A stretch of 64,000 nucleotides of DNA from the NCBI GenBank assembly GCA_032622095.1, contig CP136066.1:97795319-97859318 (forward strand). Reading direction: 5' to 3'. Of the stretch, positions 1 to 64,000 are shown piece after piece; position 1 is the stretch's first letter; each line of letters opens with the position of its first letter. Below the pieces are notes generated by a model. That model was not told where the DNA came from and ran no database searches. It saw only the letters and a list, made by a program, of their open reading frames with translations. The position numbers and the translations under genes are program-made. The DNA is from Siphonodentalium dalli (taxonomy: Eukaryota; Mollusca; Scaphopoda; Gadilida; Siphonodentaliidae).

Positions 1-223
1 GTCAGTAGTTTAGGAATTGCATTTGCGATCTGTCTAGATTTGGATGCAGGATTGAAAATTGTTGTCAAACCTATCAACACTTCAGCGTCCTCATTGTCAG
101 TGAACCTACTTTTGAGATTTTCAACCAGTGCTGAAGAAAACTTTCCAAAGAAAGCGGTCACTTCTTTCATTTTAGTAGACTGTTCCGCACTATCTCGGAA
201 ATCTAACTTTCGTTTAAGATTCA
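1..223 (-). pseudogene. hAT-like transposase C-terminal fragment, cut by window edge
   Basis: An open frame starts at a Met at 223 and stays open for 74 codons to position 1, so it continues outside the window. It has the pattern seen upstream of the dimerisation domain in hAT transposases and the ZNF862/SCAND3-like proteins derived from them: FFGKFSSALVENLKSRF, a short acidic stretch, then LTTIFNPASKS. I see no catalytic residues, because only this part is present. Upstream of the Met the frame also stays open for at least some 30 bases, so the true start may lie further upstream. It could be part of a domesticated host gene instead of a mobile copy. The assignment is from pattern memory only. 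Confidence 0.5.
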
Positions 224-1900
224 TGTTTAGGATTTGAATGTTCAAGCTTTGGTCACATGTACTTATGTAAAATGCGCTAACAAAACCCAGTGTACTAACG
301 AGTATTACAAGCGGATGTTACTGTTGACGAGAAATACATGGCCATTGATTGACTAATGTGTTCTTATCGAGTAGAAATAAGAAACCATTCAGTGTACGCG
401 ATACAATTACATCTAGTCGCTGTGACATAAGCCGAGAATGCTTTCATTCAGACTGTCTCGCGGTGGGATCACATTGTCTGATTGTTAAACTTAATCTGGC
501 TGACAGCAGTTATTTTAAGAGCCGCACACCTAAATTATTTGAGCCACTTTCTTTAGCCACTAGCACATTTTCTTGAGCCACTTTTGTTTTTCTTTCGCAA
601 TTTGCCACATTTGCTCACGGCAGCGTGAACACTGGTCATGTTGACATTGTTGTACAGTAATTGAGGTATAACTATAGTTATATTATAAGTTTAATAGTTT
701 AATGCTTTCAAAAAAATACTATCAGAATGTCCAATGAATACATACTGTTTGCCCTCTTAATTCAGATTGTTTGGCTTCGGCAATCTGCTACGGCAACCCT
801 TTTCCATGACCCAGTTTGCTTCAGCAAATGGCTTAGGCATTGCTGGTTGCCGTAGCCAATTATGTGTGCTGTCCACCTTGACTGGTCCCCGGACTATAAA
901 CCTTGCCATCGCTCTGCTTTGGACGTCGTTATTATAGACCGGTCGTTATTATAGACCGGACTATCGCCATTTTGAGGATCTCCGGTCAGATTCTGACCGG
1001 GACTAAAATAGAACAGTGCAAGCTGATTGGCTGAAGTGATTTGTGTGTTATGTTCAAAGACCCACATTTGACTAGATTCTGTCGATCTTTGGCGGGAAAA
1101 AATTATCAAAACATAGTATTTTGATATCCTACTTAATATTTATGAATAGATATTTTAAATATGTAAACTATTTTTGCAGAACACACAAGGCAACGTATTG
1201 TGTTTTGATGGGTATCCCAGTGTTGCTGTTGTCTCTCTGTCGTCATATTTGGATCAATGACGCAAATGACGTCATCTACTTAAAGATGGCGATAGTCTCT
1301 TATGGGAGGGCACGTCACAGAGCGATAGCGCCGTATTGTTTCACATATGAGCCAGGGACGAGTCTACTGTCCACCATGCAAAATTTCATTGAGACCTGAT
1401 GAATCATGGCCATGCTGTCTGCACGGGTACTTTTAGAGGACAATTATTAATTTTCATCCATTTCTACCAAGTCCCAGTCTTTATAGGATGATATAAAATT
1501 TATATCCCTCATCATGAAATCAGCCTTTCAAACTCATTCTCTAGTGTACCATCTCATAGATAATTATTTAATATCTGTATTTTTAAATTTTACTAGCTGC
1601 AACAGGATCCATTTGGGAGCCTTTATTCAGCATCGGATGGGCCTGTGCTGAACTAGGGGCCTGTGACCTCTTTGTAAACTTTGCACACATTTTGTTCTTT
1701 GACATAATCCTTTATTCAGTGGCGGCTGCATTGTGCACTTCAGCACATTTTGATTGCTAACATTTCGATTTAAGGACAATATGCAAATTTAATTTAAAAA
1801 AAAACAAATTATAACTTTTTTATTTTTGAGCTTTTTTAGGGGATATGAACTCCATACTCAATTTAACAAAACAAATATTTGTTTTTAAATCACAATTCTA
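224..1900. other. No gene; short inverted and direct repeats
   Basis: I see no convincing coding sequence here. A 14-base inverted repeat (GCTACGGCAACC at about 788 and GGTTGCCGTAGC at about 853) could pair across some 50 bases. A 17-base unit, GTCGTTATTATAGACCG, is repeated directly at about 926-960. The rest is AT-rich unique-looking sequence with a T/A run near 1790-1830. Confidence 0.4.
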
Positions 1901-2968
1901 AACAAGAGCATCGCTTGGGTTTGGCAAAATACGCCCTTTAGCCATTTCCAATTGTACTCCCGCAAAATAAAATAAAAGGTCGCAGACCACATGTCCCCCG
2001 ACTCGAGTGGTAAACTTCATGATTGGATTTGTTAGAAGGATACTATTTGCAACAATGTTATACAGTATATAGAAGTAGCAAACCACCGCAAAATTTCTTC
2101 GCAAAATTTCTTGGACAAAACAACCCGATGAACAAATGCATGCAAACGCGACAAAAATGATATTTTTGTATTAGCTATATAGATGTTGCAAATCACCAAC
2201 ATTTAGGAACAATATCCCAGAGTTTCAAATCTCTACATTTAAAACTGTAGGAGGAGTTGATTACACCATGAAGGTACCCAATCTCATCCAAAAGGCAAAA
2301 ATGTTCCAAATTTTCTAAGACGAAAACCCCCCAAAAATATGGAAAAAATAATATTTTTTATTAGCTATATAGATGTTGCAAATCACCAACATGTTAGGAA
2401 CAATATCCCAGAGTTTCAAATCTCTACATTTAAAACTGTAGGAGGAGTTGATTACACCATGAAGGTACCCAATCTCATCCAAAAGGCAAAAATGTTCCAA
2501 ATTTTCTAAGTCGAAAACCTCCCCAAAAATATGGAAAAAATTATATTTTTGATTAGCTATATAGATGTTGCAAATCACCAACATGTTAGGAACAATATCC
2601 CAGAGTTTCAAATCTCTACATTTAAAACTGTAGGAGGAGTTGATTACACCATGAAGGTACCCAATCTCATCCAAAAGGCAAAAATATTCCAAATTTTCTA
2701 AGTCGAAAACCCCCCCAAAAATATGGAAAACATTATATTTTTGATTAGCTATATAGATGTTGCAAATCACCAACATGTTAGGAACAATATCCCAGAGTTT
2801 CAAATCTCTACGTTTAAAACTGTAGGAGGAGTTGATTACACCATGAAGGTACCCAATCTCGGACGCACGGACGCACGGACGGACGGACGGACGCACGGGC
2901 GGACGGACGGACGGACGAGGGTCATTTCTATAGTCCTCCGACGGAAACGTCGGGGGACAATAATAGTT
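1901..2968 (+). mobile_element. Helitron-like (HINE/pearl-type) element with 191-bp tandem core
   Basis: The element opens with AACAAGAGCATCGCTTGGG, carries a head segment at 1969-2130, and then has a core of about four tandem units. The phrase ATTAGCTATATAGATG recurs at 2170, 2360, 2552 and 2744, giving a period of about 191. After the core come an ACGG-rich tract (2861-2920) and a GC-rich stem-loop (CCTCCGACG, loop GAAA, CGTCGGGGG at about 2934-2956) before ACAATAATAG. Tandem core plus terminal hairpin is the layout of small Helitron-derived elements of bivalves. The long minus-strand reading frame over the core only reflects the repeat period. Confidence 0.6.
2165..2862. repeat. Tandem repeat, about 191-bp unit, four copies
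   Basis: The units are nearly identical apart from homopolymer length and a few substitutions. The fourth is cut short where the ACGG tract starts. They form the core of the element at 1901-2968. Confidence 0.85.
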
Positions 2969-2998
2969 TGAGCTTTAATATAAAGAATATCTGATATA

Positions 2999-3090
2999 CA
3001 GTCAATTTCGCTTTATTGCATAGCGTCGGTGCATGGCTTTTCTCATGCAATTAACCGAATATGCATAAAGCAGATATCACCCCATTACCC
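2999..3090 (+). mobile_element. Terminal fragment of pogo/Tigger-like element
   Basis: After a TA at 2997-2998 the sequence CAGTCAATTTCGCTTTATTG and the following 60 bases match, almost base for base, the left end of the element at 8756. No matching right end was found nearby, so this is a solo end or a heavily decayed copy. Confidence 0.55.
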
Positions 3091-4095
3091 CATTTTGTTT
3101 TTAGATTTTTAGTTTGTACCATAGTATGACAAAATGGTGAAATGAGTCTGTCGCCATCTATCAATATCGAATTTCATCTCACACCTTGTTGTAAATTACT
3201 ATTATGTCAATAAACTGATTCATTAACATCTTTATTTGTTGTAATAAAATGATTACATACCATAATTATCACACACAAAAAAACATTTCATTCGCGTGTT
3301 TTAATTTCTCCCATCCCATATTTTTTACTGCCTATCTATTTGTAGACATTACGACATTGTATTCCCAGGCCACACCAAACACATTCCTTGTTATTTCCAT
3401 TACAGAATGCATTTATATTGAGTATGCAATTGTGTTTAATACTTTATTTTAATTTAAACGAACATGATAAAAACAGACAAAGCAAATGATAAACAACAAT
3501 AACAACAACAACATTAATAATATGCATTTACGGAATCCAGTCAACGAATTCTGTGATAGCGCACTGTCGCCGCCTCTTATTAACCCTTTACCCAACAGTA
3601 ATATGTCTAACGTCATTACCCACACCAATACTGATAGGAGAGAACGTCGTCACCCCAGCCAACATAACTTTCTGGTAACGTCAAAGTTATAGGAAAAAAT
3701 GTATTTAATTATTAAATCTTATGGTGGCTCTTGTTTATCTGCAAGGATGGGTTTTTTTTATTTTAATTAATTGGTAACAATTGATTTTCATATTTATGAA
3801 AGTCAAGTCCCCCCCCCCCCCCCCCCCCCCCCATTGGCAATGTGCAATTTTTTTTTATTTAATTCATACTACATCCTTAGTATGGGAAGAGCAGGTAAAA
3901 TGATTTGTTTGATCATATATTCCATCTGGAGATGGAGAACAAGGAGACACTATGGAGTTGGTAGGTATCTTTCCGGATTTTTCTTGACCCTGATTCGTTG
4001 CATAGAATTAAAATCAATTTCACATTGAAATGTATCAGATTCTGAATGTTATTGCTGTCATTTCAGATGGTAATTTCCGAAAATTTATCATATTA
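3091..4095. other. No gene; AT-rich DNA with a 24-C run
   Basis: No coding signal was recognised. TTAACCCTTTACCC at about 3580 resembles the left end of the TTAA-flanked MITEs seen later, but I found no partner close by. An uninterrupted run of 24 C residues occupies 3809-3832. Confidence 0.4.
3809..3832. repeat. Poly-C tract, 24 bases
   Basis: This is a perfect homopolymer of C on the plus strand in an AT-rich setting. Its length in the assembly may be inexact, because long homopolymers are hard to sequence. Confidence 0.95.
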
Positions 4096-4099
4096 TTGT

Positions 4100-4600
4100 G
4101 TTCAATTTATCAACAGAAATATTGCAAAACAAAAAATGCCGGAGATCTGGTTGTGTACGGTACTGCGTGAGACAACACAGTCGCCATAGTTTCTTTACTG
4201 TTAGCAATCACTTTCAAATAAAAAAAATGAGATCGTTTTGCAGTGCATTCCTTTAAATTTTCACATCTACATGTGCACCAATCACTCTAGTTCATGTCCA
4301 TATGAATGCGTACTATACTTTGACATCGTTTAATAAAATTATCCCCCATTATATATTGCATATATAAATTTGCAAAACAGAAAACGTCGTCGATTGAGTT
4401 GTGTATTACGTAAGACGGTAAGGCAACATAGTTGCCGTACTTTCTTTACTGTTAGCAATCACTTACTAATAAAATAATGAGATCGTTTTACGCGTGCATT
4501 CCTTTAAATTTTCACATCTACATGTGCACCAATCACTCTAGTTCATGTCCATATGAATGCGTACTATACTTTGACATCGTTTAATAAAATTATCCCCAAT
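4100..4600. repeat. Tandem duplication, about 252-bp unit
   Basis: The last 80 bases of the two units (4264-4345 and 4516-4597) are almost identical, including CTACATGTGCACCAATCACT and GTACTATACTTTGACATCG. The 5' halves (TTTCTTTACTGTTAGCAATC in both) are clearly related but diverged. The gradient suggests an old duplication with later partial conversion, or unequal selection. Confidence 0.75.
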
Positions 4601-6230
4601 ATTTTATCAACAAAAACACCGCGAAGATTTTGTATGAAGTTTGACGTTGTAATCTCGATTTCCCGAATTACCTTCACTTTTCCACAATCACTAGCAAAGT
4701 GTTAACCAACTTCTATTTATTTGCATTTAATAATGTACCAACGAAATTCAATAAAATGTGGAAATGCATTGTGAAATTTATTCCAGTATTGTAAAAATCT
4801 GATTAACTGTTGTTGACACGTGATCACAAATAGTAACCAATGTAAACAAAACACAAGCCATGATCGTGAGGATACAGAAATAAGATGTGTAACGTCGACG
4901 TAAATACTTCGACAATTACTCCGTGTGTCATGAATAAAAAAAGACATAAAAACAGCATTAATAGACTAAAATTTCAATTTTTTAAATCATAGGTTAGAAG
5001 TTGAAATGCTATTCAGTAACAATATAATGTTTAATATATCGGAATAGAAATATATATCGCAAGAACTATATATTCAGCGCTGACAACAACTCCTTCTGTG
5101 TACCTCACGAACGTAATGCGTACGTACTTCGAACTTGACCCAGTTTATTACGATATATCTTGGCACATTTACATGCGTAGATAATGTCCATCACATATTG
5201 TCATTTGAAAAAGATTGAATGGCCATTGAGGTCGATAACAGTGCTTTTCTCTTCGTGAATATATGAGATGCCAAACTAAATAATAGTTAGCAAGACATCG
5301 TATTGAATAAGGATGACGAAATATACTAAAAATAAATCACATTGAGACACAGGCGTTACCTTGACCTTGATGTAATGATGATGCAATGTATATCACAGTT
5401 AGTGCCAAAATACAAGGTGTGTACACAGTTAAACTACCGGTAATCGATATATTGTTTGGCCTATGTTCAACTTGTAACAAAGGACATACTAATAGTGCAA
5501 TTTTGTTCGATTAAATGATAAATATCTCTTGAAAAATTATTGATAATTATAAGATTGAAATTCGCACCCAGCTTGGATGGAAGCCACGTGTTCAGAAATT
5601 GGTAAACGCGCTGTTTGCTGGAAGCTTCTAATTAGTTCCTCGCATTGCTATTCAATACATTTTATACACTCTATAAAAAATATAATATTGTCAATATGAT
5701 CATGTGAAGAATTAGGAAAAATAAAAAAATAATTGGAAACAGTTTTATTTGGGAATAGGCCTACGCAGCAGTAAGAACAAACACGGCATCCTTAGTAACA
5801 TCAGCATGTCGTCTTGCTCTTACCGTAGCTTCGTTAGTCAAATAATGTTAGTGATTGTTTTATATTTGGATGCATATGATATAAAAACATAAACAAGTCA
5901 AGTAAATATTTTATTGAAAATAAAAATAAAGTTCGAAAATAAATAAATGTCAGTTAGACGACCGTACACAGTTGCCCGAGTACGCTGATTTCTCTAGTCG
6001 ACTTCAAAAATAGCACCGCCGCATTCCACTTTTCGTTTGCAATTTTATTGACAACTATCGATTAAATTGTACAAAATCTGCCACAAAAACCCCACAAAAA
6101 CGTAACAATTAATAATGTAACATATATTTTATTATTTACACTAACAATGAAAGCAATTTGTTGTGTTATAATGCAATAGTTTTGTTGTAAACTATGACTG
6201 AAAAAAACGCAAAACTCCGGGCTCTCTGGG
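4601..6230. other. No gene recognised
   Basis: AT-rich sequence without a supportable reading frame, RNA gene or strong repeat. At 6215-6305 a GC-richer stretch repeats the phrase GGGTGTTCTGGACGCTA in degenerate form and ends in AAAGGGTTAA, which looks like the end of a TTAA-flanked (piggyBac-type) element. Confidence 0.35.
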
Positions 6231-6232
6231 CG

Positions 6233-6612
6233 CTACGCGGCAGGGCTCTCTAGGGTGTTCTGGACGCTACACGGCGGGGCGCTCTGGGGTGTTCTGAACG
6301 CTAAAGGGTTAATGATTCTCTGGAGATAGTAGATAGCATTCCAATCCATGTTATCGTCGTCGTTATCTTCAAAATATTGCTGAATGTTGCCAATGCCTTC
6401 GGTCACCTGCATAGGCATTATTGGAACTTTGTATTCGTCGTCATCATCAGAATCTGCATCGGGAGCTGCTGGTCTGATCTCGCTGGCTATTTCCTCGTTG
6501 GTCGGACTGCCGAAACACTCAATATCTTCGTCTGTCGTGATGAAGTCCTGGATATCTTCTTTGGAATATTGATCGGGGATGATGATGTCCTCCAACGGAT
6601 CTTCATCTGCAA
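6233..6612 (-). pseudogene. pogo/Tigger (CENPB-like) transposase C-terminal fragment
   Basis: The frame encodes an acidic tail typical of the end of pogo/Tigger transposases. It has DFITTDEDIECFG, then TNEEIASEI, an Asp-rich run (DADSDDDDEYKVP) and a weak helical stretch ending near YFEDNDDDNMD. In the family this tail follows the DDE catalytic core, none of which is present. The upstream side is cut at about 6612 by another repeat (ACACATACCAACTTTGG, also at 8390). That repeat supplies a splice-acceptor-like TGTGTTGCAG directly before the fragment, so an exon of a domesticated gene cannot be excluded. The final 20 or so residues read through a GC-rich minirepeat and are not family sequence. 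Confidence 0.5.
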
Positions 6613-8525
6613 CACATACCAACTTTGGTTCAGATCAAATAATTCAAACGGGAGTTATCGATCGGAAACCATAAATGTTAACAGACTGTCAAATTCTAAG
6701 TAAAAAAATGGCCATAACTCCAGGGGGGGGTCTGCAAAAAAATTCCGTATATAGGGCCATGGTGGGTGGGTGGTCCAGAGGCGGAAAAAATGGTGCTTGT
6801 AATTTTTTTCCAAAATGGTTTTTTTTCAAACAATTCACAAGTACTGACCATGTAATGTTGTTTGTAAGCATGTTAGTACCATGATTGATGGTATAGGGCT
6901 ATATGGGCCGCTAAAGTGACTCTTTAGCCTCAGATTTAGCAACATTCTGGATTTCACAGTATCCCGGACCACTTCACAGTGGACCACCGTATTAACGTTC
7001 AGGAAACTTATGATCAACGGAAGAAATATTTAGTAACAAAATTAATATATTACCCAGTTGTATTATCTGAATAAAAGTAATAAAACAAAAAAACTGTATC
7101 AAATTGGATAGTATATGGTGAATACTCAATGATGACTAGATATCATTAATCTGATTGTTGCATAACATGAAATTGAAAAGGGTATCTCATAAATTTCTAA
7201 TGTCTGAAATACTGTCTTATTCTGGCATGTAATCAAATTCATTCCTTCTGGTTATTTCTCATCTTGAATGAATGCAAGTAATGTTAATTTGCAACAATTA
7301 TCCAAATAAAACTGAATTGGTTATGATGAATGACATTACTGTTTTACTGCTCAGACAATCCCAAATGAAGGTGACGCTATTCTCATTGAATTTCCGAACT
7401 TCATCTGGGAGCTTTACTGCTCAACAAGACGAAACTAAAATACTAATTGTATACTTTTATCACTTACAAATAGATGAACTGAATTAATGTGATGCATTCA
7501 GATGCATTGGGAAATGACATTCAATTCTTCATTCTGGTCAATCACCATACCAAACCACATCAAAATTTGACAACCGACACTTAACTTATATTGCAAAAAC
7601 TTTGTATGGACTGAATTTCGAACAGGGCTCATAACTCTGGTAGGCGTTGGTGGTCACAACCCGCGATATTATGCATATTCGTCCCCCATTTCTGGTCCGT
7701 CACCATGCCATAGGGCATCAAATATGACAACTGACTCTTGAGTTAAAATTCAAAATGTTTGTACGGACAGACGGCTTGAGACGTCAACTATATATCGGGC
7801 AGTATAATAACCATATATCTATGTGTATACCTAACCAAAAAACTTCCCCTCCCCACCCCATCCCGTTGGATAAGACGAAAGAGTTCTTTGATCATGCAGA
7901 TATAATTGTGGAACCCCTGACCTGTTTACCACTATTTACACTGGCCAGTGTTCTCTATCAGACACAACACACTCGATATATTAAGGCTATAATGGGGTCT
8001 AGGGCAATTTGTGACATATATAGTGTACCTACACAATGCTTAATACTGAAAACACCAGGAAACACATGGAAATACAGTATATTTTTCGTTTTTCTGATCT
8101 GTGTTTACCCCAATTAGTAAGGCAGTTAACACAGTTATTGAAGAACGGCTAAAAAAAACCTCTGAAATTTTGATAAAAACATGAGAAACGGGGGGTGGGT
8201 CCCCAAAATTTTGGAGGAAAAACATATTTTTTTTGCAAAAATGGGGTGGTGGGTCCCTCGAGGTCGGAAAAAAACTTTTTGGGCCCTATATGTGCAATTT
8301 TTTCCAGACCCCCCCCCCCCTGATAACTCATGTAAAAATAATTGGATGGAACCCATAGTCGAATTTGGCCTGTATCTTTAGCTGGGAAATACACATACAA
8401 ACTTTGGTTCATATCAAATAATCCAAACTGGAGTTATCGATCGGAAACCAAAAATGTTAACGAACGGACGGCCAGATGATAAGACAGACTGATTACATAA
8501 TACAACCTTTTTTTTCAAAAGGGCG
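6613..8525 (+). mobile_element. Mosaic of diverged tandem-core repeat elements
   Basis: The phrase ACTTTGGTTCAGATCAAATA, followed by GAGTTATCGATCGGAAACC, occurs at both ends (about 6627 and 8402). A segment with GGCCATAACTCCAGGGGG (6707-6830) reappears inverted at 8150-8345. The right end shows ACGGACGG, then AATACAACC, a short T/A stem and GGGCGTATAAAAC, the terminal layout shared with 34140-34215. No protein-coding sequence is supported; the several 60-120 residue frames are chance openings. Confidence 0.45.
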
Positions 8526-8755
8526 TATAAAACTAAAGCAGTTATAACATCCGCCAGGGTAGCCAGAGTTCCCACACCAAATTTGTAATCGCTCAGTCGA
8601 GTTCCATGACTGATAAATTGACCAAATAATAACATATCAAAAATTTCCATGCGTTTCATGAAGGGAAAGTCGTTAATTTTGGGTAAAAATGAAGAAAATA
8701 TGTAAATCCGGGAACCACGTTGGCCAACATGCATCCCCCAGTATTCCAAGATATA

Positions 8756-11034
8756 CAGTCAATTTCGCTTTATTGCATAGCGTCGGTGCATGGCTTTTCT
8801 TATGCAGTTAACCGAATATGCATAAAGCCGAAATCACAAAAAAAGAAGCACAAGCCGTTTTTTCTATCACCAGCATCAGTCTAGAAATACAGTGAATTGT
8901 TCATGTTTCGTTCATTCAAGTTCATCATCAATTTAGTTTCTTTAAAAAAAATAATATCTAAAGAGCTTCATCTATATTAATTTAATGTTATTCCATATTA
9001 TATTATCATCTACGATTGTAAAATGTTCAAGAATAAAACGATGTTCTTGTCGGGAACGGCAACCCCCATTGATAATAAACTCACTATATACATGTTTATA
9101 TTTAAAATATATCTAATCAATCAGTTAGAAATGCATTACACACATGTAATATTAAACAAATAATCATTAACTACCCACCAAATATCAGTTAATAGCCACC
9201 AAGAACTGGTAAGAAAAACGCCAATGTTTCCCGATAAAAATATAAAAATACTATTTTCGTTTGTTTCACGTTATGTACGGTAGTTGCCGTTTATTTTTGG
9301 TAATTTTGTTTGTTTATAAAATAAATAGGTATATGAAGAGCCTAATCTATATTAAATTGTGTCAATTTAATGTTATGTGATATTATATCATCATCTAAAA
9401 TGCAGTAATGTTGAAGAATAAAACTGTTTTCAGTTTCACCCTATTCTAAATACTGCACACATGCGTAATTTATTCAATACAATACCTATAAGAAATGCAT
9501 GACATCAACGTAATATAATACAAAAACAAACATTTGTTATCACCCAACCATCTATCCATGTAGCCAACTAGAAAAACTAACAAAAATCAAATTGATTTCC
9601 CAATATATCATGCATATTTGTGAGTGCAATTTACGAAATCTATATTGAACTATGGGAAGAGGCATAACCCTATTCATCAAATGCAACATTAATTTTGGGG
9701 AAATAAAGTGTCTTCAAAAATTAAATAAAATCACGATCTGATAATTAATCAGTGCACAATCACACCAAAACAATTGAGTAGAAACTGTCAAACGTAAATG
9801 TTTGCTGAATTGAGCACCCAATATAGTTTTAATTAAACATTGAAGCCCAACAGTGTATGACACCTTCTTTAATTGGTATGCTCACAAATGACCCCAAGCA
9901 ACATGACGGTTCAACAACGGTGTAAAGATGTTTTGATAGCACGTGCTCCTGTCTGGAGCATTTCTTTAGTGACCTCATTGACATTGCTATGATTTCATTT
10001 TGTGCTGCGGCTGCAGTTAATGGAATTAGGTCAAATTCACACCTCAATGCATGCATATTTGCGGCGACTTGATTAATCTTTTGTCATCGCCACTGAAGCT
10101 GTTTTGTTTCCCAGAAGCCGTCGATTTCTTAGAAGTTGGAGCATGAATAAATATTGAAGACCTGTTAAATATGGGTTATTTAAATTTAGACAAAATAAAT
10201 CACTTTGTGTTGCTAAGACAATAATTTGATGATTTATTTCTGAACTATTTTCCGTAATCTTGCGTAATTAGAGCTAAGACAATAATTTGATGAGTTATTT
10301 CTGAACTATTTTCCATAACCTTGCGTAATTAGAGCTACCAATGTCTTAGTTTCACTTTCGGTTTCAACACAAACTGACCGGGAAACTGTAATCATTGCGC
10401 AGGTGTTTACAAACTTGCATTTTCTGAAGCTGACATAATTCAACAGATTCTCTTAATATGATAGAATTCCTGGAAATATTATTTTATCTTTCAATAGGAT
10501 TATCTGAATCTGACATAAATTCCAGGAATCAATTGCACCGGTGATTACAAACGCCATGTGTTTTGTCGGCGTCTTGACACTTCGTTGATGGAATTCCCGG
10601 AAACTTCACTTATCGGAATTGCAACTGGAAGGAACTGCATGTATTTACAAAAGTTTTTTATGAAGCAGATGTTAGAAGTATGTTAGAAGAGATAGAAAAG
10701 CACATGTGTAATAAAACTGCCGTTGTTCTCGCGATGGTCATTGTTACCAACTTTGTATTAAGTTTTCCCATAAAATAAGTAAATATTTTTTACAAATAAG
10801 TAAATATTTTTTACAAATTGCTATAATTTCGGCACCATGAGGTGACTTTTTACCCCTTCTCATCAACATTTTTGGCGATTTTTGTATGCATAAAAACCGA
10901 ATAGAGTCTGACCCTTATGCAAATAAACGATTAAAAAATAGTCTTTTTATGAGAAAATGGTTTGGTGCATGCATATTTTATGCAAATAGCCGAAATATGC
11001 ATTTAAACGATATGCAATTAACTGAAATTGACTG
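8756..11034 (+). mobile_element. Non-autonomous pogo/Tigger-like element, 2.28 kb
   Basis: The left end CAGTCAATTTCGCTTTATTG follows TA at 8754-8755. The right end, AACTGAAATTGACTG, precedes TA at 11035-11036. The outer 12 or so bases form inverted repeats, and both ends contain the further motif TATGCA/TGCATA several times. CAGT ends with TA flanks fit the Tc1/mariner-pogo superfamily. The interior (8830-10880) is AT-rich. A 66-bp direct duplication lies at about 10204-10335 and a 21-bp one at about 10775-10815. No transposase frame is visible, so the element would depend on one supplied elsewhere. Confidence 0.6.
10204..10335. repeat. 66-bp tandem duplication
   Basis: AAGACAATAATTTGATGA and TTGCGTAATTAGAGCTA occur in both units with two or three differences between copies. 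It lies inside the pogo-like element. Confidence 0.8.
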
Positions 11035-11036
11035 TA

Positions 11037-11868
11037 CAATTATAACTGGTAGGGAGAATCCATTTAATATAAAAAGGGATAATGTTAACTTATCTGTTTT
11101 AACTATTGTCCACAAACTTATGTTTGTACGTTTTAAAGTTTTTAAAAAATTGACTTAAAATAAACAATAAATTGTTTACTTACTTACAAAGCAGGATTTC
11201 AATTTATGTCAATTTATTGGTGAAGCTCTCCGAAATTGATACATTCAGGAGGAGAGTATCCCAACTGACCCCACTACCATGAATCATGATGCATGCATTG
11301 TTGTTTTTAACTGCTTTTAAACTCTTCTCTGTAAAACAACTTTTATCTTTTTTATCATACTGTCCTCTCAGTATGATACCCCCCCCCCCCTTTCTTGCAC
11401 TGAGGCGCACTGACCATAATCCCCATAAATGGGGTTTGTCTGAAGAAGAAGATAGATTATGTAACACAGAACTTAAACAAGAGGTTGCACCACTATACCA
11501 AATTGAATATGGGCAGAATAGAAACCACCTTTTAAAGGAATTCATTCACAGCCCCTAATAGCCCCTTATGATGGTAAACATACATACCAAATTTAAATGA
11601 GATCCTATAACCAATGGCTGAGTTATCTGTGCAGACGAACAGAAAACTACAATTTTTCCGGATAACCAAAGAAGGATAACTCTAAAACCAAAACACGAAT
11701 TTCATTGGCTCCTCTGTTGAAAGGATGGCCAACCCCCCATCCAAAATATCTGCATAGAATGACATCATTTCCATATAAACAAGCAGTCGCAGACGGCGGT
11801 ATCCCCCGCCGAATTGTGCAGTTGGGGAAGTGCATTCTCAATAATGTTTGCGTTCTCAGTATGTGCTA
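11037..11868. other. MITE end fragment, poly-C run and diverged repeat phrases
   Basis: GGGAGAATCCATTTAATAT at about 11052 matches the right end of the TTAA MITE at 32855-33066. A C run lies at about 11381-11390. From 11565 to 11868 there are phrases such as CATACCAAATTTAAATGAG and GAAGGATAACTCTA that recur at 12636-12770, which suggests an older element split by the tandem-core element between them. No gene is supported. Confidence 0.4.
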
Positions 11869-12632
11869 AACAAGAGGTGGGATTTTGTCAAAAAGCCTGG
11901 CTTGCAAACTCATTTTAGGTACTGGTCATGGGAACGAATATACCAAAAATCTTTTAAATCCGTTGACATTTGTGGAAATTAGCCCTGTGACGTCGTCCAT
12001 TTGCATCAAAAATAATAAACAAAGTCCAATATCTTTGAAATCCGTTGACATTTGTGGAAATGAGCCCTGTGACGTCGTCATTTGCACACAAAAAAATAAA
12101 CAAAGTTCAATAACTCTGCTGAAAATATCCGGCCGGGCCTGGTTTGCGAACTCGTTCTAGATATTGGTCATGTGAACTCATATACCAAAAATCTTTGAAA
12201 TCCGTTGACATTTGTGGAAATGAGCCCTGTGACGTCGTCATTTGCACACAAAAAAATAAACAAAGTTCAATAACTCTGCTGAAAATATCCGGCCGGGCCT
12301 GGTTTGCGAACTCGTTCTAGATAATGTTCAAGTGAACTCATATACCTAATATCTTTGAAATCCGTTGAGATTTGTGGAAATGAGCCCTGTGACATCAGTA
12401 AATTCGACAAAAATAATAAACAAAGTCCAATAAATCCGGTAAAAATATCCGGCCGGACCTGACTTGCGAACTCATTCTAGGCAATGGTCAGGTGAACTCA
12501 TATACCACAAATCTTTGAAATCCATTGACATTTGTTCAAGTTTTGACTCTTACAAATTCGGGACAGACGGACGGACAGACAGACGGACGGAACCCATTAT
12601 TATATCCCCCGCAAATTTTAAATTTGGCGGGG
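11869..12632 (+). mobile_element. Tandem-core element with 160-bp unit and terminal hairpin
   Basis: AATCCGTTGACATTTGTGG or a close variant occurs at 11956, 12039, 12199, 12359 and 12518, giving a core period of 160 after an initial short unit. After the core come ACGGACGGACAGACAG and then the stem-loop CCCCCGCAAATTT / AAATTTGGCGGGGG (one bulged G) at 12605-12632, followed by ATAATAAAG. The layout is the same as in the element at 1901-2968, although the core sequence is unrelated. Confidence 0.6.
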
Positions 12633-14362
12633 GATAATAAAGAAGGATAACTCTAGAAGCAAAAATGCGAATGTCATTGGCTCTTCTTTTGAGAGCACTC
12701 CTGATGGCGAACCTCCATACCGAATTTCATTGAGATCCGTGAACATAGCTGAGTCTGACCTATCATTGTCACATAATTAGCCCCTGAACCTGGCCTGGTA
12801 CATGTTAATAGCTACAGTGTGTTTGACACTTCCGGCGAGAGAACGATAGACAGAAAGTGAAAGAAGAGCGCGGAAAACTTAGAGCAGTTGTTTCGAAAGA
12901 TGGATTTTATGGAGTGAAAATGAAAGATTAAAATGAACTAATATATCAATATCAAAGAGCGAAGATCAAAGAGCGAAGATCTGCGATCCTGAAATTGGAA
13001 TAGGTGAGCTATGTTACCAAACTTTACAGTACAGTGACGTGAAAACTTAGTGCAATGATGTTGATGTCAATGCCGTACTTCATTATTATGTTAATTAGAA
13101 TATAGTTACGATATTTGATTTATGTTGAGTAATTTAGTGTTCACTGTGAGATAAACATAGAGTGATGAGGGTTGTTGAACAATTTTGTCAACATGAAAAG
13201 ACAAGTTTAAAATGGAACTATATTTTTTCTTGAAAGTGCTTTACTTCCTCTTTAGTTGTGATAAGGAAATCAATATTAATTATTTTTAACCCCAGCTGTT
13301 TCAAGATCGATTTTCCTTGATAAAATGTGATTATGTGATACAATGGATCTCAATTTTGTCTCAATTCTAAACAAAATTTATTAACCTCTTCAACTAAGCT
13401 TGGCACGAATCAAATTTAGTACACTCGGTTAAAAAATTTCATATAGAATTGCGACTCATTACAGATCCTCTATGTGCAGATGGACAGAAAACCATAATTT
13501 TCAGATAAACAACTAAGATCATCGCTAGGGTGTGACATTTTCGTTGATTAAATGAGTGGTTTTCACAAGTTTATCGATTGTTTTGACCTGCAGACTGTCT
13601 GGCTTTCCCAAAAACTATAAATAATCCAATAGTTCTGGTCTTTTAAAAAATTTAATCTTTTTTTTAAATCTGAAAACCGGGAATGATTCAGATTACTATT
13701 TTACGAAGAATACTAGTTTATTGTTCGCTGATTTAAATTCAAAATGTTTCTGTCAGAAAATAAAGATCCTCCAACTGACATGTGTTCAAAACCAAGTTCT
13801 TGACAGTTTCGGGCCATATTCCCGATGACGTGTAATCCACGAGTTAGTATACTGCTGTAGTTTTGATCATACAACAATGCGGAATCGTAAACGAAAATAA
13901 ACTTTTTTAAGTCTATTCTTCGCTGATTTAAATTCAAATTGTCTGCCAGAAAATAAAGATGATCAAAATCAAGTTGTTCTATTCCTTTTACTTTTAGTCA
14001 ATACCACCAAATAGGCACAAATTCTAAATGACAGACTCAATTCAGTTTGTGCCTGTCACTGTGACACAATATTGAAAATAATAATCAGGCTTGACTGCAT
14101 GGTGCGCCGATGGATTCAGATGTGAAATCCCAGATGCTGCTGGCAGCCATATTTTCCAACAAAATTCAAAAATGTTTTATGGCACCCATCTAGAGGTCAC
14201 CCCGAAGATCCAAATAAGTTTGGTAATGATTGAATGAGAGGTATGGCCTGTAGGACGTGTCGAGGGAAATTGTTGACAGACTAGTCACAAATGCACACAC
14301 GGAAAATGGATGCCGTCCCACGGCAATAGCTCAAACTTGACTTTTAAAAAGTGATTTTTAAA
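12633..14362. other. No gene; remnants and a direct repeat
   Basis: A repeat remnant lies at 12636-12780. A direct repeat of about 55 bases (CGCTGATTTAAATTCAAA and CAGAAAATAAAGAT) occurs at about 13728-13775 and 13920-13965. A short fragment of family Z lies at about 14120-14290 (GATGCTGCTGGCAGCCAT). The MATH/TRAF-C exon expected downstream of the TRAF exon at 14370 was looked for on the minus strand and not found. Confidence 0.4.
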
Positions 14363-14367
14363 CTCAC

Positions 14368-14572
14368 ACCTGGCACCACCTCCTCCACCTCCCGCTACAA
14401 CTGGGCCACCTCCATGATTTTCCAAGTCGTTCAGCCTGTCCATGAGTTGGGCCTGATTTCCTTGAAGGACAGCAAGGTCTCGGTTGTTCCTTTCGAGCAA
14501 GTCTTTTTTGGCAAATGTTTCCACCTGTCGCTCCATAATTATCAACTTTTCTGTTTGTGTAACCATCTTTAT
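14368..14572 (-). CDS. TRAF-like gene, exon 8: coiled coil and glycine-rich linker
   Basis: The acceptor TTGTTTCACAG lies just before 14572, and the frame continues in phase 0 from exon 7. The exon encodes about 68 residues (312-379). It starts IKMVTQTEKLIIMERQVETF, has heptad-like spacing of hydrophobic residues through LAVLQGNQAQLMDRLNDLE, and ends in a glycine-rich linker (HGGGPVVAGGGGGGA). In TRAFs the coiled coil mediates trimerisation and leads directly into the TRAF-C domain, so the Gly linker is unusual. Two donors are possible: after 14370 (CCAG then GTGTGA) or after 14368 (AGGT then GTGAGT, the better match). They leave the frame in different phases, which the missing next exon would settle. 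Confidence 0.82.
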
Positions 14573-15204
14573 CTGTGAAACAATTTAGTAGATTAAACTG
14601 TAGGATGGAATGAATACCTCTGTTAGTCTTTTGATTTTTAAAATTGGAAATCTGCTATATAGAAGTCAGGAACATTATGAATTCAACTACTTATCTACAA
14701 TAGTTGGATGTGAATATAACTTTTTGTGAATTCGATAAAAGAGGGAAAATCCAAAATCATATTTCACAAAAATTATTCAAAATCAGTATCGCACTAAATC
14801 GGTATCATATGTTTGTTTTTGTGACGAACTAACATGTTTTGATCCACTCGAATGATTAGTCATGACGACACATGAAAAATAACTCAATTAACATTCAATT
14901 AGTCTAAATATGGTTATGAAGGAGCAATTGAGTTGTCATGTAAATGTGCCTGACCTGATATCTGGCTTGCTTACCTTTGAAGTGAGACATGTTATCGTAA
15001 GTCAAACGTAAGCTCAGACATTTGGAAAATTTTCCAAAAGAAATGCACCAAATAACACAAGACTGCTCAACTACGAAACTAACACAAGAAAGTATGGTGT
15101 GCACAGTAACGGTAATCAATCCGATTAGATGGTCCCAATATCATCAGATTCCAATAACAACATTTTTTGAAATGCCACAGTCATCAGAATCGATTAGTTG
15201 CCCA
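14573..15204. other. Intron sequence, nothing recognised
   Basis: Start of the 8.6-kb intron on the exon 8 side. AT-rich, with no repeat or gene that I can support. Confidence 0.4.
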
Positions 15205-15545
15205 AAAATAATGCTATAAACCACAGTCAACTATAGTATAAATTTGCCCAAAACATGTTATTTATCATCATTTTGTAAAACCAAATCTGGCCGGATTGTC
15301 AAATTTCTGACATCCAAAGCCACTTGATTTTAGAGTTATCATCTTCATCTGCAATTTGGTCCGAGACCTTCGGTTTGACAACTTTTTACCAGGCTGTGAA
15401 AAATTACATATCTCGAGAAATGACAAATTTCTAAAATTTATATCTGATCACTCTGAGCTTTGGGTGGATGGGTTCCTCGACTCCTCGATTTGCATCTTTA
15501 AGTGAAGGTAATTACCTTAATATTGGCCATTTTCAAGAATTTAAC
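15205..15545. mobile_element. Diverged foldback-type element fragment
   Basis: AACCACAGTCAACTATAGTATAA and the downstream phrases TGATTTTAGAGTTATC and GATGGGTTCCTCGA match, in inverse orientation, the region 54690-55020. They are also related to the TTAA-flanked elements at 41580 and 60977. Confidence 0.5.
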
Positions 15546-15699
15546 TCAAAGATATTAAACTTAAAGCATTTATATCAACACAGCTGATCCACCACCCCAC
15601 CTCAATATTCCTAATACATAGGGCAGTAATTTCTGCTTCATAAAACTGGTTCTTAGCTACAATGTATACCTGTATTTCCTGATTCAAAGGATGGGCTGA

Positions 15700-15865
15700 T
15701 CAGGCCTGAAAATAAGGTGCCGGACATATGCAGAATGAGGTCCCCAGAGGGTGAATTTAGTGACGCTACCCCCCGCACAGTGGGCTAGCATCACCAAATT
15801 TCTCTGGAGACTTCATTCTGCACGGCCTCATCTGCTATGGGAGACCCAGACACAGATTCAAGTTC
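15700..15865. mobile_element. GAATGAGGTCCC palindromic MITE
   Basis: GCAGAATGAGGTCCCCAGAG on the left pairs with CTCTGGAGACTTCATTCTGC on the right. The inner arms also carry GGGTGAATTTAGTGA/TCACCAAATTT. Related copies lie at about 17695, 22770, 24605, 24895, 25140, 25545, 26065, 50165 and 50440. Confidence 0.6.
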
Positions 15866-15950
15866 CTAGATGGTGCGGATGGTGATGGTCACACATTGTT
15901 AAAAGAGAAATTAAACTAAAAATAGAGATACTTTCTAAAGAAACTAAATA

Positions 15951-17063
15951 AAAGTGTCAATGACACTGTAGCTCAACTTGGATGTGGGATAATTCATAAA
16001 GAGATATATATATCAAATAAAATCCAAGATGGCTGCTGGTGGCCATGTTTTCCAATGATATTCTGTCAATGACACTGTAGCTCAACTCAGGTAGGGGAAT
16101 AATTTAATGGTTGACAGTAAATGGAGGAATTAGGAAAGGGATGTGGTCTGTCGGGTGTGCCAAAGGATTAAGTGATGCAAAGAGTAAATTCTAAAATGGC
16201 CACCGGCGGCCATGTTTTCTTGCCGAATGACCCCAAAATGACTCGTTCCCATCTACATGTCAATGTCAACATCCATGACAAATTTCACGAAGATTAAACA
16301 AACAGATCGGTCTATAACCCATGCTAATGGATTTTGTAGAAATATTTAGTCATACAAAGAGTAAAATCCAAAATGGCCATTGGTGGGCATATTTTTTTGC
16401 CGAATGACCCCAAAATGACTCGTTCCCATCAAGAGGTCACCCGATGATCCACATGAAGTTTGGTGATGATCAGATCAGGGATGTGGTATGTAGGGTGTGT
16501 CAAAGTATTTAGTGATGCAAAGAGTAAAATCCAATATGGCTGCTGGCGACCATGTTTTTTGGCCAAATGACCCAAAAATGACTCGTTCCCCCGATGATCC
16601 ATTTGAAGTTTAGTGATGATCGGATCAGGGATGTGGTCTGTAGGCTGCGTCAAAGGATTTAGTGATGCAAAGAGTAAAATCCAAGATGGCCACCAGCGAC
16701 CATGTTTTTTGGCCAATTGATCCTAAAATGACTCGTTCCCATCTGCATGAAAATGTCAACATTCATGACAAATTTTATGATGATCAGACAAACAGTACGG
16801 CCTGTAGCCCGCGCCAATGGATTTAATTTTGAAATCCAAGATGGCCACCAGTGGCCATGTTTTGTGGCCGAATGACCCCAAAATGACTCGTTCCCATCTA
16901 CATGTCAATGTCAACATTCATGACAAATTTCATAAAGATCAGACCAAAGATACGACCTGTAGCCCGCGCCAGAGGAAATTGTTGACGGACACACAACAGA
17001 CACACGCACGATGGACGCCAACCCGTGGCAATAGCTCAAACTTACAAAGTAAGTTGAGCTAAA
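15951..17063 (+). mobile_element. Family Z element, copy 1 (tandem-core, Helitron-like)
   Basis: It opens with AAAGTGTCAATGACACTGTA and then GCTCAACTTGG; a second, similar opening occurs at about 16060, so one copy may be inserted in or fused to another. The core has about five units of 150-170 bp, each with CCAAGATGGC...GCCATGTTTT and CCCCAAAATGACTCGTTCCC. It ends with ACACGCACGATGG, then the stem-loop AGCTCAAACTTAC / GTAAGTTGAGCT at 17035-17061. The 5' TAGCTCAACTT is the reverse complement of the 3' AAGTTGAGCTA, like the subterminal inverted repeats of Helentron-type elements. Confidence 0.62.
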
Positions 17064-17690
17064 TATTGATAGCTCTCAATTGGAGGTCACCCCGAAGATC
17101 CATATTAAGTTTGGCTATGATATAATGAGAGATGTGACCTGTAGTATGTGCTAACAGTAATTGTTGATGGCCGCATGGCCCGACGGACAGAAGGTCGACG
17201 GAGATTGTGGGCCAGCACAGAAACACTCAGTAATTTTTCTATTTATAGAATCATAATCCTGTTATGTCGATTCACTTCGAATTGGAAGGAGAAAACGCTT
17301 CATCCTGATCCTTCCAAAGCTGAGACCTTCTGTTCTCAGGGCAAAATTTTTCAGGCAAACAATTATTTTTGTTTGCACAGAGGTTGCCTGAAATCGAAAA
17401 TGGTTGATCAGTTAACATTAGTGTCTGATGATGTGCGTTCAGTCGCTTGTAAGCTCGGATTTAAATACAACTCTGAACTTACAAGCGACCAAACACACAT
17501 CACAAGACACAATATTATATTGTGTGTGACCTTCCGTTCTTCCTTTGATTTTTTTCTAAAATGTTGGTTTATTCACTTATGACAGACCACGATAGAGAGG
17601 CTAACATATTTAATAACTAACTGTTTTCCTGTCGATATCAAAAGTTGTTCAAATAGCGATTGTCGAAATATAAGACTCAATGGTCTGTCA
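17064..17690. other. Diverged Z fragment and a set of small hairpins
   Basis: 17070-17215 resembles a Z unit ending (GAGGTCACCCCGAAGATCC, ATGGCCCGACGGACAG). From 17225 on there are nested hairpins: CAGGCAAACAATTATTTTTG pairing with GTTTGCACAGAGGTTGCCTG, and GTCGCTTGTAAGCTC pairing with GAACTTACAAGCGAC (about 17449-17486). These suggest a small foldback element of about 350 bp. The 144-residue frame across it has no recognisable domain. Confidence 0.4.
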
Positions 17691-17693
17691 TTT

Positions 17694-17845
17694 ACAGAAT
17701 GAGGTCCCCAGAGGGTAAATTCAGTGACGCTATCCTGCAAGATGGGCTACCATCACCAAATTCACCCTCTGGGAACTTATTTCTGCTTAGGTCTCAACTG
17801 CTATGGGAGTCACCTAGGATCAGATTGAATTTACTTAGTTGAAGT
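17694..17845. mobile_element. GAATGAGGTCCC palindromic MITE
   Basis: CAGAATGAGGTCCCCAGAGG with the partner CACCCTCTGGGAACTTATTT lies around a TCACTAAATTC/TCACCAAATTC core. Same family as 15700-15865. Confidence 0.55.
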
Positions 17846-17883
17846 TGGTGATTTCCCCAATTAGTCACCTTGATTATATTATA

Positions 17884-18838
17884 CTAGCAGGTTAGCCCGC
17901 CACCGGCGGCGTTTGTCCGAAACATGACATTTTAAAAATTATTTTGTTTTTATTTATATTGTTATTTTGTTTTTATTTTGTTTTTAATATTAATTTAATG
18001 TTTTTTAAATATAATTTATGTTTTTTTTAATTTTTTTAATTTTAGTTTTGTTTTAATTCTGCCTTTTTAAATTTTTTTTTAATTAAATTTTTTTAATTAA
18101 TTCTTTTACCCGATTTGACCTTGAATTGATCATTTTCAAGGTCAAGGTCAGGTCGGGTGACAATTTAACCCGTCCATGACACTTCCCGTAGACACCAAGT
18201 TTGAGCTCAATCGGTCCGAGTCTATAAAGGACACACACACATATATCATTTGTGGGTACCCGTTTCAAGGTGAAGATCACCTCAGGCGGAAAAACTTACC
18301 CGATAAAAATCTCCCCCGTTCCTTGGAACTCCTAAGTACGAAATTAAGTACGAAATTTCGCCTCGAGACGGTCAATGGAGCCGTTTTTATACTCGTCATG
18401 TATATAGACGCTCAGTACGATAACATTGTATTGAATTGAAAACAAACGCTTCCCGTCGTGAAATCATCTCTCTGCATAATATTTCGAGGGATAAAATTGC
18501 ATTGAATTGAAAACAAACGCTTCCCGTCGTGAAAATCTCTCTGCATAATATTTCGAGCGACAGGCTACAATCTCTCTGCGCAGATGCTAATAACGTTGAA
18601 TGGTAAATAAATGCTCTTTATAGCGATGCGTCAAAAACAAACGCTCATTAAATTATGACTTGATTAACCACCGCGGTGCCGATTGCGGTGATTTGGGAAG
18701 GGAGCTTCTCCAAAACGCCGCAACGACGATTCCCGTGGGTTTTTACATTTAGATGGGAAGTTTGAACTCAATCGAGCGAACCGTTTTCGATTCTATGAAG
18801 TACATATATATATATATACGGAAGTCTCAAAATATATA
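17884..18838 (+). mobile_element. Chain element 1 (AGCCCGCC...ATATATAGTA family)
   Basis: It starts ACTAGCAGGTTAGCCCGCCA, with the self-complementary GCCCGCCACCGGCGGC, and ends TACGGAAGTCTCAAAATATATAGTA. Inside are a T-rich low-complexity part (17930-18110), a GGTCAAGGTCAGGTCGGGTG phrase, and the shared block ATGCTAATAACGTTGAATGG (about 18585). The next element begins where this one ends. Confidence 0.6.
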
Positions 18839-20089
18839 GTACTAGTAGGTTAGCCCGCCACCGGCGGCGTTTGTCCGAAACATGACATTTTAATATTATT
18901 TTAATGTTTTTTAAATGTAATATATATTTTTTCTGAATTTTTTCAGAAACATGACATTTTTTTAATTATTTTGTTTTTATTTATATTTTTTTTAAATTTT
19001 AACATGACATTTTAATATTATTTTAATGTTTTTTAAATGTAATATATTTGTTTTCTGAATTTTTTCCAAAACATAACAGAAAAATGACATTTTTTTAATT
19101 ATTTTGTTTTTATTTATATATTTTTTTAATTTTAATATTAATTTAATGTTTTTTAAATTTAATTTATGTATTTTTTCTATTTTTTAATATTTAATTCTTT
19201 TTTATAATTTAATTGTTTTTTTTATTGTTAATTTTTTTTGTTTCTGGCAGAAATTTCCGATGAATCCCCCTTCCTAGGAACGACTTTCAATGAGTTAATT
19301 CATGGTACCCGTCCTAAACATTTCGAGCGATAACGTTTTGTTGAATCCCGTAACGTTTTGTTGAATTGTAAACATGTCCCCCGTTCCTAGGAATGACAGG
19401 CAATCTCTCTGCATAATATTTCGAGCTATTTCGAGGATAACGTTCACGCTTGATGTCGAATCCGGTATTGCATTGAAAACAAACGCTTCTCTCTCTGCAT
19501 AATATTTCGAGCGATAACATTGCATTGAATTGCCCGTCATACAGATAAGTAGATAGCGAAAACGACGCTCTTTATATAGATACTGCGGAAAACTAACGCT
19601 CTTTATATATCAACGCTATTAACCCCGAAGTGCTGATTGCGATACGAAATTGTGAGTGTTGGTTTGTAACCGGGATTTCTGAGAAGCATTATGCATATAA
19701 CTACCCCCCCCTAAGCCCTGACCTAAGTGTCATACATACTATAACAATGATGTTGTAAGAGTATGGCATCCAATAAATCTCCCCGCATAGGAAATGCACT
19801 CAATTTTCCCGTATAACTCTGCAGATGCTAATAACGTTGAATGGGAAACAGACGCTCTTTATAGCGACGAGTCAAAAATAAACGCTCATTAAATAATCAC
19901 TTGATTAACCCCCCGCCGTGCCTTTTCGGTGATTTGGGAGTGCTCTGAGCTTCTCCAAAACGCGACCACGGCGGTGTCGGTTGGGATTTTACACTTACAT
20001 AAGAAATTTGAGCTCAATCTGTACACGCGTTTGGATTCTATGAAGTACCCACACACACATATATATACGGAGTTCTCAAAATATATAGA
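18839..20089 (+). mobile_element. Chain element 2
   Basis: Same start (CTAGTAGGTTAGCCCGCCAC) and the same end type (CGGAGTTCTCAAAATATATAG). It carries T-rich low complexity to 19240, the block TGTAACCGGGATTTCTGAGA (about 19661) and the block CAGATGCTAATAACGTTGAA (about 19820). It abuts elements on both sides. Confidence 0.6.
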
Positions 20090-20551
20090 GTACTAGCCAA
20101 TGAGCCCGACGTTGTCCGGGCTATTCAAAAACAAAATTTCAAGTCGATAGCTCTACCCGTTTCCGAGATCTGGTCTGCGCATGCGCGAAGCTGGCGTCGC
20201 ACGGGCTCGGCGACCCTATAAAATTTGTATCCGGGGCAAGATACATTCACATACCAAATTTCAAGTCGATAGCTCCACCCGTTTCCGAGAACTGGTCTGC
20301 GCATGTGCGAAGCTGGCGTCGCACGGGCTCGGCGACCCATTAAAATTCGTATCCGGGGCAAGATACATTCACATAGCAAATTTCAAGTCGATAGCTCCAC
20401 CCGTTTCCGAGATCTCGTCTGCGCATGCGCGAAGCGGGCGCCGCACAGGCTCGCCAATATGACGTTGACGACCGCCTGGTCAAACTACACACACGTACCA
20501 AGTTTCGTCCCGATCGGTCGAGAATCGTAGATTTGTATAAATGACATACAT

Positions 20552-20584
<33 letters not shown>

Positions 20585-20590
20585 GGTCTT
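20090..20590 (+). mobile_element. Chain element 3 with 122-bp tandem units
   Basis: It starts CTAGCCAATGAGCCCGACGT with the hairpin GCCCGAC/GTCCGGGC. Three tandem units of about 122 bp follow (AAATTTCAAGTCGATAGCTC ... GCGCATGCGCGAAGC), then a CAGA microsatellite (20552-20582) and TCTTCAAAATATATATGAG. A closely related copy lies at 60028-60575. The reading frames across it come from the repeat period. Confidence 0.65.
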
Positions 20591-21382
20591 CAAAATATAT
20601 ATGAGATAGAAGAAGAAGATTGGCAGATTCCAGTAGCTTTATAACGGTATATCAGGGGAGAAATCTGATGGTATATTCGTGATTATCTGGGATGATTTCG
20701 GTAGATACCGAAGGTATATACTGTAAAAACAAAGCGCGCCACACTCACGTACCAAGTTTCGTCCCGATCGATCGAGGTGTTGGTATCTGATGCAAAAGAC
20801 GAAATTGTGAGTGTTGGTCAATAGTCCCCGTGGTGAACCCCAACGCGACGTAAACATGTGTTGCGTTCTAAAAATAGGAAAGCACTTTCTCTCTGCATAA
20901 TAAATTTCGAGCGATAACGCTTGCGTAAATACGAAATTGTGAGTGTTGGTTTGTAACCGGGATTTCTGAGAAGCATTATGCCTATAACTACCCCCCCCCC
21001 TAAGCCCTGACCTAAGTGTCATACATACTATAACAATGATGTTGTAAGAGTACTACATCCAATAAATCTCCCCACATAGGAAATGCAGTCAATGTTCCTG
21101 TATAACTCTGCAGATGCTAATAACGTTGAATGGGAAACAGACGCTCTTTATAGAGATGCGTCAAAAACAAACGCTCATTAAATAATCACTTGATTAACCC
21201 CCGCCGTGCCTTTGCGGTGATTTTGGAGTGGATAAAGGGTGCTGAGCTTCTCCAAAACGCGACCACGACGATTCCCGTGGGATTTTACCTTTAGATAGGA
21301 AGTTTGGTCCCGATCGGTCAACCCGTTTTCGATTCTATGAAGTACATACATATATATATACGAAGTCTCAAAATATATAGTA
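20591..21382 (+). mobile_element. Chain element 4
   Basis: It starts GAAGATTGGCAGATTCCAGT with no CCCG hairpin. It contains GGTATATACTGTAAAAACAA, the TGTAACCGGGATTTCTGAGA block (about 20952), the CAGATGCTAATAACGTTGAA block and the end CGAAGTCTCAAAATATATAG. It looks like the 3' part of the same family, or a 5'-shortened member. Confidence 0.5.
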
Positions 21383-22033
21383 TAGACTAGCAGGTTAGTC
21401 CGCCACTGGCGGCATTCGTCCCATGGCTTTGTTCGAAAAAGCAATTGCAACAGGTTCCGAGACACTTGTGCTGCATTTGCACCAAATTTCGGCAATAGTC
21501 AGAAACATGACAATTTTAATTTTATTTTTTATTTTCAATGAGTTAATTGTTTTGTTTTTCAATGAGTTAATTGTGCTTTTTTAATTTTGTAATTGAATTT
21601 TTTGTTTTTAAATTTTACCCGATTTATTTTTGTTTTTCAAGGAGTTAATTGTGCCTATTTAATTTTGTTTTTCAATTTTACCCGATTTTTTTTTGTTTTT
21701 CAATAAACCCGTCCATGACACTTCCCGTATTTAGCAAGTTTGAGCTCAATCGGTTCGAGTCTATAAAGGACACACACATATATATGACACTTCCCGTAGG
21801 TAGCAAGTTTGAGCTCAATCGGCATTCCCTGGAATTTCCCAGTCACCAACGCGGCGTAATTTTGGTACATATATAGAGACCAATTGTCCATCGGCTGTCA
21901 TGTGTAGTAAAGATGTCTTATAAGCCGACATTGCCGTGGGGATGCCCGTTCCTACACGCGTTTTCGATTCTATGAAGTACCCACATATATACACACACAT
22001 ATATATATATATATACGGGAGTCTCAAATTATA
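21383..22033 (+). mobile_element. Chain element 5
   Basis: It starts ACTAGCAGGTTAGTCCGCCA and ends GGGAGTCTCAAATTATATAG. Two copies of GACACTTCCCGTAnnTAGCAAGTTTGAGC lie at about 21717 and 21785. Confidence 0.55.
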
Positions 22034-22655
22034 TAGTAGATTGGCAGATTCCAGTAGCTTTATAACGGTATATTTGGGGAGAAATCTGATGCTATATTCG
22101 TGATTATCTGGGATGATTTCGGTATATACCAACGGTATATACTGTAAAAACAAAGCGCGCCATCCGTGCTCGCAGGGAATAAATTTCGAGCGATAACGTT
22201 TGAGTAAATACGAAATTGTGAGTGTTGGTTTGTAACCGGGATTTCTGAGAAGCATTATGCCTATAACTACCCCCCCAAGCCCTGACCTAAGTGTCATACA
22301 TACTATAACAATGATGTTGTAAGAGCTCCAATAAATCTCCCCGCATAGGCAAGCACTCAACGTTCCCGTATAACTCTGCAGATGCTAATAACGTTGAATG
22401 GGAAACAGACGCTCTTTATAGAGATGCGTCAAAAAACAAACGCTCATTAAATAATCACTTGATTAACCCACGCCGTGCCTTTGCGGTGATTTGAGATTGG
22501 AGAACGGGTGCTCTTGAGCTTCTCTAAACCGCGACCACGGTCGTGTCGGTGGGATTTGACACTTACATAGGAAGTTTGAGCTCAATCTTTACACGCGTTT
22601 TGGATTCTATGAAGTACCCATGTATATACGAAGTCTCAAAATATATAGTATAGAT
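22034..22655 (+). mobile_element. Chain element 6
   Basis: Close relative of chain element 4: the same start GATTGGCAGATTCCAGTAGC, the same internal blocks and the same end GAAGTCTCAAAATATATAGT. The two share most of their length with small indels. Confidence 0.55.
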
Positions 22656-22754
22656 AGATTGCATTTTATCTTCTGCAAATTAGAAGAAATAGAAACTTTC
22701 CAGAAGGGAAAAACTGACTAAAACAATGTTAATTTTAGACTATAGATACTTCCA

Positions 22755-22875
22755 AGAAAATGAGTCCTAAGCAGAATGAGGTCCCAAGAAGGTTAATTTG
22801 GAGATGCTAGCCTGCTATGTGAGATAGAATCACTAAATTCACCCTCTGGTGACCTCCCTCTGCACATGACAGACG
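22755..22875. mobile_element. GAATGAGGTCCC palindromic MITE
   Basis: CCTAAGCAGAATGAGGTCCC faces CACCCTCTGGTGACCTCCCT, with GCTAGCCTGC in the middle. Confidence 0.5.
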
Positions 22876-22960
22876 TAATATTTGCAGGCTTGCCAGTGCC
22901 TGCAAAGAATTTCGCTACTGGTGAAAATTTGATAGTCTAGGCTATTATGGGTGAATTCTA

Positions 22961-23134
22961 CAGTAATGCTCTAATTAATCGACTCCCTAACTACAGCAGA
23001 ATTATGGGTAACTTTTCAGGATTTAGTCGGAGAGCTTTCCGATGAATGGCAACAAGCCATATTTCCAACTAAATCCTGAAAAGTTACCCATAATTCTGCT
23101 GTGGTTAGGGAGTCGATTAATTAGAGCATTACTG
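22961..23134. mobile_element. pogo-type foldback MITE (CAGTAATGCTC), 174 bp
   Basis: A nearly complete palindrome with CAGTAATGCTCTAATTAATC on the left and its complement ending GAGCATTACTG on the right, flanked by TA on both sides. Arms include GCAGAATTATGGGTAACTTT and AAAAGTTACCCATAATTCTG. The right end is only 23 bases from the donor of TRAF exon 7. CAGT ends and TA duplication fit the mariner/pogo superfamily; no coding capacity. Confidence 0.8.
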
Positions 23135-23157
23135 TACATATGGCATTATGCCCTTAC

Positions 23158-23271
23158 CTTAATATCTTTTATACCGTTCTTTTGTTTATCATTCTCTCGT
23201 TTCTGATCGTCAAATGCTTTCTGGATGCTGTTCAATTGAACTTTCAAGTTGTCTCTCTCCGACACGATTTC
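23158..23271 (-). CDS. TRAF-like gene, exon 7: coiled coil
   Basis: The exon has 38 codons in phase 0, between the acceptor TATTCACAG and the donor GTAAGG. It encodes EIVSERDNLKVQLNSIQKAF and a very charged continuation (DDQKRENDKQKNGIKDIK), residues 274-311. This is a short coiled-coil segment between the last zinc finger and exon 8. It has no Cys and no hydrophobic run, as expected for the TRAF-N stalk, which is short here (about 90 residues over exons 7 and 8). A foldback MITE ends 23 bases downstream of the exon. Confidence 0.85.
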
Positions 23272-23469
23272 CTGTGAATATCAAATAAAATGTTATTGTG
23301 CAATTATAAATACAGTGATTGTACCAATTTTGGTACAGATCAAATAATCCAACAAGACAGTCAATGACTGTGGGGTCGCTCACCAGACTGCAAAGACTGA
23401 TAAGACTGGGACTCTGGAGACCACAACAGTCAGAACTTTTCATAATCACTTTAAAAGAAGTAGATATCT

Positions 23470-24030
23470 AAAGAGTTAAATCTAAAACAAAAAATTTGGA
23501 GTTATGTCCCTGGCCCCGCCCACATTTGACCCAGTGACCTGATTTGAACAAATCTGAACCCCAGTCACCCAAGGATCCTTCATACCAAATATGAACCCAT
23601 ATAGCCTGATGGTATTTGAGAAGAAGTCACTGTAAGGATACTATGGAGGGAAAGAGTTATGGCCCTGGCTTCACAACTATTTCAAGTGAACTCATTTGAA
23701 CAAATCGGAATGTGAGTCACCTAGGGAACATCCACACCAAATATGAAACCATTCGGTCTTATTGTTCTGAAGATGTTTAAAAGAATTACTATGGTGGGAA
23801 AGAGTTATGGCCCTGGCTTCGCAACTATTTGACCCAGTGACCGCATTTGAACAAATCTGAATGAGAATCACCTAGGGAACATCCACACCAAATATGAACC
23901 CATTTGGTCTTTTGGTTCCAGAGGAGAAGATGTTCAAATAATTGTTGTCGGACGGATGGATGGACAGACGATGGACGGATGAGGAGTGATGACTATAGCT
24001 CTGCCAGAGCACAGGTAAGGTGGCTGGTTG
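23470..24030 (+). mobile_element. Tandem-core element (TGACCCAGTGACC family), copy 1
   Basis: The phrases CATTTGAACAAATCTGAA, CACCAAATATGAACCCAT and GGGAAAGAGTTATGGCCCTGG recur about every 170-190 bases. They are followed by GGACGGATGGATGGACAGAC and GACTATAGCTCTGCCAGAGC. A shorter, similar element follows at 24130-24470 and another copy lies at 26650-27225. Confidence 0.55.
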
Positions 24031-24129
24031 ATAATTAAATCTCTTATCTCCGCCCCTATTTGAACAAACGTGAATCCCCATCTATGAGATCCATTCATTT
24101 GGTAATTTCAGACATTAGATTTTAAGAGT

Positions 24130-24475
24130 TGAACTGAACTGATTTTACTAAAATGACCCCAAATCTGAAAAAATCTAAACCCCAGTCACCGAAGGACCAT
24201 CCATACCAAACATAATCTAAATATTCCAGAAGGTTCTTGAGAAGAAATTGTTTTAAGAATTACTATGGAAGGAAAGAGTTATGGCCCTGACTTCTCACCT
24301 ATTTGACCTGATGAACTCATTTGAACAAATCTGAATGTGAGTCACCTGGGGGACATCCACACCTAAATATATAAACCCATTTGGTCTTTAATATGTATCT
24401 GGAGAAGAAAACAATTGATGGACGGATAGAGACATAATGACAGATGGATGGATGGGAGAACAGTCTGACATAGAG
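24130..24475 (+). mobile_element. Tandem-core element, diverged copy
   Basis: About one and a half units of the same phrases (CATTTGAACAAATCTGAATG, GAAAGAGTTATGGCCCTGAC), then GATGGACGGATAGAGACA. The terminal hairpin is not evident. Confidence 0.45.
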
Positions 24476-24589
24476 ACTGACAAATTCAATCCAATATACC
24501 CCCCAAGTTTTCTTTGCAAAATCAGGGTATAATGAGTTCAACTGGATACTGGTGGTTAAGAACATAATATTCGAACAGACAAGCCTGAA

Positions 24590-25000
24590 CATAGTGTCTG
24601 ACATTTGCAGAATGAGGTCCCCAAAGGGTGAATTTAATGACAATCCTGCAATGCGGGCTAGCATCACCAAATTCACCCTCTGGGGACCTCATTCTGTGTA
24701 GGCCTCAACTGCTATGGGAGACATAGCATTAGATTGAAGTTCTCCAGTTAAAGTTGGTGATGTGCACCCATTGGGCACCTCAATTATGCAATTTATATTC
24801 ACAAATTAGGGGATATAGAAACTAAACAGAAGGGTTAAAGTAAGTAAAAATGTCAATTTAAGTGCCTATATACTTCCCAGAAGATGAGGCCTAAGCAGAA
24901 TGAGGACCCTGGCTAGTGTATTTGGTGATGCTAGACTGCTGTGCAGGGTAGCATAACTAAATTCACCCTCTGGGGACCTCATTCTGCAAATGCCAGATAG
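24590..25000. mobile_element. Pair of GAATGAGGTCCC palindromic MITEs
   Basis: One palindrome lies at about 24604-24700 and one at about 24893-24988. They are joined by a shared spacer with CTATGGGAGAC and GTTGGTGATGTGCACCCA. The arrangement may be a single composite element whose arms recur. Confidence 0.5.
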
Positions 25001-25124
25001 AAGACAAATTTAATCCAATATATACCCCCCCCCCCCCACATTTTTCTTTGAATATTAGTCGTATGATTTCATCTGGATAAGTGGTGATTAAAACAATAAT
25101 ATGAAATGGCCAAACCTGAATTTA

Positions 25125-26215
25125 GTATGTCTGACATTTGCAGAATTAGGTCCCAAAAATGTGGATTTAATGACAATATTCTGTAAGGTAGGCTAGCATC
25201 ACCAAATTCATCCTCAATCTGATTAGGCCTCAATGGCCAATAAAACCAAGGAACAGATTGAAGTCCTACAGTTGAAGTTGGTGATACACACCCATTGAGC
25301 ACCTCAATTATGCATTTTATCTTCTGCAAATTAGGGGGACATTGAAACTGAACAGGTGGAAAAAAGTTACTAAATTAATGAAGTCCTACAGTTGAAGTTG
25401 GTGATACACACCCATTGAGCACCTCAATTATGCATTTTATCTTCAGCAAATTAGGGGGACATTGAAACTGAACAGGTGGAAAAAGTGACTAAATCAAACT
25501 GTCAATTTGATACTTAGGATACTTCCCAGAAGATGAGGACTAAGCAGAATTAGGTCCCTGGCAGGTGTATTTGGTGATGCTAGCATGCTGTATGGGGTAG
25601 CAACACTAAATTCACCATCTGGGGACCTCACTATGTAAATGTCAGACACACTATTTCCAGACTTGAAGAAATCAAAGCCATTCACAGTATCATTGAATGT
25701 CAGTCATCACATAACAATGGAAGCACCAGTTTGTTGTTAAATTGCTACAGATATGTTTAGATTAGAATAATACATGTCATCTGGCCAGTTTATATAATTA
25801 ATGACCTGTACCTTTACATATATATATGCCTCTGTGGTGAGAAGAGGTATTAAATTGAGAGGTGATATGGCTTGGAAGGGATGTTGGTTGATGGCAGGGT
25901 TGGGCCTGGGTCATGTGGGAGGGGTGGGTGGGGGAGGGTGGAATGTTTCCATAATTTCATTAAAGAGTAAAGTTTCATAACTCTGCAGATGTTATATATA
26001 ACGGTGTCACTTTTTTCAAATTTTAAAACATGTTTAAAAAAAAATTGTCCCAGAAGATGAGGCCTAAGCAGAATAAGGTAATTGAGGGTGTATTTGGTGA
26101 TGCTAGCCTGCTGTATGGGGTAGCAACACTAAATTCACCATCTGGGGACTTCATTCTGCAAATGTCAGACACACTATGTCCAGGCTTGGATAAATGAACA
26201 ATGGACTATTCCTTG
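25125..26215. mobile_element. Further GAATGAGGTCCC-family copies, diverged
   Basis: Members at about 25140-25225, 25545-25640 and 26065-26165 have AAGCAGAATNAGG and CACCATCTGGGGAC arms. The DNA between them (25640-26040) is mostly AT-rich with a G-rich patch near 25910-25940. A C run lies at about 25027-25038. Confidence 0.45.
25261..25500. repeat. 120-bp tandem duplication
   Basis: AAGTCCTACAGTTGAAGTTG starts both units, at 25261 and 25381. The two agree almost completely over 120 bases, apart from CTTCTGCAAA versus CTTCAGCAAA and the A-rich tail. It looks recent. Confidence 0.9.
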
Positions 26216-26399
26216 TAGACTCTGGTAGAATAGTTGTTTAGCTAATGTCATGTCTTGTAATGACAGATGGTAAACTGGTCTGAAGCAAGCAGTCTTAGCA
26301 AGAGTATCGGGTGACCACACTATGATAAATTGGCTTTTTCAATAATACAGGCTTCAGTGTTCTCTTAAAAATTAATAGTGCATAGCAAAGAGGTGTGAA

Positions 26400-27230
26400 T
26401 TATAAAGGGCCATAACTCTGTTAAAATATATCGGATCAAACCCATATTTTAACTTGATCTGTATATAAGTGTCAAATTCATATACCAAATTTGGTGTTGA
26501 TCAGATGAAAAATGTTTGAGTAATCCTGTCTTGGATGAATTCTATATCAAAACAAGAGTGGAAGGGGTTAAATAAACAATACCAAAATCCATACAGATGA
26601 AGAACATGCTAAGAAAAATCTAGGTAAGAAATATGAGGCTGTGATGTGTCCTAAACAAAAATTAAAGGTCAAAATGCTAATTTTGTTTGTTTTTAAAGTT
26701 ATGTCCCTGGCTCTGCCCCTATTTGACCCAGTGACCCCATTTGAACAAATCTGAACCCCAGTCACCCAAGGTATCTCTGTACCAAATATAAGCTAAATCG
26801 GCCAAATATTTTTTTAGAAGAAGTCATTGTAAGAATTACTATGAGTTATGGCCCTGGTTTCTCAAATAATTGACCGGGTGACCTCATTTGAACAAATCTG
26901 AACACCAGTGACCCAAGGACCCTCCATACCAAATATTAGCTAAATCGGCCCAATGGTTCTGAACAAGAAGTCGTTGTAAGAATTACTATGGAGGAATAGA
27001 GTTATGGCCCTGGCTTCGCAACTATTTGACCCAGTGACCTCATTTGAACAAATCTGAATGAGAGTCACCTAGGGAACATCCACACCAAATATGAACCAAT
27101 TCGGTATGATGGTTTCAGAGGAGAAGATGTTTAAAAAAAAGTTGGACGGACGGACGGACAGATGGACGGACGACAGACGAGGAGTGATGACTATAGCTCC
27201 ACCGGAGACTTCGTCTCAGGTGAGCTAAAA
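26400..27230 (+). mobile_element. Tandem-core element (TGACCCAGTGACC family), copy 2
   Basis: Two to three units with CATTTGAACAAATCTGAACC and GAGTTATGGCCCTGG, then ACGGACGGACGGACAGATGG and a terminal stem-loop (AGCTCCACCGGAGAC / GTCTCAGGTGAGCT, a few mismatches, at about 27197-27228) before AAAAAGG. Before it (26400-26560) is a fragment of another repeat with GGCCATAACTCTG. Confidence 0.55.
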
Positions 27231-27234
27231 AGGA

Positions 27235-27609
27235 GTTATCGGTCAGAAATTGAATAAGGACTGTAAATCATGTAATAATAATTGGGACGGAATCCATATT
27301 CAAACTTGGCCCTGTATTTTTAGCTGGACAACACACTTACCAACATTTGTTCAGATCAAATATCCAAACTTTAGTTGTAGGTCAGAAACCAAAAATGTTA
27401 ACATACAGACACACTGATGGACGAACGGACAGACTGTAATACAACCGTATTCCAACGGGTGTGTAATAAATGAAATAATATAAGCTCGGATACAATAACA
27501 GAATTGCAAAAAATTTCGAAGTTGAAAAAGGTGAATAATTCCACTAAAATATGTCAGATGGACCAGGATGGACATCATAATTGCAGGCGTACAGGTTCCC
27601 ATGGTACTG
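27235..27609. mobile_element. Diverged repeat pieces
   Basis: 27235-27465 resembles 8350-8525 (ACACTTACCAACATTTGTTC, GTCAGAAACCAAAAATGTTA, then AATACAACCGTATTCCAACG). 27480-27606 matches 39185-39307, including GCAGGCGTACAGGTTCCCAT in one and GCAGGTGTACAGGTTCCCAT in the other. Confidence 0.45.
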
Positions 27610-28756
27610 CAGTAATGCTCTAAATAAACGACTCCTTAACCACAGTTAAAAGAGTAGGATATGTCTATTAATATGGCACACAGGGGTCATAGGCCCCTCC
27701 GATGCTGAATAAACGCTAGGGTCACGGCTTTTGAAAACTGGAGTGATATTTGCATTTTCCATTCACTTGGATAATAACTATGAAGACATGAGCAAGGGGT
27801 TCACATAGAGATAAAGCACAATATTTCAATACGCGGGGGCTAATTTTGTCTGGGCCACAAGCTTTAGATATTTTAAGATTTTTAAGAGCATTGTAAACAT
27901 CGGTTGTCGACATTTCTACCTCACTTATTGCTATATAAGAATTAGAATTTAGAGGAATATAGTTCAGGTTTATGTCATACGATGAATCATCACCTTTCGA
28001 TATTTCGCAAAAATATTCATTCAAGGAGTTCGCTTTATCAGAGTGTGAAACCATATGACAGTTGTCAGACAGAAGTGGGTGTATGGCTTTGCAATTGTTT
28101 TGGAAAAGAATTTTCTGTAAATTTTTCCACCAGGTTGATTTATCATAGTTTATATCATTTAAACTGTGGTCAATTTTTGTGTCATAATCAGACTTCGCTT
28201 TTCTCACGGCGTGTACACACTGGTTGCGCACAGTGCGAAAGTTTGCCCAAGAAGTTGAGGAATTAGTGCGTTTCGCTTTTTTATGTAGCCTATTGCGTTT
28301 GCGCATTAGTTTCTTTATGCTACATATAAGCCAAGGGGGGACATCCTTTTTTATAGAAACAGTTTTACTTGGAATATATTTAGTGCAGACATTTTGGAAG
28401 AATTCTGTTAAATGGTTGGTAATCATAGTCAAATTATGATCAGAATGACTGCTTCTAAAATCCCAATTGAGGAAGGTAGTATTCATGGCTTCATAATCCG
28501 CTTTGTCGTAATACCAGATATGTCTTTTTGTCGACGATTGATTCGATAAGGGTAGCTCGATGTTGAGCGTAACTGGTGAATGGTACCAAACGCGGTCCCC
28601 ATGATTCAGTTGGAAATATGGCTTGTTGCCATTCATCGGAAAGCTCTCGGGGAGAGCTTTCCGATGAATGGCAACAAGCCATATTTCTGACTTAATCCTG
28701 AAAAATTACCCATAATTCTGCAGTGGTTAATGAGTCGATTATTTAGGGCATTACTG
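27610..28756. mobile_element. pogo-type foldback MITE split by a LINE fragment
   Basis: The left end CAGTAATGCTCTAAATAAAC (27610-27645) and the right part (about 28602-28756, ending GGGCATTACTG with TA after it) belong to the same MITE family as 22961-23134. The central palindrome is intact at 28630-28680. Between them, about 956 bp of LINE sequence stands where about 23 bases of MITE would be expected. Confidence 0.6.
27722..28604 (-). pseudogene. Non-LTR retrotransposon (LINE) ORF2 fragment, CR1/Jockey-like
   Basis: About 290 residues of LINE ORF2 from the linker after the endonuclease into the start of reverse transcriptase. The markers are DVPPWLICSIKKLMRKRNRL, FRTVRNQCVHAVRKAKSDY, STWWKNLQKILF, the KANSLNEYFCEI block, and the RT entry motif LKISKACGPDKISPRVLKY. 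The frame opens in MITE sequence: the first dozen codons (28636-28604) are not LINE. After the RT entry block the frame shifts, since WKNANITPVFK continues in another frame near 27730. Neither the endonuclease nor the RT catalytic YADD box is present, so it is a dead internal fragment. Confidence 0.8.
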
Positions 28757-29130
28757 TAAATATCTGCGAAGTTTCAAAAAAATTGACTGTAAAATGAAGA
28801 AATACAAGCTGGGACAAAGTTGCATCCAAACACAAACTTTTATTGGAATAAATTTCAAATGACTGGGAATATCACCATTTAGTGATACAATAAAACACAA
28901 ATAAAATTGAAGTCAATGGCTAAATACAAATTTATAAAAAAGCAATAAAAAAATAATAAGAAAATAAAACATAACAAAATCAAGAGCCAGTACCCACTCC
29001 CTGTGGATATATTGTTTAATTCTAATAAATCATAGTATGAAATGAAACACGCCAGATTCTCTTTTGTGAAATAGTTCATAATATAGAGTTTCTTCCCTTA
29101 CACTGATATAATTAAATATTCACTATATAT
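28757..29130. other. Intron sequence, nothing recognised
   Basis: AT-rich, with one A-rich patch at about 28930-28980. No gene or strong repeat was seen. Confidence 0.4.
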
Positions 29131-29288
29131 ACACAGAACGACACGATGTGTAAATGGGTTTGTTGATACGGCACGAGTGCTGTCGTGGAAGGATAGAACG
29201 AGAGGCGATTGCGACTCGAGTTCTATCCTTACGCGACAGCAAGAGTGCCGTATCGACAAACCCATTTACACATCGTGTCGTTCTGTGT
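29131..29288. mobile_element. 158-bp near-perfect palindrome (foldback MITE)
   Basis: ACACAGAACGACACGATGTG on the left is matched by its exact complement at the right end. Over roughly 70-base arms only about four to six positions differ, and the loop is GAGGCGATTGCGACTC. No coding sequence. Confidence 0.85.
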
Positions 29289-29540
29289 TTATTACACGCT
29301 TCACGTCCTAGAATCCGTGCATTAAAAATACAGGACTAGAAGGTTCATTTAGGCACATGCAGGGCGTGTTTGTCATGTGTGATGATTCTTTAATTAAATA
29401 GTTCCAGTTTCATGGTTGAGGCGAACGTCATGTACGTCATATTACGTCAACGAGATCCGTATGGAACGTACATTCCATACGGATTTGTAAATATGGAACA
29501 GCAATAACACTGTACTTCTAGGAACAAGCGTGTAATAAAC
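29289..29540. mobile_element. Small inverted-repeat element with inner hairpin
   Basis: GTTTATTACACGCTT (about 29286) faces AAGCGTGTAATAAAC (about 29524). Inside lies the hairpin ATCCGTATGGAACGTACATTCCATACGGAT at about 29453-29483. It shares its left boundary with the palindrome before it. Confidence 0.5.
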
Positions 29541-29654
29541 TCCAGATACCAACCGACTTGAGCTGGCATAAAACCTATTTTTTGTTTCAAGAAAATTAGG
29601 ATTAAAACAGTGTCAAACTAAAAATCGCATTATTTGATAATAAAGATTCCCAAT

Positions 29655-29700
29655 TCATAACCCTTTCATGGCTGGTGCTTCCTGAATTTTTGTGCAAACC
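29655..29700 (+). mobile_element. Left-end fragment of TTAA-type MITE
   Basis: AACCCTTTCATGGCTGGTGC and TTCCTGAATTTTTGTGC match the left end of the MITEs at 33071, 42591 and 55222. The fragment then runs straight into a minisatellite. Confidence 0.55.
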
Positions 29701-30240
29701 CTGTTGGGCTTGGATTGAAGGGCTTGGTTGGGCTTGGATTGTTGGGCTTGGATAGATGGGCTGGGTTGGGCTTGGGTCATTGGGCTGGCTTGGATCATTG
29801 GGCTGGGCTGAGCTTGGATCATTGGGCTGGGCTTGGTTCGATGGGCTGATCTGAGCTTGGATCGTTGGGCTGAGCTTGGATTGTTGGGCTGGGCTAAGCT
29901 TGGATCATTGGGCTGGGCTTGGATCATTGAGCTGGGCCGAGCTTGGATCATTGAGCTGGACTGGGCTTGGTTCGTTGGGCTGGGCTGGGCTTGGTTCGTT
30001 GGGCTGGGCTGGGCTTGGATCGTTGGGCTGGGCTTGGATCGTTGAGCTGGGCTGGGTTCGTTGGGCTGGGCTTGGATTGTTTGGCTTGGATTAGGCTTGG
30101 ATCGTTGGGCTGGGTTGGGTTTGGATCGTTGGGCTGGGATGGGCTTGGATTGTTGGGCTGGGTTGGGCTTGTATCATTGGGCTGGGTTGGGCTTGGATCA
30201 TTGGGCTGGGCTTGGATCGTTGGGCTGGGCTGTGGATGTG
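29701..30240. repeat. GC-rich minisatellite, TTGGGCTGGGCTTGGATCR
   Basis: About 27 units of 19-24 bp, varying by insertion of an extra GGGCT. All three plus frames and one minus frame stay open in parts and would give Trp/Gly/Leu- or Pro/Gln/Ser-rich chains. This reflects the repeat, not a gene. It directly abuts the 38-bp minisatellite. Confidence 0.9.
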
Positions 30241-30296
30241 GAGTTTATATCCCATACTACTAAACTTACCTGGATGTGGCGTTTATATCCCATACA
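30241..30296. repeat. Detached outer part of the 38-bp minisatellite
   Basis: About 1.4 units of the array at 31388-32372 (GTTTATATCCCATACTAC, AACTTACCTGGATGTGGC), cut off from the rest by the insertion at 30297-31390. Confidence 0.85.
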
Positions 30297-31390
30297 TGGT
30301 TCTTGCACCTACTTTAATATCAAATTCAAGGGTTTTCAAGTAGTGTAGGGGTAGAAATTCAAGGGTTTTCAAGGATGTATATACTCGAAAATCAAGGGTT
30401 TTCAAGGACACAGTATAGTACTTAGTATATATGTAAAAGTAGTCAATAGCAAGTATTTGTGAATACAAGATGCAATCAGAATTTTAGGAGTAGAGAAAAA
30501 CAGCAATACTACATACTGTATAATATTAGCAGTATTAAAACAATATTTTGTTTGTTTCTCTTGGGTTAGGAATATGTAACTATCTCTTTCAATTTATTAA
30601 TTAATTTATTAATCAAATATGCTCACTGCCAAAGGTTGAAGTGGAACTCCATCTGGCTACATCATAACTATGTTTGTTCAGTAAAGTTATTTGATTTGAA
30701 TGTTTTCATAGGGTCTAAACTAGTGATATGCTCAACATATATTCCCTGGCTCACTAATTTTGGAATGACTGAGGCAGAGAAGACCATTTCTCAGGACATT
30801 AGTTTTATGAAAGATAATGTAACCTGTGTTGAAAAAAGGTTGTCGTGCTTGCATTGACAATGTCAGTGTTCGGTTGACGTCATTGGTAGCCTTCGTGTGT
30901 TTGCTGCTATTAATGTAAATGTGCGATCGTAACGCATGCTCACCCATGTTTCCAACGTTGATTTCCCTCATGCATATCTTGCATCTCGCGGCACGAACAT
31001 TTGAGGGAATCTCCTGTAACCATGCACTATAATCTGCTTGTGTTTTCCATCGAGATTGGAACCTACATTGTCCGCGTTGTTTTTTTTTTTACATTCTGAC
31101 AGACGATGCAGTCGGCCAATCAAAATCATCAGTATCGAGAGTGAAACAGGCTGCCGGACTCTCCGCCAATCACATGCGTCAGTACAAATCGCATTAGGTC
31201 GAACAGCAATTCCGGTTGCAATTTATAATTACGGATTTTCTATGCAGTAGGGGATTCCCTGACAGAACAAATTTAATTTCCCGGAATCCAATAATCACCA
31301 AATAAAGTTACTTCTCCGGGGCAGGGGCAGGGAAATTCAAGTATATATTTAGAGGCAGGGGCGCTATTCAAGTACCCGCGGGAAACCCTG
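30297..31390. mobile_element. Insertion splitting the minisatellite, possibly hAT-type
   Basis: The array breaks after CCCATAC at 30295 and resumes with CCCATAC at 31391, so these 7-8 bases look like a target-site duplication. The right end reads GGGAAACCCTG, matching the CAGGGTTTCCC end common in hAT elements. The left end is not a clear match. Inside is the microrepeat ATTCAAGGGTTTTCAAG, about three times at 30320-30410. No transposase frame is present. Confidence 0.5.
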
Positions 31391-32372
31391 CCCATACTAC
31401 TAGTCATACCTGAATGTGGTGTTTATATCCCATACTACTGAACATACCTGGATGTGGCGTTTATATCCCATCCTACTGAACATACCTGAATGTGGCGTTT
31501 ATATCCCATACTACTGAACATACCTGAATGTGGTGTTTATATCCCATACTACTGAACATACCTGAATGTGGCGATTATATCCCATACTACTGAACATACA
31601 TGGATGTGGCATTTATATCCCATACTACTGAACATACCTGGATGTGGCGTTTATATCCTATACTACTGAACATACCTGGATGTGGCGTTTATATCCCATA
31701 CTACTGAACATACCTGGATGTGGCGATTATATCCCATACTACTGAACATACATGGATGTGGCGTTTATATCCTATACTACTGAACATACCTGGATGTGGC
31801 GTTTATATCCTATACTACTGAACATACCTGAATGTGGCGATTATATCCCATACTACTGAACATACCTGGATGTGGCGTTTATATCCTATACTACTGAACA
31901 TACCTGGATGTGGCGTTTATATCCCATACTACTGAACATACCTGGATGTGGCGATTATATCCCATACTACTGAACATACATGGATGTGGCATTTATATCC
32001 CATACTACTGAACATACCTGGATGTGGCGTTTATATCCCATACTACTGAACATACCTGGATGTGGCGATTATATCCCATACTACTGAACATACATGGATG
32101 TGGCATTTATATCCCATACTACTGAACATACCTGGATGTGGCGTTTATATCCCATACTACTGAACATACCTGGATGTGGCGTTTATATCCTATACTACTG
32201 AACATACCTGAATGTGGCATTTATATCCCATACTACTGAACTTACCTGGATGTGGCGTTTATATCCCATACTACTGAACTTACCTGGATGTGGCGTTTAT
32301 ATCCCATACTACTAAACATACCTGGATGTGGCGTTTATATCCCATACTACTAAACATACCTGGATGTGGCGC
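31388..32372 (-). repeat. 38-bp minisatellite derived from a TRAF exon/intron junction
   Basis: About 26 tandem units. Read on the gene's strand each is CGCCACATCCAG then GTATGTTCAGTAGTATGGG and ATATAAA. The first 12 bases are the last four codons (Arg-His-Ile-Gln) of TRAF exon 6 and the rest is the start of its intron. Most units therefore carry CAG|GTATGT. Units at 32245-32240 and 32283-32278 carry CAG|GTAAGT, the full donor consensus. A subset reads CCATGTATGT and has lost the AG|GT site; this subset follows units with GCGATTATAT, which points to a higher-order repeat. Confidence 0.9.
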
Positions 32373-32479
32373 TTATTCTCCAAGCTTTGTAATTCAAGTT
32401 GACTTGTATAAACAGTGACCATTTCTAAGTGTGCTTCTTGATTCTCATCTACGTGCTTCTTCACCTCTGCACTACTCCC
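32360..32479 (-). CDS. TRAF-like gene, exon 6: end of last zinc finger and helix
   Basis: The exon has 40 codons in phase 0, after the acceptor CAACTGTTCCAG and before the donor GTATGT. It encodes GSSAEVKKHVDENQEAHLEM and then a helix (VTVYTSQLELQSLENKRHIQ), residues 234-273. The HVDENQEAH stretch gives the histidines that close the fifth TRAF zinc finger begun in exon 5, matching the usual H-x(n)-HL ending in TRAF3 and TRAF4. The last four codons and the donor are the seed of the minisatellite that fills the next kilobase of intron. Use of any donor further into the array would bring in an in-frame TAG 16 codons after the normal exon end. Confidence 0.88.
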
Positions 32480-32607
32480 CTGGAACAGTTGAAACAGAAA
32501 TTCAGAAGTCTCGTTTTAACTTTACAACAAAAGTATGTTCCCCACCCCAAAACATTTCTGGTTTTTCTCTCCAATTATATGGGTTCCATTGTTATGAAAT
32601 TTTCAAA

Positions 32608-32766
32608 CAGTAATACCCTAAATAATCGACTTAATAGCAGAATTATGGGTAATTTTTCAGGATTTAGTCGAAATATGGCTAATATAAGCCATATTTCCGA
32701 CTAAATCCTGAAAAATTACCAATAATTCTGCTGTGGTTAAGGAGTAGATTATTTAGGGCATTACTG
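32608..32766. mobile_element. pogo-type foldback MITE, short form
   Basis: CAGTAATACCCTAAATAATC on the left, GGGCATTACTG plus TA on the right. The palindrome centre is GGCTAATATAAGCC, lacking the CGGAAAGCTCTC part found in longer copies. It sits 128 bases upstream of exon 6 in gene orientation. Confidence 0.75.
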
Positions 32767-32854
32767 TAGGTACATATTTTCTATCAGTAACCTAATCCAC
32801 CCTGTGAATAATGGTTATGTGGGTAATGTTGCACATGAATAAGCACCAATTTAA

Positions 32855-33066
32855 CCTTTTCGAAATTAAATACTCATTGATGAGTAGTTCTCTTGGGAAA
32901 TGTTCAGATAATAAAGTCAATATACGACCATATGTTGTTCGTCAAACTTATTATCTGAACATTTCCCAATATGAATCACTCTGCTCTTGTATTATCTGTA
33001 AATAATAAACCATTCCAATGTAGACTTTTCTAACATGGTGGGAGAATCCATTTATTATAGAAAGGG
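32855..33066. mobile_element. TTAA-flanked MITE (AAATACTCATTGATGAG family)
   Basis: TTAA at 32851-32854 and at 33067-33070. Ends CCTTTTCGAAATTAAATACT and TATTATAGAAAGGG. Inner arms GGGAAATGTTCAGATAATAA and TTATCTGAACATTTCCC form a hairpin. CCYTT ends with TTAA duplication are typical of piggyBac-type MITEs. Relatives lie at 39897, 48985, 50575, 50980 and 61735. Confidence 0.7.
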
Positions 33067-33070
33067 TTAA

Positions 33071-33311
33071 CCCTTCCATGACTGGAGCTTCCTGAAAACC
33101 CTGTGCCAACGCATTATCTTATATATGTGAGTCTCCATTAGGGAGCCTAGCATATTTAAGAGAATACATTGGCCTAATTATTTACCTTGACCTTGTAAGC
33201 CAGTGCATTCTCTTATATATGAGGCTCCCTATGGGAGACTCGCATATATAAGAGAATTCAATGGCACAGGATTTTTAATGCTGCACCAGCACAGCTCCAA
33301 TCATGAAAGGG
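33071..33311. mobile_element. TTAA-flanked MITE (GCATTCTCTTATATATG family)
   Basis: TTAA at 33067-33070, shared with the previous MITE, and at 33312-33315. Ends CCCTTCCATGACTGGAGCTT and AGCTCCAATCATGAAAGGG are inverted repeats. Inside is a pair of hairpins with TCTTATATATGTGAGTC and GACTCGCATATATAAGAGAA. Confidence 0.75.
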
Positions 33312-33402
33312 TTAAGGAAGTGAGCCTCACCAAACAAGCCACTCATTGGACTGTGACCAATTATGAACATAGGGACTCCTGGTGAACACACTCTTATTGT
33401 TA

Positions 33403-33487
33403 CAGTAATGCCCTAAATAATCGACTTCTTAACCACAGCATAATTTTGGGCAATTTTTCAGGATTTAGTTGGAAATATGGCTTGTTA
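33403..33487. mobile_element. Left half of pogo-type foldback MITE
   Basis: TA then CAGTAATGCCCTAAATAATC through GGAAATATGGCTTGTT. The right arm is absent. Confidence 0.65.
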
Positions 33488-33796
33488 ATTCAATATTGGA
33501 TCCATAGCTCCACCTTGTTTTTTCTTGGAACTCAGTTGTATCAGGAATACTTGTGGCATATTCTATTGCCAAATCGACCAAGATAAGGAATATAATATAC
33601 CGTTATATAAGACACATAATCATCAAACTCTAGACCAATTTGTTATTTACAACACTTCTGCCAACGAGTCATTGGCATCTCACTGTGAGTCACACAGTGA
33701 CGTAACATGATTTGTCAGCCATAGATGACACATTTAGCTTTTTATCATCTGACCCCAATACCGTATGATATAAAAAAAATCCATAAACCGCAAAAT

Positions 33797-34215
33797 AAAA
33801 CAAGAGCATCACCAGGGTGTGGCAACATACGCCCAAAGTAATCCAACAAAGGGCCATAATTGGTGAAAATTGGCGGAGGGTACCCAAATTCGAACTTGAT
33901 CTGTATTTTGGCCTAGTAGACTCGCATATCAAATTTTATTCCATTCTGTTCAGACTTACTAAAGTTATCATCCGGAAAAAAAAATTTGAGTGCAAATTCC
34001 AACAATAAAGGCCAAAACTCTGGTGAAAATTGGCAGGTGGAACAAGAATTCAAACTTGACCTGTGTTTTGTGCCAGTAAACCCAAATACCAAATTTCATT
34101 CCATTCAAATCCAAAGTTATCATCTGCAAACCAAAAGCGAATGGATGGATGCCCGGATGGACGCACGAACATACCAATAACATAATACGACCCATTTTTT
34201 TAAAAGGGGCATATA
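33797..34215 (+). mobile_element. Tandem-core element, about two units
   Basis: It opens AAACAAGAGCATCACCAGG, like 1901, then has two diverged units (GAAAATTGGCGGAGGGTACC / GAAAATTGGCAGGTGGAAC; CAAATTTTATTCCATTCTG / CAAATTTCATTCCATTCAAA). It ends with GGATGGATGCCCGGATGGAC, AATACGACCC, a T/A stem and GGGGCATATAAAAAC. Confidence 0.6.
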
Positions 34216-34757
34216 AAAACTCAAGTTATTAACTCATTTTCAGTATAATTACCATGTTGTTTTCATCGTCCATAGATCACACGTGAGTGAATTTTGCACT
34301 AATCCATGTCTCGAATTCATTCATTTGTTGCATATATTCTGTTGAGTATAATAGGAGATGTTCCCATAAATGGCCAGATTTAGTGTACAGTACCCCTTTG
34401 ATAATTGGCACAATGCACAATTCCATTGTCCCAATAAATTTCCCTTGTGAAAATCATATAGGAACATTTACTTTTAGTCCCTAGACATTCATATAAAATA
34501 AATGTAAACAAGATTGGTGTTAATATTTATGTTATATTATAATTTCATTTGTGCTATATAAGTAACTTCAGAAATCTATCAACATATCGTGAATAATTAA
34601 TAATGAATAATCACCGCATTTAGCAGTTAATTCTCAGAATCATGGATGACGCTAAACATAAACTAAATTAACAATGGCCTAAGATACGATACGTGTGGAA
34701 AGTAGATAACAAGTAGTTCACTTATGATATAACTCTTCTAACGAGATGATAAATTAC
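34216..34757. other. Intron sequence, nothing recognised
   Basis: AT-rich unique-looking sequence on the donor side of TRAF exon 5. Confidence 0.4.
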
Positions 34758-34832
34758 CTCAAAACCACATCCCATTTTTTGGTATTGACACACAGAAGGT
34801 TTCCTAGGACACACCTGAAGATGCTGAGGCAA
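34758..34832 (-). CDS. TRAF-like gene, exon 5: zinc finger 4 to 5
   Basis: A 25-codon exon in phase 0 between the acceptor TTTCATTCCAG and the donor GTAATT. It encodes LPQHLQVCPRKPSVCQYQKM and GCGFE, residues 209-233. His212 and Cys216 complete the fourth zinc finger, and Cys223 and Cys230 (C-x6-C, with the GC pair typical of TRAF fingers) open the fifth. It is too short to stand out as an open frame and was placed by its splice sites and by continuity with exons 4 and 6. Confidence 0.88.
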
Positions 34833-35131
34833 CTGGAATGAAACACAGGAAAACAGATTTATTTACAACATGTTAAAGATGGTTTATCTGTTCCTATAAC
34901 AAGTTTTATATAGTTTCCTGGGTATAAAATAATAAATATGAATCGAAGATCCCTGTCCGGAAAGGCTTCTATCAACTAATATTGATTTTATTTCGAATTT
35001 TCTGGTAAAATACATAAAATCAAATTTACGGATCGCCGAGCGCAGCAAGCACGAGAACTCTATCTCTATCTGAGATTGACTGGCCTGTTCTAAAAATAGT
35101 AATGAAAAAATGTCCCAATTGATTATTGCAT

Positions 35132-35295
35132 TATAAATATAGAATATGTAGCTAGTGTCGTCGCTTAAATTGTTTATGCCGTGAGGGGGATTTGAGCATC
35201 TATTGGGTGAGGCTCTGCCGAGTCCAATAGATGCCAAATCCCCGAGCGGACATAAACAGTTTAAGCAAAGACATTAGCTACATATTTTATTTATC
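35132..35295. mobile_element. 164-bp palindromic MITE
   Basis: ATATGTAGCTAGTGTCGTCG faces its diverged complement (TTTGCTTAAACTG orientation) ending AGCTACATATTTTATTTAT. Inner arms GGGGGATTTGAGCATCTATTGG and CCAATAGATGCCAAATCCCC pair with a short loop GTGAGGCTCTGCCGAGT. Confidence 0.75.
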
Positions 35296-35762
35296 CATCG
35301 CACAAAACTTGCTTTTGTGAGGTAAATCTGTCATTTTCCTCAGTTTTACATTCGTTACTTCGATGACGCCATTACATTTATTAGGTCAAGCAAACCAATT
35401 AGCATTCATGACGTGGGAAAACCGGAGTGCAGCTAAGAGCGAAATAGTTCGTTGGCATTTTTACATTGATTATAAACAGACCTTGTTCTGAGGATTTATA
35501 GATGTTTTAGAGCTAAAACATATATCATTTTACAAATTATTTTAGTGAATTATACACGATAAAAACGTTCTGAAATCACAATGACGTCATTAAGGCCGGT
35601 TGACGTCCCTAGTTACCTGCGCAATTTGCATATCAAATTACGTCATAAAAGTAGCACTAACCTAATAAAGCTACGTTGACCTAATAAAGCTACATTGACG
35701 TAATAAACGTAACGTTTATTAGGCAGGCTTTATGTAGTCAATAGACGTAGTGAGTGGTGGAT
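35296..35762. other. Intron sequence with small repeats
   Basis: CCTAATAAAGCTACGTTGA occurs twice in diverged form at 35661-35692, followed by the palindrome TAATAAACGTAACGTTTATTA (about 35699). Possibly the remains of another foldback element. Confidence 0.4.
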
Positions 35763-38112
35763 AAAAGATGAAAGTGTCAATGACACTGTAGCTCAACTTA
35801 GGTAGGGGAATAATTCAAAAAATAAACGAGACTTACCTTGGGAAGGTGAAGTTCATTTGGAATTATGTGAGTTAGACAGGAACAGAGAGCTTAAATCAGG
35901 GAGTGCTATGCGCATGTGCCGACCCGGTACGAGTCATTATGTGAAAGCAATTTTTTCTCCAGTGTTGCTACAAAGCTTACTAAAAAGAATTTTGCTATGC
36001 AAACAACTTATTATTCTATGGATATGATACTTCCAACCACAAGTAGTTATATGTATACATATTAAAGAGACTGTCTAACGAAAGAAAGCAGGGTTGGGAG
36101 GGCGGGATTTAAGCTCTCTGTTCCTGTCTAACTCACATAATTCCAAATGAACTTCACCTTCCCAAGGTAAGTCTCGTTTATTTTTTTAATTATATTTCGT
36201 TAGACAGTCTCTATCGACCTTAAATCAGGGATTCAAAGCCAATACTTGAGAAAAAATTATTCTCACCTAGAACTGAAGTACTGCCTTGTCAAAATTCGGC
36301 CCACCATGGCCAGTATTCAGCGACTTCTTGTAAAACTTTGAGAACGTCGTCACATTTGTCCAACCTGCTGTTTTCATAATCTCTGTTATGGGTACTGAAT
36401 TATTGTAGGCCTTTGAGGCAGCAGCTGATCTCACACTATGTGCAGTGAATGTATTGTCTATTCCCGATGCTGCTAGTACAATCTTTATCCATCTGGATAT
36501 TGTGTCCCTTGTAACTTTTTTGTGTGGCTTAATAAAACTAATAATTAGGGAACCCTCCCCTTCACGAATTTCTCTTGTCCGTGAGAGATACTCCTTTAGA
36601 ACGGTATATACACATAATCGCCGATCTGGCGGATAAGAACGTAATTCAATATGTCCAGGTTGATATCCTGGTCGGCTCTGCTTGAGCAATCCATCAAACA
36701 TTATGATATATTTCGAGGGCGTCCTTCGCATTCCTCGAGTAGTTAACAAATTTAAAGTTTGCACTCTTGCTGCATTGAGAAGAGCTATCATAACACAGAG
36801 CTTCAATGTCAAATCCTTCAGGGTTAGTCCTCGCACAGGTGATTTCTTTTGTAGGTGTTGTAGCACTAAGTTTACCTCCCAAGTAGTTGCAGTTGGGGTT
36901 GAAGAGTAAAATCCAAGATGGCTGCTGGCGGCCATGTTTTTTGGCCGAATGACCCCAAAATGACTCGTTCACATCTACATGTCATTATTAACATTCATGA
37001 CAAATTTTATGATGATCAGTCTAAAGGTACGACCTGAAGCCCGTGCTAAAGGATTTAGTCATACAAAGAGTAAAATCCAAGATGGCTGCTGGCGGCCATG
37101 TTTTTTGGCTGAATGACCCCAAAATGACTCGTTCCCATCTACATGTCATTATTAACATTCATGACAAATTTTATAATGATCAGACTAAAGGTACGACCTG
37201 AAGCCCGTGCTAAAGGATTTAGTCATACAAAGAGTAAAATTCAAGATGGCTGCTGGCGGCCATGTTTTTTGGCCGAATGACCCCAAAATGACTCGTTCTC
37301 ATCTACATGTCATTGTTAACATTCATGACAGATTTTATGATGATCAGACTAAAGGTACGACCTGTAGCCCGTGCTAAATAATTTAGTCATACAAAGAGTA
37401 AAATCCAAGATGGCTGCTGGCGGCCATGTTTTTTGGCCGAATGACCCCAAAATGAATCGTTCCCATCTACATGTCAATATTAACATCCATGACAAATTTC
37501 ATGATGATAAGACAAACAGTACGACCTGTGGCCCGGGCTAATGTATTAAATTTTGAAATCATAGATGGCTGCTGGTGGCCATGTTTTTTGTCGGAATGAC
37601 CCCAAAATGACTCGTTCTCATCTACATGTCATTATTAACATTCATGACAAATTTTATGATGATGAGACTAAAGGTACGACCTGAAGCCTGTGCTAAAGGA
37701 TTTAGTCATACAAAGAGTAAAATCCAAGATGGCTGCTGGTGGCCATGTTTTTCGGCCGAATGACCCCAAAATGACTCGTTCCCATCTACATGTCATTGTT
37801 AACATTCATGACAAATTTCACGACAATAAGAAGAACAGTACGGCCTGTAGCCCGTGCTAATGGATTGAATTTTGAAATCCAAGATGGCCGATGGCAGCCA
37901 TGTTTTTTTTCCGAATGACCCCAAAATGACTCGTTCCCATCTACATGTCAATGTCAACATCCATGACAAATTTCATAATAATCGGACCAAAGGTACGAAC
38001 TGTAGCCGGTGCTAAAGGAAATTGTACACACGCACGCACACACACACACACGGACGACGGATACCAAGCCATGGCAATAGCTCAAACTTTACAAAGTAAA
38101 GTTGAGCTAAAA
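35763..38112 (+). mobile_element. Family Z element, copy 2, interrupted by a retroelement fossil
   Basis: It starts AAAGTGTCAATGACACTGTA at about 35771 with GCTCAACTTAGGTAGGGG. The fossil at 35819-36903 interrupts it, then seven core units of 155-170 bp follow (36903-38010). The end is ACACACACGGACGACGG and the stem-loop AGCTCAAACTTTAC / GTAAAGTTGAGCT at 38083-38109. Units carry AAGATGGCTGCTGGCGGCCA. Confidence 0.65.
35819..36903 (-). mobile_element. Tyrosine-recombinase retroelement fossil (DIRS-like), partial
   Basis: A minus-strand segment (about 36900-36267) encodes a tyrosine recombinase of the kind carried by DIRS-type retroelements, with blocks such as LTLKLCVMIALLNAARVQTL, TAHSVRSAAASKAY, TAGWTNVTTFSKFY and SRWIKIVLAASGI. 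Cryptons carry related enzymes and are the alternative. At its 3' side two 77-bp arms (35821-35897 and 36106-36182) form an exact inverted repeat, and a second, smaller inverted pair (GACTGTCTAACGAAA) lies inside and beyond it. That fits the complex terminal repeats of the DIRS group. No reverse transcriptase or RNase H is present, so the copy is incomplete. Identical arms suggest it is fairly young. Confidence 0.65.
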
Positions 38113-38303
38113 ATATTGATATAAAATCAATATTAATTGATAAACGTTTCAGCATTTCAGGACAGATGTCTTCGACTCATATTTTTTATTTTATACCTCA
38201 GAAACTATATAAAACATATTCTTTAACATGAATAGACAAAAGTTAACTGTTCTTAGTAGCATCCAACTTTTCTCTGAGTAAGATTACTCAGTACAGAACT
38301 TAA

Positions 38304-38695
38304 CCCTTTACCCAACAAAACGGCCAAATCCGGCCAAATAAAGCTTCAACAGCCTAAAATATCTTCGGTCTGTCTCAATAGAACCATACAAATATGGATA
38401 TCATTGGAACCGGCTCCTTGACCACATTGTGATAGTTACAGTTATGCCCTGTGCCAATGCATTCTCTTATATATGCGAGTCGACCATAGGTCGCCTCACA
38501 TATATAAGAGAATGCATTGGCCTAAATAAAATCTTTTTTTAACACTTTTTACCACTTTTTCTTACATTCTTTAACAATTTTATAATTTTTAATGTGTTAA
38601 GCCAATGCATTCTCTTATATATTTGAGGCGACCTATGGTCGACTCGCATATATAAGAGAATGCATTGGCACAGGGCCGTTCTGTTGGGTAAAGGG
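38304..38695. mobile_element. TTAA-flanked MITE, 392 bp
   Basis: TTAA at 38300-38303 and 38696-38699. Ends CCCTTTACCCAACAAAACGG and CCGTTCTGTTGGGTAAAGGG are inverted repeats. Inside are two hairpins built on GCCAATGCATTCTCTTATAT, facing away from each other. piggyBac-type by ends and target site. Confidence 0.8.
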
Positions 38696-38699
38696 TTAA

Positions 38700-39184
38700 A
38701 AGAACCACCCCAATATGGATTTTGGACATGTTACTACTAATCCTATTGACTTCACTACTTAATGAAATGCCAAGTGGTTTATTTGTACATGTTTGTCGGA
38801 GTATTATCAAGAAATATACACAATATGTATTCAAGAAAAGTTTTAAACAAAATATCATTTCCAGGGGATTTGAACTTAAGTGGATGTCAAATTCACAAAT
38901 CAGGAGTGACGTTTTGAGCTACTTCTGATAGCAGTATTATTTGATGATTACATGTTTCACTCCACAACAACAATCATGACTGTCCTTGACTGAAATCGAA
39001 GAGTAAACAAATTTAAAACTAGAGGTGTGACTGTCCCAATGGGACTACGGATACCCCCCTGTTTTTAAAATACTAAGATGTTTCACATGTCAGTAAACAT
39101 TTAGTTAAAATAATAAAATAACAGTTCCCATTGCAGGTGTACAACCATAACCCTAATCTTAAACCTATTGACGGAAAAATGTAG
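38700..39184. other. Intron sequence, nothing recognised
   Basis: No gene or clear repeat, except a short repeat phrase near 39020-39060 (GACTGTCCCAATGGGACTAC, itself a small palindrome). Confidence 0.35.
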
Positions 39185-39310
39185 GAATAAAAGCTTGGAC
39201 AAAATTATGCATGTTGCGAAAAAATTTCTAAGTCGAAAAAGGGGAATAACTCCACACAAAAAATGTTGGACAGACGTCATAATCGCAGGTGTACAGGTTC
39301 CCATGGTACT
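39185..39310 (+). mobile_element. Repeat fragment matching 27480-27606
   Basis: GTCGAAAAAGGGGAATAACT and GTGTACAGGTTCCCATGGTA are shared with the earlier copy. Confidence 0.5.
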
Positions 39311-39896
39311 AAATATCGGATATTTTCGAATTGGCCAATTCTTTCCCGTTTATGAGGACAAACAACTAAATTTGTTATTTGTGGAGCTCAATGGACAGGA
39401 TAATTGCCACATTGTACCATTTTTTCCAGCGCCGTGTGTGATGTAATTTAGAGTTTATACTAGCCCTATCGGGTTGTCTTCCTGCTACCCCCTAAAACAA
39501 GTAGGCCTATCACTAAAAATAATAGAATAGATGCTTATATTTCATATCCATGCACAGACTATAATCATATATAGAACTTTCTAAAATCTAGTACTTAAAG
39601 CATATCACAAACAAGTATTGGTGTGGTTGTGAGCCAATCCAGGCGAGTTATAAGATCGAAAATGTATTATCTCTCCATAGGAATGTTTTGAACTGTTCAG
39701 ATTTTAGAAAACCTATGAACAGTTTCGGTTCCAGTTCCATGGGTATATTAGGAACAAAATATTCAGTTTTTTGTTGTTACAATGGATTCAGGCGAGAGAT
39801 ACCGCCATCTTTAGTTAAGCAAACACAATAATTGGAAATTGAGAATGGCAGGGAACTATAATATGATTTTTGAGAATGTAGTTTTGTATTAACGAA

Positions 39897-40110
39897 CCCA
39901 TTCTATACTAAATACTCATTGATGAGTAGTTATTCCTTAGGAAATGTTCAGATTGAACTTATTATCTGAACGTTTCCCTCCAATAAATAGGACTCCTTTT
40001 AGTATCTGTCATCTGCTTACTTTTTCTGAATGCCCCTCCAGATGACAAATATACCATTTCAATGTATATTTTTATAACTGAGTGGGAGAATACATTTAGT
40101 ATAGAAAGGG
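39897..40110. mobile_element. TTAA-type MITE (AAATACTCATTGATGAG family)
   Basis: Ends CCCATTCTATACTAAATACT and ACATTTAGTATAGAAAGGG, with TTAA after the right end at 40111-40114. Inner hairpin GGAAATGTTCAGAT / ATCTGAACGTTTCC. Sister of 32855-33066. Confidence 0.65.
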
Positions 40111-40114
40111 TTAA

Positions 40115-41575
40115 TGTTTAACAGCCCAACAGCACATTAATGTCTGAGAAGAAATTGAGAGCCGATAATAGGGTGAAATTTTGTTAATCATTTCTGGAGG
40201 GCCACTATTACACCACAATACCTGACAACATCATGTCATTACTGCACAAACTCAATCGATTAGGTCACTTCAAATTTTGGTTTGGACATTGTCCTCAACC
40301 TAACGTTTATAATCAGGCATGTCCGACAAAATTGTCATACCCTGATGTATCTTTCACGAAGTATGTGAATCGGTTTAAATTTGGCAGGGTTATTGACATG
40401 TGCCTATTGACAACATTCATGTTTGCCATTCTTTTTGTCTGTAAGTGGCCACAGAGAGACAAATTCAATCAAACATGTAGATGTGAAGAATCTGTCAAGA
40501 GTTGGACAGTAACAGATCACTCGCAACTGTATGTGGGATGATATCATGTTTGAGCAAAATTTCTATAAATTTGGAATTCGTGAATGCAGCCTCATGGGAT
40601 TGGTGTGATTCGATGGGGAGTTTCTAGGCCAATAAAATGATACCAGACGAATTATCTCCAGGAACCACAAGGATATTAAATTTTTTGGGTATTCACTCGC
40701 AGACTAAATATTTAGCTAGAGCCCTCAACGACGAACAAAATGACACCGACATCAACTCTCTAGCTTGAAAACTGACTGAAATATGCTGATTTTATAGCAG
40801 TCACCTATTGCCGCGGCTATGGTGGTTTCGCCTGTAAATGGGTCAGTGAACTCAGAAATTTCGATATTACCTATGGTCACCATCACAAACATTTCTGACA
40901 ATATATTATTATACTTCCATATTTTAATATTGAAGTACAAACCTATATTAAATTTCTGGGTTTATTTTATTTTTTTCTATAATTTCTTAGCAAATTTGTT
41001 ATGCTTAATAACAGGAACAGCTAAATAACGAACCCTGAATTTTTATTTTATTTTATACAACTCCTACAGGATCAGAGACGGCAGTTGGACTAAATTGAGA
41101 ATTTTGTCCATGCCTGCTTCGATATGGGGTTATGGCCCTTAAACCGACAACTTACATATGGCGACATGGGTAGTGTATCTCCGGTAAGCTTTGAGGTAAC
41201 GGAACGAGACAAAGATTGTTGAGTAGAGCAATGTCAGCTTATTTCATTTTTACACAATGGCTGTGGTCTGATTGTTGACAGCTGCATGGGGGAGGTGTGT
41301 TGCATATCATGGTCTCCCATTTCATGTGTAATATAATAAATGAAGACGATTATCCTTATATTTTCATGTCTTGAATTGCTTCCTGTGTATTATGATAAAA
41401 GGAAAAGGATTATCCATATCTATATTAGCAGTCAGAGAGCCAGAATGAGAGAGAGAGAGAGCGAGTTATTGAGAAGGTAATATAGATGTCGGGAAATGGG
41501 AAAGCGATAAATATGGAAGTACTAGTATACCAATTTTTCATCGGAAATTCAAAAATCTAGTTTTATTTTTATTTT
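40115..41575. other. Intron sequence, no gene supported
   Basis: Contains a 102-codon plus-strand frame at 40233-40541 with no recognisable domain and no splice context. A GA microsatellite lies at about 41447-41464. Otherwise AT-rich. Confidence 0.35.
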
Positions 41576-41579
41576 TTAA

Positions 41580-42054
41580 AGGTACTCAATCCGATAAAAC
41601 TCCTCTCAATTACTATTTAAATGGCTTCGGGGGTCAAAAATATTTGATTTGAGTCGAGGAAGTCACCCATCAAAGCTCAGATTTGTTAGATATCGATTTT
41701 AGAAATCTATTATTTTTCATTATCGGGAATACTTTCTGGCCCAGAAGACAGTCAAAATTGCGTTATTATTACCACTTGATTTTAGAGTTATCCATCCTTG
41801 TCTGTTTGAATAGTGTTTTGGTGTACACATCTCGAGCAGGTTACGAAATTGACGGCAATTATTAGTACTCATCTCGAGCAAATAACAAATTTCAAAAATC
41901 AATATCTAATAACTCTGAGCTTTGTTTGATGGGTTCCTCGAATCAAATATTTTTTACCCCCAAAGCCAAAGAAATAGTAATATAGGACCCTATGATCGGA
42001 TTGTTGTTGTTGGAATCTGTTGAGATGGGGACCCTCTGTTCGGATTGAGTACCT
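41580..42054. mobile_element. TTAA-flanked foldback element (AGGTACTCAATCCG)
   Basis: TTAA at 41576-41579 and 42055-42058. Ends AGGTACTCAATCCGATAAAA and CGGATTGAGTACCT. Inner arms carry GGGGTCAAAAATATTTGATT and TCAAATATTTTTTACCCCC, then GATATCGATTTTAGAAATCT and related complement. A second copy lies at 60977-61393. Confidence 0.75.
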
Positions 42055-42137
42055 TTAACAATTTTAACAATATAGTCTCCCCCCCCCCATATGACTCATT
42101 TTCGGGTATAATAACACAAATTCTTTTCAATAAGGTA

Positions 42138-42267
42138 CAGTAATGCTCTAAGTAATCGACCCCTTAACAACAGCAGAATTATGGGTAACTTTTCAGGATT
42201 TAGTCGGAAATATGGCTTGTTGCCATTCATCGGAAAGCTCTCAGTTCGATTACTTAGGGCATTACTG
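42138..42267. mobile_element. pogo-type foldback MITE, right arm shortened
   Basis: TA, then CAGTAATGCTCTAAGTAATC through CGGAAAGCTCTCAG, then directly CGATTACTTAGGGCATTACTG and TA. Most of the right arm is missing. Confidence 0.7.
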
Positions 42268-42382
42268 TATTGTTGATTTATCTCATCTGTGGCATTGAGG
42301 CAATGAAGACACTTAGTATGTATGAGTATGCCTAAAGAATATTGAGAAATAGGAAATTTTCGATGTTTCTAGTTGTACTTAC

Positions 42383-42463
42383 CTCATGTCTTTTGAAGGG
42401 TGGTGCGCCACAAACGTAATGGCAGTTCACTGTTACCTCTGGACACACTTCCTGGAGATGTTG
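42383..42463 (-). CDS. TRAF-like gene, exon 4: zinc finger 3 to 4
   Basis: A 27-codon exon in phase 0. The acceptor is ATTTCTTCTCAG and the donor is GTAAGT, a full consensus. It encodes QHLQEVCPEVTVNCHYVCGA and PPFKRHE, residues 182-208. His183 and Cys188 complete the third zinc finger; Cys195 and Cys199 begin the fourth. The pattern H-x4-C-P-x5-C-x3-CG matches the same place in TRAF3 and TRAF4. The 81-bp length is in the range of TRAF zinc-finger exons in other animals. Confidence 0.9.
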
Positions 42464-42590
42464 CTGAGAAGAAATATAGAAATTATCATATAATATAGAC
42501 TAGAATAAAATAGATTTATTCGACCAATAAAGGGTGCAGTGGGTAAAGGTTACAAAACGATATAACAAGCAAATAGCATAAAGTGATTAA

Positions 42591-43038
42591 CCCTTTTATG
42601 ATGGGAGCTTCCTGAATTTTGTGAAAATCCTGTGCCAATGCATTCTCTTATATCTGCAAGTCGATCATAGGTCGCCTCGCATTTATAAGAGAATGCATTA
42701 GCCTTTTTTTTTTATAATTGTTAAAAAATGTAAGAACAAAATTATATAAATTGATAAAAAATGTAAGAAAAAAAATTAATAAAAAATTATAAAATTGTTA
42801 AGAATGTAAGAAAAAATTATAACGAGAGGCTGATCACGATCGGCAGATGTTAACCCATCCCTTGGCGATAGTAAATTACTATGATTCCATTTTTGTGTTG
42901 AATTATAGAGTATACTGTTATGTACTATTATAGACAAATGTACATAACACAATTTATTGGAATTTATGGGTCACTCGCATTTATATAAGAGAATGCACTG
43001 GTACAGGATCTGTAATGCTGCACCACCACAGCCTTGGG
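42591..43038. mobile_element. TTAA-flanked MITE, 448 bp
   Basis: TTAA at 42587-42590 and 43039-43042. Left end CCCTTTTATGATGGGAGCTT as in 33071. Contains GCCAATGCATTCTCTTATAT hairpin parts and an inserted stretch (about 42715-42955) of A-rich sequence plus TTAACCCATCCCTTGGCGAT, perhaps a further insertion. Confidence 0.65.
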
Positions 43039-43042
43039 TTAA

Positions 43043-43600
43043 ATGTGAAAGGTGACCTATAGATCAAGATAAGCCACCTCACTGCTGACCCATTAATATC
43101 AATTATATAGCAGAGCTGTCAACAACTCACAGGAATTGTTTATGTAGAGCGATATCTTCAGCTGTGCAAGGCAGCAAAGATGTTCAAGTCTACTGTTAAT
43201 ACTCATAACACTCATGTGATGTGTATTGTTGAATCTTTATTTTAAATTAGATACCATAGCTTTCTTTATCAGATTATCTGCACATTGGCATAAGAAACAT
43301 CAGAAAATAATATAGCCTTATCAATAGCAAAGTAGTCCAAAGGCATGGGATGGAATTGGTGAATTGGATTTAATGTCGCTCCAAACAAATTTACCAGTAC
43401 ATAACACAAGATTTTGGACCGATTTAAAAAAATTTGGTGTGGTGACTCGGGCACCCTTGGCAGAGTTATAATGGTGCTAGTTTTTCAAATTTTGTAAACT
43501 TAAAAAATAAATGTGTTTTTAATTATTTTAAAAAAATAATATTTTATTATATTTTTTTTCATTTTTTTTTTTTGGTAAATTGAGCAAGGAATTCAATCTA
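43043..43600. other. Intron sequence, T-rich; no gene
   Basis: Nothing recognisable apart from poly-T/A low complexity at 43500-43600. Confidence 0.35.
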
Positions 43601-43604
43601 AATT

Positions 43605-43880
43605 TTTTTTTCGAAAAAGGGCCATAACACAGTTAAAAATAGTCGGAACAAACCCATATTCGAACTCGCTCTGTCTTTTGTGCTGAGTAATTCATATGCA
43701 AAATTTGGTTCCGATCAGATAGAAAATATTTGAGTTATCGCACCACGCGTAGTGTCTACAGACAGACAGACGGACGGACGGTACAGTACGACAGACGGAC
43801 GGACGGTACAGTACGACAGACGGACGGACGGACGCAAGGCGAGTGGTCAATCCGGACAACAACACTACTATGGTATGGGT
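43605..43880 (+). mobile_element. Tandem-core-type element fragment with ACGGACGG array
   Basis: GGGCCATAACACAGTTAAAA, CCCATATTCGAACTCGCTCT and CAAAATTTGGTTCCGATCAG are the usual phrases. Then a 33-base unit (GACAGACGGACGGACGGTAC + AGTAC) repeats two to three times at 43761-43838. The end is near ACAACACTACTATGG. Confidence 0.5.
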
Positions 43881-44049
43881 AAACATAATGATAAAAATGA
43901 TAAAATTGTTAAAGAATTTAAGTAAAAATGAAAATTAATGTTAAAAATTGTTAAAGAATGAAAGAACAATTGATAAAAAATAAAAAAATATTGTTAGGCC
44001 ATTGCATTCTCTTATATTCGCGAGGCGACCTATGGTTAATAAAGTGACC

Positions 44050-45580
44050 ATGTCTGCTTAACAAGTGGAGCTAGTGCTTGAACTGTTATGGCCTAGCTTA
44101 GGTTTAAGTCAATTGTATAGTAGCTAATAGGCTGAATTACCAAATTTAGTTCCTATCAGATGAAAAATGGTTGATTTATCGAAGCATGCATGAATTCTAT
44201 GATTTATCAAAGCACGCATGCATTCTATGTCAAAGGGCCATAACTCCATTAAAAAAAATCAGATCAAACCCATATTCAAACTCTATGGACAGACGCGAGA
44301 AAAGAGGGACGGACGGACGAACGACAAGTGGTCAATCCAGACGTCGACACTATGTGTACCATACTATGGGTACACATAAAAATGGTATGCACCCGTCGAG
44401 CGGTCACCCGAGGATCCATATGAAGTTTAGTGATGATCGGATGAGGCTATGCTTTGTTGGGTGTGCTAAAGGATTTAGTCATGCAAAGAGTAAAATCCAA
44501 AATGGTTGCCGGCGGCCTTGTTTTTCATGGAAAATCGTTCAAATTCAATAACTCAAATCTAGAGGTGATCCTAGACTCATATACCGAATATCGTTGAAAT
44601 CGGTTAATTTTTTTTGAGTTATCGCGCTCAATATCGTGATACATGAATGATCAAAGTCCCACAACTCTCGTATTGTATAACCTGATTTTCGAACTTGTTC
44701 GAGATATTGTTGCAACAGACCCATATACCAAATATGAATGAAATTTGTTGACTTTTGTTTGAGTTATCACGCTAACAGTGTCACGCCCCGTCCGGATGCC
44801 TGGACACCCGCCCAGAAATCCAGCCTACAGACCTCGCCAAACCATAAGTCGAGTTTAAAAAAAAAAAACGTGACTAGAATATCGGACAAACCTGGCTTTT
44901 TAACTCAATATGAACTGAATCAGTTGACGCTAGTTCAAGACGGTCATAAAATTGCTAAAAATTATATAAACTCAGGTAAAAAAGAAAATTGGACAAACCT
45001 GGTTTCTAAATCGATCGAGATATTGTTGTGAAAGATCCATACACCCAATAAGAATGGAATCGGTTGAATTTTGTGTATGTTATCATAGATTGCTAAAAAT
45101 AGACAAAATTTAAGGCCATAACTCATGTAAATAAATCAGACAAACCTGGTTTTCAAACTCAATTGAGATATTGTTGTGAAATAACATAACAAATGAGAAT
45201 GAAATCGGTTGACGTTTGTTCCACGTTTTCTAGCTAATGGTCCTAAAATTGCTAAAAAAAAAAAATAGACAAACTAAGGGCTGTAAGTAATCTAGAACAA
45301 GGGTCGGACAAATCTGATTTTAAAACTTGTTTGAGATATTGTTGTTTTTGACCCATATACAAAATATGAATGAAATTGGTTGAAGTTTGTTCAAGTTATT
45401 GTGCTAACAGATATAAAATTTTCTGATTTTCTGTGTGTAGCTGTCGCACGGACAATAAACTCACATACCAAACATTGTCAGAATCCATCAATAAACAATT
45501 ATGTTATATAGTTATGGGGTGGCCCATCCCTCGTCAAAACATAAGTCGAGTTTTGATAAAAAAAATCTTGACTATAAAAA
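44050..45580 (+). mobile_element. Cluster of diverged tandem-core elements
   Basis: 44220-44375: GGGCCATAACTCCATTAAAA, CCCATATTCAAACTC and GACGGACGGACGAACGAC. 44385-44530: one family Z unit (TAGTCATGCAAAGAGTAAAA, GGTTGCCGGCGGCC). 44535-45560: four to five degenerate units of about 200 bases with GAGATATTGTTGTGAAA and CCATATACCAAATATGAATG, each followed by a TTGACTTTTGTTTGAGTTAT-like phrase. Confidence 0.45.
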
Positions 45581-45641
45581 GATATGTAGTGTATTATAAA
45601 TAAGCAAAAATATGATATTTACGTATTTACGTAGTTTGACT

Positions 45642-46899
45642 GGCCAAACAAAAAAAGTGTTTTGATTCTCAGGCAATTTTTTTTGAGAATCGATGAGGGA
45701 GCGAGGGTTTTATTTTTATTTTTTATTTTTGTTATGGGGATAATGCCCATAGTTAGCATGGGTTATTATACCTTCCCAGGTTAAGAAAATGTAAGGAGAA
45801 CATTGTTTTGATATATAAGGCGACACCAATTTTTAAGTCTGGTTTACGAACACCTCCTACAACTTTTTTTTCATTTCATGACAAAAAATAAAACTTTTTT
45901 CTCCCAATTTTTTTTACACGCATACTGATTTTCATGTGCTGTCGCATCCGGTTCTGCTTATGAACATTTACAGATCCATATTTTCATGACAAAAAATGTC
46001 TTGTTTGGTTCTGAATTTCAATCAAAAACATTTTTTCACAATTTTTGTAAAATTTATGTAAAATTCCACGATTTACTTGATATAAATTGGGGGGACAATT
46101 TTTTTTATTTTTATTTTTTTCCCTCCTGCATCTACTTTTTTTCTCCCCACATGATCGTAAACCAGACTTAAAAATTGGTGTCGCCTAAACTAATGTATTC
46201 CACTATATAAAGAATGATCAATTATCACATTGTACTACCCGTACATCAAATCTGAAATAAAGAATGACATATATATATGACATTGTACTATCCGTACATC
46301 ATATAGGGATTTACCAGAATGATATATATATATACAATGTATATTTCAATTTACTGTTGTTGATATATTTGATATATGTATACCTTTTATAGTATATATC
46401 TATTTATATCTATCTTTATACTTTAATATTTATCCATCTATACTATAGTAACTATACATGCTAGCCATAAAAACTTCAAATACTATTATATTAAACCAGC
46501 ATACACATCGCCAATACGCACCATATTTCTTTCCGGTTTGCATTCCCAAAATTGGAAATCTCACAATTGTTTACCGCACGAAAAGTGGGTTATCTACCTT
46601 TTCGAATTGATAAAATGCCGAAATATTTGAACACATTTGACTTAATAAACTTGGGGTTTGGGCAGCTTGTGGTGACAATATACCTGGTAGTTATCATTGC
46701 CTAGTGTCTGTTTTTGAATACCAACACATTGTATGTCTATCATATTCGATGTTTGAAACATAACTAATTTCTGTTTTCTAGTTTCCTATTTTCGTGTTAT
46801 CATTTGACAGCTTCGGTAATCGTAATAAAATGGTTCAATGCGGGCCTTTTTTCCAGACGCGGCTATGCCCGAGAATCAAAACACTTTTTTTATTTGGCC
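45642..46899. mobile_element. DNA transposon remnant with 34-bp TIRs
   Basis: Left end GGCCAAACAAAAAAAGTG then TTTTGATTCTCAGGCA. The right end is its complement with about three differences. No transposase frame lies inside. It contains another complete small element at 45818-46186. Confidence 0.65.
45818..46186. mobile_element. 369-bp MITE with perfect 32-bp TIRs
   Basis: AGGCGACACCAATTTTTAAG + TCTGGTTTACGA at the left is exactly complemented at 46155-46186. The inside is T-rich with CATGACAAAAAATAAA and CATGACAAAAAATGTC. Nested in the element at 45642-46899. Confidence 0.8.
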
Positions 46900-47351
46900 T
46901 ATACATTGTGTACAACCCTATATTGTTTGAGATAAAGTAGATATTCTAAGTATAAAAGTTTCCTAAATGAAATTGCCAATAAGTTTAAGTGAAGGTATGT
47001 CTTCATGATCAGTTAATAAAAGCTAATGGAATTTGTGTTGGTGATATAGAGTACAGAAATGTGAACCATTGACTTATTTCTTGAAATTGCTGTTTTCTTG
47101 TATTTTCATTGTAGGGCATTCAGTCAAAAAATCAAATTCATTTTTAATTGTTCCATCATTGCATAATTTACCTAGAGGTTTGGTTTTTAGAAAGAATTTA
47201 ACTGTTATCATGGAGAAGTAACAATGGATGAAGTTCAATTTACACACCAATATCAGCTTTTATGAAAATGATCCAATAAGTATGGTATCATGAGCCCATT
47301 CATAAAACCATTATAGTGAATAAGAACATCATTATAATCAATAAATATGCT
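46900..47351. other. Intron sequence, nothing recognised
   Basis: AT-rich with no gene or repeat that I can support. Confidence 0.35.
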
Positions 47352-47355
47352 TTAA

Positions 47356-47817
47356 CCCTTTGAGTGCCAGGTCCGATTTTTGTATCAACCCATATACCCT
47401 GTGCCAATGCATTCTCTTATATATGCGAGTCGACCATAGGTCACCTCGCATTTATAAGAGAATGCATTGGCCTAACAATTTTTCATCATTTGTTATTATT
47501 TGTTACAATTTTTTCAATTTTAATAATTGTTTCTTATATTCTTTAACAGACTTATTTTGTAGGTTTAGTGCCAGGGAATCTTACGTTTTTCATGGGCATC
47601 AAAATTATTACTATGAATACTTGGTGATAGTTTTTTGTTATAAAATGCCCCTAAGGTTTTATCCAGTTTGTTTTTAAATTTGCTATAGCATGCTTAAGCA
47701 TACCCAAAAAAATTCAACCCAAAACAAATCTAAAAAAATAATTTTATTTTTTTTATTTTTTTTAGGGCCGATTTTACAGACCGTAAAAGATGAGATCGGC
47801 CATTGGCACTGAAAGGG
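47356..47817. mobile_element. TTAA-flanked MITE, 462 bp
   Basis: TTAA at 47352-47355 and 47818-47821. Ends CCCTTTGAGTGCCAGGTCCG and TCGGCCATTGGCACTGAAAGGG. Contains one GCCAATGCATTCTCTTATAT hairpin and a T/A-rich interior. Confidence 0.8.
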
Positions 47818-47856
47818 TTAAATACAAAAATGCCCTAAATAGTCAATTTAAAAAAA

Positions 47857-48068
47857 TCAGTTAAGTGTTAATTTGTAACAGGGATCAGCCTAAAGGGCGA
47901 CTTGAGATACATCTTCCTAAAATGTGCCACTTCTTCCTATTTTAGTCCAAGGGAGAAATAATTTCACTCTCCCTTGGACAAAAATAGGGAGAAGTGGTAC
48001 ATTTTAGTAAGATGTCTATCAAGTCGCCCTTTTGGCTGATCCCTGTTACAAATTAATACCTAACTGAC
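47857..48068. mobile_element. 212-bp palindromic MITE
   Basis: TCAGTTAAGTGTTAATTTGT and GTAACAGGGATCAGCC on the left are complemented by GGCTGATCCCTGTTAC and AAATTAATACCTAACTGA on the right. The centre is GTCCAAGGGAGAAATAATTT / ACTCTCCCTTGGAC. A one-arm fragment of the same family lies at about 49797-49875. Confidence 0.8.
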
Positions 48069-48570
48069 GTAATAAAATTAATAAATGAGAATCCTTGTTG
48101 GTTGTTGCTTATTAATAACAGATACCACAGACATATTATTTGTGAAAATAAAACACAATGATTTTTCAACTGAGGAGCCCAAAACATGAACTCCTAAAAA
48201 AATGGGAAATAACTCCCATTAAGGTCGGACATAGAATGTTGTAGATCAAAGGTGCCGCACTTTGAATCTGTGAAAGTGTACAGTAACTCTGCTGATGCGA
48301 ATAAGTCGTATTTGGGGTCCATCGCAATCGTCTGTGCTTTATACACATGGGCAACGATAAATATGGAAGTATACTGCATGCATCAATGATTGCTACTAAT
48401 GAAACGTTTATCTATACCTTTCTGGGAAATATGGCGATTAGTCGACTAGGAAATTGTTAATCGATTATCGCCAAAATTCAAGTCGATGTCAACTAGTCGA
48501 CTAACCGTTTCAACACTACTGAAAAGTAAAATATAAGTTTAAGTAGTGACATAAGTATACATATCGTATA
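48069..48570. other. Intron sequence, nothing recognised
   Basis: No gene. CGACTAGGAAATTGTTAATC / AACTAGTCGACTAACCG around 48437-48510 contains several GTCGACTA/TAGTCGAC words that could pair. Confidence 0.35.
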
Positions 48571-48743
48571 CAGTAATGCCCTAAATAATCGACTCCTTAA
48601 CCACAGCAGAATTATGGGTAATTTTCCAGGATTTAGTCGGAAATATGGCTTGTTGCCATTCATAGCCATATTTCCGACTAAATCCTGAAAAATTACCCAT
48701 AATTCTGCTGTGGTTAAGGAGTCGATTAGTTAGGACATTACTG
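48571..48743. mobile_element. pogo-type foldback MITE, 173 bp
   Basis: TA, then CAGTAATGCCCTAAATAATC ... GTTAGGACATTACTG, then TA. The centre is GGCTTGTTGCCATTCATAGCC. It lies 47 bases beyond the donor of TRAF exon 3. Confidence 0.8.
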
Positions 48744-48790
48744 TACATCTATAACACAAAAAGTGGGGGGGGGGGGTGGGAAATCATTAC

Positions 48791-48961
48791 CTGCATAAGG
48801 ATAACCGGCACAATCTCTTTGCAGCTGTCACAGATTTGTGGTCGAAATTCGCAGTCCCTCTCTGTGTGTTCTTGTTGTTTTGAAAATGGAATGAGCAGAT
48901 TGCAGCCTAGACTTTTATGTGGACACACAACTGGCCTCAGTTCACATAGCTTTGTGTGTTT
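48791..48961 (-). CDS. TRAF-like gene, exon 3: zinc fingers 1 to 3
   Basis: A 57-codon exon in phase 0, acceptor TATTAATACAG, donor GTAATG. It encodes KHTKLCELRPVVCPHKSLGC, NLLIPFSKQQEHTERDCEFR and PQICDSCKEIVPVILMQ, residues 125-181. His126 and Cys130 close finger 1. Cys137, Cys144, His156 and Cys161 form finger 2, with the VxCPHKxxGC signature of TRAF zinc fingers. Cys168 and Cys171 open finger 3. The next exon boundary falls inside finger 3, as in other TRAF genes. This is the clearest single TRAF exon in the window. Confidence 0.95.
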
Positions 48962-48984
48962 CTGTATTAATAGAAGCAAGGTTA

Positions 48985-49290
48985 ATCCTTCCTTTACTAA
49001 ATACTCATCGACTGGTACAGTAATGCCCTAAGTAATCGACTCCTTTAACCACAGCAGAATTATGGGTAACCTTTCAGGATTTAGTCGGAAATATGGCTTG
49101 TTGCCATTCATCGGAAAGCTCTCCCCGAGAGCTTTCCGATGAATGGCAACAAGCCATATTTCCGACTAAATCTTGAAAAGTTACCCATAATTCTGCTGTG
49201 TTTAAGGAGTCGATTAATTAGAGCATTACTGGTAGTTCCCTTAGGAAATGTTCAAATAAGTTCAATGTTGAACTTATTATTTGAATATTT
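48985..49290. mobile_element. TTAA-type MITE carrying a nested foldback MITE
   Basis: TTACTAAATACTCATCG at 48997 and the continuation TAGTTCCCTTAGGAAATGTTC at about 49233, with its complement AATATTTGAA-type arm, belong to the AAATACTCATTGATGAG family. The two pieces are separated by the MITE at 49018-49231. Confidence 0.65.
49018..49231. mobile_element. pogo-type foldback MITE, full length 214 bp
   Basis: CAGTAATGCCCTAAGTAATC, full arms with CGGAAAGCTCTC/GAGAGCTTTCCG at the centre, right end GAGCATTACTG. It is inserted at the TA of GATGAGTAGTTC in the surrounding MITE. Confidence 0.8.
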
Positions 49291-49641
49291 GAAAAATAAT
49301 ACCAATGAAATTAGAACCACTTGCAGTATTATTTTCAAAATATATTTCAATGCTTGGATGTTCATGCATTATACAAACCAAAAAGAAAACTTTAAGATTA
49401 TCAGAAAAAGCAAAGGGAATTTTCAAATACATGTTAAAATGTATAAATTTATGGTCGGCAGTGTACATAGGTTGTGGACATCGCATTGTAAAGCCGAGCG
49501 GCAGGATGATTTATTATTTTAATTTTTAGCAGGCCATAATACGCACCAAGCAGACCCTATATTTATGAGGAGGCAGGTGTCTGAGAAACATAACACTAAT
49601 TTTGTTTGGCCTATTAAAGATATGTATAGTTTTATACATAC

Positions 49642-49746
49642 ATCAAGATCCTTCCATTTTGGTGTCTGTTGGCAGCCGAATTGCTTGAAAGGGCAGAAGA
49701 CAGGAAGTAAGCGAATTTCTCTTCTGGCACTGGAGTCTCGATTTAT
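49642..49746 (-). CDS. TRAF-like gene, exon 2: RING end and zinc finger 1
   Basis: A 35-codon exon in phase 0, with acceptor CTAAATTCCACAG and donor GTATGT. It encodes INRDSSARREIRLLPVFCPF and KQFGCQQTPKWKDLD, residues 90-124. The xDxSARREI segment is the conserved link between RING and first zinc finger (compare DNCCKREI in TRAF3). Cys107 and Cys114 start finger 1 (CPFxxxGC). It was placed by splice sites and homology, and it joins exons 1 and 3 without a frame break. Confidence 0.92.
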
Positions 49747-49796
49747 CTGTGGAATTTAGAAGGCTCATATTAAAATACACATGTATGTCAAATACA

Positions 49797-49996
49797 GGGA
49801 CCAGCCTGGAGTACATGTAGAGGGCGACTTGGGAGACATCTTTTCCCTAAAAATGTGCCACTTACCCTGGGGAGAAGTGACTCATATACCAGTATCCATA
49901 TTTCAAAACAGCATAATTAAATTTCCGACTAAATCCTGAAAAGTTACCCATAATTTTGCTGTGGTTAAGGAGTTGATTATTTAGAGCATTACTGTA
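49797..49996. mobile_element. Two MITE half-copies
   Basis: 49797-49875 is one arm of the 47857-48068 palindrome (GGGACCAGCCTGG, GAGGGCGACTTGGGAGACAT). 49923-49996 is the right arm of the pogo-type foldback MITE, ending GAGCATTACTG and TA. Confidence 0.6.
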
Positions 49997-50154
49997 AATG
50001 TGCTCCTGTATTGAATAATACTTATTGGATCACAAAAGAAAGGAGATGTTAGAGAGTAAAGTGAACTTTACTTTAGCATTTATGAATTCTCCCCTTATAC
50101 CAGTCTATTTCTCACCAATAATACATATATATACGTTTATGAAGAATATAGATC

Positions 50155-50545
50155 CAGAAGATGAGGCCTAAGCAGAATGAGGTATCAGAAGGTTGGCAAC
50201 TTCACCCTCTGGGGACCTCATTCTACTTAGGCCACATCTTCTGGGAGGTATCTACATGTATATTGTCTTAAATTAACATTTTTTAGTTACTTTTTCCCTT
50301 CTGGGAAGTTTCTATATCTCCTAATTAGCAGAAGATAAAATGCATAATCGAGGTGATAAACATTGGGTGAACATCACCAACTTCAACTGGGGAACTTCAA
50401 TCTGATCCTAGGTCTCCCATATCGGTCGAGGCCTAAGCAGAATGAGGTTCCCAGAGGGAGAATTTTGTGATGCTAGCCTGCCAGCGATATAGTGTCACTA
50501 AATTCACCCTCTGGTGACCTCATTCTGCAAATGACCGACACACTA
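50155..50545. mobile_element. Two GAATGAGGTCCC palindromic MITEs
   Basis: The first (about 50157-50250) is compact, with CTAAGCAGAATGAGGTATCA and GGGGACCTCATTCTACTTAG. The second (about 50430-50540) has CTAAGCAGAATGAGGTTCCC and CACCCTCTGGTGACCTCATT. Confidence 0.6.
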
Positions 50546-50574
50546 TATGCAGACTTACATAAATAGTAATCCCT

Positions 50575-51022
50575 CTGCACTTGTATTATCTGTTGGAATC
50601 TGCTTATATATTTCCCGAGCATTCATCCACATGAATGGAACATAATCCGAACATTCCCATGTGTATTTTTATAACCGAAGGGAGAATCCATTCCATAAAG
50701 AAACGGATACATGTAACTGCTTCAAATTTGCTCCTTTTAAAAAAAATCCAATATCCATATACAGTAATGCCCTAAATAATCAACTCTCCTTAACCACAGC
50801 AGAATTATGGGTAATTTTTCAGGATTTAGTCGGAAATATGGCTTGTTGCCATTCATCGGAAAGCTCTCAGTGAGAGCTTTCCGATGAATGGCAACAAGCC
50901 ATATTTCCGACTAAATCCTGAAAAATTACCCATAATTCTGCTGTGGTTAAGGAGTATTTTATTTAGGGCATTACTGTACTTTTAAAACTGATGGGAGAAT
51001 CCATTCAGAAAAGAAAGGGTTA
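50575..51022. mobile_element. TTAA-type MITE interrupted by a foldback MITE
   Basis: 50575-50717 carries right-half features of the AAATACTCATTGATGAG family (TATTATCTGTTGGAATCTGC, GGGAGAATCCATTCCATAAA). 50762-50976 is a full pogo-type foldback MITE (TA at both sides, CGGAAAGCTCTCAGTGAGAGC centre). 50977-51022 is another right end, GGGAGAATCCATTCAGAAAA then GAAAGGGTTAA. Confidence 0.65.
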
Positions 51023-51311
51023 ACTACTTCCAATTTGCTCCTTTTTGAAATCCAATAATACACGAAAGTTTAATAGATCATGACATGAATCTCTACTCTG
51101 GCTGACGCCCGTATAGATCATATTCCACCAGTACAAAACCTGGGAACTTTTGGAAGTTTTGACAGGAAACCTTATAAAGTCGAAAAATAACGCGGGGAAT
51201 ACATTTCTTAGTTATTATCTATTCCTTAATAATTGACTTGACTGTAGGTGAATGTCCCAGTTCAAAATTGCATGCCCTTCTGTGTTCTTTATGAGCCGAT
51301 ATCTTAATAAA

Positions 51312-53386
51312 TGAAAGTGTCAATGACACTGTAGCTCAACTTGGAAAGGAAATAATTTAATGTGTTACTGTCAATGGAGTGATTAGGAATGTGGAAAGTT
51401 GAATGTCTAATTTACTGGTTTATCAACATGAAGAGATATATATATACATGTATATAAAAGTAAAATCTAAGATGGTTGCTGGCGGCTATGTTTTCCAACA
51501 ATTCAAAAACATTTGATAGCTTTAGTCATGCAAAGAGTAGAATCCAAGATGGCTGCTGGCAGCCATGTTTTAATGCCGAATAACACCAAAATTACTCATC
51601 TACATCTACATGTCAAAAGTCAAGACAAATTTCATAATAATCTGACCAAAGGTACGACCTGTAGCCCATGCTAAAGGATTTAGTCATGCAAAGAGTAAAA
51701 TCCAAGATGGCTGCTGGTGGCCATGTTTTTTGGCCGAATGACCCCAAAATTACTTGTTCCCATCTACATGTCAATATTAACATCCATGACAAATTGTATG
51801 ATGATCAGATGAACAGTACGACCTGTAGCCCGTGCTAATGGATTGAATTTTGAAATCCAAGATGGCCACTGGCGGCCATGTTTTTTGTCCGAATGACCCC
51901 AAAATGACTCGTTCCCATCTATATTCCAATTTCAACAGCCATGACAAATATTTTGATGATCAGACTAAAGGTACGACCTGTAGCCTAGCTGTGCTAAAGG
52001 ATTTAGTCATACAAAGAGTAAAATCCAAGATGGCTGCTAGCGGCCATGTTTTTTGGCCGAATGACCCCAAAATTACTCGTTCCCATTTAGATGTCATTGT
52101 TAACATCCATGACAAATTTCATGATGATCTGACGAACAGTACGACCTGTAGCCCGTGCTAATGGATTAAATTTTGAAATCAAAGATGGCCGCTGGTGGCC
52201 ATGTTTTTCGTCCGAATGACTCCAAAATGACTCGTTCCCATCTACATTCCAATTTCAACAGCCATGAAAAATTTCATGATGATCAGACTCAAGGTACGAC
52301 CTGTAGTCCGTGCTAAAGGATTTAGTCATACAAAGAGTAAAATCCAAGATGGCTGCTGGTGGCCATGTTTTTTGGCCGAATGACCCCAAAATGACTCGTT
52401 CCCATCTACATGTCATTATTAACATTCATGACAAATTTTATGATGATCAGAATAAAGGTACGACCTGTACATAGCCCGTGCTAAAGAATTTAGTCATACA
52501 AAGAGTAAAATCCAAGATGGCCGCTGGCGGCCATGTTTTTTGGCCAAATGACCCCAAAATTACTCGTTCCCATCTACATGTCAAAATTAACATCCATGAC
52601 AAATTTCATGATGATCAGGCGAAGAGTACGACCTGTGGCCCGTGCTAATGGATTAAATTTTGACATCAGAGATGGCCGCTGAGGCGCTGACGGCCATGTT
52701 TTTTGTCCTAATGACCCCAAAATGACTCGTTCCCATCTACATTCCAATTTCAACAGCCATGACAAATTTCATGATGATCAGACTAAAGGTACGACCTGTA
52801 GCCCATGCTAAAGGATTTAGTCATACAAAGAGTAAAATCCAAGATGGCTGCTGGTGGTCATATTTTTTGGCCGAATGACCCAAAAATGACTCGTTCCCAT
52901 CTACATGTCATTGTTAACATCCATGACAAATTTTATGATGATCCGACCAAAGGTACGACCTTTTTAGTCATGCAAAGAGTAAAATCTAAGATGGCTGCCA
53001 GCGGCCATGTTTTTTGGCCGAATGACCCCAAAATTACTCGTTCCCATCTACATGTCAATATTAACAACCATGACAAATTTCATGACAATAAGACGAACAG
53101 TACGGCCTGTAGCCCGTGCTAATGGATTGAATTCTGAAATCCAAGATGGCCGCTGGCGGCCATGTTTTTTTCCAATTGACCCCAAAATGACTCGTTTCCC
53201 ATCTACATGTCAATGTCAACATCCATGACAAATTTCATAATAATCAGACCAAAGGTACGAACTGTAGCCCGTGCTAAAGGAAATTGTTGACGAATCATGC
53301 ACACAAGCACACACACACGCACGACGGGCACGACGGATACCAAGCCATGGCAATAGCTCAAACTTTACAAAGTAAAGTTGAGCTAA
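51312..53386 (+). mobile_element. Family Z element, copy 3 (longest, about 12 core units)
   Basis: It starts GAAAGTGTCAATGACACTGT and GCTCAACTTGG. Core units occur at about 51465, 51541, 51699, 51857, 52021, 52177, 52337, 52509, 52661, 52836, 52982 and 53141. It ends with CACACGCACGACGGGCACGA and the stem-loop AGCTCAAACTTTAC / GTAAAGTTGAGCT at 53355-53384. Two alternating unit types are visible, one after AAAGAGTAAAATCC and one after TTGAAATCC. Confidence 0.7.
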
Positions 53387-54680
53387 CAATGAATTAATTA
53401 ACCAGGAGAAATTCCATAATTGTAAGTGACGGAAAGCAAAATCGCTCACAAATTAATTTAAATCATAAAAGTTCGAGTCGGGACCTTCACCCACATGTAC
53501 AGTGAAGTACATTATTAAGGAAGAGGTAATAATTAAGAAATATGTTCCATGCATTATGCTTTTCACTTTATAAGGTTCCCTGTCAAAACATCAAAAAGTT
53601 CCAAGGTTTGTCCTGGTGGAATATGATCTCTACAGGCATTAGCTAGAGATTCATGGCATGATCTAGAGGGGTTAATAGTCAACCAAAGAGCATAAATCCA
53701 AAATTAGCCAAAATATATGAATAGAAACACAGTACACATATTAAACTCCTTCCCTTGGTAACAGATTCTTGTCCCCACCCTACCTGACACTGCACTACAA
53801 TCTGTTAACAAATATATACTGGAGCTGTGCTGTAATATATTCTGGGATTTTCCCAGGTTATTTTAAGCTGGAATTCCTATAGTTTTGTTTGAAGAAGTCA
53901 GTGTACCGGTAATTACTTTGGAAACAAAAGCTGAAGTTTTGTAATATTTATTAGATGTAGCACAATGCAAAGAAGAATAAAATATGCCATTGAAGTTATG
54001 AACATAGGAATATATGTACATGTATCTCATTATAAGACAGGTATTGTTCCCCAACTTAAGTGAGAATTCCAGGATTCCCATGCAAATCGATGGAGCAAAA
54101 GTTAAACTGCAGAATGAAAGTGTTCCAGGGCAGGACTTACTATGACATAGAACAAAATACTTAGTTACCCGGCGGATGAGTTCGTAACATGCTTCATTAA
54201 TAGCATGATAGTAGCTTTATATTTAATTTTATAATGATTTTTGAAAAGTATGTAAAGTGTCGTAATACAGACAAATTTTCTCAATAATTAATTTATAGTG
54301 AGAAGAAAATAATTTATATAGCCGATTGGCCAGTTAAATGTCATGACTGTTCAATGATATACCTGCTTTTGGTAGTTCCCTAAAATCTGCTTCATATTTA
54401 ACTTTTGCTGGGAAGATTTTCATAGAAAACAAACCTTTTGGGTCCAATGAAACATCCCAAACAATTGCTACTTAAGAGCTGTCTCAGTACATCTTGTTAA
54501 GTTTAAAACAACTATATGTATGTAAAGATAAGAGCCAAGCAAAGATACATTTGCTTTGTTCTTAGAATCCAATTAAAAGAATGGTGCTGAATTAATCTGA
54601 AGGACTTAAAGTATCTGAGAATCAAATGAAAGTAGAGGTGGGAAAACTGGAGGCTGATGTCGAAACATTCTCATTTAAAG
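53387..54680. other. Intron sequence, nothing recognised
   Basis: No gene or strong repeat that I can support in this 1.3-kb part of the first intron. Confidence 0.35.
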
Positions 54681-55025
54681 ATGCATAGTCCGAATTAACA
54701 CTCGCAAATTACTATCTCCTTGGCTTCAGGATAAAAAATATTTGATTTGAGTCGAAGAACCCACCCATCAAAACTCAGAGTGATCAGATATCGATTTTTT
54801 AAATCTATTATTTTTCAGCACCAATAATTTTTAGTGGCTCACTAAAAGTCGACAAGAAGACGGTCTCGGATCAAATTGCAGATGAAGATGGATAACTCTA
54901 AAATCAAATGGCTTTTTTGTGTCAGATATTTGACAAACCGGCAAAATTTCATTGAACAAAATGTCGATAAATAACAGGTTTAGGGAAATTTTATACTATA
55001 GTTGACTGTGGTTAGCATTATTTTT
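54681..55025. mobile_element. Diverged foldback-type element fragment
   Basis: Related to 41580 by CAAAACTCAGAGTGATCAGA and ATTTGATTTGAGTCGAAGAA, and to 15205-15545 by TTATACTATAGTTGACTGTG in inverse orientation. Confidence 0.5.
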
Positions 55026-55221
55026 TTCATCTTTTTAATTACCGTACATGTACACCATCATTCCGTTCAAATGTTCTGCGATTTGTTTTCTGTTTCTGTA
55101 AAACGAAACATGTAGCAAAATGGAAAAATCCTCCAATAATAGAACAATATCAATTCAAGAAAATAAAGGCAGATTTTGTATATGTGAAAAAACTGATTTA
55201 GTGGAATATCTTATCACTTAA

Positions 55222-55441
55222 CCCTTCCATGACAGGAGTTTCCTGAAATTTTGCGAAAACCCCATGCCTCGCAAATATAAGATAATACATTGGCCTAACA
55301 ATATTTACCATGACCTTGTAAGCCAATGCATTATCTTATATATGCAATGCAAGACTCCTTATGGGAGATTCGCATATGTAAGAGAATGCACTGGCACAGG
55401 ATCTTCAATGCTCCACCAGTGCAGCTCCCGTCATGAAAGGG
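55222..55441. mobile_element. TTAA-type MITE, 220 bp
   Basis: TTAA at 55218-55221. Ends CCCTTCCATGACAGGAGTTT and GCAGCTCCCGTCATGAAAGG, and the right flank is decayed to GATAAG. Contains the GCCAATGCATTATCTTATAT hairpin. Confidence 0.7.
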
Positions 55442-55873
55442 ATAAGGAGATGAGAATAAGGCCAGCAGAAAAACCATTCTCTGTTCTTTCAAATGCGAAA
55501 GTAAGAAAGCAGGAAAATTTTGATATGATCCATTTTTGTGATATTCATAAATTTTTCAGCTCTTGGCCTGAAATATTGTAAAATTACTAGTAGATGTGCT
55601 TGACAGTAATGGAAATGCTCAAAATTTTCAAAATGATATTTTAGTTGACACAAATTAAGTCTTTTTTTTTGGCCTGAAATTTAGCCATTGGAGACCTACT
55701 TAACCCAGTACAAAAACCTAAGAAAACAGGAAACGATATGTTTTTTTTAATAATCATAAACCAATACATTTTTGGGGCAACTTGGGGGTGGTGTTTGTAG
55801 GGTCAATCAATGTACAGGAACATATATGATTATTTTGTTTATATAAGCCTGACTCAGAAGTATTTCTACTCAC

Positions 55874-56148
55874 ATCATTTCTGGTTAACTCCTCGCAGTC
55901 TTCTCTGTTACCAGGGCATCTGACTGGTTCCCCGTTGGAGAATAAAACAGGAACGCATGGTTCACACAGCCTGTGTCCACACGATGTCTGTACAGCATCA
56001 CGGAGGATGTTCTTGCATAGCACGCACTGATATTTGTCTTCGACATGTACAAATTCGGGCTGACCAGAGGGAGTGAGGCTGGATGTTGTGAGACTGCTTG
56101 GATAGTTTGATGATGGAAGGCTGAAGTTCAATTGTTCCATTCCAGGTT
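55874..56148 (-). CDS. TRAF-like gene, exon 1 of coding region: RING finger
   Basis: The acceptor CTATTTTTAG precedes 56148, eight untranslated bases follow, then ATG at 56140. The coding part is 89 codons, ending at GTGAGT. A Ser/Pro/Thr-rich N-terminus of about 35 residues precedes the RING: Cys39-x2-Cys42, Cys54-x-His56-x2-Cys59-x2-Cys62, then Cys75 and Cys82. RING domains of most TRAFs act as E3 ubiquitin ligases or dimer platforms. The last pair is C-x6-C (CPGNREDC) where TRAFs usually have C-x2-C or C-x2-D; Asp81 could serve instead of Cys82. At least one untranslated exon must lie upstream of 56148. Confidence 0.93.
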
Positions 56149-56477
56149 CTAAAAATAGTACATAACATCAGGGATTACGCTAGGGGTTGGGGAAAAGGTA
56201 CTCCTTTTGCTGTGGGGGAAAATTTCAGTCCATCAACAAATTATCTAGTTATTAGCATTTAGTAAATCAGTCAATATTTAAGCTACAGCTATACTTAAAG
56301 TAATTGACCACCTCTGACATGGTGTCACCCCGGGATACTGCAGCTAGGTTACCACTTCAACACTGCATGTACCGCGGTTACACCACGATGCATGCGGTCA
56401 TAGTTCACAGGCATGAAAATAAAATGCAGTGATTCTCCTTATATCTGTGGAACTTAAAGACAAGGATGGCCTTCGTT
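56149..56477. other. Upstream intron or promoter region, nothing recognised
   Basis: No promoter element or exon could be assigned. GTAACC...GGTTAC words around 56350-56385 are palindromic, but I give them no meaning. Confidence 0.3.
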
Positions 56478-56775
56478 ATCTCCTATATATTTTGAGAACT
56501 ACGTATATATATATATATATGTGTGTGTGTATATATATATGTGTGTACTTCATAGAATCGAAAACGGCTGCGCGGATCGAGCTCAAATTTCGTAAATAAG
56601 TGTAAAAACACACGGGGATCGTCGACGTCGCATTTTGGACAAGCTCTGAGCACTCCTTCACCCTTAAAGTGCGACCTTCGTTTGGATAAATGGGTTTCGC
56701 TATCGATTCGCTCGCGATCCAAGAGGCGTAACTCTACATTTTTTATATCTGTATATGTATATTTTTATATCCATA
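56478..56775 (-). mobile_element. Reverse-oriented member of the chain-element family
   Basis: Read on the minus strand it ends GTTCTCAAAATATATAGGAG, preceded by a TA/TG microsatellite and CGATTCTATGAAGTACACAC, as in the elements at 18.8 and 20.0 kb. Confidence 0.5.
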
Positions 56776-57399
56776 CTAGAAGGTGACCCGACTTCGTCCG
56801 GGCTTTGACCTTGAATTGACCATTTTTAAGGTCAAGGTCAGTTGGGGTAACGATTTGACCCGTCCAAAACACTGCCCGGACAAAAGTAACCCTACGTATA
56901 AAATTTCGTCGAAATCCCATCAAAATTGGCGATTTGACCTTGTATTGACCCGTGTTCAAGGTCAAGGTCACGTCGCACGGGCAAATGAATATGCTTATGA
57001 GACTCCCCATACGAAAGTACCCCCACATACCAAGTTTCATCGAAATCCCGTGATATTCGATCGTTTGACCTTGAAATGACCCGATTTCAAGGCCAAGGTC
57101 ACATCGCACGGGCAAATTAATAGGTTTATGCCACTCCCCGGCCGAAGGTACCTCCACATACCAAGTTTCATCGAAATCCCGTGATATTCAGGCATTTTAC
57201 CTTGAAATTACCCGATTTCAAGGTCAAGGTCACGTCGCACGGACAAATTAATAGGCCTATGTCACTCCCCGGCCGAAAATACCCCCACATACCAAGTTTC
57301 ATCGAAATCGGCTTGGTCGTTTTCGAGTCCATCGATTACAGACAGACAGACACACAGATCTTCCAAAATATATAATAGAAGACTAGCTGATGTGCCCGA
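56776..57399 (+). mobile_element. Chain-family element with nuclear-receptor-like core units
   Basis: It starts CTAGAAGGTGACCCGACTTC with hairpin CCCGAC...GTCCGGGC. Four units of about 125-135 bp follow, each with TTGACCTTGAA ... TTCAAGGTCAAGGTCA, then ACATACCAAGTTTCATCGAA. The end is CAGACAGACAGACACACAGA and TCTTCCAAAATATATAATAG. The last 340 bases are duplicated next to it. Confidence 0.6.
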
Positions 57400-57739
57400 A
57401 TCGTTTGACCTTGAAATGACCCGATTTCAAGGCCAAGGTCACATCGCACGGGCAAATTAATAGGTTTATGCCACTCCCCGGCCGAAGGTACCTCCACATA
57501 CCAAGTTTCATCGAAATCCCGTGATATTCAGGCATTTGACCTTGAAATTACCCGATTTCAAGGTCAAGGTCACGTCGCACGGACAAATTAATAGGCCTAT
57601 GTCACTCCCCGGCCGAAAATACCCCCACATACCAAGTTTCATCGAAATCGGCTTGGTCGTTTTCGAGTCCATCGATTACAGACAGACAGACACACAGATC
57701 TTCCAAAATATATAATAGAAGACTAGCTGATGTGCCCGA
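57060..57739. repeat. 340-bp tandem duplication, almost identical
   Basis: Bases 57060-57399 recur at 57400-57739. Apart from the junction, the only difference I see is TTTTACC versus TTTGACC near 57197/57537. The two 64-residue frames inside differ at a single residue. Confidence 0.92.
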
Positions 57740-57753
57740 CTTTGTCCGGGCTA

Positions 57754-60027
57754 TAGTCCAGTGCATTTATGAGAAAAAATGTCAAACCCGGAACTAATTG
57801 CAACAGAATTTTTTTTTGCTGGAATAAGTACATAAACCCTCCATAAACAACATACTAAAAATCGGCAAAAATCGGAAAAAGGGAAATTGGTGAATTTCGT
57901 GAAATAAATTTGGGGAAATTTGGTCAAATCATCAATTTATGGATTTTCATGGATGTATATAAAAACAATCAAATTCATAAATCATACAAATAGCATGTGT
58001 ATTGTGTCGACCACAATTTCCTGAACCCAGTACTGAAAACCAGTCCCAGATTCATTACGTATTTTTCGAGTTGTGTGCCTTCAAAAACGCGAGTTTACCT
58101 GATTTCGGAGCCTTAATTTCGCAGAATGAGCCAAATGCCGTATTATATGGTTAATTATTTAAAAAACTAGAGCAAAATTAATGACTTTTTCACTGTTTTA
58201 GTAATTTCCTCACTAGATTAAACACAAACTATGATTAATATGTGCATCAATAATTAAGAAGAAGATTATATTCTCAAACAAAATGTGTGTTCCATTGTAT
58301 GGACTTAGCCAATTTTGCCTCTGACACTGAACGTGTGTGGTGAAATTCAATATTTGACGTCATGTAACTCAATAATTTAATACCCATATGCCATGCTTTT
58401 CTTATAACCTTTTAAGTATGTTGGATTGAACAAATTGTAAAGGTATTAACAGGACATTATTTAAGAAAATCAACTTATGGCCCTTTGAATACTTAGTCTT
58501 AGCTTGTTTGCAAAGATGCCAGTTTGAGGCATTTTTGTCCATTCTAAAAGGTTTTGGGCCATAAAAAAAAAAAACAATGGGTTTTTTAATGTGTAAATTA
58601 TTTGAACTTTCCTCCCACAACACTTTAGTGATAAAAAATTACCTTTACATTGGTTATGCCATAGTATGTCACTTGATTTCTTTCATTTTTCAGGAAACTG
58701 ACTCCAATTTTAACGTTGGTATAGGTGTAGGAAAAATCACAAAATGCAATCTTATCACCAAATTACAGCCATTTCAGACACAATGTTGTTTTCTTCCAGT
58801 TTGTGTACATTCCTGTTGCATTATAAAACTGCTTAATACGTTATCAGACGTTGATTTATAATTTTATGGTTATGTTGTATAAAAACAATCTCAAAATGCC
58901 AATTTGACATTTCACTGCCAAATTATGACAAAAAATATATAGCTCTGTCAATAAACATAAACAAAGGAAATATGAAATTATGTATGAAAGAACAATGTAA
59001 GCAGAAGCTATTGATATAAAGGTTTATGCTTCAAGATGCATAATTTTGAAGTTTTTGTTGATATGCTTTCCCCTACCCCATTTTTCTACCGTTCAAATTT
59101 GGAGTAAGTTTCCACAATGATGAGTGAAATCCAGTGACATTCATTGGTATAACCATTGAAATGCTATTTTCTCAACAAAAAAATGATTTAAGATGACATA
59201 TCACATAATTTGACACAATAAACTTTCATTAATTTTTCTGAATATGCCTAAAATGCTTTTAAAATTGACAAAAACGACCCACAATAGCATTTTCGGAAAA
59301 GAGGCTAGACTAAGAGTTCATAGGACCATAATTTTATTTTCTTCACCAATGTATTTGAAAATTCCTTCACAATTTGTTCAATCTAGTATTCTCAAAATGT
59401 TATGAGAAAAGCAGAGCATATGGATATTAATTTATTGAGTTACATGACCTCAAATATGGCATTTCATTACACGAGTTCTGTGTCAAGTCCATACAATGGA
59501 ACACACATTTTGTTTGAGAATATTTTATTCTCCTTATTCATAGATGCACATATCAATCATATTTTGTGTTTTATCTAGTGAGGAAATTACTAAAACAGTG
59601 AAAAAGTCATTAATTTTGCTCTAGTTTTTTTAATAATTAACCATATAACACGACATTTGGCTCATTCTGCGAAATTAAGGCTCCAAAATCAGGTTAACTC
59701 GCGTTTTTGAAGGCACACAACTCGAAAAATACTTAAGTAATCTGGGAATGGTTTTCAGTTCTGGATTCAGGAAAATGTGGACGACAAAATAGGCATGATA
59801 TTTGTAGGACTTGTAAATTTCAATTTTTTATATACATTCATGAAAATCCATAAATTGATGATTTGACAAAATTTTCCCAATTTTATTTCACGAAATTCAC
59901 TAATTTCCCTTTTTCCGATTTTTGCTGATTTTTAGTATGTTGTTTATGGAGGGTATATGTACCAATTCCAGCAAACAAAAATTCTGTTGCAATTAGTTCT
60001 GGGTAAAACCATATATTCACTGGACTA
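57754..60027. mobile_element. 2.27-kb giant palindrome (foldback transposon)
   Basis: Starts TAGTCCAGTG and ends CACTGGACTA, flanked by CTA on both sides (57751-57753 and 60028-60030). Two roughly 1.1-kb arms pair along their length: AACTAATTGCAACAG at the start with CTGTTGCAATTAGTT at the end, and AACAAAATGTGTGTTCCATT at 58276 with AATGGAACACACATTTTGTT at 59495. Further in, CATTGGTTATGCCATAG near 58650 pairs with TGGTATAACCATTG near 59145. The turn is at about 58880-58990. It interrupts a CCCGAC...GTCCGGGCTATTC element whose two halves lie on either side. There is no coding sequence. A 3-bp target duplication fits several DNA transposon groups, so I do not assign a superfamily. Confidence 0.85.
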
Positions 60028-60575
60028 CTATTCAAAAACCAAATTTCAAGTCGATAGCTCTACCCAGCCCGACGTTGTCCGGGCTATTCAAAAAACTAAT
60101 TTCAAGTCGATAGCTCCACCCGTGTCCGAGATCTGGTCTGCGCATGCGCGAAGCTGGTGTCGCATGGGCTCGGCGACACGATAAAATTCGTATCCGGGGC
60201 AAGATACATTCACATACCAAATTTCAAGTCGATAGCTCCACCCGTTTCCGAGATCTCGTCTGCGCATGCGCGAAGCTGGCGTCGCACGGGCTCGGCGACC
60301 CGATAAAATTCGTATCCGGGGCAAGATACATTCACATACCAAATTTCAAGTCGATAGCTCCACCCGTTTCCGAGATCTCGTCTGCGCATGCGCGAAGCAG
60401 GCGCCGCACGGGCTCGCCAATACGACAACGTCCTCCGACTGGTCAAACTACACACACGTACCAAGTTTCGTCCCGATCGGTCGAGAATCGTAGATTTGTA
60501 TAAATGACAAACAGACAAATAGACAAACAGACAGACAGAGGTCTTCAAAATATATATGAGATATGCCCTGAAAAA
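60028..60575 (+). mobile_element. Chain-family element with 122-bp units (sister of 20090-20590)
   Basis: ATTCAAAAACCAAATTTCAA, then GCCCGACGTTGTCCGGGC, three units with GCGCATGCGCGAAGC and CGTATCCGGGGCAAGATACA, a CAGACA tail and TCTTCAAAATATATATGAG. Its first bases are separated from their hairpin (57735-57753) by the giant palindrome. Confidence 0.65.
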
Positions 60576-60976
60576 TATTTTAAACTTGTTAGGAAGAGAT
60601 ACATTATACACTTATCATCTTCGTACGATCAGAGGTATTGCCAGTTATTCCAGCTGACGAAAAATATACTCTGTGAGGTGATATTGTGTTTGTTTTTACT
60701 TAGGCCTAAAAAAATTAAACCGTGTTTCTGCTAAAACAGGACCTGTCCATGGTAGGGTAGGTAGGTAGGTAGGTAGGGATTTAATTTTTTTTATTATATA
60801 ATTTTATTATTTTTCACACCCCGCTCAGAGGTGCTCCAAGCTGTATGTATGATATTTTGACAACCGAGTGGTCATATAGTCATAAATTTTATTCCAAAAT
60901 AGAGGGAAGGAACATATTGACACACATTGAGAGTGTTTATCAGTAACAAATTATCTAACCACATTTCACTGATTAA
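60576..60976. other. No gene; GGTA microsatellite
   Basis: GTAG/GGTA repeats at about 60753-60778. Otherwise AT-rich unique-looking sequence. Confidence 0.4.
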
Positions 60977-61393
60977 AGGTACTCAATCCGATAAAACTCC
61001 TCTCAATTACTATTTCAATGGCTTCGGGGGTCAAAAATATTTGATTCGAGTTGAGGAAGTCACCCATCAAAGCTCAGATTTGGGCCCAGAACTCAGCCAA
61101 AATTGCGTTAAAATTACCACTTGATTTTAGAGTTATCCATCCTTGTCTGTTTGAATAGATTTGGAGTACACATCCAGAGCAGATTACGGCAGTTATTAGT
61201 ACTCATCTCGAGAACATAACAAATTTCAAAAATCAATATCTAATAACTCTGAGCTTTGTTTGATGGGTTCCTCGACTCGAATCAAATATTTTTTACCCCC
61301 AAAGCCAAAGAAATAGTAATATAGGACCCTCTGATCGGATTGTTGTTGTTGGAATCTGTTGAGATGGGGACCCTCTTTACGGATTGAGTACCT
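60977..61393. mobile_element. TTAA-flanked foldback element, second copy
   Basis: TTAA at 60973-60976 and 61394-61397. Ends AGGTACTCAATCCGATAAAA and GGATTGAGTACCT. It is close to the copy at 41580-42054 along its whole length but shorter in the middle. Confidence 0.75.
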
Positions 61394-61734
61394 TTAATGA
61401 TGCATAGGACACACAAACTATATCTCTGGCTTTAATTACTTTTAACTACATCCAAGGTGATAACTGAGAAGTCAGCTTGAGTTTATATGTGTCAGCCACC
61501 AAGATACCTGTATGCTTTCTATAAATCTTGACATCTCTTTAAAACTTTAAATGGCCTTTAGAATACATTATGTATTCCTGGGAATTTATGGTGATCTTTA
61601 TGACTGAAGACCAATAACAGTCCACAAGGTTTCTTAGATAGGAATGACAAATTAATGAGTATGTTGGTTTGCTCAAGTTACACATTCACTTTTTATCACT
61701 ACCACTAATCTCACCATTCCCATGTGTGTATTAA

Positions 61735-61962
61735 CCCTCTCTATACTAAATACTCATTGACCAAACAAGTAGATTCCTTAGGAAATGTTCAGATAATAAG
61801 TTCAACAAGTTCTAAACTTATTATCTGAACATTTCCCACCAACTAATCCTTCTGCAAATATATTATCTGTCGGCTACTTATTTTTCCATGATATCCATCC
61901 AGATGAATAATGGACTTTTCAATGTATACATTATAACTGAATGGGGGAGTCCATTTATTTCT
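61735..61962. mobile_element. TTAA-type MITE, decayed right end
   Basis: TTAA at 61731-61734, CCCTCTCTATACTAAATACT, hairpin GGAAATGTTCAGATAATAAG / CTTATTATCTGAACATTTCC, right end GGGGGAGTCCATTTATTTC. Confidence 0.6.
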
Positions 61963-63604
61963 GGATTGTTTCAATATTATTCAATAATCTGAGCTGTTTC
62001 AAATAATAGTACTGGATTTGAATTTTGTGATATACATCCGTCCGAAAAGTGTTCTCTATAAATGACTGACAGAGAATTATAAAGACATAGTTACCACCTT
62101 AGCGAATGTCCAAAAAAAAAAAATGATTCAAGCATTTTTTTTTTTCTATTTTTTTTTTTCGATCCACCCTACCAAAACAAGGTTTAAAAAATCCGTAAAG
62201 CAGAAAAATCAAAAGTTTGGCCTTAGATATACAAAATTGATAGATTACACTCCCCATTAATTGTATTCAGTATTAAAATATATATTTGTAAGACGATTTA
62301 CAAAAAGGCCCGCATTACAAATGGGCCTGGATTTACAATTTGTAGGTTTACCAAGAACAGTTGAAGGAATAATATACATGTATGTATTCAATTTGTATAT
62401 TTCCTGGCAACAACAGTCTGGCTGCAACCCATTTTTTTGACGCTTCACACAAATGGGAGTCACAAACTTATACATTTTCCTGAGTGACAATTTAATTAAT
62501 TGCCCCACCAAATTCCACACAACAATACATCGAAGTGTGTTGGAAAGTTTTAAACTAGACTGTTCTCTGTGAAAGCTGTGTTTATAATTTATATTTTATT
62601 TTATTCTGTGATTGCTATATATAGCACTGATCGTTTCCAGATTAATTGACCACACCCAGTTAAAATTTAATACTGTTTGTAATATTGTCAAAAATAAAAT
62701 TAATAGTGTCAAAATTATTTTAAAACTTGAGTTTCTTTAAAATTCCACCGTTATGTTAAAACTGATAACGATGTATTTTGTACTGTCTGTGGCATGCAAA
62801 TTGGGTGAACTCAGTATTGATCACTATGCTGCAAAGATGCAACTTTATTGACAGTACACATCAATCATGACATGAATAGTTATATTGTAGCTAAGGCCAA
62901 AACAAAACTTGCTTGTTTCCTATCATGGAGCAAAAAAAATTCCAGGTAGACAGGACTGGTATGGAATTTTTTTTTTAAACACGCAATATGTCTAGATCTT
63001 TAATGCTTAAATGTATTCTCCAATGTGGAGCCTGTCTATGTATTATGTGGGAAATAACTGAATCCAGCTCTATAAGACCTGTGATTAGTTATATATAAAT
63101 TTTGATAGAAAATTGGCTCCCAGGTGCCTGAGTATTACAAAATAGCAGATATAGATATTAAAAAGTCTCCTAAAATCAGACTTAGAAGTCACCTTGCCAC
63201 TGGAGTTCGCAGACACAAGAGGTGCATGGTGATCTTCAAACAACTGCCTTAAATATTATGAGCCACGAAGGCTGCAATGTGATATTCTATACTCTAGTAT
63301 AGTAGTAGCAGTAGTAATTATTATATTCAAATTAATAGTTCTAATATACCGGTATGTACAGGTACATGTATGATCTTGATATCAGTGAGTATTTAGAGAT
63401 GCCAAAAAAAATCCCTCCCTCCCAAAAATGCTCAATGTTTGCATCCATACTAGTGTTACACCTTTTAATGCCTACCTATCACTCAAATTTATCGATAGGC
63501 TGAGAAATTCTGTGAAACAATCACTTAGTTTAAACAATAATTGATTTGAACTAAACAGAACGAAATTACAAACAATACAGACACAATCATTTCTTGTCAT
63601 ATAC
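61963..63604. other. No gene recognised
   Basis: AT-rich. Poly-A and poly-T runs at 62112-62160 could pair with each other. An 87-codon minus-strand frame (62257-62520) has no recognisable domain. Confidence 0.35.
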
Positions 63605-63799
63605 AATAATGCTCTAATTAATCGACTTCTTAATCACAGCAGAATTATGGGTAACTTTTCAAGATTTAGTCGGAAATATGGCTTGTTGCCATTCATTGGA
63701 AAGCTCTCGCATGGCAACAAACCATATTTCCGACTAAATCCTGAAAAGTTACCCATAATTCTGCTGTGGTTAAGGAGTTGATTAATTAGAGCATTACTG
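63605..63799. mobile_element. pogo-type foldback MITE, 195 bp
   Basis: CAATAATGCTCTAATTAATC ... GAGCATTACTG with TA at the right. The centre is asymmetric, with GAAAGCTCTCGCATGGCAAC. Confidence 0.75.
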
Positions 63800-63857
63800 T
63801 ATGTCCAAACTCATTTAAGTTCTATTAACCAACACCCCTTCACATATCAAAGTTAAT

Positions 63858-64000
63858 AAAAGGTCGCAGACCACATGTCCCCCGACTCGAGTGGTAAACT
63901 TCATGATTGGATTTGTTTGTAGGATACTATTTGCAACAATGTTATACAGTATATAGATGTTGCAAACCACCGCAAAATTTCTTGGACAAAACAACCCGAT
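63858..64000 (+). mobile_element. Head of Helitron-like element, second copy, cut by window edge
   Basis: GGTCGCAGACCACATGTCCC and the following 120 bases match 1976-2130 almost exactly, with the same GTCCCCCGACTCGAGTGG and AATTTCTTGGACAAAACAAC. The tandem core would follow outside the window. Confidence 0.75.

Follow-up and report, generated by a model that had tools for sequence, protein, structure and literature searches.

What would the splicing machinery make of an intron that opens with a ladder of near-copies of its own 5' splice site? The 64-kb stretch of DNA analysed here (the window) raises this question in an immune-adaptor gene, presumably of an invertebrate, that has 22 near-consensus donors if the real one is counted, and the closest cases that we found (CBS, ABCA7 and IFI6) are human. 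Because the copies differ from one another by single known bases, the array is a natural test bed for spliceosome choice among near-identical donors. If the extra donors are used, TRAF dosage could depend on array length; if they are unused, the array shows the strength of exon definition in suppressing decoys.

The host gene

The RING, TRAF zinc fingers and start of a coiled coil lie in order on one strand, and by these resemblances the host is a TRAF gene. Its modelled exons are as follows (a slash marks the splice junction here and below):

55874-56044, minus strand: RING exon (exon 1; start not fixed), PF21363 TRAF3_RING above cut-off
49642-49746, minus strand: zinc-finger region exon 2, modelled from TRAF queries and in-frame joining
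48791-48961, minus strand: zinc-finger region exon 3, modelled; zf-TRAF E=0.00034, alone below cut-off
42383-42463, minus strand: zinc-finger region exon 4, modelled; donor GAG/GTAAGT
34758-34832, minus strand: zinc-finger region exon 5, modelled; ends GCGFE; zf-TRAF E=8e-5, alone below cut-off
32360-32479, minus strand: coiled-coil exon 6, 120 nt, modelled phase 0/0, ends RHIQ/GTATGT, in frame with exon 5

The lengths of all six exons are divisible by three, the introns are phase 0, and the joined product runs for 241 residues with no stop. In Pfam, this joined protein matched zf-TRAF (E=5.2e-15) and RING PF00097, both above their cut-offs, while TRAF3_RING PF21363 scored 23.7 against a cut-off of 26.9 bits on the joined protein and 29.5, above the cut-off, for the RING exon alone. 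Against PDB, all 11 matches of the joined protein at E<=1e-4 were TRAF2, 3, 5 or 6, and the best 11 of the 60 matches listed for the RING exon were likewise TRAF proteins. Human TRAF proteins compared with the minus strand placed the RING at 56.0 kb (E=1e-8), zinc fingers more weakly at 48.9, 34.8, 42.4 and 49.7 kb (E=0.002 to 0.05) and exon 6 alone at 32.4 kb (E=0.31), all among the best 45 of 188 minus-strand matches.

Exon 6 by itself had no Pfam match, and its coiled-coil assignment is drawn solely from the alignment of exons 5 and 6 to human TRAF3 (20/73 identical; E=2e-11 for a comparison of two sequences only). This alignment spans GC.F.G through to ..IQ, with IQ at the same end. Since the six exons join in frame and exons 5 and 6 align to TRAF3, the label of TRAF exon 6 given in an earlier note on this DNA holds when numbering starts from the RING exon. 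TRAF2, TRAF3 and TRAF6 queries gave no TRAF-C/MATH exon in the window (to E=1 in one comparison, among the best 45 of 188 minus-strand matches in another), and these queries likewise gave no exon downstream of exon 6 in the window; the TRAF-C exon and the end of intron 6 may lie beyond window position 1.

A minisatellite whose first unit spans the exon end

Exon 6 runs directly into the array, the main parts of which are:

31384-32371, minus strand: 38-bp minisatellite, 26 in-phase units; unit 1 spans the exon end, and unit 26 is broken by an insertion after base 31391
32278-32283, minus strand: unit 3 donor GTAAGT, 9/9 match to CAG/GTAAGT
32240-32245, minus strand: unit 4 donor GTAAGT, 9/9 match to CAG/GTAAGT

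Tandem Repeats Finder (TRF) reported a period of 38 with 25.9 copies, 94% matches and a score of 1727 at 31391-32376. Unit 1 (32371-32334) consists of 12 exonic bases, CGCCACATCCAG (32371-32360), up to the modelled exon end at 32360, and 26 intronic bases starting GTATGTTTAG. The earlier note had described a unit in which the 12 terminal coding bases lead into the donor and intron bases, repeated about 26 times and mostly with CAG/GTATGT; 26 contiguous in-phase units from 32371 bear this out. Their donors are CAG/GTATGT in 19 of the 26, CAG/GTAAGT in two (units 3 and 4, exactly where that note had put them, at 32283-32278 and 32245-32240), CAT/GTATGT in four (units 8, 11, 17 and 21) and CAG/GTATGA in one (unit 26). 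As GT stands in the same donor register in 26/26 contiguous units (CAG/GT in 22, CAT/GT in four) and CAG/GTAWGT in 21/26, the pre-mRNA carries a donor ladder, and the near-equal donors at 38-base steps that had been claimed are present.

CAGGTAWGT was counted 22 times on the minus strand of the window, 21 of them in the array block (real donor included) and one in a further unit, unit 27; the plus strand of the window has none. A window search with <=3 mismatches to the unit returned 26 matches (units 1-25 and 27) and 100 shuffles returned 0, with no copy outside the array. The unit contains the exon's donor and the first unit overlaps the real exon end, both of which are traits of a boundary minisatellite. 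We regard this array, with a donor in every contiguous unit, as a clean and real TRAF-gene example of a kind already known.

Two alternative readings concern the copy number and the origin of the array. Tandem arrays are prone to mis-assembly, and the copy number could be an artefact of assembly; against this, the unit variants are ordered, an insertion splits the array, the first unit is joined to a unique exon, and an artefact would alter the unit count rather than the existence of the array, so that we consider this reading very unlikely. Alternatively, the exon end could derive from the array, an older minisatellite having given the donor and the exon having extended into the first unit. 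Directly upstream of unit 1, a 38-base stretch agrees with the consensus at 17/38 positions, a level reached by 0.95% of minus-strand 38-mers in the window, and is possibly a decayed earlier unit. However, 7/11 of the last aligned bases before unit 1 match, so the match is largely one short stretch, and the alignment of exons 5 and 6 to human TRAF3 extends as far as their final residues. An array that preceded the exon end seems quite unlikely to us.

Several other identities for the unit were rejected. It is not a dispersed repeat (no other copy in the window at <=3 mismatches) and not a structured RNA recognized by Rfam (no match at 29000-33500 at gathering thresholds), nor is the array coding sequence (a 38-bp period does not preserve the reading frame, and neither strand has an ORF >=60 aa across the array). 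The 38-base consensus had 0 exact matches in viral_contigs, a weak control.

An insertion and the distal end of the array

Past unit 26 the array is interrupted, resumes and meets a different repeat:

30297-31390, minus strand: 1,094-bp insertion in the array with a BED zinc-finger ORF (hAT-like); boundaries read from sequence
30233-30288, minus strand: array continuation past the insertion, with the last 7 bases of unit 26, unit 27 and 11 bases of unit 28
29702 to ~30232, minus strand: second minisatellite, G/C-rich (TGGGCTTGGATCG type), directly adjoining the 38-bp array at its distal end

Reading the minus strand, TATGGG at 31391 is followed by the start of the insertion. The flanks, AGTATGGG (31391-31398) and TGTATGGG (30289-30296), are equal at 7/8 bp, and an 8-bp target duplication is the pattern of hAT elements. 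The BED finger in the insertion (PF02892) had E=0.0039 and 17.6 bits, below the cut-off of 20.6, and its terminal inverted repeats were not significant (~20% of 1,000 shuffles were equally good). After the insertion the array restarts with TGTATGGGATATAAA, and unit 27 follows (30281-30244), reading CAG and then GTAAGTTTAG, with a donor CAG/GTAAGT at 30269. The extent given in the earlier note was therefore correct as to the 26 units and wrong in its end at 31388, since the array resumes with a unit that carries GTAAGT.

By eye, the second minisatellite looks nothing like the 38-bp unit; read along the transcript, it has CCCAG repeats that look acceptor-like, again by eye.

Consequences of using a later donor

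One stop codon would set the outcome of most extensions:

32312-32314, minus strand: TAG, 16th codon past the exon end, 46-48 bases after the exon

It had been proposed that any later donor would bring in an in-frame TAG at 16 codons. This is correct for donors 3-26, use of which would include the TAG as codon 16 (24/25 of the extra donors in units 2-26); units 3 and 4 as donors would add 76 or 114 nt with the TAG. It fails for donor 2, the nearest competitor: at +38 this donor would add VCLVVWDINATS and two bases, a frameshift with no stop inside, because the TAG lies 46-48 bases past the exon.

These outcomes bear on the length-variable poison switch put forward in the earlier note, which can be read as an array that is kept because donor use tunes TRAF output via mRNAs with a frameshift or stop. 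The stop for donors 3-26 favors such a switch, and the absence of a stop from the donor 2 extension counts against it, as does the loss of the -1 G in 4/26 units.

Donor strength and local folding

The energy computed for pairing with the 5' end of U1 was -8.3 kcal/mol for the real donor, as for its GTATGT copies, and -12.1 kcal/mol for units 3, 4 and 27, -1.9 kcal/mol for the four CAT/GT units and -7.2 kcal/mol for unit 26. The other five modelled donors of the TRAF gene range from -3.5 to -12.1; as -8.3 falls within this range, the real exon 6 donor is computed to be ordinary to good, with three decoys computed to be stronger, on an energy that leaves out exon enhancers and distance. That pairing is computed to be stronger at units 3, 4 and 27 than at the real donor is a second point in favor of a poison switch.

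GT sites reaching the U1 energy of the real donor make up 21/102 in the array versus 44/3,555 on the whole minus strand (the 21 included). Such a cluster could serve as a local U1 platform, which would block premature polyadenylation in the intron or strengthen exon 6 definition rather than supply donors. AATAAA occurs 0 times in the first kb of the intron and twice in the second, in line with this idea; yet its frequency near the array is unremarkable (78 in 64 kb; 0-3 per 1-kb bin over 11 bins) and the donor bases are not conserved, and we judge a platform to be very improbable. The suggestion that the array could soak up U1 snRNP is implausible in trans, given ~27 sites at one locus and the abundance of U1.

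Predicted local openness was 0.001 for each of donors 1 and 2, 0.040 for donor 3 and 0.081 for donor 4. Overall, 25/26 donors fell below the mean 9-mer (0.046), unit 4 being the sole one above it, and 22/26 fell below the median (0.023). Local folding gives a weak result that, if anything, would favor the decoys. The idea that array donors are unusually open in local folding was rejected, with 25/26 under mean 9-mer openness.

The junction in most units also raises recursive splicing or a nascent intron, with the AG/GT of a unit serving as both acceptor and donor, through a ratchet or through AGGT duplication. AG adjoins GT in 22/26 contiguous units, and the literature describes intron gain through AGGT segments duplicated in tandem, with repeated 24-bp segments in fission yeasts (PMC4974935). 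However, pyrimidines make up 47% of the 17 bases before the unit CAG versus 70% before exon 6 (its last 20 intron bases, CAG included). A 38-nt intron is moreover too short for animals, and this route appears extremely unlikely.

Variation among units and history of the array

Columns were compared over units 2-25 and 27 (n=25), with unit 1 excluded for its exonic part and unit 26 for its interruption. Nine of 38 columns vary, two of them within the 9-base donor (chance P(<=)=0.64) and four within the 12 exon-like columns (P(<=)=0.91), and the donor columns show no excess conservation over the rest of the unit. As the donor columns are conserved no better than the others (two of the nine variable columns), upkeep of the array as a switch is unsupported. 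The persistence of the donors probably reflects a young array.

Units 6-8 recur unchanged as units 9-11. The similarity of units at lag 3 was reached by 204 of 10,000 shuffles (lag 3 being picked as the lowest of 12 lags) and that at lag 1 by 3,683 of 10,000, and homogenisation of adjacent units was rejected on the latter count. The equality of the two triplets, together with an unusual lag 3 and an unremarkable lag 1, suggests multi-unit duplication or exchange in the history of the array. Units 1 and 2 are identical. Unit 27 shares its A with units 3-4 and its T with units 1-2, and on that basis the original donor may have read GTAAGTTTAG, a polarity that needs an outgroup. ATAA is common to the sequence before unit 1 and the unit end, which would fit an origin by microhomology.

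Known relatives

The human CBS gene has a 31-bp VNTR at exon 13/intron 13, c.1444_1467+7(16_21), with 16-21 copies and units that are always 31 bp and distinguished by substitutions (PMC2630376); it lies at the exon/intron boundary (PMC5188458, PMC1395315). Its unit coordinates amount to 24 exonic and 7 intronic bases, so each unit would carry a GT. Like the TRAF unit, the CBS unit joins an exon end to the first intron bases; unlike it, the unit is 31 bp long, has 7 rather than 26 intronic bases, lies in a human metabolic gene and is known to be polymorphic. More CBS repeats are reported with lower activity (PMC5188458, a secondary source), a point in favor of a poison switch.

The 25-bp VNTR of human ABCA7 intron 18 has ~12 to 427 units, with GT as the first two bases of the unit (PMC5954066). 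There, the donor of the next unit is used, adding 25 bp out of frame; retention of this single unit is unaffected by VNTR size, whereas exon 19 skipping changes with length (PMC5954066). Total expression falls with length, and the authors state that those transcripts do not cause the fall (PMC5954066). The array in ABCA7, like that in the TRAF gene, begins at the exon's own donor. In contrast to the TRAF unit, its unit starts at GT, which means that no exonic bases are stated to repeat, and RNA and population data exist for it. The constancy of one-unit retention speaks against a switch that counts donors by length, and with donor 2 and the unconserved donor columns it leaves us with the view that a poison switch is unlikely.

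IFI6, an interferon-induced gene, resembles the TRAF case in that a minisatellite supplies several donors. A 1995 paper by Turri et al. on this IFI6 (6-16/G1P3) minisatellite reportedly has the term 'multiple splice donor sites' in its title, and the repeat unit, which we take to be 12 nt, is shorter than that of the TRAF array. Two downstream minisatellite units act as donors in IFI6, giving three mRNAs (PMC4526556). Human segmental duplications contain internal tandem repeats at exon-intron boundaries that average 30-bp units and can alter splicing (PMC2812944); these differ from the TRAF array in having ~4 copies on average and in that their boundary cases are discussed as giving rise to novel introns, not donor ladders (PMC2812944).

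Among the matches listed in open-licence literature, none was a TRAF gene with a boundary minisatellite of this type. As far as we have seen, its occurrence in a TRAF gene is a new instance, as is its interruption by an insertion, and the kind of array is known from human genes.

Most probable explanation

We think it likely that the array is a boundary-duplication minisatellite that leaks to near donors and is neutral or slightly costly, not an evolved switch. It would have begun as a tandem duplication over the 3' boundary of the TRAF coiled-coil exon, taking in 12 coding bases, the donor and 20 intron bases. Expansion through unequal exchange or slippage would then have produced, within the intron, a minisatellite of 27 or more units, which a transposon-like insertion would later have split. 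Exon definition presumably holds most splicing at the first donor, with a minority going to the nearby units 2-4. Use of unit 2 would add 38 nt and shift the frame, and use of unit 3 or 4 would lengthen the exon by 76 or 114 nt and take in the TAG as codon 16; the extended mRNAs would mostly be lost to nonsense-mediated decay or would encode a TRAF truncated before TRAF-C. The array itself would most likely be neutral or slightly costly, with length variation expected between individuals, and any effect of length on TRAF output would more likely be indirect than a matter of counting donors. ABCA7 is the best guide to such leakage over multiple donors, as its array likewise begins at the exon's donor.

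Some observations run against this explanation: all three of the strongest donors are decoys and might be better competitors than we suppose; predicted local pairing, a weak result, leaves donors 3 and 4 more open than donors 1 and 2; and the length of the CBS 31-bp VNTR is reported to affect activity (PMC5188458, a secondary source). A bolder reading would make the ladder a heritable working rheostat, in which the three GTAAGT decoys would draw a fixed or inducible portion of splicing to units 2-4, yielding frameshifted TRAF or dominant-negative TRAF lacking TRAF-C, and array length or the order of variants would set that portion in each individual; we hold this to be decidedly unlikely.

Other features of the window

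A 327-aa ORF at 27722-28705 had nothing notable in Pfam (best E=0.13, below cut-off). A 233-aa ORF at 36267-36968 on the minus strand matches the tyrosine recombinase family PF00589 (E=8e-12), presumably part of a Crypton-, Ngaro- or DIRS-like element. Three arrays, at 16440-16971, 36902-38019 and 51521-53281, apparently belong to one satellite with periods of ~150-164 bp (AAATCCAAGATGGC...), and two of the three also have a longer period of ~320 bp or more. At 2153-2860 lies a 192-bp tandem repeat of 3.7 copies with 97% matches.
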